Assembly: GCA_025361365.1 (NCBI GenBank)
Contig: JANYAM010000146.1
Location: 1 to 33,261 of the forward strand
Reading direction: 5' to 3'
DNA from: Opitutus sp.
Lineage (GTDB): Bacteria > Verrucomicrobiota > Verrucomicrobiia > Opitutales > Opitutaceae
Length of the DNA: 33,261 bases
In this document: positions 1 to 33,261 of the stretch, piece after piece
How the letters are laid out: the number at the start of each line of letters is the position of its first letter
How positions within the stretch are numbered: the first letter of the stretch is position 1
Translations under genes and position numbers: made by a program
The notes under the pieces: model-generated
What the model was told of the DNA's origin: nothing
Seen by the model: the letters and a program-made list of their open reading frames with translations, nothing else
Database searches by the model: none

Positions 1-1
1 G

Positions 2-931
<930 letters not shown>

Positions 932-950
932 GCAATGACGCCGAATGAAT

Positions 951-1066
951 GGCCGCAAAAAGGCACAAGAAACACGAAAAGGGATTGGCCCTCTAACGAC
1001 GCCAAAAGATTGAGCGACTCAGACACTGAATCTACTTCTTTGCGCCTTTTTGTGCCTCTTTGTGGC
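951..1066. repeat. Dispersed inverted repeat, 'GCAAAGGCGC' family, copy 1
   Basis: Two arms of about 28 bases (951-978 and 1039-1066) are inverted copies of each other with roughly 20 of 28 positions matching. The left arm carries GCAAAAAGGCACAA and the right arm TTTGCGCCTTTTTGTGCC. The same word pattern recurs at 2501-2588 and 3514-3586, and as a single arm near 6641-6667. It fills the gap between the aldo/keto reductase and the cupin gene. Confidence 0.7.
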
Positions 1067-1120
1067 TAAACGAATTTCCTCCCCCAGCTCCGCGCTCCCT
1101 GCTCCCCGCTCATTTTTCCC

Positions 1121-1516
1121 ATGCAAATCAAACGCGCCGGCGTTCAACCCTCCACTCCCGGTCCGTCCGACTGGTTCACCGGCACGGTCCGCATCGATCC
1201 GCTGTTCCAAGTCACGCCCCCAGCCCGCACGGCCGGCAACGCCGTCACCTTCGAGCCGGGCGCACGCACCGCCTGGCACACGCATCCGCTCGGCCAGACA
1301 CTGATTGTCACTGCCGGCGCCGGCCGCGCGCAGCGCGAAGGTGGCCCCATCGAGGAAATCCGCCCCGGTGACGTCGTCTGCTTCGCCCCCAGCGAAAAAC
1401 ACTGGCACGGCGCCGCGCCCACCACCGCCCTGACCCACATCGCCATCCAGGAATCCCTCGACGGCAAGGCTGTCGACTGGCTGGAGAAAGTCCGCCACGA
1501 GCAATATCAAGCGTGA
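1121..1516 (+). CDS. Small cupin-domain protein
   Basis: A 131-residue single-domain cupin. Cupin motif 1 is seen as the histidines in [10 protein letters not shown] with the following glycine-rich turn, and motif 2 as [17 protein letters not shown], so the metal-binding histidines are present. The length and arrangement match the small cytosolic cupins often annotated as quercetin-dioxygenase-like or (R)-mandelonitrile-lyase-like. Such names usually overstate what is known, and no substrate can be assigned. The start ATG at 1121 follows directly on the upstream intergenic repeat, without a strong Shine-Dalgarno sequence. It stands alone between an aldo/keto reductase and a MYG1-family gene, all on the plus strand but separated by repeat-filled gaps, so co-transcription is uncertain. 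Confidence 0.88.
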
Positions 1517-1539
1517 CCCGGCTGCACGGCTAGGCGCAC

Positions 1540-1590
1540 AACGCCTTGGCGTTAATTTCCTCAGGTTTCAGCTTTCAGGTTTCAGGTTTC
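1540..1590. repeat. Short palindrome plus TTTCAGG direct repeats
   Basis: A perfect AACGCC-TT-GGCGTT palindrome (1540-1553) is followed by three TTTCAG units within 1559-1590. The TTTCAGG word family recurs as the reverse complement at 4193-4219 and in both orientations at 23573-23668, always between genes. Confidence 0.6.
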
Positions 1591-1607
1591 TCCACCATTG
1601 GGTGGAG
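1590..1607 (+). promoter_or_regulatory. Hairpin covering the ribosome binding site of the MYG1-family gene
   Basis: CTCCACC (1590-1596), a four-base loop and GGTGGAG (1601-1607) form a perfect 7-bp stem. The right arm is the only Shine-Dalgarno-like sequence for the ATG at 1612, so the stem could mask it. Translational control is an inference. Confidence 0.45.
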
Positions 1608-1611
1608 TTGA

Positions 1612-2496
1612 ATGACGCCTTTTACCACGATCCTGACGCATCCGGGCAGTGCCCACAAAGATGAGTTCCTTGCTTGCTGCGTGCTGCTGGCGACGGCCCC
1701 CTGCCCCGTCCTGCGGCGCGAGCCAACTGACGCCGACTTGGCCGACCCCGCGACTGCGGTGATCGACGTGGGGCACTGTCATGAGCCAGCGCTGAATAAT
1801 TTCGACCACCACCAGCTGCCGGATGACGCGGCGCCGACCTGCGCCCTGTCGCTCGTGCTGCAGCACCTCGGGCTCTACGCGGATGCCCGGGCGTTTTGCG
1901 ACTGGCTCGAGCCCGCGGAGTGGTTCGATTGCCGCGGACCCAATGTCACCGCCCGCCGGCTCAACATCGAACGCAAGGTCGTCGACCAGTTGCTCTCGCC
2001 CATTGAAATCACCCTGCTGCGCCGTTTTGCCGCCGCGAAGCAACTGTCGGCCGGCGAGCCGCTGTGGGAAATCATGCGCCTGATCGGCACCGACCTGCTC
2101 GACTACATCCGCACCCTGCGCGCCCGACTCACCTTCATCGGACAGCATGCCCAGCTCTGGTCGCTGGATGGGTTGGCGATTTCCGGCGATAAAGCGCCTG
2201 CTCCGGCCGTTGTTTTTCTGCCGCGCACTGATCCCCTGCCGGAGGACCCCTCAGCCGGGCTCGATCGCTATGTGACGGAGCAAAAACTTGATGATCGCGT
2301 CGTCGCCCTCATCGCGCCCGATCGCCGCGGCGGCGGCTACGGGTTGTCCAAGCACCGCGATCACCCGCGCCTCGACTTCACCCGCATCAAGGCGGAGCCG
2401 GATGTGCACTTCGCGCACCAGCGCGGCTTCGTCGCGAAGACCTCGGCCACCAATCCGCAACGGCTGCGGCAGTTGCTGCTGCTAGCCGCGGTATGA
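1612..2496 (+). CDS. MYG1 / UPF0160 family metal-dependent hydrolase
   Basis: A 294-residue protein of the MYG1 (UPF0160) family, whose eukaryotic members are reported as RNA exonucleases with a DHH-phosphoesterase-like fold. The hallmark N-terminal metal-site pattern is present: THPGSAHKDEFLACCVLL near residues 9-26, then VIDVG and NNFDHHQ near residues 50-70. The C-terminal GFVAKTSATNPQRL is a further family-like segment, where the protein binds its substrate in related folds. Length is normal to slightly short for a bacterial member. The ATG at 1612 sits four bases after GGTGGAG, which is part of a hairpin. The gene ends just before a palindromic repeat and converges on the metallo-hydrolase at 2583-3470. 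The bacterial substrate is unknown. Confidence 0.85.
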   Translation: MTPFTTILTHPGSAHKDEFLACCVLLATAPCPVLRREPTDADLADPATAVIDVGHCHEPALNNFDHHQLPDDAAPTCALSLVLQHLGLYADARAFCDWLEPAEWFDCRGPNVTARRLNIERKVVDQLLSPIEITLLRRFAAAKQLSAGEPLWEIMRLIGTDLLDYIRTLRARLTFIGQHAQLWSLDGLAISGDKAPAPAVVFLPRTDPLPEDPSAGLDRYVTEQKLDDRVVALIAPDRRGGGYGLSKHRDHPRLDFTRIKAEPDVHFAHQRGFVAKTSATNPQRLRQLLLLAAV

Positions 2497-2500
2497 ATCG

Positions 2501-2588
2501 GATTAACGCAAGGGCGCCAAGTCGCTAAGAGAAATCGATTCAGGCTTTCCGATCCGGGCCTTGGCGTCTTTGCGCCTTTGCGTTAATC
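2501..2588. repeat. Dispersed inverted repeat, 'GCAAAGGCGC' family, copy 2
   Basis: Arms 2501-2529 and 2560-2588 are inverted copies with about 25 of 29 matching positions; each outer end reads GATTAACGCAA (right arm read on the minus strand). The TAA inside the right arm is the actual stop codon of the minus-strand hydrolase gene. The repeat lies between two convergent genes and could fold into a long hairpin in either transcript. Confidence 0.8.
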
Positions 2589-3470
2589 AGCCTTTCGCAG
2601 CGGGACGCGGAAAGTTTCCCCAACACTTACCGCCAACAAGCGGTGCGGTTCGGCAGCGAAGGCCCGGCGCACACGCGCCGCGGGCTCATCCATCGCCTCG
2701 GCGCTCAGCTTGAAAGTCTCGTGGTGGATCGGCACGAAGGTGCGGGCGCCGGCCTGGCGGGCCATCTCCGCCGCCTGCTCGGGATTGCAGTGGGCGCGGA
2801 TCCACGGGTCGTAGGCCCCGATGGGCATCAGCATGAGATCGATCGGCCGCGCGGGATCGTTGAGACGCGCAAAGGCCGGCGTCCAGGCCGTGTCACCCGC
2901 GAACCCGACGGTGTGCCCGCCGCGCGTCAGGAGATAGCCGTTATAGCCGCGGTGATCGTCGCGCATCATGCGCGCCCCCCAGTGTGCGACCTCGAAGGCC
3001 GTGACGGTGATCGGGCCGTGGCGGGTCTCAACCGTCGCGGCCTGGCCCCAGTCCAATTCGTAGATCTGGTGAAAGCCGTGGCAGCGCAGGAGGTCGGCCG
3101 TGGCCCGGGCCGTGACCACCGGCGTGCGCCGGTCGAATTTCCGCAGGCTCCACACGTCGAAGTGGTCGAAATGCGCATGGCTGAGCACAATCATGTCCGG
3201 CTTCGGCAACTCGCGCGGACCGAGCGCCGGGGCATGATACCGTTTCGGGCCGAGCACAAACGGCGGCACCCCGAGACCGACCCGCCGCGAGAAGACCGGA
3301 TCGGTAAGGACCCGCACGCCGAGAAAGTTCAGCAAGACCGTCGAATGCCCGAGCACGCTCCCGGTGATGGCGTCGTCCCGCCACATCGCGGGCACGGGCC
3401 GGTGCGCCGGCGGCAAGGGTTTGCCACGGCCGTCGAAAATCATCTGCCGAATCATGCGCCATCGGGTCAT
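2583..3470 (-). CDS. MBL-fold metal-dependent hydrolase (UlaG/NAPE-PLD-like)
   Basis: A 295-residue metallo-beta-lactamase-fold hydrolase. The dinuclear metal motif is SHAHFDHFD (about residues 97-105), preceded by the GHSTVLLNFLGVRVLTDPV strand pair typical of the UlaG/NAPE-PLD branch. Further ligands are likely in FAGDTAW (Asp) and FVPIHHETFKL (His). No signal peptide is seen, so the enzyme is probably cytosolic, acting on a phosphodiester or lactone; the natural substrate is not predictable. The start chosen is ATG at 3470; an in-frame ATG eight codons further in is also possible. The terminal codons and the TAA stop come from a dispersed palindromic repeat, suggesting the repeat inserted at or replaced the original gene end. 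It is transcribed divergently from the phosphatase gene. Confidence 0.88.
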   Translation of the reverse strand: MTRWRMIRQMIFDGRGKPLPPAHRPVPAMWRDDAITGSVLGHSTVLLNFLGVRVLTDPVFSRRVGLGVPPFVLGPKRYHAPALGPRELPKPDMIVLSHAHFDHFDVWSLRKFDRRTPVVTARATADLLRCHGFHQIYELDWGQAATVETRHGPITVTAFEVAHWGARMMRDDHRGYNGYLLTRGGHTVGFAGDTAWTPAFARLNDPARPIDLMLMPIGAYDPWIRAHCNPEQAAEMARQAGARTFVPIHHETFKLSAEAMDEPAARVRRAFAAEPHRLLAVSVGETFRVPLRKAD

Positions 3471-3513
3471 CCGCTGGAAGGGAACCCTTCACAGGCAAAA
3501 GTCCAATCAGAGT

Positions 3514-3586
3514 AACGCAAAGGCGCCAAGACGCTAAGAATTCAAACTTCCCGACCCGAACCTTGGCGTCTTTGTGCCTTTGCGTT
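3514..3586. repeat. Dispersed inverted repeat, 'GCAAAGGCGC' family, copy 3
   Basis: Arms 3514-3538 (starting AACGCAAAGGCGCCAAG) and 3562-3586 (ending TTTGTGCCTTTGCGTT) match as inverted copies at about 22 of 25 positions. It sits in the divergent gap between the MBL-fold hydrolase and the phosphatase, only about 34 bases from the phosphatase start, so it may affect its transcript. Confidence 0.8.
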
Positions 3587-3619
3587 GGAATTCCTAGAAT
3601 CATCAGCCTGACTGCTGCT

Positions 3620-4192
3620 ATGGAACTTTACTACATGCGGCACGGCGAGACGGCGTGGTCGCTGACCGGACAACACACGGGGAAAACCGACCTGCCTCTG
3701 ACCGCCCACGGCGAGGACGAGGCGCGGGGCTTGGCCACTTTGCTGCGCGGCGTGGCCTTTGACCACGTGTTCGTCAGCCCGCGCCAGCGCGCACGGCGCA
3801 CGGCCGAGCTGACCGGACACGGCGCGGCGATGGTCGAGCCGGACCTCGCCGAATGGGACTACGACGGCATCACGTCAGACGCGGTTCGCGCCAAACGTCC
3901 CGCCTGGGACATCTACCTTGACGGCTGCCCTGGCGGCGAATCGCCGGAGCAGATTACGGCGCGCGCCGACCGCCTGATCGCCCGCCTGGCTTCGCTCTCC
4001 GGCCGCGTGGCGGCTTTTTCCCATGGCCACTTCGGCCGCGTGCTGGCGGTGCGCTGGATCGGCCTGACCCTGCCGATGGCGAAACACTTCGCGATCGATA
4101 CCGCCTCCTATGGCATCCTCGATCGCGATCCTGGCCGCGGCGACCGCGCCCGCATCGTGCAGTGGAACATCCGCGCGGCCCAGCCGCGCTGA
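3620..4192 (+). CDS. Histidine phosphatase family protein
   Basis: A 190-residue member of the histidine phosphatase (phosphoglycerate-mutase-like) superfamily. The catalytic RHGE is at residues 7-10 (YYMRHGETAW), the phosphate-binding arginine is in SPRQRARRTAE, and the second catalytic histidine is in AAFSHGHFGRVL. Together these define a complete active site. The closest well-known relatives are cobalamin-pathway CobC-like or SixA/GpmB-like phosphatases; without cobalamin genes nearby, a specific role is not supported. ATG 3620 was preferred over an upstream in-frame start at 3563, because the family begins directly before the first beta strand and the extra residues would be encoded by the palindromic repeat. 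It is followed by two repeat families, so it is probably monocistronic. Confidence 0.9.
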   Translation: MELYYMRHGETAWSLTGQHTGKTDLPLTAHGEDEARGLATLLRGVAFDHVFVSPRQRARRTAELTGHGAAMVEPDLAEWDYDGITSDAVRAKRPAWDIYLDGCPGGESPEQITARADRLIARLASLSGRVAAFSHGHFGRVLAVRWIGLTLPMAKHFAIDTASYGILDRDPGRGDRARIVQWNIRAAQPR

Positions 4193-4220
4193 GAAACCTG
4201 AAACTTGAGACCTGAAAGTT
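4193..4220. repeat. CCTGAAA direct repeats (TTTCAGG family, reverse orientation)
   Basis: GAAACCTGAAACTTGAGACC followed by TGAAAG immediately after the phosphatase stop codon repeats the CCTGAAA/GAGACCTGAAA words found at 23573-23603, and is the reverse complement of the units at 1559-1590. No coding function is seen. Confidence 0.55.
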
Positions 4221-4227
4221 CGGGCCC

Positions 4228-4296
4228 TGTAGGGTCGCCGCTTGCCGGCGGACCGTGCTCGCGCGCTACGGTCCGGCGACAAGCGCCGACCCTACA
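4228..4296. repeat. Long inverted repeat with 29-base arms (TGTAGGGTCG family)
   Basis: Arms 4228-4256 (TGTAGGGTCGCCGCTTGCCG...) and 4268-4296 (...AAGCGCCGACCCTACA) are inverted copies at about 26 of 29 positions, with an 11-base loop that itself contains GCGCGC. It has no T-tract and is probably a small dispersed repetitive element, not a terminator. It lies in the 239-base gap between the phosphatase and DUF5069 genes, where nothing else was recognised. Confidence 0.75.
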
Positions 4297-4431
4297 TTCG
4301 TTCTTTCGCGACTCTTGTCGGCCATAGGCTGGGCGAGGGCTGATCGCGTGAACCGATTCAGCTCTCCACCGGATCAACCACTACACTCATTTTAATCTGG
4401 CGCCTTCGCACGATGCGTAAATTTTTGTGCC

Positions 4432-4893
4432 ATGCCTCACGTCCCCGGTTTGCGCAGCTGTTACACCAAGGTCGGCCGCCTCGTCTACTTCGGCCGCATG
4501 CTCGACAAGATCCGCCTGCATGCCGCGGGAAAATTGCCCGCCGAATACGTGGCGAACCTCGGCGATGAGAAAAACCTGACTCTCGACCGGCGCTGCTGCC
4601 AGTTTCTCGGCGTCCGCTATGCCGACTTGCGCGAGCGCATCCAGATGGGCGGCACGGACGACGAGGTGCTCGCGTGGGCCCACGCGAACGGCATGTCGCG
4701 GCCCGACGAGGAGTGCCACATGTGGAACCGTTTCATCGTGAAACTCGGCTGGCGCGACGAACGCTCCCATGTTCTCCCCCAGCGCATCATCGATGCGGGC
4801 CTGACCGGCAAGCCCATCGAGACGATCATCGATCACATCGAGTTCGACGAGGGCCGGGATCCCGTCGCCGCGAAGGCGTGGGACGGGATTTAG
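4432..4893 (+). CDS. DUF5069 domain protein
   Basis: A 153-residue protein matching DUF5069, a family common in Verrucomicrobiota and Planctomycetota with no known function. The family opening is recognisable as VGRLVYFGRMLDKIRLHAAG, with Tyr, Arg, Asp and Lys conserved as I remember the family. A central CCQFLGV follows, and a C-terminal region has the DEECHMWNRF and DEGRDP segments. There is no signal peptide or membrane segment, so it is presumably cytosolic. The ATG at 4432 begins the domain almost at once. It is flanked by two different inverted-repeat elements and so is probably an independent transcription unit. The family assignment rests on remembered motifs. Confidence 0.8.
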   Translation: MPHVPGLRSCYTKVGRLVYFGRMLDKIRLHAAGKLPAEYVANLGDEKNLTLDRRCCQFLGVRYADLRERIQMGGTDDEVLAWAHANGMSRPDEECHMWNRFIVKLGWRDERSHVLPQRIIDAGLTGKPIETIIDHIEFDEGRDPVAAKAWDGI

Positions 4894-4914
4894 AGAATCG
4901 AAGGTTTCCTGGAG

Positions 4915-4956
4915 GGCCGGTCTCCCGACCGGCCGCGGTCGGTCAGGAGACCGACC
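4915..4956. repeat. Compact inverted repeat (GGTCTCC..GGAGACC family)
   Basis: GGCCGGTCTCCCGACCGGCC and the following GGTCGGTCAGGAGACCGACC are inverted copies at about 17 of 20 positions, nearly without a loop. They are followed by a stretch TTCGTGCCTTCGTGGTTAA resembling one arm of the GCAAAGGCGC-family repeats. It lies between the DUF5069 and PEGA genes. Confidence 0.6.
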
Positions 4957-5057
4957 ATTCACTTCGTGCCTTCGTGGTTAATTCACCTGTATTTCGCTAA
5001 AAAACCCGTTGCCCCGGCAATGGACTAAACTAGACAGGTGGGGACGGGCCCCACCCC

Positions 5058-6554
5058 ATGGAAAAAAACGATTCATCCCCGAGCCGCAACAAACCCGTCC
5101 TGAATCCGGCGAATGCACCGGTCCCGGCGGCCAAGCCGGCCCCGCCGCCGGCCTTCAAACCGGCCGCTGCTGCGCCGGCGCCAACCCCGGCCGCGACCCC
5201 GGCCGCAGCGCCCAACGAGCCCGCCACTCCCGCGGCTAAGCCCGCCAAGGGCCCGGCGAAGGCCAAGCCCGGCGCCTCGCCCGATGCTCCCGGCAAAGCG
5301 ACGGCTTTCTACGACCGCTTGTTTCCGGTGGACTCGCCCCAGCGCAAATCCGGTCCGATCATCATTATCGCCCTGGTGATCATTGTCCTGCTCCTCTCCA
5401 AGTGCGCGTTCTCGTCCGTGAGTGAAAAGATGGCCGCCGCCGCGCAGGTCCGCGCGGAAGAAAAACACATCCAGTCCACCGGCGTGCTCGTCGTGAAATC
5501 CAACTGGCCCGAGGCGGTCGTCGAAGCCACGCCCGTCGCCGCTCCCGACCGCACGGCAGCCGAGCCCGTCAAGGGCGCCCTCGGAGAACCCTTGCCCCGC
5601 CTGGCGCCGGGAAAATATGCCGTGACGCTCCATGCCGACGGCTGGCCGGATGCGCGCGGCGAGGTCGACGTGCCGGCCGGGAAGCAGACGGAGACCACGA
5701 TCAATTTCAAGAGCGGGTCGCTCCGCCTGGATTCCGATCCCACCGGCGCCACCGTCAAGCTGGGCAATGCCGTGCTCGGCAAGACGCCCCTGGTGATCCC
5801 CCGATTGCCGCCGGGCCCGTGCGCGCTCTCCTTTGAATACCCGTCCTGGCCGGCCGTCTCCCTCAAGGTCGCCGTCACCGAAAATGTCGAGTCGGCCGAA
5901 AAGGTGCGCCTGCCCCACGGCAGCCTGACGGTGGAAACCGTGCCCGCTGGCGCGACCGTCCTGATCGGCGGAAAAAATTCCGGCAAGACCCCCCTGACCT
6001 TGGAAAGCGTCCCGGCGGGCGAGAAGAAGATCAAGGTGCAGGCCGCGGATTTCCCTGTGTTGGACGTGAAGGCCACAGTGGAAGACCGCGGCGAGGCGAA
6101 ACTCAGCCTGCAGTTGGGCGCCTATTTCCCCGCGCTGGATGCCGAGGCGCTCTTCCGCGGGATCTGGGTGCCGGATGACCCGAACCGGATCGCGGCCTCT
6201 GATTGGACCACCGGGCCTTACCAGTCGCAGAACGGCATCGTGAAAAACCTGAACCGGAAGCGGCTCCACCAAACCTGGCTGAACAAGCGCTATCATTATT
6301 CCGCGATCGTGAAGTCCTATGATGCGGCCAGCGGCAAAATCGAGTTTGTCGAGCAGGAGAATGCGTTCTCCAAGTATCGCGTGACGGCGGTCCTCACCCC
6401 CGACGCCCGCAAGGATCCGGCCCTGGCCGTGCCGCTGGCCAAGGGCGCGACGCTGACCCTGAACCTCTACGGACTACTCACCGCGGTGGAGGAACCGCGC
6501 TGGCCTTCGAAGGTGATCCGGTTCGACATCTCGGCCGCAGAATTGCTGCACTGA
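5058..6554 (+). CDS. Membrane-anchored PEGA-repeat protein
   Basis: A 498-residue envelope protein. Residues 1-80 are a low-complexity Ala/Pro/Lys-rich cytoplasmic-side stretch. Residues about 98-118 form one transmembrane helix (GPIIIIALVIIVLLLSK). The exported part has about three PEGA-type beta repeats (about 137-370), seen in repeats of the form 'GSLxxxxxPxGAxVxxGxxxxGKTPLxxxxxPxG' (LDSDPTGATVKLG and VETVPAGATVLIGG). The last 130 residues are an unrecognised domain. PEGA repeats resemble S-layer and carbohydrate-exposed surface domains, so a cell-envelope scaffold role is inferred. A start at 5058 gives the long disordered tail ahead of the helix, similar to protein-kinase-linked PEGA proteins, but no kinase is nearby. 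It is bounded by intergenic repeats on both sides. Confidence 0.8.
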   Translation: MEKNDSSPSRNKPVLNPANAPVPAAKPAPPPAFKPAAAAPAPTPAATPAAAPNEPATPAAKPAKGPAKAKPGASPDAPGKATAFYDRLFPVDSPQRKSGPIIIIALVIIVLLLSKCAFSSVSEKMAAAAQVRAEEKHIQSTGVLVVKSNWPEAVVEATPVAAPDRTAAEPVKGALGEPLPRLAPGKYAVTLHADGWPDARGEVDVPAGKQTETTINFKSGSLRLDSDPTGATVKLGNAVLGKTPLVIPRLPPGPCALSFEYPSWPAVSLKVAVTENVESAEKVRLPHGSLTVETVPAGATVLIGGKNSGKTPLTLESVPAGEKKIKVQAADFPVLDVKATVEDRGEAKLSLQLGAYFPALDAEALFRGIWVPDDPNRIAASDWTTGPYQSQNGIVKNLNRKRLHQTWLNKRYHYSAIVKSYDAASGKIEFVEQENAFSKYRVTAVLTPDARKDPALAVPLAKGATLTLNLYGLLTAVEEPRWPSKVIRFDISAAELLH

Positions 6555-6640
6555 GACGGCCGTTGGCCGCGGTTGTTGGTTGTTAGCTATCGATTGTTGG
6601 GAAAACCCCGACAACCGGGGAGACGGGACCAGAACTCCTG

Positions 6641-6667
6641 CTTTGCGGCCCTGCGCCTTTGCGTTAA
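6641..6667. repeat. Solitary arm of the 'GCAAAGGCGC' repeat family
   Basis: The run CTGCGCCTTTGCGTTAA (6651-6667), preceded by CTTTGCGGCC, matches the right arm of the repeats at 2560-2588 and 3562-3586, but no inverted partner was found in the same gap. The 203-base gap otherwise holds a small CCCCG/CGGGG hairpin at 6606-6620 and nothing recognisable. Confidence 0.5.
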
Positions 6668-6757
6668 CCCGCTTCCCGGTCGGAGAATAAAATCCCACCT
6701 GCAATTTGGGAAACATCGGCTACATTATGCAGTCATACGCCCCCGACCCTTTCACCT

Positions 6758-7264
6758 ATGAAGACAAAACTGATCCCTGTCCTGATTTTCGCGGCCGGGC
6801 TCCTCGGCACCGCTCTGGCGGCCGAGTCTGAGACCGCCGCCTCGCCCGCCGCCCCCGCGCCGCCGCCCGACCGCACCATCTTCGCCCCGCGCCTGCCCTC
6901 CCCGGCCGAGCTGACCGACATCGCCGCCGCCCAGGGCCAGAGCATCGAGCGCATCGAACAGACGGCCTCGCAGGTCACCATCACGACCAAGACTTCCGAC
7001 GGCCGCACGACCACCGTGCTCTACCAACTGCTTTCCACTGCCGCCAGCGCGCCCGCGCGCGTGGCCACGGCGCCTCGCGCGACCGTGACCAGCGTCGTCG
7101 TCCAGAACGACGACCCCGAGGTGGTTTATGTGCCGCGTTACCGCTACTACTCCTATGATCCCGTCTGGGATTACTGGCCGCCGCTGGCGCTGGGCATCGG
7201 CCTGGGCTGGAGCTTCCATGGCGGTTACGGACACGGTCATTATGGCGGCTGGCACCATCGCTGA
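6758..7264 (+). CDS. Exported protein with DUF3300-like aromatic C-terminal motif
   Basis: A 168-residue secreted protein of unknown function. Residues 1-21 are a clear signal peptide (MKTKLIPVLIFAAGLLGTALAA). An Ala/Pro-rich linker follows, then a polar region (TSQV-like strand with TTVLYQLLS). The C-terminus is rich in Tyr, Trp and His: DDPEVVYVPRYRYYSYDPVW, then a short hydrophobic stretch, and a Gly/His tail ending GHGHYGGWHHR. The VVYVPxYxxxxYDPVW element resembles the segment near the end of DUF3300 proteins and other envelope proteins with WXXGXW repeats. The terminal His/Gly tail could bind metal, which is inference. It lies 15 bases before the lipoprotein gene and very likely shares its transcript. 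Confidence 0.7.
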   Translation: MKTKLIPVLIFAAGLLGTALAAESETAASPAAPAPPPDRTIFAPRLPSPAELTDIAAAQGQSIERIEQTASQVTITTKTSDGRTTTVLYQLLSTAASAPARVATAPRATVTSVVVQNDDPEVVYVPRYRYYSYDPVWDYWPPLALGIGLGWSFHGGYGHGHYGGWHHR

Positions 7265-7279
7265 AGTTTTTTCCTCTCC

Positions 7280-7822
7280 ATGAACCCTCCCAAACTGATC
7301 CTTCCCGCCCTGGCGCTGACGATCCTGCTCGGCGGCTGCGTCGGCACCGGTCCCAACACGCAACGCGGCGCCGTTACCGGCGGGGCGCTCGGCGCCCTGG
7401 CCGGTGCCATCATCGGCAATAATTCCGGCCACGGTAACGGCGCCTCGGGCGCCGCCGTCGGTGCCCTCGCGGGCGCCGTGCTGGGCGGCACCATCGGCAA
7501 CGCCAACGATCACCAGGATGGCACCGTCTACGACGAGCCCCAGCCCCAATACCACCGCCGCGCGCGCCGCTATACCCGGATCGAAGAGGTTCCTCCGCCG
7601 CCGCCCGCGCAGCCGGCTCCGCCGGAGGTGGCCGAGAAGATCACTCCGTCCCCGTCGCCCGAGGCGGTCTGGATCCCCGGTTACTGGGATTTCAACGGCA
7701 ACGCCTATGCCTGGACTCCCGGGCACTGGGAAATCCCACCGCCCAATAGTCGCAGCTACGTGGCGTCCCACTGGGAAGTCCGCGCCAACACCAACGTGTT
7801 CGTCCGCGGCTCCTGGCAGTAA
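7280..7822 (+). CDS. Glycine-zipper lipoprotein with WXXGXW repeats
   Basis: A 180-residue lipoprotein. The signal peptide ends in a lipobox (LTILLGGC; Cys about residue 20). Residues about 30-75 are a glycine-zipper domain of the YMGG/OmpA-like type (GALGALAGAIIGNNSGHG and GALAGAVLGGTIGN), which usually packs in membranes. After a Pro-rich linker the C-terminus carries WXXGXW-type repeats: WIPGYWDFNGNAYAWTPGHW, then SHWEV and FVRGSW. Such proteins are common in the outer envelope of Gram-negative bacteria, but their function is unknown. The start at ATG 7280 places the n-region correctly. It follows the exported DUF3300-like gene by 15 bases, and a strong terminator follows, so the two form a probable two-gene unit. 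Confidence 0.82.
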   Translation: MNPPKLILPALALTILLGGCVGTGPNTQRGAVTGGALGALAGAIIGNNSGHGNGASGAAVGALAGAVLGGTIGNANDHQDGTVYDEPQPQYHRRARRYTRIEEVPPPPPAQPAPPEVAEKITPSPSPEAVWIPGYWDFNGNAYAWTPGHWEIPPPNSRSYVASHWEVRANTNVFVRGSWQ

Positions 7823-7847
7823 CGCCCCGTCTTTTTTTGGTCACCGC

Positions 7848-7876
7848 GCGCCGGCGTCACCGCCGGCGCTTTTTTT
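7848..7876 (+). terminator. Rho-independent terminator after the glycine-zipper lipoprotein
   Basis: GCGCCGGCG (7848-7856), loop TCAC and CGCCGGCGC (7861-7869) form a perfect 9-bp GC stem followed by seven T residues (7870-7876), 26 bases after the stop codon. It is the clearest terminator in the window. Confidence 0.93.
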
Positions 7877-7897
7877 GACCCACGCCGCACCGGCGGC

Positions 7898-7972
7898 TCA
7901 GTCCCGTGACGGTCCGTCGTCGACAAAGACGAGGAACGTCAGGGCTCCGAGGATGAGGGTGGCGGCAATCAT
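7898..7972 (-). CDS. 24-residue single-helix membrane microprotein, copy B
   Basis: ATG at 7972 to TGA at 7898-7900 encodes MIAATLILGALTFLVFVDDG plus PSRD. Most of it is one hydrophobic helix ending in Asp-Asp. The first 19 residues differ at only two positions from the 27-residue microprotein at 8812-8895 (Ala-Leu-Thr-Phe against Ala-Ile-Thr-Leu), while the codons differ at several third positions. This is the pattern of two translated paralogues under protein-level constraint. It lies 21 bases downstream of the SDR gene on the same strand and just before the opposing terminator. No family is recognised. It could be a membrane-associated regulator or partner of the SDR or thioredoxin, but function is unknown. 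Confidence 0.6.
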   Translation of the reverse strand: MIAATLILGALTFLVFVDDGPSRD

Positions 7973-7993
7973 GGCGACCGGAGGGTGGGACGA

Positions 7994-8758
7994 TTAATGC
8001 ATGCCGCCACCGGCGCGCAGTTCCTCGCCGGTCAGCCAGCCGGAATCATCCGAAGCCAGGAAGACGGCGATCGTGGCGATGTCCTGCGGCTGGCCGGTGC
8101 GGCCGAGCGGGGTCTGCGTGTGCGCATGCTTCTCGAAATCGGAACCAATGAAGCCCGCGGTGACCGAACCCTCGGTCTCGACGATGCCCGGGTTGAGCGC
8201 GTTGACGCGGATGCCCTTCGGCCCGAGTTCCCTCGAGAGGACGCCGGTGATGGCGTCGACCGCGCCCTTCGTGCCGGTGTAGACCGCGCTGGCGGGCGGC
8301 GTGATGCTGCTGACGACCGAGCCGATGTTGATGATGCTGCCGCCCGTGGCCGGGAAGAGCTTCACGGCGGCCTGCGTGGTGAGGAGCAGGCCGAGGACGT
8401 TGATGTTGAACTGCCGGTGGAAATGCTCCGGCGTGATGGCCTCAAGCGGCAGGAATTCGTAGACCCCCGCGTTGTTCACGAGGATGTCGAGGTGGCCGTA
8501 GGCGGCCTTGGTCTCGGCGAGCAGCCGCGTGATGTCGGCCGGGTGGGCGACGTCGCCCTGGATAGCCACGGCCTTGCCGCCGTCGGCAATGATCTCGGCG
8601 ACGACCTTGTCGGCGCCGGCCTTGCTGGAGGCGTAGTTGACGACGACGGACGCACCCGCGGCGGCGAGGTGCTTGGCGATGGAAGCGCCGATGCCCTTGG
8701 AGGCACCGGTAACAAGGGCAATTTTGCCCGCGAGCTTAGGTTGGATGTTGGATTTCAT
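7994..8758 (-). CDS. SDR family oxidoreductase (classical, FabG/glucose-dehydrogenase-like)
   Basis: A 254-residue classical short-chain dehydrogenase. The Rossmann dinucleotide motif TGASKGIG lies near residue 18, NNAG near residue 92, the catalytic Ser in NIGSVVSS, and the YxxxK pair in YTGTK. The end shows LTGEELRAGGGMH where the family usually has LTG..(I/L).VDGG. A residue set for cytosolic NAD(P)(H)-dependent oxidation or reduction is therefore complete. The substrate is not predictable; database names such as 3-oxoacyl-ACP reductase or glucose 1-dehydrogenase would be guesses. The gene sits on the minus strand between two near-identical membrane microproteins and downstream of thioredoxin, probably in one TetR-controlled transcript. 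Confidence 0.92.
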   Translation of the reverse strand: MKSNIQPKLAGKIALVTGASKGIGASIAKHLAAAGASVVVNYASSKAGADKVVAEIIADGGKAVAIQGDVAHPADITRLLAETKAAYGHLDILVNNAGVYEFLPLEAITPEHFHRQFNINVLGLLLTTQAAVKLFPATGGSIINIGSVVSSITPPASAVYTGTKGAVDAITGVLSRELGPKGIRVNALNPGIVETEGSVTAGFIGSDFEKHAHTQTPLGRTGQPQDIATIAVFLASDDSGWLTGEELRAGGGMH

Positions 8759-8811
8759 GGTAGTGAGTGTGGTGGTCGTGGACTGAGGCGAAGTAAGGTT
8801 GGCGCGAAGAA

Positions 8812-8895
8812 TCAGGCGGAAGTGTGGTGCTCGTTGGCGTCGTCAACGAAGACGAGGAGCGTGATGGCTCCGAGAATGAGAGTGGCGGCGATCAT
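8812..8895 (-). CDS. 27-residue single-helix membrane microprotein, copy A
   Basis: ATG at 8895 to TGA at 8812-8814 encodes MIAATLILGAITLLVFVDDA and then NEHHTSA. Residues 2-17 are a hydrophobic helix. The VFVDD end and the whole helix are shared with the 24-residue protein at 7898-7972, whereas the tails after Asp-Asp are unrelated. It lies 34 bases downstream of thioredoxin and 53 bases upstream of the SDR start, on the same strand. No Shine-Dalgarno sequence is obvious (the leader reads CCACCACCACCCACC), as for several genes here. It has no recognised family and is too small for routine gene callers. Conservation between the two copies is the only evidence that it is translated. Confidence 0.6.
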   Translation of the reverse strand: MIAATLILGAITLLVFVDDANEHHTSA

Positions 8896-8929
8896 GGTGG
8901 GTGGTGGTGGAAAGGTGGACGAGGCAGGT

Positions 8930-9289
8930 TTAGGCGGCCGTGGCCGCCGGCCGGGCGGCATCGAGGCGGCGGAGGATCTCGGACTTCGCATGGACGCCGA
9001 CCATCGTGTCGACGACCGCGCCGGCGCGGAAGATGAGCAGCGAGGGGATCGAGCGGATGCCATAGCGGGAGGCGAGTTCCGGGTGGGCGTCGACATCGAC
9101 CTTGGCGACGATCGCCTGGCCGCCACGCTCGGCGGCGATTTCATTGAGGGCCGGGGCGATGGCCTTGCACGGGCCGCACCACGACGCCCAGAAGTCGACG
9201 AGCACCGGATGATGCGCCGAGGCAGCGAGGACATCGGTCGCGAACGAATTGTTGGAAACGGAAACAGGATAAGGAAAGGTCGTGTTCAT
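8930..9289 (-). CDS. trxA: Thioredoxin
   Basis: A 119-residue thioredoxin, a cytosolic disulfide reductant. The active-site WCGPC is at residues 37-41 in VDFWASWCGPCKAIAP. The buried Asp-Val-Asp strand is seen as VAKVDVDAHPELA, and the cis-proline is in RSIPSLLIF. The ATG at 9289 was chosen, as an upstream in-frame start at 9385 would add 32 residues unlike any thioredoxin. The start overlaps the stop of a 77-residue upstream frame as ATGA, suggesting translational coupling. The location in a TetR-controlled set with an SDR, rather than next to thioredoxin reductase, suggests a stress-induced thioredoxin instead of the housekeeping copy; that is inference. Confidence 0.93.
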   Translation of the reverse strand: MNTTFPYPVSVSNNSFATDVLAASAHHPVLVDFWASWCGPCKAIAPALNEIAAERGGQAIVAKVDVDAHPELASRYGIRSIPSLLIFRAGAVVDTMVGVHAKSEILRRLDAARPAATAA

Positions 9290-9519
9290 TTTGACGGAGG
9301 TTGGTGGTGACGCAAAACGAGGCGGCCTATTCGCGTTGGCGCGTGAGCGGCGCATGCAGGCGGTCGAGCAGATAGGGGGTCCCACAGGCTGCCGAGCGGC
9401 TGCACGGGGAAACGCGCCCGCGCGGTGGCGGCGTTGGTTAACCGCTGCACAAAACGAGAAGCGAAGTTGGAGCGCGGGGAATTGCCGGACGAAGAGGAGC
9501 GGAGGGTCTTATTTTTCAT
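9286..9519 (-). CDS. Possible leader ORF, 77 residues, before thioredoxin
   Basis: An open frame from ATG 9519 to TGA 9286-9288, whose stop overlaps the thioredoxin start (ATGA). The ATG lies 12 bases after a TATAAC box. The product is basic and polar (MKNKTLRSSSSGNSPRSNFA at the N-terminus), with scattered Arg, Pro and Ser and no domain, signal or membrane segment. Its composition looks more like translated GC-rich leader than a folded protein. Position and coupled stop/start argue for translation at least as a leader; amino-acid content argues against a functional protein. It accounts for most of the 313-base space between thioredoxin and the regulator gene, which otherwise contains the operator-like site and the regulator's terminator. 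Confidence 0.3.
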   Translation of the reverse strand: MKNKTLRSSSSGNSPRSNFASRFVQRLTNAATARARFPVQPLGSLWDPLSARPPACAAHAPTRIGRLVLRHHQPPSK

Positions 9520-9530
9520 GGCTGAAAGTT

Positions 9531-9558
9531 GTTATAGTTGACTGGTTATCTAGTTTTG
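9531..9558 (-). promoter_or_regulatory. Probable promoter and TetR operator of the thioredoxin-SDR operon
   Basis: Read on the minus strand, a weak -35 (TCAAAA), a 17-base spacer and TATAAC (-10) precede the ATG at 9519. The spacer contains ACTAGATAACCAGTCAAC, which matches the regulator's own upstream palindrome (ACTAGA ... AGTCAACTAT) except for a one-base shorter centre and one degenerate end. An operator in the promoter spacer would let the TetR protein block transcription. Confidence 0.5.
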
Positions 9559-9563
9559 AGGCG

Positions 9564-9592
9564 AAAAAAGGGCGCACGCGGAAAACGTGCGC
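9564..9592 (-). terminator. Rho-independent terminator of the tetR gene
   Basis: On the minus strand GCGCACG (9592-9586), loop TTTTCCG and CGTGCGC (9578-9572) form a perfect 7-bp stem. It is followed by CC and six T residues (9569-9564), 11 bases after the regulator's stop codon. It separates the regulator transcript from the thioredoxin operon downstream. Confidence 0.85.
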
Positions 9593-9602
9593 TGTGAGTC
9601 GG

Positions 9603-10235
9603 TCAGGCCTTGGCGGTGGTGGTTTGGGCGGGGGACTTGGCGCCGAGGATACGCATGGCCAGGTCGGGCAATGCGCGGAGCACCTCGGGGTCGTTGAGAA
9701 TGCGGGCTTGAGAGAGAATGCCATCGATCAGGCCGGCCATTGCGGTGGCCTTATCGCCAGGATCGCCCGGCTCGATCGAGCCCTCGGCGAGGGCATCGCG
9801 AATCGCAGATTCATAATAGCGGCGCTTGCGCGCGAAAAGCTCGCGGATCTTGGCGCCCACGGCCTGTTCGTCGGTGCACGTGCAGGTCTCAGAGCCGAGG
9901 GACATCACCGGGCAACCTAGCACCTTGCCGTGCTTCTGCTTAATTTCCGCCTGGAAATCATACATGCTAGCCAGGTAGGTCCGGATCCTGATCAGCGGCT
10001 CAACCGAAGGGGAAAAGATGCCGTCCATCTTCGGCTTGCTGACTTCCAGCCACATCCGCTCCAGCGCGGCCACGGCGAGTTCGGACTTTGAGCTGAAGAA
10101 ATAGTAGAAGCTACCCTTGGCCACGCCGGCCCGCTTGCAGATGTCATCGATCGTGATGGCGCCGTAGCTCTCTTCCCAGATCAGGTCGAGGGCGGCGTCC
10201 ATCAAGCGTTCGTTGGCGTCTGAAGTTCTTCCCAT
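9603..10235 (-). CDS. TetR/AcrR family transcriptional regulator
   Basis: A 210-residue one-component repressor. The N-terminal helix-turn-helix spans about residues 9-55, with ITIDDICKRAGVAKGSFYYF as the recognition region and the usual SKSEL following. The C-terminal ligand/dimer domain contains GCPV (Cys108) and an unusual ETCTCTDE (Cys118, Cys120). Together with a thioredoxin target gene this hints at redox or electrophile sensing; that is inference. The ATG at 10235 is preferred over a TTG at 10271 that falls inside the operator. A perfect 8-bp inverted repeat lies 15 bases upstream, and a related site precedes the thioredoxin operon, so autoregulation and control of the downstream genes are likely. 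Confidence 0.92.
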   Translation of the reverse strand: MGRTSDANERLMDAALDLIWEESYGAITIDDICKRAGVAKGSFYYFFSSKSELAVAALERMWLEVSKPKMDGIFSPSVEPLIRIRTYLASMYDFQAEIKQKHGKVLGCPVMSLGSETCTCTDEQAVGAKIRELFARKRRYYESAIRDALAEGSIEPGDPGDKATAMAGLIDGILSQARILNDPEVLRALPDLAMRILGAKSPAQTTTAKA

Positions 10236-10249
10236 GGCCAAGATGGATA

Positions 10250-10272
10250 GTTGACTATTTGGTCTAGTCAAC
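10250..10272 (-). promoter_or_regulatory. TetR operator and promoter of the regulator gene
   Basis: GTTGACTA (10250-10257) and TAGTCAAC (10265-10272) are perfect inverted half-sites with a 7-base centre, typical of a TetR dimer site. On the minus strand TTGACT in the outer half-site fits a -35 element, with TATCCA 16 bases on as a possible -10. Binding would therefore block the regulator's own promoter. Confidence 0.7.
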
Positions 10273-10333
10273 GGTTTTTCTCAGGTTTTCTAAAAAAACC
10301 AGCTTCCTCGCTTCCTTCCGGGCATGATTCACC

Positions 10334-10347
10334 GCCAAGCGCTTGGC
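10334..10347. promoter_or_regulatory. Perfect 14-bp palindrome upstream of the DUF2911 genes
   Basis: GCCAAGCGCTTGGC is a perfect palindrome 75 bases before the ATG at 10423. It lies in the 187-base divergent gap between the tetR gene and the first DUF2911 gene. It could be a regulator site; there is only one copy and no known binding protein. Confidence 0.3.
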
Positions 10348-10422
10348 TGTCACATGGATTTAAAAGCCTTTGGTCGAAAATAGGTGGAATCTCGGCGCCG
10401 TCTGGCTTCTCTTAGATTCACC

Positions 10423-11301
10423 ATGATTCCCCGCATGCTCCGCTCCACCCTGTCATTCCTTGCCGGGTCGGTCCTCGTGACCGGCCTGTTTGCCCAAACC
10501 CCCGCGCCCAAGATCGAATTTCCCGCGGCCAGCCCGGCCGCCACGGTCAAGCAGCGCGTCGGTTTCACCGACATCGAGATCAACTATTCGCGGCCGAGCA
10601 TGCGCGGCCGGAAAATCTTCGGCGGCCTGCAGCCCTACGGCGAGATCTGGCGCACCGGCGCCAACAACGCCACGAAGATCACCTTCAGCACCGCGGTGAA
10701 GTTCGGCGGCGCCGACGTGCCCGCCGGTTCCTACGCCCTCTTCAGCATCCCCGGCGAGAGCGAGTGGACCGTCATCCTCAACAAGGTCGTCGGCCAATGG
10801 GGCGCCTACACCTACGACGCCAAGAACGACTTCGTTCGCGTTAAAGCCGTGCCCACCGCCCTGCCCTGGCCCGTCGAGACCTTCACCTTCAGCTTTAACG
10901 ATCTCGCCAACGAGTCCGCCGCCACCCTCTCCCTCTACTGGGAAAGCACCCGCGTGCCGGTGAAGATCGAGGTCGACGTCGCCAGCATCCTCGTGCCGCA
11001 GATCGAGACCGTGATGGCCGCCCCCGACGGCAAGAAGCCCTACTTCGCCTCCGCCATGTTCTATTTTGAGAACGGCCTCGACCTGAAGAAGGCCGCGGCG
11101 TGGATGGACGCCGCCATCGCGGAACAACCCGATGCCTTCTACATGGTCTACCGCAAGGGTCTCATCCTGGAAAAATCCGGCGACAAGGCCGGGGCGCTCG
11201 CCGCCGCGCAGAAATCCCTCGAGATGGCCAAGAAGGCTCCCGGTCTCATCGGCGCGGAATACAGCCGCCTGAACGAGGCCCTCATCGCGCGCGTGAAGTA
11301 A
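10423..11301 (+). CDS. Exported DUF2911 protein with TPR-like C-terminus
   Basis: A 292-residue secreted protein. Residues 1-25 form a signal peptide (MIPRMLRSTLSFLAGSVLVT, then GLFAQ). Residues about 35-190 are DUF2911, recognised by VTVKQRVG-type opening, INYSRPSMRGRKIFGGLQPY, then GEIWRTGANNATKI and VPAGSYALFSIP. The remaining 100 residues are alpha-helical with alternating Ala/Lys (FYMVYRKGLILEKSGDKAGA), like one or two tetratricopeptide repeats. DUF2911 occurs widely in Bacteroidota and Verrucomicrobiota without known function; it is presumed periplasmic. ATG 10423 gives the best signal peptide; an internal Met four codons on is an alternative. A second DUF2911 gene follows after a possible terminator hairpin. 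Confidence 0.85.
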   Translation: MIPRMLRSTLSFLAGSVLVTGLFAQTPAPKIEFPAASPAATVKQRVGFTDIEINYSRPSMRGRKIFGGLQPYGEIWRTGANNATKITFSTAVKFGGADVPAGSYALFSIPGESEWTVILNKVVGQWGAYTYDAKNDFVRVKAVPTALPWPVETFTFSFNDLANESAATLSLYWESTRVPVKIEVDVASILVPQIETVMAAPDGKKPYFASAMFYFENGLDLKKAAAWMDAAIAEQPDAFYMVYRKGLILEKSGDKAGALAAAQKSLEMAKKAPGLIGAEYSRLNEALIARVK

Positions 11302-11375
11302 GCTGGTGGAGCGCGTTGCCCCCAGCGCGCTCAAGCGGCTTGAGGCGAAGCCACTCCACCCTCCGAAACCCTCCC

Positions 11376-11405
11376 GCGCCGGTGGCGTCTAACCGCCGGC
11401 GCTTT
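11376..11405 (+). terminator. Possible terminator or attenuator hairpin between the DUF2911 genes
   Basis: GCGCCGGTGG (11376-11385), a 7-base loop and CCGCCGGCGC (11393-11402) form a 10-bp stem with one G-T pair, followed by TTTGCTCT. The T-tract is short, so termination would be partial. An upstream GGTGGAG...CTCCACC inverted repeat (11304-11360 region) is also present in the gap. Confidence 0.5.
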
Positions 11406-11431
11406 GCTCTCCCCTTCCAACCCGTGATCCC

Positions 11432-12034
11432 ATGAAAATCCGTCTCGCCCTCGCCCTGCTCACCGCGTCCGCCTCCTCCGCGCTTTTTGCGCAAACCCCC
11501 GCGGCGCCCGCGCCCGCCCCGGCCGCCACCATCGCCCCGCCGGCTGCACCGCGCGCCCGTATCAGCCCGCATGAAGTCATCAGCCTCAAGGTCGATGGCA
11601 ACCGCGTGACCATCATCTATGGCCGCCCTTACTCCAAGGACCCGAAGACCGGCGCCGTCCGCAAGATCTGGGGCGAGCTCGTGCCCTACGGCAAGGTCTG
11701 GCGCACCGGCTCGGACGAGGCCACCACGCTCATCACCCAGCAGGCGATCGATCTCGGCGGCACCACCGTGCCCGCCGGCACCTACACCCTGTTCACCGTC
11801 CCGCAGGCCGACGGCACGGCCAAGCTGGTCATCAACAAGGAAACCGGCCAGTGGGGCGTTGATCCCTACCACGAGGCTAACGAATTCGCCCGCGTCGACC
11901 TGAAGAAAGACACGCTCAACACGCAGCTCGACCAGTTCGTCATGGCGCTGGAGAAAAATCCGGCCGGCGGCAGCGTCCTGAAGATGGCCTGGGAAACCAC
12001 CCAGTTCTCCGTGGCTTACACGGTCAAAAAGTAA
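11432..12034 (+). CDS. Exported DUF2911 protein, second copy
   Basis: A 200-residue secreted protein. Residues 1-20 are a signal peptide ending in ALFAQ, then comes a Pro/Ala-rich linker to about residue 45. The DUF2911 core follows: VTIIYGRPYSKDP, then IWGELVPYGKVWRTGSDEAT and VPAGTYTLFTVP. It lacks the helical C-terminal extension of its neighbour and is close to the usual length of a DUF2911 protein. The two proteins share the family core but diverge in most positions, so the duplication is old. The stop is 14 bases before the LmbE/PIG-L gene, so it may be the first gene of the operon running to bshA, although the gap also allows separate transcription. Confidence 0.85.
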   Translation: MKIRLALALLTASASSALFAQTPAAPAPAPAATIAPPAAPRARISPHEVISLKVDGNRVTIIYGRPYSKDPKTGAVRKIWGELVPYGKVWRTGSDEATTLITQQAIDLGGTTVPAGTYTLFTVPQADGTAKLVINKETGQWGVDPYHEANEFARVDLKKDTLNTQLDQFVMALEKNPAGGSVLKMAWETTQFSVAYTVKK

Positions 12035-12048
12035 CCGCCCACCCGGTC

Positions 12049-14577
12049 ATGGCTTTCCGTTCCTGGCGCCGCGGGCTGCTTGTGCTCGGCGCTATTTTCA
12101 CCGTCGCCGCCCTCCACGCTTTGCCGGGCGACCGGCCCGGACAAACACCGGCCGGCCAGCAGGCCGGAACGGTGCCCTCCCCCGAAGGGATCAAAGGGGA
12201 CCTCCGCAGCTTCGGCACGACCGGCACCGTGCTGCACATCGGCGCGCACCCCGATGACGAGAACACGCAGCTGATCACCTACCTCTCGCTGGGCCGCGGC
12301 TATCGCGCCGCCTACCTGTCGCTCACGCGCGGCGATGGCGGCCAGAACGAACTCGGCCGCGACTTCGACGAGAAACTCGGCGTCGCCCGCACCCAGGAGC
12401 TGCTCGCCGCCCGCCGCTTCGACCATGGCCGCCAGTTTTTTACGCGGGCCATCGATTTCGGTTTTTCCAAGACACCGGAAGAGACCCTGCGCTTCTGGGA
12501 TCGCGACGCCGTGCTCGGCGATGTCGTGCGCATCATCCGGCAATACCGTCCCGATGTCATCGTCACGCGCTTTCCCATCCCCCCTGGCAGCGGCGGCCAC
12601 GGCCACCACACCGCCTCGGCTATCCTCGCCGTCGAGGCCTTCAAGCTCGCCGGAGATCCCAAGGCTTATCCGGAACAGCTCACGCAAGGCCTGACTGTCT
12701 GGCAGCCCAAGCGCGTTGTCTGGAATTCGTTTTCGTTCGGCGGCGCCGGTCCCAACGGACTCAACGGCCCCATCGTGAAAATGGACATCGCGGGCATCGA
12801 CCCGGTGAGCGACGATAGCTTTGGCACCATCGCCAATGAAAGCCGCGGCATGCACAAGACCCAGGGCCTCGGCGGTTTTTCCGGCCGCGCGGCCACTGGT
12901 CCTAACATCCAAAACTTCATGCTGCTGGCTGGCGATCCGGCCACGTCCGACCTCATGGATGGCGTCGACACGACGTGGAACCGTTATCCGGGCGGCGCTG
13001 AAATCGGCGAAGCCGCCGCGGCCGTCCTCGCTGGATTCAAGGCTGACGATCCCGCCGCCTCGGTGCCCGCCCTGCTGGCGCTCCGCCCTAGACTCGCCGC
13101 GCTACCGTCCGATCCGCTCGTCGCCGACAAGCGCGCGCAACTGGACCGGATCTTGCAGGCATGCCTCGGTCTGAAGGTCGAAACCACCATCGCCAACGCC
13201 GAGGTCGTGCCGGGCGAACCGCTCAAACTAACGCTCGCCTTCAGCGTAGCGGCCAAATCCGTTGACGTGCGTTACCTCGAGACGCGCAGCCCGGCGTTGA
13301 AGCTGGCCGCCGGCTCCGCCGGCGAACTGACCGGCGTCCTGCCGCTGACGACCCCGCTCACCCAACCCTACTGGCTGCGCGCCGACGGCGCGGCAGGCAT
13401 TTCCCGCGTCGACGATCCCTCCCTCATCGGCCGGCCGGAAAATCCGCCCGCGATTCCGCTGGAGCATGTCTTCACGGTAAGCGGCCAGACTTTGGTCATC
13501 ACCGATGAACCGGTGCAACTCGTCCATGCGCGGGTCGGCGAGCAATCACGGTTGAGCGTCAAGATCATCCCGCCCGTCTCGCTCGCGCTGAACTCCGAGA
13601 TCTTCTTCGTGCCGCCCGGCACCACGAAACCGGTCAGCGTGGAGGTCACGGCCGCCCGCGCCAACAGCCGCGGCACTCTCCGCCTCGACCTGCCCGCCGG
13701 CTGGTCCGCCGCGCCCGGCCCGCAGGACTTCCACCTGCCCAACGTCGGCGACAAAGCGCGGGTCACCTTTAATGTGACCGCCTCGGCGCAACCGTCCGCC
13801 GGAAAACTCACGGCCATCGCGAAGGTCGACGGCCACGATTTCTCCAACCAGCGCTATGAGGTCCGCTACGATCACATTCCCGTGCAGTTGCTCCAGCCGC
13901 CGGCCCGCGCGCGGCTGGCCAGTTTCGAGTTGGCCACGCGCGGCCTGACCATCGGTTACCTGCCAGGCGCCGGCGACTATGTGGCCGAATGCCTCGAGCA
14001 GATGGGCTATGTCGTTCACCGCCTTACCGGCGCTGACCTGACGCCGGAAAAACTCAAGGGCCTCGACGCCGTCGTCATCGGCGTGCGCGCCTTCAACGAG
14101 CGCACTGACTTGAAGGCCGCCTTCCCCGGCCTGCTCGCCTGGGTCGAGGCCGGCGGCACCGTCATCGCGCAATACAACCGGCCCAACGGCCTGAAGGCCG
14201 ACCAGCTCGGGCCGTATCCGCTCTCGATCGAGGGACCGGCCCCGGCGCTGCGCGTCACCGACGAGACGGCGCCTGTGACGCTCCTCGCGCCCGACCACGC
14301 GGCCGTCAACACGCCGAACAAAATCGCTCCCACGGATTTCAACGGCTGGGTGCAGGAACGTGGTGCGTATTTCCCGAGCAAGTGGGATGAGGAACATTAT
14401 GTCGCCCTGCTCGGCATGAGCGACCCGGGCGAGGCCACGCTCAAGAGCAGCATCCTCGTCGCGAAATACGGGCAGGGTCACTACGTCTACACCGGCATCG
14501 GATTTTTCCGGCAGCTGCCCGCCGGCGTGCCCGGCGCCTACCGCCTGTTCGCCAACCTGCTTTCGCTGAGCAAATGA
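12049..14577 (+). CDS. Exported LmbE/PIG-L family deacetylase with GATase1-like C-terminus
   Basis: An 842-residue protein. Residues 1-25 are a signal peptide, so it acts outside the cytoplasm. The LmbE/PIG-L catalytic domain spans about 55-330, with the zinc motif GAHPDDEN (His67, Asp69, Asp70) and GGHGHHTAS (around His184-His187). The middle part (about 380-610) looks like beta-sandwich domains. The C-terminal 220 residues resemble a class-I glutamine-amidotransferase/ThuA-like fold (GYLPGAGDYVAECLEQMGY, ...VVIGVRAF). PIG-L enzymes remove acetyl groups from N-acetylglucosaminyl compounds or cleave thiol conjugates, so a role on a sugar or thiol conjugate is plausible; the substrate is unknown. 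The stop overlaps the start of the next gene by four bases, the first link in the coupled chain leading to bshA. Confidence 0.85.
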   Translation: MAFRSWRRGLLVLGAIFTVAALHALPGDRPGQTPAGQQAGTVPSPEGIKGDLRSFGTTGTVLHIGAHPDDENTQLITYLSLGRGYRAAYLSLTRGDGGQNELGRDFDEKLGVARTQELLAARRFDHGRQFFTRAIDFGFSKTPEETLRFWDRDAVLGDVVRIIRQYRPDVIVTRFPIPPGSGGHGHHTASAILAVEAFKLAGDPKAYPEQLTQGLTVWQPKRVVWNSFSFGGAGPNGLNGPIVKMDIAGIDPVSDDSFGTIANESRGMHKTQGLGGFSGRAATGPNIQNFMLLAGDPATSDLMDGVDTTWNRYPGGAEIGEAAAAVLAGFKADDPAASVPALLALRPRLAALPSDPLVADKRAQLDRILQACLGLKVETTIANAEVVPGEPLKLTLAFSVAAKSVDVRYLETRSPALKLAAGSAGELTGVLPLTTPLTQPYWLRADGAAGISRVDDPSLIGRPENPPAIPLEHVFTVSGQTLVITDEPVQLVHARVGEQSRLSVKIIPPVSLALNSEIFFVPPGTTKPVSVEVTAARANSRGTLRLDLPAGWSAAPGPQDFHLPNVGDKARVTFNVTASAQPSAGKLTAIAKVDGHDFSNQRYEVRYDHIPVQLLQPPARARLASFELATRGLTIGYLPGAGDYVAECLEQMGYVVHRLTGADLTPEKLKGLDAVVIGVRAFNERTDLKAAFPGLLAWVEAGGTVIAQYNRPNGLKADQLGPYPLSIEGPAPALRVTDETAPVTLLAPDHAAVNTPNKIAPTDFNGWVQERGAYFPSKWDEEHYVALLGMSDPGEATLKSSILVAKYGQGHYVYTGIGFFRQLPAGVPGAYRLFANLLSLSK

Positions 14578-14711
14578 CCACGCCGCCCCCCGACGACGAG
14601 TTTACCGGTCTCCCCGGTTTCCGCTCGTGGCGGGCGGTTTATGTTTTCGTGCTGGGCGTCTTCGTCGTCTGGGTCGGGTTGCTGGCGGTGCTGACGGAGG
14701 TGTATTCGTGA
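14574..14711 (+). CDS. 45-residue single-pass membrane protein, probable symporter partner
   Basis: ATG 14574 to TGA 14709-14711 encodes a 45-residue protein. Its polar N-terminus (MTTPPPDDEFTGLPGFRSW) is followed by one transmembrane helix (about 20-41, AVYVFVLGVFVVWVGLLAVL). It begins within the stop codon of the LmbE/PIG-L gene (ATGA) and ends within the GTG start of the symporter (GTGA). Small one- or two-helix proteins are encoded ahead of several sodium:solute symporters in bacteria (for example YhdT with PanF), and by position this appears to be one, although no named family is recognised. A role as symporter subunit or assembly factor is inferred from coupling. Confidence 0.8.
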   Translation: MTTPPPDDEFTGLPGFRSWRAVYVFVLGVFVVWVGLLAVLTEVYS

Positions 14712-16426
14712 ACGCCCTCGATTACGCGGTCCTGCTCGGCACCATCCTGGCCATCGCCGGCTACGGGATGTGGCGCACACGCAGCCGCCGCAGCCTCGAC
14801 ACCTACCTGCGCGGCGCGCGCGACACCAACTGGTTCACCATCGGCGTGGCCGTGATGGCGACGCAGGCGAGCGCCACTACCTTCCTGTCCACGCCCGGCC
14901 AGGGTTATCAGGACGGAATCGGTTTCATCCAGAATTACTTCGGCGCGCCCCTGGCGATGATCATCATCGCCGCCATCTTCCTGCCGATCTTCCGCCGGCT
15001 GAATGTCTATACGGCCTACGAATACCTCGGCCAGCGCTTCGACCGGAAAACCCGCCTGCTCGGCGCGGGGCTTTTCCTTCTGCAGCGCGGCCTCGCGGCC
15101 GGCATCACCGTCTACGCGCCGGCCATCGTGCTATCCACGGCGATGGGCTGGCCGCTGCAACTCACGATCATCGCGAGCGGGCTGCTCGTGCTGCTCTACA
15201 CGGTGGCCGGCGGCAGCGAGGCCGTGGCCCTTACGCAGAAATACCAGTTCGGCGTAATCATCGCCGGCATGATTGCCGCGTTCGTGGTGCTCGTGACCAA
15301 ACTGCCCCCGGCCCTCACGCTCGGTGATGCTTTCACGGTCGCAGGCGGTTTCGGCAAGCTTAAGGCGGTCGATCCCACGCTCAGCCTCGCCCCGCGCTAC
15401 ACCCTGTGGTCGGGCCTGATCGGCGGCCTGTTCCTGGCCCTGTCGTATTTCGGCGCCGACCAGTCGCAGGTGCAGCGCTACCTCGGCGGCGCGTCGCTCC
15501 GCGAAAGCCGGCTGGGGTTGATGTTCAACGCCATCTTCAAGATCCCCATGCAGCTCTTCATCCTGCTGCTGGGCGCGCTGATCTTTGTCTTCTATCAATT
15601 CGAGCGCCCGCCGGTTTTCTTCAACCAGACGGCGTGGCACGCCGCCGCCCAGACGGCCCCGGGAAAATTCGCGGCGATCGAGTCGGACTACGCCGCCGCC
15701 CAGGGTGACAAGCAGCAGGAGATCGCCCGCTGGCTGACCGCCGAACATGCGGGCGATACCGCGGCGAGCACCGCGGCCCGGACCGCCGCCCGCGACAGCC
15801 AGGCGCGCGCTGAGGCGGTGCGGGTCCGGGCCAAGGCCGCCCTGCGCGAGGCCGATCCGCGCGCGCCGACCACCGATACCGATTACGTTTTCATCCACTT
15901 CATTATCTCGTATCTCCCGCACGGGCTCATCGGGTTGCTCATCACGGTGTTCTTCGCGGCCACCCTGAATTCCAAGGCCGCCGAGCTCAACGCCCTCGCC
16001 TCCGCCACCACCGTGGATCTCTACCGCCATCTCATCGACCCGGCGGCCAATGACACCCGGTGCGTCACCGCCTCGCGCTGGTTCACCGCGCTCTGGGGGC
16101 TGGCCGCCATCGGGTTCGCCCTGAGCATCACGCTTGCGGAAAATCTCATCCAGTTCGCCAACATCATCGCGTCGATCTTTTATCCCGTGCTGCTCGGCCT
16201 GTTCTTCGTCGCGTTTTTCCTCAGGAAAGTCGGCGGCACCGCCGTGTTCTGGGGCGCCCTCGCGGCCCAGGGCGTGACCGTGGCAATCTTCTTTGCCCGC
16301 GGCGCGTCGGCGGACTTTCCCTTCTCCTATCTCTGGGACAACGTCATCGGCTGCGGGGCGTGCATGCTGTTCAGCGTCATGATCCAGGCCGCCCTGCCGC
16401 CGTCCCCCAAACCCGCCACCGCATGA
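14708..16426 (+). CDS. Sodium:solute symporter (SSS family)
   Basis: A 572-residue inner-membrane sodium symporter. Start GTG at 14708 overlaps the preceding stop; the N-terminal helix is VNALDYAVLLGTILAIAGYG. Family hallmarks include TIGVAVMATQASATTFLSTP (sodium-site helix), TAYEYLGQRFD, and YFGADQSQVQRYL near residue 255. A charged, Ala/Arg-rich insert of about 100 residues (around 310-400, EHAGDTAASTAARTAARDSQ) separates the later helices. It resembles the long extramembrane segment of sugar- or sialic-acid-type SSS transporters in Bacteroidota and Verrucomicrobiota. The substrate is not predictable; a sugar, sugar acid or the product of the exported LmbE protein are candidates. The stop overlaps the BshC-like gene by four bases. 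Confidence 0.92.
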   Translation: MNALDYAVLLGTILAIAGYGMWRTRSRRSLDTYLRGARDTNWFTIGVAVMATQASATTFLSTPGQGYQDGIGFIQNYFGAPLAMIIIAAIFLPIFRRLNVYTAYEYLGQRFDRKTRLLGAGLFLLQRGLAAGITVYAPAIVLSTAMGWPLQLTIIASGLLVLLYTVAGGSEAVALTQKYQFGVIIAGMIAAFVVLVTKLPPALTLGDAFTVAGGFGKLKAVDPTLSLAPRYTLWSGLIGGLFLALSYFGADQSQVQRYLGGASLRESRLGLMFNAIFKIPMQLFILLLGALIFVFYQFERPPVFFNQTAWHAAAQTAPGKFAAIESDYAAAQGDKQQEIARWLTAEHAGDTAASTAARTAARDSQARAEAVRVRAKAALREADPRAPTTDTDYVFIHFIISYLPHGLIGLLITVFFAATLNSKAAELNALASATTVDLYRHLIDPAANDTRCVTASRWFTALWGLAAIGFALSITLAENLIQFANIIASIFYPVLLGLFFVAFFLRKVGGTAVFWGALAAQGVTVAIFFARGASADFPFSYLWDNVIGCGACMLFSVMIQAALPPSPKPATA

Positions 16427-17190
16427 GCGCCCCCGTCATCTGTTTTGGCCAGCAACCCTGCGGGTTTTTCCCGCGGCGCTTCCTGCAGGCCAAGTTCGTG
16501 ACCGCCCGCCGCCTCCAGGCGGAGATCGGCGGCGAGATCGTGTTTTTTCTCCACGACAGCGACCACGACTGCCGCGAAACGCAGACCACGCTGCGCCATC
16601 TTAAGACCGGCCAGCCCCAGACCTTCAACTTCACCTTTGCCAACAAGCTCCAGCGGAAATTCTCCCCGCTCTTCCTCAAGCGCATCCCGGCCGACTGGTC
16701 GCCCAACACCGCGCGCCAGCTGCCCAACTTCGTCGCGCCGCGCTGGGTCGACGCCTTCAAGCAGGTCAACGCCACCAACGTGGCCGACTTCTGCCTCGAG
16801 ATGTATCGCGGCATGGGACTGCTCGACGGCATCCGCGTGGTCCGCTCCGGCGACCCGGCCGTCCGCCGCGCGGCGTGTGAGATCACCGATTATTTCGTCG
16901 ACGTGCCGCACGGGGGCGAAATCGTCCGCGCCCGCCTGATCAACGGCGCCCTCAAGCTCCACGAGGGCGGCGATGCCTACACCGACCTGCCGAAGATGGA
17001 CTTCGCCAAGGAGCAGATCAGTCCGACGCGCGATAGCCGGTTGCGCTGGATGCAATCCGTGATTCACTGCACCCACTATATCTGCGGCGCCGGCGAGCAG
17101 GCGTATCTCAACCCGGCCGACGCCCCCGAAATCACCTTTGTCCCACGCGACCCGATCGACCGTTCCGATGAAGCCTACGCCGAAGCCTGA
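16423..17190 (+). CDS. Compact BshC-like putative bacillithiol cysteine-adding enzyme
   Basis: A 255-residue cytosolic protein starting in the symporter stop codon (ATGA). Motifs occur in the order found in BshC, which joins cysteine to glucosaminyl-malate: GQQ (9-11) in CFGQQPCGFFPRRFLQAKFV, like GGQQAGLLTGP; SDHD (46-49), like GEDHD; RSGDPAVRR (141-149), like NSGDPGIKK; GAGEQAYL (222-229), like GPGEINYW. The comparison is with the Bacillus protein from memory. Canonical BshC is about 540 residues with a C-terminal coiled coil; this protein has neither the extended N-terminus, the insertion nor the coiled coil. Because bshB1 and bshA follow immediately, a cysteine-ligase role is a strong inference. 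The alternative is another member of the nucleotidyltransferase-like fold with a different acceptor. Confidence 0.65.
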   Translation: MSAPVICFGQQPCGFFPRRFLQAKFVTARRLQAEIGGEIVFFLHDSDHDCRETQTTLRHLKTGQPQTFNFTFANKLQRKFSPLFLKRIPADWSPNTARQLPNFVAPRWVDAFKQVNATNVADFCLEMYRGMGLLDGIRVVRSGDPAVRRAACEITDYFVDVPHGGEIVRARLINGALKLHEGGDAYTDLPKMDFAKEQISPTRDSRLRWMQSVIHCTHYICGAGEQAYLNPADAPEITFVPRDPIDRSDEAYAEA

Positions 17191-17899
17191 CCTGCCGCCC
17201 CTACTGGCCTTCGGCGCGCACCCCGACGACATCGAGTTCGGCGCCGGTGGAGTGATCGCCAAGGAAACCCGCGCCGGCCGGCCGGTGCATTTCGTGGTTT
17301 GCTCGCGCGGCGAGGCGGGAACGAACGGCACGCCGGCGGTCCGCACTCGCGAAGCGAAGACCGCGGCCAAACTGCTCGGGGCCACGATCGAGTTTCTCGA
17401 GCTCGACGGCGATGCTCACCTTGAGCTCAAGGCGGCGCACGCCCTCGCGCTTGCCGGCATCATCCGCCGCGTGCAACCGGGCATCGTGCTCGCGCCGACC
17501 ACCGAGCCCAACCAGCACCCCGACCACGGCCGACTCGGCCAGCTCGTCCGCGACGCTGTCCGGCTCGCTCGCTACGGCGGCCTGGCCAAGCTGAAGGCTC
17601 GGCCGGCGCACACCATCGGCCAGTTGTTTTTCTATGCGCTCAGCCCCGGCAGCGTGCCGGCGGGCCAGCCGCCGGTCGTGATCGACATTTCCGCGCCCGG
17701 GATCGTCGCCGCCTGGACCAAGGCGATGGAAGCGCACGCTTCGCAAATGCAGACGCGCAACTACGTCGAGCTGCAGCTGGCGCGGGCCCGCGTGCTCGGC
17801 CTCGACGCCGGCGTGGCCTGTGCCCAGGCGCTTTACCCAAACGATCCGCTGCTGTTCGACTCGCTCGCCCCGCTGGCGCGCGGCGCCCGCCGCTTCTGA
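17168..17899 (+). CDS. bshB1: BshB1-like LmbE/PIG-L deacetylase
   Basis: A 243-residue cytosolic zinc deacetylase. BshB1 removes the acetyl group from GlcNAc-malate to give GlcN-malate, the second step of bacillithiol synthesis. The zinc site is LLAFGAHPDDIEFGAGGVIA (HPDD at 18-21) and HPDHGRL (117-120). The features PAHTIGQLFFYALSP, VVIDIS and LARARVLGLDAGVACAQALY follow in the order of BshB1. The start is ATG 17168, overlapping the upstream gene by 23 bases; a start at 17138 would add ten residues outside the family. The size and adjacency to bshA favour BshB1 over BshB2 or a general LmbE enzyme. It is the cytosolic counterpart to the exported PIG-L protein at the front of the same chain. 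Confidence 0.85.
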   Translation: MKPTPKPDLPPLLAFGAHPDDIEFGAGGVIAKETRAGRPVHFVVCSRGEAGTNGTPAVRTREAKTAAKLLGATIEFLELDGDAHLELKAAHALALAGIIRRVQPGIVLAPTTEPNQHPDHGRLGQLVRDAVRLARYGGLAKLKARPAHTIGQLFFYALSPGSVPAGQPPVVIDISAPGIVAAWTKAMEAHASQMQTRNYVELQLARARVLGLDAGVACAQALYPNDPLLFDSLAPLARGARRF

Positions 17900-17900
17900 C

Positions 17901-19037
17901 ATGGCCACCGCCCGTCCCCTCAAGATCGGCATCACCTGCTACCCGTCGGTCGGCGGCAGCGGCATCCTGGCGTCGGAGCTGGGCGAGGAACTGGCCCAGC
18001 GCGGCCACGAAATCCATTTCATCAGCTACGAGGCGCCGTTCCGCATGCCGGCCGGCCCGAACGTGTTCTTCCATCCGGTGCAGGTGAACAGCTACGACTT
18101 GTTCAAGTATCCCGACTACACCCTGCCGCTCTCGGTGAAGATGGCCGAGGTCAGCCGCGCGCACCGGCTCGACGTGTTGCACGTCCACTACGCCGTGCCG
18201 CACGCGACCGCCGCCATCCTCGCCCGCGCCATGCTGCACGAGGAGCACCGCCTGCGCATCATCACGACACTGCACGGCACCGACACCACGCTGCTCGGCC
18301 GGGATCCCGGCTACGGCCCCGCCATCCGACACGCCCTCGAGCACTCCGACGCCATCACCACCGTCTCCGAGTTCATGCGGGGCGAAACCGTCCGCCTGCT
18401 CGGCGTCCAGCGCCCGATCGAGGTCATCCACAATTTCTTCGCGCCCCACCCGCCGGGGCGCTCCCGCGCCGAGGTGCGCCGCGAACTCGGTCTGGCGGAT
18501 GGCGAAGCACTCCTGCTGCACATCTCGAACCTGCGTCCGCTGAAGCGCCTCGATCTGTTGCTGCAGACCGTCGCGCAACTTCCCGCAAACACCGCCTTCA
18601 AGCTCGTCGTGCTGGCGGGCGGCGACCCGGCGCCGCTCCTGGCCGAAGCCGCCCGGCTCGGCCTGGCCGGCCGCCTCCTCGTGCGCGAGCGCGTGAGCGA
18701 CGTGGAGGACTTCCTGCAGGCGGCCGACGCCGGCCTGTTCACCTCCGAGACGGAAAGCTTCTGCCTCAGCATCCTGGAGTTGATGAGCTTTGGTTGTCCC
18801 AGCGCCTCGTTTGCCGTCGGCGGGATTCCGGAGGTCACGCGGTCCGGCGATACCGGCCTGCTGGTCCCGTTCGGCGACACCGCCGCGCTGGCGCAGGCCG
18901 TGGGCACGCTGCTCACTGATCCCGTCCGCCGCGCCGCGCTCGGCCGCGCCGCGCAGCAGCGCGCCGGGGAGCATTTTTCCGCCGCGGTCGTCGTCCCGCG
19001 CTACGAGGCGCTCTACCGCCGCGTCTGCGGAATTTAG
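17901..19037 (+). CDS. bshA: N-acetyl-alpha-D-glucosaminyl L-malate synthase BshA
   Basis: A 378-residue GT4 glycosyltransferase that transfers GlcNAc from UDP-GlcNAc to L-malate, the first step of bacillithiol synthesis, in the cytosol. The diagnostic opening LKIGITCYPSVGGSGILASE is nearly as in Bacillus BshA. It is followed by HYAVPHATAA, TTLHGTDTTLLG (about 122-133), the HNFF segment, HISNLRPLKR (about 207-216) and the EX7E donor-site motif ESFCLSILE (285-293). Length equals the family's usual 375-385. It begins one base after the bshB1 stop, so the two are surely co-transcribed. Of all genes in this chain its assignment is the firmest, and it anchors the reading of the neighbours as a bacillithiol pathway. 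Confidence 0.93.
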   Translation: MATARPLKIGITCYPSVGGSGILASELGEELAQRGHEIHFISYEAPFRMPAGPNVFFHPVQVNSYDLFKYPDYTLPLSVKMAEVSRAHRLDVLHVHYAVPHATAAILARAMLHEEHRLRIITTLHGTDTTLLGRDPGYGPAIRHALEHSDAITTVSEFMRGETVRLLGVQRPIEVIHNFFAPHPPGRSRAEVRRELGLADGEALLLHISNLRPLKRLDLLLQTVAQLPANTAFKLVVLAGGDPAPLLAEAARLGLAGRLLVRERVSDVEDFLQAADAGLFTSETESFCLSILELMSFGCPSASFAVGGIPEVTRSGDTGLLVPFGDTAALAQAVGTLLTDPVRRAALGRAAQQRAGEHFSAAVVVPRYEALYRRVCGI

Positions 19038-19073
19038 TCGAGCCGGTGCCGGCCACCCGCCATTCTCCGCCGC

Positions 19074-19508
19074 ATGGAACCCGACGATCCGCCGCCTAAG
19101 GTTTACGGCTTCAAGGAGCGCGAGTTCAAACGCGACAATGTCCGGACGCCCGGCGCGGCACCGCAGCCCACGGCCAAGGAGCTGGCGATCATGGCGGGCC
19201 CCGTGACCGCTTCGCCCAAGGGTGCGACCGGCCCCAAGACGGACGACCCGAACGATGTCTACACCGCGCTTCACCAGAACCGCACGGTGGAGAAAAAGCT
19301 CACCGGCGATGAGATCCAGATCCGCAAGATCAAGTCCCGCCGCTGGCGCGATTACTGGCTCATCATGCTCTCCAGCGAGGTCCTGCTCGGCACGGTCACC
19401 GTGCTCGGCCGGGGCAATCCCATAACGTTCGTTTGCGGCCTGGCCGGCATGGTCATCGTCGGCGTCAGCGTCACCTGGATTATGTGGCAGGTGATGGACC
19501 GGTATTGA
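19074..19508 (+). CDS. Hypothetical membrane protein with two helices
   Basis: A 144-residue protein of unknown function. The first 95 residues are hydrophilic and probably cytoplasmic (FKEREFKRDNVRTPGAAPQP, Lys/Pro/Asp-rich). Two hydrophobic helices follow: about 98-113 (WLIMLSSEVLLGTVTVLG) and 117-139 (PITFVCGLAGMVIVGVSVTW). It starts 36 bases after bshA and so may be the last gene of that operon. About 140 bases later the gspD gene begins, so it could also belong with the secretion genes. I know no family for it. The N-terminal segment's low sequence complexity and the fixed distance to bshA are the only clues. Confidence 0.7.
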   Translation: MEPDDPPPKVYGFKEREFKRDNVRTPGAAPQPTAKELAIMAGPVTASPKGATGPKTDDPNDVYTALHQNRTVEKKLTGDEIQIRKIKSRRWRDYWLIMLSSEVLLGTVTVLGRGNPITFVCGLAGMVIVGVSVTWIMWQVMDRY

Positions 19509-19645
19509 GGACGCTGACCGGCTGGAAACTACGCTGAGAAAGAAACTTCCCATTGCTCCCGCCGTCACAACGCTCTTCCCTGAACCTCCCGATTCCGCCG
19601 GCGCCGGCCACGCCCTCCTCTCACCTGGTTCCACCCGCTCCCGTC

Positions 19646-21850
19646 ATGTCCCAATTCCGTTCGCGTCTCCTTGCCTTCCTGTCCGTGGTGCTGTTCGCCG
19701 CCGGGCCCGGCCCCGCCCAGCAGCCGACCCCCGCGATCTCGCCGGCCCCCGCCCCAACCGGGCGCACCGCCGAGGCCACGGTCGGACCGATCAAGTTCGG
19801 CGACATCACCGTCGATGCCGCCCTGGATATGCTTGAGCGTTGGTCGGGCCGCTCCGTGCTGCGCCCCGCCGGCCTGCCCGCGACCTCGCTCAGTTTCTCG
19901 CTCAATCAAAAGGTCACCCGGGACGAAGCCCGCCTGGCGCTGGAGACCCTGCTGACCATGAACGGCATTGGTGTCAGCCCGCTCGGCGAGAAATTTCTCA
20001 AGGTCACGCCGCTCAACACCGCCCGCACCGAGGCGCCCGACTTCATCGAGGGCTCCACCCTGGGCCTGACGCCCAGCGGACACCTCGCCCAGAAAGTCTT
20101 CACCTTGAAATTTCTCCGCGTCGGCGAATTCATGCCGCAGATGGCCAGCCTCCTCAACGCCACCGCGGCCAGCCCGCCGCTGCTCTTCGAGAAGGCCAAC
20201 GCCGCGCTCATCACCGACACCGTCAGCAACCTCCAGCGCATCGAGACACTCCTCAGTCAGCTCGACCAGCCGTCGCTCGTCGGCATCACGCCGAAATTCT
20301 ACAAGGTCCAGAACACCACCGCCAGTGAGCTCGTGGCCCGGCTCCAGAGCATCCTCACCGGCAACAGCGCCACCTCGCTCGGCACCGGCACGTCGTTCCA
20401 GGCCGATGACCGCACCAACCAGGTCATCCTGCTCGGCGATCCGCGGCAGCAGGCGTTCTTCGACGAGCTGATCGCGAAGCTCGACACGGCCGGCGAGTCC
20501 AGCACGCGGCAGGAGGTCATCCCGCTCAAGCACGCCTCCGCGACCGACATGGCCACCGTTCTCAGCACGCTGATCTCGGGCCAGAACGCCGCGGCGCGCA
20601 CCGCGAACCAGGCCAGCCAGAACCAGGCCAACGCCCGCTACGCCGCCAACACCCTCGCCAATTTGGGCAATCGCAATGGCACCGGGGGCAACGGCGTGGC
20701 CGCCAATGGCAACCCCAATGTGCCCGGCGGCAACAACGCGGCGAACAATCCCCAGGCCGCGGCTGCGCAGGCCGCCGCCGCCCAGCGGGCCCAGATCACT
20801 TCCATCTCCGGCCCCAACGGCACTTTCGTTTACCCGGGTGGCGCCCTCGGCTCCGCCGGCAACCCGGCCGCGCCGCAGCAGTTCAGCACCATCCTCACCG
20901 TCGTGGCCGACGACCGCAGCAATTCCCTCGTCGTGTCCGGCACCGTGGACGACCTGCGACTCATCAAGGACATCATCGCGCAGCTCGACGTGCTGCTCGC
21001 GCAGGTCCGCATCGAGGTCGTCATTGCCGAGGTCACGCTGACTGACGCCGCCACCACCGGCATCGACGCCCTCGGCCTCGTGATTTCCGGCAACAAGCTG
21101 GTTGCCTTCAGCGGCACGGCCGCCGGCATCGCCGTCAGCGGCGCGCCCAACGCCACCACCGGTGCGGCCACGCCGTTCGCAACGCTCTACAACGCCACCA
21201 CTGGCGTCCGCGACCTGGCCGCGACGCTCAACCTCAGCCTGACGCCGCGCAAGTCCAACACCAACATCCTCTCCGTCCCCAACATTGTCACGAGCCACAA
21301 CAAGGAGGCCACCCTCTTCGTCGGCGAGTCGCGCCCGGTCATCACCAGCTACCAGAACACCGGCAACAACACCGGCAACACCGGCGCGGGCTATACTAGC
21401 AACGTCACCTACAAGGACATCGGCATCAACCTCACCGTGAAGCCCCTCATCGGCAACGACGGCTCCGTGCAGCTCGACATCAAGCAGGAGGTGAATGACA
21501 TCCTCGGCAACGTCACCATCGACGGCAACTCGCAGCCCGTCATCGGCAGCCGGACCAACAACACCTTTGTGAGCGTCAAGAGCGGCGACATCATCGTCCT
21601 CGGCGGCCTGCAGCGCAAATCCCAGAGCAAATCCACCAGCCGCCTCGCTGGCATCCCGATCCTCGGCGACCTGCTCGGCAAGCGCACCCGCGAGGACACC
21701 CGCACCGACCTCGTCTTCTTCCTGCGGCCCTACGTGCTGACCAACAGCGAGGCCGACAACGCGGAGGCCATGGAGCGGCTCAAGCACAGCCCGCAGCGCA
21801 GCGACGTGCAGTCGACCCTCAAGTCCGGCGTGCTCCCGGCCAAGCCCTGA
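19646..21850 (+). CDS. gspD: Type II secretion system secretin GspD
   Basis: A 734-residue outer-membrane secretin, forming the exit channel of the type II secretion system. Residues 1-25 are a signal peptide (MSQFRSRLLAFLSVVLFAAG). N0/N1-type repeats follow (VFTLKFLRVGEFMPQMASLL and ITPKFYKVQNTTASELVARL). A 90-residue Asn/Gln/Ala/Gly-rich linker (around 315-405) precedes a further N-domain, VADDRSNSLVVSGT. The secretin core ends with the signature VLGGLQRKSQSKSTSRLAGI (around 655-674). ATG 19646 was chosen over an in-frame start at 19553, which lacks a proper signal peptide. The gene is followed ten bases later by gspE. No S-domain/pilotin motif was recognised at the C-terminus. Confidence 0.93.
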   Translation: MSQFRSRLLAFLSVVLFAAGPGPAQQPTPAISPAPAPTGRTAEATVGPIKFGDITVDAALDMLERWSGRSVLRPAGLPATSLSFSLNQKVTRDEARLALETLLTMNGIGVSPLGEKFLKVTPLNTARTEAPDFIEGSTLGLTPSGHLAQKVFTLKFLRVGEFMPQMASLLNATAASPPLLFEKANAALITDTVSNLQRIETLLSQLDQPSLVGITPKFYKVQNTTASELVARLQSILTGNSATSLGTGTSFQADDRTNQVILLGDPRQQAFFDELIAKLDTAGESSTRQEVIPLKHASATDMATVLSTLISGQNAAARTANQASQNQANARYAANTLANLGNRNGTGGNGVAANGNPNVPGGNNAANNPQAAAAQAAAAQRAQITSISGPNGTFVYPGGALGSAGNPAAPQQFSTILTVVADDRSNSLVVSGTVDDLRLIKDIIAQLDVLLAQVRIEVVIAEVTLTDAATTGIDALGLVISGNKLVAFSGTAAGIAVSGAPNATTGAATPFATLYNATTGVRDLAATLNLSLTPRKSNTNILSVPNIVTSHNKEATLFVGESRPVITSYQNTGNNTGNTGAGYTSNVTYKDIGINLTVKPLIGNDGSVQLDIKQEVNDILGNVTIDGNSQPVIGSRTNNTFVSVKSGDIIVLGGLQRKSQSKSTSRLAGIPILGDLLGKRTREDTRTDLVFFLRPYVLTNSEADNAEAMERLKHSPQRSDVQSTLKSGVLPAKP

Positions 21851-21860
21851 TCCGCCCGCG

Positions 21861-23561
21861 ATGATCGACGACCATCTGCCCGCCGCGCTGGCCGGCCGCC
21901 TGTCCGAAGCCGCGCAAAAATCCCTGCAGGAAAGCGTGCGCGAAAAACGCCTCGCCCTCCTCGCCGCGGGCCTCGGCCTCGGCGAAACCGGCACGCTCGA
22001 CGCCCTCGCCCGCGCCACCGGTCTGCCCGTGCTCGAGGTCCCGCAGGTCGACCCGGCCGCCCTCTCCGCCCTCCCCGCCCGCCTGGCCCACGAATACCAG
22101 ATCGTCCCGGTGCTCACCGGCGATCAGCCCGAAGAAACCTCAGGTCTCAGCACAGCGCCCCTGGCGCTGGCCACGGCCTGGCCGCCCAACGCGGACATCG
22201 CGGACTGGATCGCCACCTTCACGCCGCGCCCGCTCGTGTGGCATCTCGCCCCGGCCGACCGCGTGCAGGAACTCATCAATGCGAACTACGGCGTCGGCTC
22301 CGGCAGCCTTGACGACGCCGACGAGTCCGGACTCGCCCCCGCCACCACCGGGGCCGAGCTCGAGGCTGACGCCGACGCGGCGGTCGTCCGCTTCGTCACC
22401 GAGGTCATCTCGCAGGCCGTCACCGAAAACGCGACCGACATCCATTTCGAGCCGCAGGAGGGCGAGCTCACTATCCGCTACCGCGTCGACGGCATCCTCA
22501 TCCCCGTGCCGCTGCCGGAAAACCTGCTGCGGTTTCAGGACGCCATCATCTCCCGCCTGAAGATCATGGCGCGCATGAACATTTCGGAAAAGCGCCTGCC
22601 GCAGGACGGGCGCATCGACTTCCGTGCCGGGGGCGCCGCGCTCGACATCCGCGTCTCCACCATCCCGACCATCTACGCCGAGAGCGTGAGCCTCCGCCTG
22701 CTCAACCAGCGCAAGATGGCCTACACGATGGACAGCATCGGCCTTACGCCCGCCGAGCAGGCGCAGATCGTCAAGGTCCTCGACTACCCGCACGGCATCA
22801 TCCTCGTCACGGGCCCGACCGGCTCCGGCAAGTCCACCTCGCTCAACGCCTTTCTCCGCAAGATCAATTCCTCCGAGCTGCGCATCGTCACCATCGAGGA
22901 CCCGATCGAATACGAGGTCCCCGGCGCCAACCAGATGCAGACCCACGCCGAGATCGGCCTGACCTTCGCGAGCGCGCTCCGCCACGTGCTGCGGCAGGAC
23001 CCCGACGTCATCATGGTCGGCGAAATCCGCGACCTCGATACTGCCGAGATTGCCATCCGCGCCTCACTCACGGGCCACCTCGTTTTCTCCACGCTCCACA
23101 CCAACGATGCCCCCGGCGCCCTCACCCGCCTCACGGACATGGGCGTCGAGCCCTTCCTCGTCGCCTCCGCCGTCGAGCTCGTCATCGCCCAGCGCCTGGT
23201 GCGCCGGCTTTGCCCTGACTGCGCGAGAAAGCAGCCGGTCGACCAAGCTGCACTGCGCGCCACGCTGGAGTCCATGCAGCTCGACCCCGCCGAGGCCGCC
23301 GGCGTCACCGCGCTGGCCGAGCCGGTCGGCTGCCGGAGCTGCCGGCAGACCGGGTTCCGCGGCCGCATCGGCCTGTTTGAAATTTTGCAGCCCAAGCCGC
23401 TGCACGACCTCATCGTCCGGCGCGAGTCCAGCAAGGCGCTCGGCACGCTGGCCCGGGCGCACGGCATGCGCACGCTGCAGCAATCCGGCTGGGAACGCGT
23501 GAAATCCGGCCACACCTCGCTCCAGGAACTGCTGCGCACCATCAGCACCAGCGGGGAGTGA
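21861..23561 (+). CDS. gspE: Type II secretion ATPase GspE
   Basis: A 566-residue cytoplasmic hexameric ATPase that powers pseudopilus assembly. The N1E/N2E-type domain covers about 1-170. The catalytic core carries DIHFEPQEGELTIRYRVDG, Walker A GPTGSGKST (318-326), the Asp box TIEDPIEYEV, Walker B DVIMVGEIRD (382-391) and the His box LHTNDAPGALTR. The zinc-binding tetracysteine CPDC...CRSC lies near 450-495. Every expected element of the GspE/PilB family is present. The start is ATG 21861, ten bases after gspD. In the absence of a PilB-type extended N-terminus, and with gspG-M nearby, this is the type II rather than the type IV pilus ATPase. Confidence 0.95.
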   Translation: MIDDHLPAALAGRLSEAAQKSLQESVREKRLALLAAGLGLGETGTLDALARATGLPVLEVPQVDPAALSALPARLAHEYQIVPVLTGDQPEETSGLSTAPLALATAWPPNADIADWIATFTPRPLVWHLAPADRVQELINANYGVGSGSLDDADESGLAPATTGAELEADADAAVVRFVTEVISQAVTENATDIHFEPQEGELTIRYRVDGILIPVPLPENLLRFQDAIISRLKIMARMNISEKRLPQDGRIDFRAGGAALDIRVSTIPTIYAESVSLRLLNQRKMAYTMDSIGLTPAEQAQIVKVLDYPHGIILVTGPTGSGKSTSLNAFLRKINSSELRIVTIEDPIEYEVPGANQMQTHAEIGLTFASALRHVLRQDPDVIMVGEIRDLDTAEIAIRASLTGHLVFSTLHTNDAPGALTRLTDMGVEPFLVASAVELVIAQRLVRRLCPDCARKQPVDQAALRATLESMQLDPAEAAGVTALAEPVGCRSCRQTGFRGRIGLFEILQPKPLHDLIVRRESSKALGTLARAHGMRTLQQSGWERVKSGHTSLQELLRTISTSGE

Positions 23562-23572
23562 CCGAAGGCGGA

Positions 23573-23668
23573 AAACTGAAACCTGAGACCTGAAACCTGA
23601 AAATGGTCGCTACTCCCATCGTCCTTCGGTTTTCGTCCTCAGGTCTCAGTTTTCAGGTTTCAGGTCTC
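23573..23668. repeat. Inverted repeat of CCTGAAA units between gspE and gspF
   Basis: GAGACCTGAAACCTGAAAA (23585-23603) occurs as an exact inverted copy at 23650-23668 with a 46-base centre. Additional units on the outer flank (AAACTGAAACCT at 23573-23584) repeat the same words. It fills the gap within an otherwise tight gspD-E-F operon and resembles repeats at 1559-1590 and 4193-4220. Confidence 0.8.
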
Positions 23669-23675
23669 TGATTTC

Positions 23676-24902
23676 ATGCCTCGCTATACCTACAGTGCAC
23701 GGACCCCGGGTTCGCCCACCGTCGCCGAGGGGACGCTCGACGCCTTCTCGCGCCGGGAGGCGCTGCACGTGCTGCAGGCGCGCGGCCTGCAGGTCGTGCG
23801 GCTCGACGAGCCGGGCGGGCCGGCCCGCCCGGCGGCCGGCACCGCGGCTGCGGTGAGCGCGAAGCACCTGACCGCGAAGGAGCGCCTGCCCTTTCTCGAG
23901 GCGCTCATTGACCTGGTTAACGCCGGCCTGTCCGCCGGCGAAGCCGTGCGGCTGCTCGCGGTGCGCCTGCAGGAGCCGAAATTGAAATCCCTCTGCGCCG
24001 CGCTGTGGGCCCGGCTCAGCGAGGGCAGCACGCTCTCGCAGGCGATGGCGGAGCATGCAGCCGTCTTCGACCGGCAGACGGTCAACCTCATCGCCGCCGG
24101 CGAGGCCACCGGCAACCTGAAGGAGGTCCTCGCACGGCTCATCCAGCACTTCACGGAGCAGCGCGACCTGCGGCAGAAGTTCCTCGCGACGCTCGCCTAC
24201 CCGGCGTTCATCTGCTTCCTGGGCGGCGGCGTGGTGCTGTTCCTGCTTTTCTTCCTCGTGCCGCGGCTGCAGACGCTGCTCGGCTCGCTCGGCGGCCACC
24301 TGCCCTTCGCCACGCGGCTCCTGGTCAACGGCTCGCACTTCATTCTCTATGCCGGGCCGTTCCTGGCCGTCGCCCTCTTCATCACCATCACCCTTTTCTT
24401 GCGGTGGCGGTTGACGCCGGCGGGCCGCCGCCAGTCCGACGCGTGGCTGCTGCGCCTGCCCGTCGTGCGCGACTTCGTCATCCAGGCCGCCATCCTCAAC
24501 TTCGCCCACACGCTCGCCGTGCTGATCGAGAACGGCGTGACGACCGCCGAGGCGCTGCGCCTGACTGAGCGCGCGGTGGACAACACCAAGGTGCAGGAAA
24601 TCCTCCACGAGGCCACTGACCGCGTCATCGAGGGCGCCAGCCTCTGCGCCTCGCTGCAGCGCACCAACCTCATGCCACCGCTCTTCCTCGACCGTCTTGC
24701 CGTTGGCGAGCAGACCGGCAACCTCGCGCCCAGCCTCCGACAGATCGCCCAGTCCTATCAGGTAAACCTCTCGCGCCGGCTGCAGACCGCCACGCGCCTG
24801 ATGTCCGGCACCGTGCTCTTCGCGACCTTCGCCTTCGTCGCCTTCCTGGCCTACGCCATCGTCACCGCCCTGTTCCAGGTCAGCTCGAGCTTCCGGCTTT
24901 GA
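23676..24902 (+). CDS. gspF: Type II secretion inner-membrane platform protein GspF
   Basis: A 408-residue polytopic platform protein that links the ATPase to the pseudopilus. It has the GspF/PilC tandem-domain arrangement: cytoplasmic domain 1 (LPFLEALIDLVNAGLSAGEA, about 70-165, with YPAFICFLGGGVVLFLLFFL as first helix), second helix region about 222-240, and domain 2 (FAHTLAVLIENGVTTAEALR) with the final helix LFATFAFVAFLAYAIVTALF. The N-terminal PRYTYSARTP and the 'G.LDAFSRREA' stretch match the family start. It follows gspE after a 114-base repeat, so translation is probably uncoupled. Its stop is 5 bases from the stop of convergent gspM. Confidence 0.95.
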   Translation: MPRYTYSARTPGSPTVAEGTLDAFSRREALHVLQARGLQVVRLDEPGGPARPAAGTAAAVSAKHLTAKERLPFLEALIDLVNAGLSAGEAVRLLAVRLQEPKLKSLCAALWARLSEGSTLSQAMAEHAAVFDRQTVNLIAAGEATGNLKEVLARLIQHFTEQRDLRQKFLATLAYPAFICFLGGGVVLFLLFFLVPRLQTLLGSLGGHLPFATRLLVNGSHFILYAGPFLAVALFITITLFLRWRLTPAGRRQSDAWLLRLPVVRDFVIQAAILNFAHTLAVLIENGVTTAEALRLTERAVDNTKVQEILHEATDRVIEGASLCASLQRTNLMPPLFLDRLAVGEQTGNLAPSLRQIAQSYQVNLSRRLQTATRLMSGTVLFATFAFVAFLAYAIVTALFQVSSSFRL

Positions 24903-24907
24903 CCGGC

Positions 24908-25429
24908 CTACTTCGTGATCTGGGTCGCCGAGATCTGGAGGGTAGCATTGAGGGCGCCGGCGGCCGCGCGGTCGGTCTGCAGGGCGACGGACTCGAGGCT
25001 CAGGTAAGGCGCCTGCTTGCTCATCTCGTCATAGAAGTTCAGCAGTGCCGGCAGGTTGGCGCGGCGGAAGGTGACCTTGGTGGTGTGGAAGGCAAATTGC
25101 GGGGTGCGCTGCGTCACCGGCGAGTCGATGGCGGGCTGCAGGCCGGCGCCGGTCGCCAGCGAGGTCACGGTGGCGACGAGCTTCGTGGCGTCGAGGGTGC
25201 GCGCCGGGTCGAGGTTGCGGACGGCCGCGACGGACTGCGCCTCGATCTCCTGCTGCCGGTCGAGCCAGAGTTGCTGGGCCGCGAGGTCGCCGCGCGTGGA
25301 GCGCCAGCCGGCGATCTGCTTCTGCAGCCGGCCGGCGCTGTAGCTAAGCCAGACCAGCGCGGCTATGACGGTGAAAAACGTGACGAGCAGCTGCTCGCGG
25401 CGGTTGCGGGACTGGAACCAGGTTCTCAA
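24908..25429 (-). CDS. gspM: GspM-like type II secretion protein
   Basis: A 173-residue inner-membrane protein in the GspM/PilO position. After a short cytoplasmic Arg-rich N-terminus (RTWFQSRNRREQ), one helix (about 14-33, LLVTFFTVIAALVWLSYSAG) leads into a coiled-coil stretch, and then a ferredoxin-like domain (FRRANLPALLNFYDEMSK). The start codon is TTG at 25429, overlapping the gspL stop as TTGA; no ATG or GTG gives the membrane segment, so this is a start decided by context. The protein is recognised by architecture and location after gspL, not by strong motifs. GspM partners GspL in the inner-membrane platform. Confidence 0.78.
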   Translation of the reverse strand: MRTWFQSRNRREQLLVTFFTVIAALVWLSYSAGRLQKQIAGWRSTRGDLAAQQLWLDRQQEIEAQSVAAVRNLDPARTLDATKLVATVTSLATGAGLQPAIDSPVTQRTPQFAFHTTKVTFRRANLPALLNFYDEMSKQAPYLSLESVALQTDRAAAGALNATLQISATQITK

Positions 25430-26568
25430 TGGGCACCTCCGTTGCCGGCCGCAGCGTCGGCCTTGAAGGCGACCGTCAGGGCAAAGGTCGTCACGCCGTC
25501 GCGCGCGCGCAGGTCCCGGACCTCGACCTTTTCCAACGCGGCCATCGCCCGCAGGGCGGTCTCGTAGGCGCCGACATCGTCGGCGCTGCCGGTCTGCGCC
25601 TCGATCTCGAGCGCGTTGTGCCCGCTCGTGCTGGTGCGGGTAAAGGAAATGGAACTGGGCCGCGCGGCGTTGATGGCTGCGAGCATCTCGAAGAAACGGA
25701 GGCGGCGGTGCGTCAGCTCGTCGATGCGGCTGGTGAGCCCGTGGGCCGTCTCGAGTTTACCGACCACGGTGGCCTGCGCGGCGCGGCGCGCCTGCTGCCC
25801 CCGGTCGAGCAGGCCGAAAGCCAGCGCGCCGAGATCGAGCAGCAGCGCGAGCGCGGCGGCGGCCCCACCGGCGAGGAAGAGCTGCCAGACGAGCTCGCCG
25901 CGCCGGCGGTCGCGCCGGCGTTTGTCCAGCGAGGCCCGGTCCCGGACATCGAGCGCGTCCTGGTCGGCGTGCGCCAGCGTGGTGGTGGCGATGATCGCGC
26001 CCGCGGCATCGGCCAGTTCAAAAATGAGCTTGTCGCCCTCGCGTCGCGCGCGGGGGGTGCCGGCGACGAACTTGACCGGGGCTTCAGGCAGCCCGGCCTT
26101 CGCGGCCAGCTCGGCGGTGAACGCCCGGCGGAGCTCCTCGGTCGGCGCCGCGCCGCAATCGCGCGAGCGCACGGCGGCGGGCCAGGCGCCGCCAGCCGCC
26201 CAGGCCGCGCCGCTGAGCCGGGTGGCCCCGACCAGCACGATAATCACCGGCCCGGCGGGCGCGGCGCCGAGCAACGGCAGCAGGTCGGGCACAGCCAGGT
26301 CGGCCCGTTCCCACGGCGCCGTGTCCTCCGGCGTGAACCGCCGGCGGTGCGCGGCGTAAACGAGCGCGGACGCGCGGTCCGGCGCGACGCAGCAGCCCCA
26401 GTAGAGCTGGGCCGGCGGGAACGGCGCGAACCCCTCCAGCGCGAGCTCGGCCTGCGCGAGCGCGGGCAGGTCGGGCGCCAGCGGCACGAAGCGCATGAAG
26501 AAGCGATCGGACGGGACAAACTGCGCCGCGACGGCGGACGGGAGCGTGAAGTTAGGCAGCAGGCGCAT
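25426..26568 (-). CDS. gspL: GspL-like type II secretion protein
   Basis: A 380-residue bitopic inner-membrane protein. The first 205 residues are a cytoplasmic actin-like/PilM-type portion (LPALAQAELALEGFAPFPPA at about 34-53). One transmembrane helix follows (about 236-256, LFLAGGAAAALALLLDLGAL), then a coiled coil (TVVGKLETAHGLTSRIDELT), and a PilN/GspL-type ferredoxin-like periplasmic domain ending AMAALEKVEVRDLRARDGVT. This matches a GspL with short cytoplasmic domain, the partner of ATPase GspE. The cytoplasmic domain is divergent. The start overlaps the end of gspK by 17 bases, and the gene is coupled to gspM. Confidence 0.78.
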   Translation of the reverse strand: MRLLPNFTLPSAVAAQFVPSDRFFMRFVPLAPDLPALAQAELALEGFAPFPPAQLYWGCCVAPDRASALVYAAHRRRFTPEDTAPWERADLAVPDLLPLLGAAPAGPVIIVLVGATRLSGAAWAAGGAWPAAVRSRDCGAAPTEELRRAFTAELAAKAGLPEAPVKFVAGTPRARREGDKLIFELADAAGAIIATTTLAHADQDALDVRDRASLDKRRRDRRRGELVWQLFLAGGAAAALALLLDLGALAFGLLDRGQQARRAAQATVVGKLETAHGLTSRIDELTHRRLRFFEMLAAINAARPSSISFTRTSTSGHNALEIEAQTGSADDVGAYETALRAMAALEKVEVRDLRARDGVTTFALTVAFKADAAAGNGGAH

Positions 26569-27736
26569 TGGGCGGAGGCGGGGGATCGGGAAGACTGGTT
26601 TCGGTCAGTTCTAGCACGGTATACGGATACCGCAACGTATTCGCGTTCGCGGCCGCCGTCTGGGTCTGGGCAGAGTTAGACGCCGTCGCGCGCTGGTTGG
26701 TTGCAGTCGTCGTGCCGGCGGGATTGGCCGCGAGCGAAGCCGGCAGCGTCGCCTGCCCGGCCCATGTGACGAGGGTGGACAACTTCAACTGGGCGGCGCC
26801 CTGCCGCGCGGTCACGGTGATGCGGAGCAGCTGGATCTGCGCGCCGAGGTTACGGCCCGCGACGTTGCCCACCTGGCGGCGCACTTCCGGCAGCGAGCGG
26901 ACATAGGGCCGGGTCTTCGTGGCGCTCACCGGGGAGGTCAGGTATTTCTGCAGCGAGGCGGTCTGCGTCGGGTCCCAGCCGGTGGCCGCGAGCACCGCGG
27001 GTGACGCGGAGTTGAGGTTGGTCGTGTTAAACTGGTAGAGCGAGACCGCCGCCATGAAGTCCGTCAGCAGCGGCTTCGGGTGGCCGTCGGCGTCGTAGAA
27101 AAAATCCTTCGCCACCGCGATGGCGGCGAGCTCGTCGAACGAGCGCAGCGAGCGGTAGGGCGGTTGCGAGGGCGGGTCCTGTCTCTCGTAGACGGCCGCG
27201 CTGGTGGCGGATTCGGCGGCCAGGTGGTTGTTATGCATCCAGACGAACATCGCATCCGCCACGCGCGCGGCGTCGGGCACGGACAGGCCGAGCTGCACCA
27301 GCAGGGAGTTCAAGGTGTCGAGGTTGAAACGGGGCAGCGAGAGCTTGGCGCTCTCGTCCTCGAAGGCGACCGCCACGGTCACGCCCTCGCGGGGCACGTA
27401 ACCGGCGTAGCCGAGCGGGTCGCTCCAGCCCTGCACCGGGGAGTAGAGCCCGCCGTCGACCGTGCGGAAATCCATCAGCGCCGCGAGCGTGGTCTCCATG
27501 GCGCCATAGGCGTCGGCCCGCAGCCGGTCGCGGTCGGCCACGCGCATGGCGATGAGCAGGTCGGTGCTGCTGGTCTCGATCAGGCGGGTCAGCAGCAGGG
27601 CCGCGAAGAGCAGCGTGACGAGCACCACGACGACGACGGAGCCGCGGCGCGGTGGTCGCCGATTTCCAGATCGGCGACTGGCGTCGGTATGGAAACCGAC
27701 GCCCATCTTTGTCCGGCGGTTGGTTTGCGGCGGCAT
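26552..27736 (-). CDS. gspK: Type II secretion minor pseudopilin GspK, with repeat-encoded leader
   Basis: A 394-residue minor pseudopilin, the large tip subunit of the pseudopilus. The N-terminal hydrophobic helix (SVVVVVLVTLLFAALLLTRL, about 33-52) follows a basic leader. GspK lacks the usual Glu5, as here. The large globular insertion is seen in FNLDTLNSLLVQLGLSVPDA, VWMHNN and the SASPAVLAATGWDP helix-hairpin element typical of the family. The leader up to residue 33 is unusually long, and residues 10-29 (KMGVGFHTDASRRSGNRRPP) are encoded by a dispersed DNA repeat shared with gspJ. An alternative start at Met11 lies within the repeat. It starts one base after the gspJ stop and overlaps gspL. 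Confidence 0.88.
   Translation of the reverse strand: MPPQTNRRTKMGVGFHTDASRRSGNRRPPRRGSVVVVVLVTLLFAALLLTRLIETSSTDLLIAMRVADRDRLRADAYGAMETTLAALMDFRTVDGGLYSPVQGWSDPLGYAGYVPREGVTVAVAFEDESAKLSLPRFNLDTLNSLLVQLGLSVPDAARVADAMFVWMHNNHLAAESATSAAVYERQDPPSQPPYRSLRSFDELAAIAVAKDFFYDADGHPKPLLTDFMAAVSLYQFNTTNLNSASPAVLAATGWDPTQTASLQKYLTSPVSATKTRPYVRSLPEVRRQVGNVAGRNLGAQIQLLRITVTARQGAAQLKLSTLVTWAGQATLPASLAANPAGTTTATNQRATASNSAQTQTAAANANTLRYPYTVLELTETSLPDPPPPPNAPAA
27651..27710. repeat. Double-hairpin dispersed repeat inside gspK
   Basis: Two stem-loops: GTCGCCGAT (loop TTCCAG) ATCGGCGAC, then GTCGGT (loop ATGGAA) ACCGAC. The same unit, somewhat diverged in its second half, lies at 28381-28443 inside gspJ. Both copies are in the same reading frame with respect to the gene, without stop codons. 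Confidence 0.85.
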
Positions 27737-27737
27737 G

Positions 27738-28490
27738 TCAGTAGGCGGGCAGGCCCTGCGTGATCGCGGGCAGCGTGATGGTTTCCTCGTAATCCCGGTT
27801 CTTCCGGTGGAACTTGAGCCGGAGGCGGCGCGGCGCCTCGTAGTTGCCGCTGGCGTTCTTCTGCAGCGCGTCCTCGGCGGACCACGTGTCGGTCTTCGCG
27901 TCGTAGTAGTCGTAGCTCAGCGCGGTCACGAACGGCGAGAGCACGGCCAGGCGCGGGTTGGCGTCGGCGAAATCGGCCTCGAGGCGGGACTTCCAGTAGA
28001 GGACGAGCCCATCCTCCTTGCGCCAGGCGAGGGCGCACTGCACCTCGGGCAGCGGCGCCGCCGGCCACACCAGCAACCGGTCGCCGACCGGCAAGTCGAA
28101 GGCGAGCAGGACGGCGGTGGGGCCCTCCGGTGTCTTCACCTCGGCCACGGCGGGCGCGCCCGCAGCGGGCGTCCCGGCGCGGGCGCTGTTCGCGGCGACC
28201 TGCAGCAGCTCGTCGAGGTGGCGGGTGACCGCGCGCGTGTGCTGCACGAAGACGAACTCGTCCTGGTTCTTCGTCCAGGCCTCGGTGATGGAGAACACAA
28301 ACTGGTTGATCGCCAGCAGCAGCGCGGCCAGCAGCACGAGGGCGAGCAGCACCTCAATGAGGGTGAAGCCGGCTTGTCCGGGTGGTCGCCGATTTCCAGA
28401 TCGGCAACTGCGGTCGGCGGGGTGGAAACCGGCGCCCACCTCGCGGGACTGATCGTTCCGCCCATGGGAAGATGCCGCCGGCCAGCTCAT
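27738..28490 (-). CDS. gspJ: Type II secretion minor pseudopilin GspJ, with repeat-encoded leader
   Basis: A 250-residue minor pseudopilin. The prepilin peptidase site is G41-F42 in GQAGFTLIEVLLALVLLAAL, with Glu at mature position 5, followed by the usual helix. The globular domain after about residue 80 contains RLKFHRKNRDYEETITLP near the end. The leader of 41 residues is far longer than the usual 6-10, and its part about 17-37 (EVGAGFHPADRSCRSGNRRP) is encoded by a dispersed double-hairpin repeat. The start ATG 28490 overlaps the gspI stop (ATGA). GspJ forms the pseudopilus tip with GspI and GspK. Recognition rests on gene order and on the leader cleavage motif. Confidence 0.85.
   Translation of the reverse strand: MSWPAASSHGRNDQSREVGAGFHPADRSCRSGNRRPPGQAGFTLIEVLLALVLLAALLLAINQFVFSITEAWTKNQDEFVFVQHTRAVTRHLDELLQVAANSARAGTPAAGAPAVAEVKTPEGPTAVLLAFDLPVGDRLLVWPAAPLPEVQCALAWRKEDGLVLYWKSRLEADFADANPRLAVLSPFVTALSYDYYDAKTDTWSAEDALQKNASGNYEAPRRLRLKFHRKNRDYEETITLPAITQGLPAY
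28381..28443. repeat. Double-hairpin dispersed repeat inside gspJ
   Basis: Begins GGTGGTCGCCGATTTCCAGA exactly as the copy at 27651 and continues TCGGC with one difference. It then has a diverged second stem (TGGAAACCGGCGCCCA against TGGAAACCGACGCCCA). It lies 47 bases downstream of the gspJ start codon and is translated as part of the leader. Confidence 0.85.
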
Positions 28491-28984
28491 TGGTAGGTGC
28501 GCTGCGCGAGCTTGCTGCGGGCGGCGGCGCGCAGCGTGTCGCGATCGGCGGGTTGCGACCAGGTGGGCCGGAGCAGGCGGCAGGTCTCGGTGATCGGGGG
28601 CTGCTTCTTGCCGTCGGCGCCCGTCAGTTCGATCTCGAGGGCGACGTCAAAGAGGTCGGCGACCGGCGTGGGGGTAAGCGTAGCCTTCCAGCGGGCGCGG
28701 TGTTCGTCCGGCAGCGTGAGGTCGTTCCACACCGCCACCTTGTCGGCCGACGGCTCGGCGCGCAGCGCCTCCCGCACGAGCCGGCGGTCGGTCGCAAATT
28801 CATCGCGCCGCAGCGCGGCCTGGTGGGCGGAAAGGACATTGACGTAGGCCGAGGCGAGCACGAGCCCCGCGAAGGCGAAAATCACCAGCGCCACCATCAC
28901 CTCGATGAAGGTGAATCCGCCTTCGCCGGACGGCTTCGGCGCGACAAGAGCCCGGGACGGAGCAGTGCAGCGGGACGGAGGCAT
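28487..28984 (-). CDS. gspI: Type II secretion minor pseudopilin GspI
   Basis: A 165-residue minor pseudopilin. The cleavage motif is EGGFTFIEVMVALVIFAFAG with Gly23 before Phe24 and Glu at mature position 5. The globular region contains DEFATDRRLVREALRAEP and CRLLRPTW. The leader is 23 residues, with LVAPKPSGEGG, whose DNA is shared with the gspH leader (the codons for LVAPK and for PSG). The start ATG 28984 overlaps the gspH stop (an upstream open frame was rejected as it runs into gspH). Identification as GspI rather than GspJ rests on order and length. GspI nucleates the tip complex. Confidence 0.83.
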   Translation of the reverse strand: MPPSRCTAPSRALVAPKPSGEGGFTFIEVMVALVIFAFAGLVLASAYVNVLSAHQAALRRDEFATDRRLVREALRAEPSADKVAVWNDLTLPDEHRARWKATLTPTPVADLFDVALEIELTGADGKKQPPITETCRLLRPTWSQPADRDTLRAAARSKLAQRTYQ

Positions 28985-28985
28985 G

Positions 28986-29564
28986 TCAGTGGCCCGGAGC
29001 GTTCTCCGGCGAAAGCGCCGTGCAGGTCCACGGGTCGATGGCCAGGACCTGACTCGTCTTGCTGTCCCGCACGATCTCAAGCCGGAACGGATCGCAGGTG
29101 CCGTCCGCATAGAAGCGCACGCGGGCGAGGGGTGATTCCAGCAGCTGGCCGCCGACCAGGATGGCGGACGTCCGGCTCGCCGGCAGCAGCCGCACCCCGC
29201 CCTCGCCGGTGAGCGCGGCCCGGCCCTCGCCCCAATCGAGCACGCGCGTTTTGTCGTCACAGGTGAACTCGAGCGTGCGGCCGGTCAGCACGGCGCTGTG
29301 GCGGGCGCCGGCGATGGCAGCGAGCGCGGTGTTCTGAACATCGTCGGTCGAGACGGAGCGCAACATCGCGCCGCTGCCGCCGATGAGCAGGGCGGAAATG
29401 AGCCCCATCAGGGCGATCACTGCGATGATCTCCAACAGCGTGAACCCGGCTACGCCGGACGGCTTCGACGCGGCGGGTCCGCCTTCGCTCCGCCGCTGGC
29501 CGAACTTCGGCGCGACGAGCCCGGCGGGAAGGTGCAGGGCCGGGATGGCGCTGCGGTGGGCCAT
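28986..29564 (-). CDS. gspH: Type II secretion minor pseudopilin GspH
   Basis: A 192-residue minor pseudopilin. The cleavage site is GVAGFTLLEIIAVIALMGLI with Gly40 before Phe41 and Glu5 of the mature protein. The globular domain has the GspH/FimT-type 'AARHSAVLTGRTLEF' (residues AGARHSAVLTGRTLEFTCDD) region. The leader of 40 residues is long; its portion about 20-37 (KFGQRRSEGGPAASKPSG) looks like an expanded version of the shorter KPSG leader in gspI. The ATG at 29564 overlaps the gspG stop codon (ATGA). GspH joins the pseudopilus filament to the tip subunits. Confidence 0.83.
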   Translation of the reverse strand: MAHRSAIPALHLPAGLVAPKFGQRRSEGGPAASKPSGVAGFTLLEIIAVIALMGLISALLIGGSGAMLRSVSTDDVQNTALAAIAGARHSAVLTGRTLEFTCDDKTRVLDWGEGRAALTGEGGVRLLPASRTSAILVGGQLLESPLARVRFYADGTCDPFRLEIVRDSKTSQVLAIDPWTCTALSPENAPGH

Positions 29565-30046
29565 CACCAGTTGCCGATATCGTCGGCGGTATCGGCCGTT
29601 TTGTCCGGCCCGCGTGAAGACAGATCGTAGCCGCCGGGGTTCTTCACCCCGGGGTAGCGGTATTCGTAAGGCTGGCCCCACGGGTCGACGGGCAGCTTGC
29701 CGCCGGGGACGTCGAGATAGGGGCCGCGCCACTTGTCGGCCGCATTGGTCGGGGACACAACGAGGGCGGCGAGGCCCTCGCTGGTGGACGGATAGTCGCC
29801 CAGGTCGATCCGGTAGCGGGTCAACGGGGTCTTGAGGGAATCTCGTACGAAGATCTTCGCGACGGCCTCCTGGCTTTGGCCGAAAATCTTGTCGGTGTTG
29901 CTCACGACCAGCCCGACAAGCAGCCCGATGATGGCAAGCACCACCAGGATTTCGAGGAGTGTGAAGCCCTCTTGGCGGCGGAGCCGCGGCGCGGCCGGGG
30001 TGGCCCGGCGGAAGAAGCGAGAGGCGTCGGACAGGGCAATCATCAT
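29564..30046 (-). CDS. gspG: Type II secretion major pseudopilin GspG
   Basis: A 160-residue major pseudopilin that builds the periplasmic pseudopilus. The cleavage site is RRQEGFTLLEILVVLAIIGL, with Gly27 before Phe28 and Glu5 of the mature protein. The family's C-terminal Ca-binding region is present: LGDYPSTSEGLAALV, then WRGPYLD, LPVDPWGQPYEYRYPG and SRGPDKTADTADDIGNW with its Asp-rich calcium loop. Length and domain are classical, so identity is firm. The start is ATG 30046, with Met at 30043 an equal alternative. It lies 15 bases downstream of the GspC-like gene and heads the tight pseudopilin operon. Confidence 0.95.
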   Translation of the reverse strand: MMIALSDASRFFRRATPAAPRLRRQEGFTLLEILVVLAIIGLLVGLVVSNTDKIFGQSQEAVAKIFVRDSLKTPLTRYRIDLGDYPSTSEGLAALVVSPTNAADKWRGPYLDVPGGKLPVDPWGQPYEYRYPGVKNPGGYDLSSRGPDKTADTADDIGNW

Positions 30047-30061
30047 GTTGGGAAAGTCGGG

Positions 30062-30730
30062 CTAGGGACGGGTAATGCGACGGCGCTGACCCTGACCCTG
30101 CGTCTGCCCCTGAGGTTGCTGGGTCTGGTCGGTTTGGTCGCCATTGGCCGCGCGTTCGGCGCGGCGCCGGCGGAAGTCCTCGATCATCTGCTGCGCCTCA
30201 GGCGGCAGGTTTTGCATGAGGGGCGAAGGCTCGCCATTCGGCCCGTTCTGCAGGCGGGCCCGGATCATGTCACGCACCTGGGCCCGGCGGGCCTCCGGAT
30301 CATCGCCGGCGGCGCCGCCCTCAGCGGGGTTGGCATTGACCGGCGCGGCGTTGGTCGCCACCAGCGTGACGCGGGCTTGTTTCAGCGGCAGGGTGAGCGG
30401 CCGGCCGGCCGACGTGACCTGCACCTTGTCGGAGCCGGCATCATAGGACTTCACCTCCAGGCCCGGTGCCTTGCCGTTCACGGGAATCCATTGCGAGGCC
30501 TTGGTCGTGGGATTGTAGAGATTGACCAAGTAGACCCCCTCCTCCTGGACAACGCCGCGGAATTCCACCTCGCCGGTCGCCGGGGCGGGTGCCGCAGCCG
30601 TCTGGCCAAAGGGAGAATTGCCCAGCAGCGACTGCCAGTCGGCGGCGCGGCCGGTAAGCGAAACGACGAGCCCCAGCGTGGCCGACCAAAGCAACGGGGC
30701 CCAACGGGCGCACGGGAAGGGAATAGTCAT
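30062..30730 (-). CDS. GspC-like exported protein of the type II secretion operon
   Basis: A 222-residue protein with a hydrophobic N-terminus (ARWAPLLWSATLGLVVSLTG), which may be a signal peptide or single anchor. It then has a domain resembling the homology region (HR) of GspC or PilP: GEVEFRGVVQEEGVYLVNLY, then WIPVNGKAPGLEVKSYDAGS, DKVQVTSAGRPLTLPLKQAR. The C-terminal 90 residues are charged and Gln-rich and probably disordered (RMQNLP, QGQTQGQGQ). GspC connects the secretin to the inner platform through the HR domain; here the fold similarity is inferred from pattern only. It is the first gene of the minus-strand operon, 15 bases before gspG, in the place where many systems encode gspC. 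Confidence 0.6.
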   Translation of the reverse strand: MTIPFPCARWAPLLWSATLGLVVSLTGRAADWQSLLGNSPFGQTAAAPAPATGEVEFRGVVQEEGVYLVNLYNPTTKASQWIPVNGKAPGLEVKSYDAGSDKVQVTSAGRPLTLPLKQARVTLVATNAAPVNANPAEGGAAGDDPEARRAQVRDMIRARLQNGPNGEPSPLMQNLPPEAQQMIEDFRRRRAERAANGDQTDQTQQPQGQTQGQGQRRRITRP

Positions 30731-30868
30731 AGGGGAAAGTCAGGCCGGCGAGGAGTTACCATCAATAGGAACCGCCGCGGACATGACGAGCCGATTTACA
30801 CCGAGTTACACCCGAAGTGGCCCGGCGGGATACATTGCTATTCCCGCGAGGCTGGGTAAGGTCGGAAG

Positions 30869-31153
30869 ATGGACACCGCTCAACCCGTCATTCCCGCCCT
30901 TGCCGCCCTGCGCTGCTGGGTCCAAGGCCGGCGCATTTATCTCGAGATCAACGCCCGCCGCGCGGTCAGCTTTCCTGCCAGCAAATACAATGCGCTGGCC
31001 AGCGCCTCGCAGTCCGAACTCGAGAAGATCCAGCTGGTCAACGCCGGCCGGACCATCCAGTGGGAGTCGCTCAACGAGGAGATCGCCGTGGACGACGTGG
31101 CGAACAACCGGTTCTTCCACACGCCCAAAGCGGTGGCGGTTCACGCCGGGTAA
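30869..31153 (+). CDS. DUF2442 domain protein
   Basis: A 94-residue protein with the pattern of DUF2442: VQGRRIYLEINARRAVSFPA, then KYNALASASQSELEKIQLVN and GRTIQWESLNEEIAVDDV. DUF2442 proteins are small and often found in toxin/antitoxin-like or mobile contexts; the function is not established. There is no recognised toxin partner here. The start is ATG 30869. The 3' end overlaps the convergent glgA by 13 bases. It is transcribed divergently from the GspC-like gene across a 138-base intergenic region that should hold both promoters; I could not fix them. Confidence 0.78.
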   Translation: MDTAQPVIPALAALRCWVQGRRIYLEINARRAVSFPASKYNALASASQSELEKIQLVNAGRTIQWESLNEEIAVDDVANNRFFHTPKAVAVHAG

Positions 31154-32622
31154 GTGCCCGTGCGGTGCTCGACCGCCCAGCGGTAGAGCTCGACGTATTG
31201 CGCGGCGCTGTGCCGCCAGGAAAAATTCTGGGCCATCGCCCGCTGTTGCAACCCGGCGAATTCCACCGGTCGGTCGTAATAAGTGGCGCAGGCCCAGCCC
31301 AGCGTGTCGGCCAGCGCGCCAGCCGTGGCGGCGTGAAAGATAAACCCGGTGCCGCGCGCCTGGCCTTCCGCGAAGTTCTCCACCGTGTCCACCAGCCCGC
31401 CCGTGGCGCGCACGATGGGCAGCGTGCCGTAGCGCATCGCATACATCTGCGTCAGCCCGCATGGCTCCGACCGGCTGGGCATGACGAAACAGTCGCTGCC
31501 ACCCTGGATCAGCCGCGCCAGCTTCCCGTCGAAACCGATCTGCGCACCGCACCGCCCGCGGTAGGCCTGCGCCGCCCAGCGAAAGGTGTTTTCCATTCGC
31601 CCGTCGCCGTTGCCGAGCAACACCAGCTGGATTTCCATCTTCTCCATGATGCCGGGCAGCGCCTCGGCGAGCAGGTCGAGTCCCTTCTGCGCCGCCAGGC
31701 GTGACACCACGCCGAAGAGGGGCACAACCGGATTCACGTCCAGATTGAAACGCCGTTGCAGCGCCGCCTTGCAAAGCGCCTTGCCGCGGAGATCGGCCGC
31801 CGAATACGTCGCCGGCAGGGCGCGGTCGCGCGCGGGGTCCCAGGATTCGTCGTCGATGCCGTTGACGATGCCCACCAGGTCACCCGCCCGGAAACGCAGC
31901 GCCGCATCGAGCCCGAAGCCGCCATCGGGCGTGAGAATCTCTTTCGCGTAGGTCGGGCTGACCGTCGTGAGCTTGGTCGAGTGGTAGAGGCCCGCCTTCA
32001 TCAGGTTGACCATGCCGCCGGCCTCGATCCCGTCGCGCTGGAATTCGCTGAGCGGCAACCGCGCGAAATCCACCACGCGCACGGGCGAGTAGCCCTGGTG
32101 CTCGAGGTTGTGGATGGTGTAGACGGTCGCCGTGGGGCCCAGCGGCGTGGCGCGCAGCGTGGTGTTGAGCATCACCGGCAGCAGGCCCGTGGTCCAATCG
32201 TGGCCGTGCACAACGTCGGGAATCCAGTCGAGCTGCTGGCACAGCGCCAGCGCGCCGCGGCAGAGGAAGGCGAAGCGCAGGTCGTTATCCTCGTGCGCGC
32301 CCCATGGCCCCGTGTAGACCTCGGGCCGCGCGAAGTAGTCGTTATTTTCCAGGAAATACACCGGCACCATCGTGCCCGGCAGCACCGTCTGCCAGGTGCG
32401 CGCCCATTGGGTCGCCGGGCCGACGTCGACGCCGAGCGGCTGCTCGAGCGCGCGCCATTCGCCGTTGCGCTTGATGGAACCGTAGGCCGGGCTGACGATG
32501 CGCACATCATGGCCGAGATTGGCCAGCTCCTTGGGCAGCGCCCCCACCATGTCGGCCAGGCCGCCGACCTTGACGAAGGGCTCCACCTCGGGGCTGACGA
32601 AGAGAATTTTCAGCGCTCGCAC
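31141..32622 (-). CDS. glgA: Glycogen synthase GlgA (ADP-glucose type)
   Basis: A 493-residue bacterial glycogen synthase (GT5) that extends alpha-1,4-glucan from ADP-glucose. The donor-site motif KVGGLADMVGALPKEL follows the first strand LKILFVSPEVEPF. The later HGHDWTTGLLPVML and YTIHNLEHQGYSP, the KAGLYHSTKLTTVSPTYAKE segment, GVVSRLAAQKGLDLL, and the acceptor-side MPSRSEPCGLTQMYAMRYGT with catalytic glutamate are all present. GTG at 32622 gives the expected N-terminus; an ATG at 32724 would add 34 residues rich in Gly/Arg and would overlap the start of the divergent SDR, so it was rejected. No other glycogen genes are in the window. Confidence 0.95.
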   Translation of the reverse strand: MRALKILFVSPEVEPFVKVGGLADMVGALPKELANLGHDVRIVSPAYGSIKRNGEWRALEQPLGVDVGPATQWARTWQTVLPGTMVPVYFLENNDYFARPEVYTGPWGAHEDNDLRFAFLCRGALALCQQLDWIPDVVHGHDWTTGLLPVMLNTTLRATPLGPTATVYTIHNLEHQGYSPVRVVDFARLPLSEFQRDGIEAGGMVNLMKAGLYHSTKLTTVSPTYAKEILTPDGGFGLDAALRFRAGDLVGIVNGIDDESWDPARDRALPATYSAADLRGKALCKAALQRRFNLDVNPVVPLFGVVSRLAAQKGLDLLAEALPGIMEKMEIQLVLLGNGDGRMENTFRWAAQAYRGRCGAQIGFDGKLARLIQGGSDCFVMPSRSEPCGLTQMYAMRYGTLPIVRATGGLVDTVENFAEGQARGTGFIFHAATAGALADTLGWACATYYDRPVEFAGLQQRAMAQNFSWRHSAAQYVELYRWAVEHRTGTYPA

Positions 32623-32722
32623 GGAACCACGAAACCCGAACCCCGCGGCACTGCCGAGCCCAAATTGCGCCCGACCGCGCCTTCCCGTTTGCGAAACTGC
32701 CGGAAATGGGGAGACTCCGCGC

Positions 32723-33261
32723 ATGGCTCAACGCATCTGGTTCATCACGGGCGTGTCGAGCGGCCTGGGCCGCTCGCTCGCCGAAGCCGTCGCCGCCCGG
32801 GGTGACATCGCCGTCGGCACACTGCGGCAGGATGCCCAGCTCGCCACCTATAACGCTCTCGCTCCCGGGCGCACCGTGGGCGTCAAGCTCGACGTCAACG
32901 ACCACGCCCGGGTCGGCGCAGTCGTGGCGCAGGTCATCAAGCAATTCGGCCGGATCGACGTGCTCGTGAACAACGCCGGCTATGGCATTCTCGGCGCGGT
33001 CGAGGAAGTGAGCGACGCCGAGACACGCGCACAGATGGAGACGAATTTTTTCGGCGCACTCGCCGTGACCCAGGCCGTGCTGCCCGCGATGCGCCGGCAG
33101 AAATCCGGGCACATCCTCCAGATCTCCTCCATCGCCGGCTTCGCGTCCACGCCGGGGCTGGGCATCTACAACGCCAGCAAGTTCGCCCTCGAGGGCTTTA
33201 GCGAGGCCCTCGCCAAGGAAGTGTCCTCGTTCGGGATTCGCGTCACCTTGGTCGAACCCGG
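32723..33261 (+). CDS. SDR family oxidoreductase, 3' end cut by the window
   Basis: At least 179 residues of a classical short-chain dehydrogenase. The motif TGVSSGLGRSLA lies at about 9-20, VKLDVND with its Asp near 57, NNAGYGILGAVEE near 86-98, the catalytic Ser in QISSIAGFAS and the pair Tyr-Lys in YNASK (about 152-156). The sequence resembles oxidoreductases of the retinol-dehydrogenase-like/DltE group acting on ketones or alcohols with NADP, but the substrate is not predictable. The start ATG 32723 is one of the few clear ATGs near the divergent glgA start (about 100 bases apart). The window ends before the C-terminal helices, so length is unknown. Confidence 0.9.
   Translation, partial: MAQRIWFITGVSSGLGRSLAEAVAARGDIAVGTLRQDAQLATYNALAPGRTVGVKLDVNDHARVGAVVAQVIKQFGRIDVLVNNAGYGILGAVEEVSDAETRAQMETNFFGALAVTQAVLPAMRRQKSGHILQISSIAGFASTPGLGIYNASKFALEGFSEALAKEVSSFGIRVTLVEP

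Follow-up and report, generated by a model that had tools for sequence, protein, structure and literature searches.

The window analysed here, the whole 33,261-nucleotide stretch of contig JANYAM010000146.1 from the Opitutus sp. assembly GCA_025361365.1, contains an open reading frame, termed X, that codes for 255 residues plus a stop, and it raises the question of whether so small a protein can do the work of BshC, the enzyme that accompanies BshA and BshB in the bacillithiol gene set. X and its four motif islands are placed as follows.

16423–17190, forward strand: X, candidate compact BshC-like ligase of 255 residues (from its translation, AlphaFold model, match to 4wbd and alignment A1)
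16447–16455, forward strand: codons of G9-Q10-Q11 of X, at the end of strand 5–10, equivalent to the invariant G89-Q90-Q91 of BshC
16561–16569, forward strand: codons of D47-H48-D49 of X, after strand 38–43, equivalent to the invariant D133-H134-D135 of BshC
16846–16857, forward strand: codons of S142-G-D-P145 of X, after strand 137–141, aligning on the SGDP of Bacillus BshC
17086–17106, forward strand: codons of G222-A-G-E225..Y228 of X, after strand 218–221

The preliminary description of this DNA had claimed that all four islands of BshC occur in the right order within about half the length of the Bacillus protein, and both points are borne out: GQQ is found at residues 9–11, DHD at 47–49, SGDP at 142–145 and GAGE..Y at 222–228, and the 255 residues of X compare with 521–554 in the five aligned BshC sequences that form the comparison set. 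G222, E225 and Y228 correspond to the invariant G350, E353 and Y356 of BshC. Within the X family, G9-Q10-Q11 and S142 are invariant, and D144 is conserved in at least 90% of members.

The AlphaFold model of X (mean pLDDT 95.8, pTM 0.92) shows the predicted fold of BshC. In a Foldseek search, B. subtilis BshC (4wbd) is the sole PDB match at E ≤ 0.001 (E 2.5e-10). The Foldseek superposition is loose (TM-score of 0.64 by query length, rmsd of 6.6), and VIA-align, which served as a second look at the Foldseek matches, brings 239 of the 255 residues onto the 4wbd chain range 82–512 (Z 20.3, rmsd 2.7). An unrelated fold is thus not what the prediction returns. The second row of the VIA alignment, with 208 residues aligned at Z 14.4, is 1irx, a class I lysyl-tRNA synthetase, followed lower down by the cysteinyl-tRNA synthetase (CysRS) 8qhp (Z 8.5) and MshC 8hfn (Z 7.6), an order which suggests that BshC-type ligases may stand nearer to class I lysyl-tRNA synthetase than to the CysRS and MshC group. 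A model of a Verrucomicrobiota BshC, that of locus L142, built from a two-row alignment, reached a pLDDT of only 35.8 and was left out as a structural baseline. In the X model, islands 9–11, 47–49, 142–145 and 222–225 lie at or after the ends of strands 5–10, 38–43, 137–141 and 218–221, respectively. Rossmann enzymes usually have their active site at the C-terminal ends of the strands, and X would follow this plan: a Rossmann core of the class I aminoacyl-tRNA-synthetase type, interrupted by inserts, with one island at the C-terminal end of each of four strands. D47, H48, D49, R206 and E225 belong to the predicted active site.

Relatives of X are matched in 28 of 57 related genomes, the host included (G052 by a 38-residue piece only), and 246 of 287 pattern-matching stretches in genome contigs are relatives of X, as confirmed by tblastn. 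Among the best 80 of these 246, 79 are titled Verrucomicrobiota and one (L107) Cyanobacteria. In this last genome, SZAS-4, a contig of 418 kb bears the complete cluster, which may reflect horizontal transfer or a misbinned contig; PF10079 was not found in it. A plasmid search with X gave two matches, both at E 8. Alignment A1 comprises window X and 52 relatives sharing 57–83% identity with it, its 53 rows being those of 117 matched loci with at least 245 residues, an ATG start and less than 85% identity to those already kept. It contains 59 invariant columns, and judged from this conservation the X reading frame is a real conserved family and not a chance one. GQQ, DHD, G222, E225 and Y228 are still invariant when more divergent members are brought into an alignment of 20 rows. 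One gene of the class sample described below (G023) shows a TGA in the part of its profile match that extends beyond the gene's own stop. In MshC and CysRS, a zinc site binds the cysteine thiol. With a site of this kind considered for X, C124, C216, H218, H44 and H48 are invariant over the 53 rows, and C216 precedes strand 218–221, opposite the strand end that carries the islands, going by sequence positions in the predicted model.

The relationship with BshC is faint at the level of single sequences. The X protein of the window matches no Pfam or NCBIfam model at E ≤ 1, PF10079 and TIGR03998 included, and when the protein or its profile is searched against PDB sequences, the best E is 0.33 and no BshC is among the matches. 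When the 53 members of A1 are compared with NCBIfam at the same threshold, TIGR03998 BshC is the family matched by most of them (4 of 53, best 2.3e-4), and in Pfam PF10079 has the best E-value (7.7e-5, in 1 of 53); DUF6980 is matched by three (best 0.0088). Ten divergent members scanned singly yield three matches to PF10079 (7.7e-5, 8.9e-5 and 0.12), of which the second, in L146, covers residues 21–153, and two to TIGR03998 (2.3e-4 and 7e-4). None of the relatives scanned reaches the BshC cut-offs, the best, L024, scoring 22.7 of 27 bits for PF10079 and 20.2 of 265.8 bits for TIGR03998. Profile comparison by hhalign gives a probability of 31–45%, at low diversity (Neff 1.9). Because the default local run aligned the last island alone (probability 15.7%), it was repeated with other settings and with shuffle controls. 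Scores of 36.0 (local) and 27.4 (global) exceed those of all 300 column shuffles (maxima of 25.9 and 11.8), and the reversed control of the global alignment scores 3.2. The global alignment sets all four islands of X on their BshC counterparts, and of 34 aligned columns without variation among the five BshC sequences, 13 hold the same residue in X, where it is likewise invariant: G9, Q10, Q11, K24, D47, H48, D49, E52, R206, Q211, G222, E225 and Y228. Homology to BshC is supported by the relatives of X and by the family profile, rather than by the window protein on its own.

The same alignments indicate which parts of BshC are missing. X begins at BshC residue 81, so that the first 80 residues are lacking; a gap of ~37 BshC residues follows SGDP; and of the 539 BshC residues, the local alignment reaches 387 and the global one 401. 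The absence of the N-terminus, of an internal insertion and of the C-terminal coiled coil, all noted in the preliminary description, is borne out by the sequence alignment, the coiled coil being placed in the part beyond residue 387–401 from the five-sequence BshC alignment. Passages of a 2015 review describe this coiled coil and its role in dimerization (PMC4360819). Since the VIA alignment reaches residue 512 of 4wbd, the last residues of X may replace the BshC segment that lies beyond the coiled coil, as a stand-in for it in the modelled structure.

The genes around X bear on its function.

12049–14577, forward strand: PIG-L plus NPCBM-associated protein of 842 residues (PF02585 over its cut-off, NPCBM_assoc below)
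14627–16426, forward strand: sodium:solute symporter reading frame (PF00474 and TIGR00813 over their cut-offs)
17168–17899, forward strand: bshB-like PIG-L deacetylase (TIGR04001 at 133 bits, Pfam PIG-L), its first 23 nt shared with the end of X
17901–19037, forward strand: bshA, N-acetyl-glucosaminyl-malate synthase (TIGR03999 at 389.6 bits, cut-off 273.7)

The symporter of the SSF family, X, the bshB-like deacetylase and bshA follow one another as a tight operon. The symporter frame overlaps X by 4 nt (ATGA), and its true start may be further in. BshB1 (TIGR04001) is the best family of the window deacetylase, at a score under the cut-off of 182.5 bits. The BshC claim had been made without gene context, and the adjacent bshB-like gene and bshA strengthen it. 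The 842-residue protein has, by reading, a signal-peptide-like N-terminus and a weak match to TIGR03446 Mca, the mycothiol S-conjugate amidase (5.5e-9); thiol conjugates that have been exported may, speculatively, be its substrates. After bshA, the window has secretin and ATPase genes resembling those of type II secretion or type IV pili (19553–23561); a secretin match near X was seen in one of the best 80 loci (L035), with flanks of at most 6 kb.

This arrangement is conserved. Neighbours were counted in the best 80 of the 246 relative loci, each time over those with enough flank. A bshB-like gene lies within 400 nt downstream of X in all 78 testable loci, and 67 of 71 have bshA no more than 1.7 kb away; a symporter is found at most 400 nt upstream in 67 of 74, and beyond it the gene for the 842-residue PIG-L/NPCBM protein is present in 53 of 59. 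In the four loci where bshA is not beside X (L046, L048, L049 and L081), that of L046 has recA after the bshB-like gene. In four genomes (G109, G112, G147 and G061) X stands directly before bshA, the coordinates leaving no room for bshB between them.

The distribution of X across genomes follows that of BshA. BshA was counted with the curated TIGR03999 cut-off only, as at E ≤ 0.001 this model matches 188 of 188 genomes by picking up other glycosyltransferases. In a class sample of 188 genomes, 23 have BshA over the cut-off and X occurs in 23, the two genome sets being identical (in G130, X is split across two contigs), and BshC (PF10079) is found in none of the 188. Seven of the nine positive families hold both states, and in each X and BshA are present or absent together. 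In a phylum sample of 288 genomes, BshA is over the cut-off in 19 and X is found in 17, all within the BshA genomes; canonical BshC is found in two, which are exactly the BshA genomes that do not have X. The samples overlap, and combined they give 29 BshA genomes, 27 with X and two with BshC, none with both and none with neither; related genomes within these counts are not independent samples. In the two BshC genomes (G262 and G315), BshC, a PIG-L reading frame and BshA share a contig and a strand and follow in this order, within about 1.7 kb, which matches the order X, bshB, bshA. The PIG-L frame of L142 scores 212 bits, over the BshB1 cut-off. Both L141 and L142 (family f81) have a canonical BshC with a PIG-L frame just downstream and a similar reading frame just upstream of BshC; that of L141 matches methyltransferase families below their cut-offs and might be an NmbA-like enzyme. 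In the host genome, which is 99.72% complete, no canonical BshC (PF10079) occurs elsewhere.

Taken with the fold, these patterns, among which the distribution weighs most, make it likely that X is a minimal BshC-type ligase which takes over the BshC step in Verrucomicrobiae, most likely adding cysteine. X is not BshC by model definition, as it falls short of the cut-offs and of the length, yet very probably works like BshC, and the final reaction in making a protective thiol is probably its task. In the proposed pathway, BshA would join UDP-GlcNAc and malate, BshB would take off the acetyl group, and X would link the amine thus freed on glucosaminyl-malate to an amino acid, most probably cysteine, the product being bacillithiol or a close relative. 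We infer that X would use ATP, pass through an aminoacyl-adenylate, accept cysteine and yield bacillithiol. The preliminary description had left two options, a minimal core of the cysteine-adding enzyme or a branch of the fold with another substrate. The former is favoured because X replaces BshC one for one in BshA genomes, while the choice of amino acid stays at the level of inference.

The second option is a compact, separate branch of BshC-fold ligases in Verrucomicrobiae that would act at the same step with an amino acid or acceptor unlike that of Bacillus and would yield a bacillithiol-like thiol yet to be described, recycled by a system of its own. YpdA and bacilliredoxin were looked for as separate backing for bacillithiol as the product. 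YpdA (TIGR04018), which reduces bacillithiol disulfide, is over its cut-off in none of the 188 class genomes, though 23 have BshA, and is found in all three control genomes carrying BshC. YpdA-like matches at E ≤ 1e-30 in six of the 188 (three with X) fall below the cut-off in frames of 765–775 residues and were not counted. Bacilliredoxin (PF06491) is likewise found in none of the 188, and the same family misses two of the three BshC control genomes. Six of six deacetylases scored beside X lie under the BshB1 cut-off of 182.5 bits, at 114–144 bits, four of them being tblastn stretches that are slightly short. In view of these shortfalls, a thiol unlike that of Bacillus is possible, as is another route of recycling it. 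Consistent with a distinct product, X also has a family-specific conserved block, P201-x-R-D-x-R-L-x-W-M-Q...C216-x-H-Y, which is mostly not common to BshC, and the conserved cluster includes the symporter and the signal-like PIG-L protein. Against this, BshA passes its curated cut-off, canonical BshC stands in for X one for one in the same gene order and the same phylum, and reductases could presumably be replaced without any change of thiol. We regard an undescribed thiol as unlikely.

It is very improbable that X is a mere remnant of BshC, without catalysis or with a regulatory role, while an unrelated gene at another site codes for the true cysteine ligase. The halved length of X and the lack of any HMM match for the window protein would fit such a remnant, but 59 columns are invariant over 53 rows, 13 of them BshC invariants, internal stops are found in none of the 30 matches listed in the related-genome search, the genome sets of X and BshA coincide in the class sample, and the host has a single gene of the CysRS/MshC type (PF01406, E ≤ 1e-10), on contig C109, away from X. 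That X is a distant fragment of a class I aminoacyl-tRNA synthetase, nearest to class I lysyl-tRNA synthetase and with a role outside bacillithiol, is hardly credible: 1irx is indeed the second structural match, but BshC is clearly higher (Z 20.3) and the sole significant Foldseek match, X matches no tRNA-synthetase family of Pfam or NCBIfam at E ≤ 1 and has no HxGH motif in its sequence, and it is tied to bshA and bshB.

With X read as a minimal BshC-type ligase, part of the Verrucomicrobia gain a complete three-enzyme bacillithiol gene set. According to passages of Hiras et al. (2018; PMC6282198), no low-molecular-weight thiol had been documented or predicted for Verrucomicrobia. The criteria given in passages of that survey were 30% identity, E 1e-20 and a length similar to full BshC, and those given for BshC in passages of a 2025 survey of NmbA were similar length and more than 80% coverage (PMC12719100); as far as these passages go, the demand for the length or coverage of full BshC suggests why the X gene set was missed. 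A literature search, with subscription papers and preprints outside its scope, did not find bacillithiol and Opitut together, nor a report pairing bacillithiol with an absent BshC, and the X protein is not described in those passages of papers that name both bacillithiol and Verrucomicrobi. Passages of the 2015 review state that BshC activity had never been demonstrated in vitro and that its mechanism was unknown, and they report a second pocket for ADP in 4WBD (PMC4360819). With a natural version of only 255 residues that has no coiled coil, the indispensable parts of the enzyme would become clear, and assays may be simpler.

Among known systems, BshC (YllA; PF10079/TIGR03998; 4WBD) is the closest to X. 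Both have a Rossmann core with inserts, as predicted for X, the four islands in order and 13 common invariants, both stand with BshA and BshB in clusters of identical gene order, and in the samples searched they never occur together in one genome. They differ in that BshC alone has the ~80 extra N-terminal residues, the internal stretch of ~37 residues and the C-terminal coiled-coil region, whereas X alone has its own conserved block around R203–Y219 and falls below all HMM cut-offs. MshC, the cysteine ligase of mycothiol and a paralogue of CysRS, takes the analogous step in a parallel thiol pathway; it shares a class I synthetase-like fold with X, but at Z 7.6 (8hfn) the match is much weaker than that of BshC, and X has no match to PF01406 (CysRS/MshC) in Pfam at E ≤ 1. 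Class I lysyl-tRNA synthetase (1irx) resembles X in fold over 208 residues, yet differs from it in having no sequence match, in the HxGH motif that X lacks and in its gene context.
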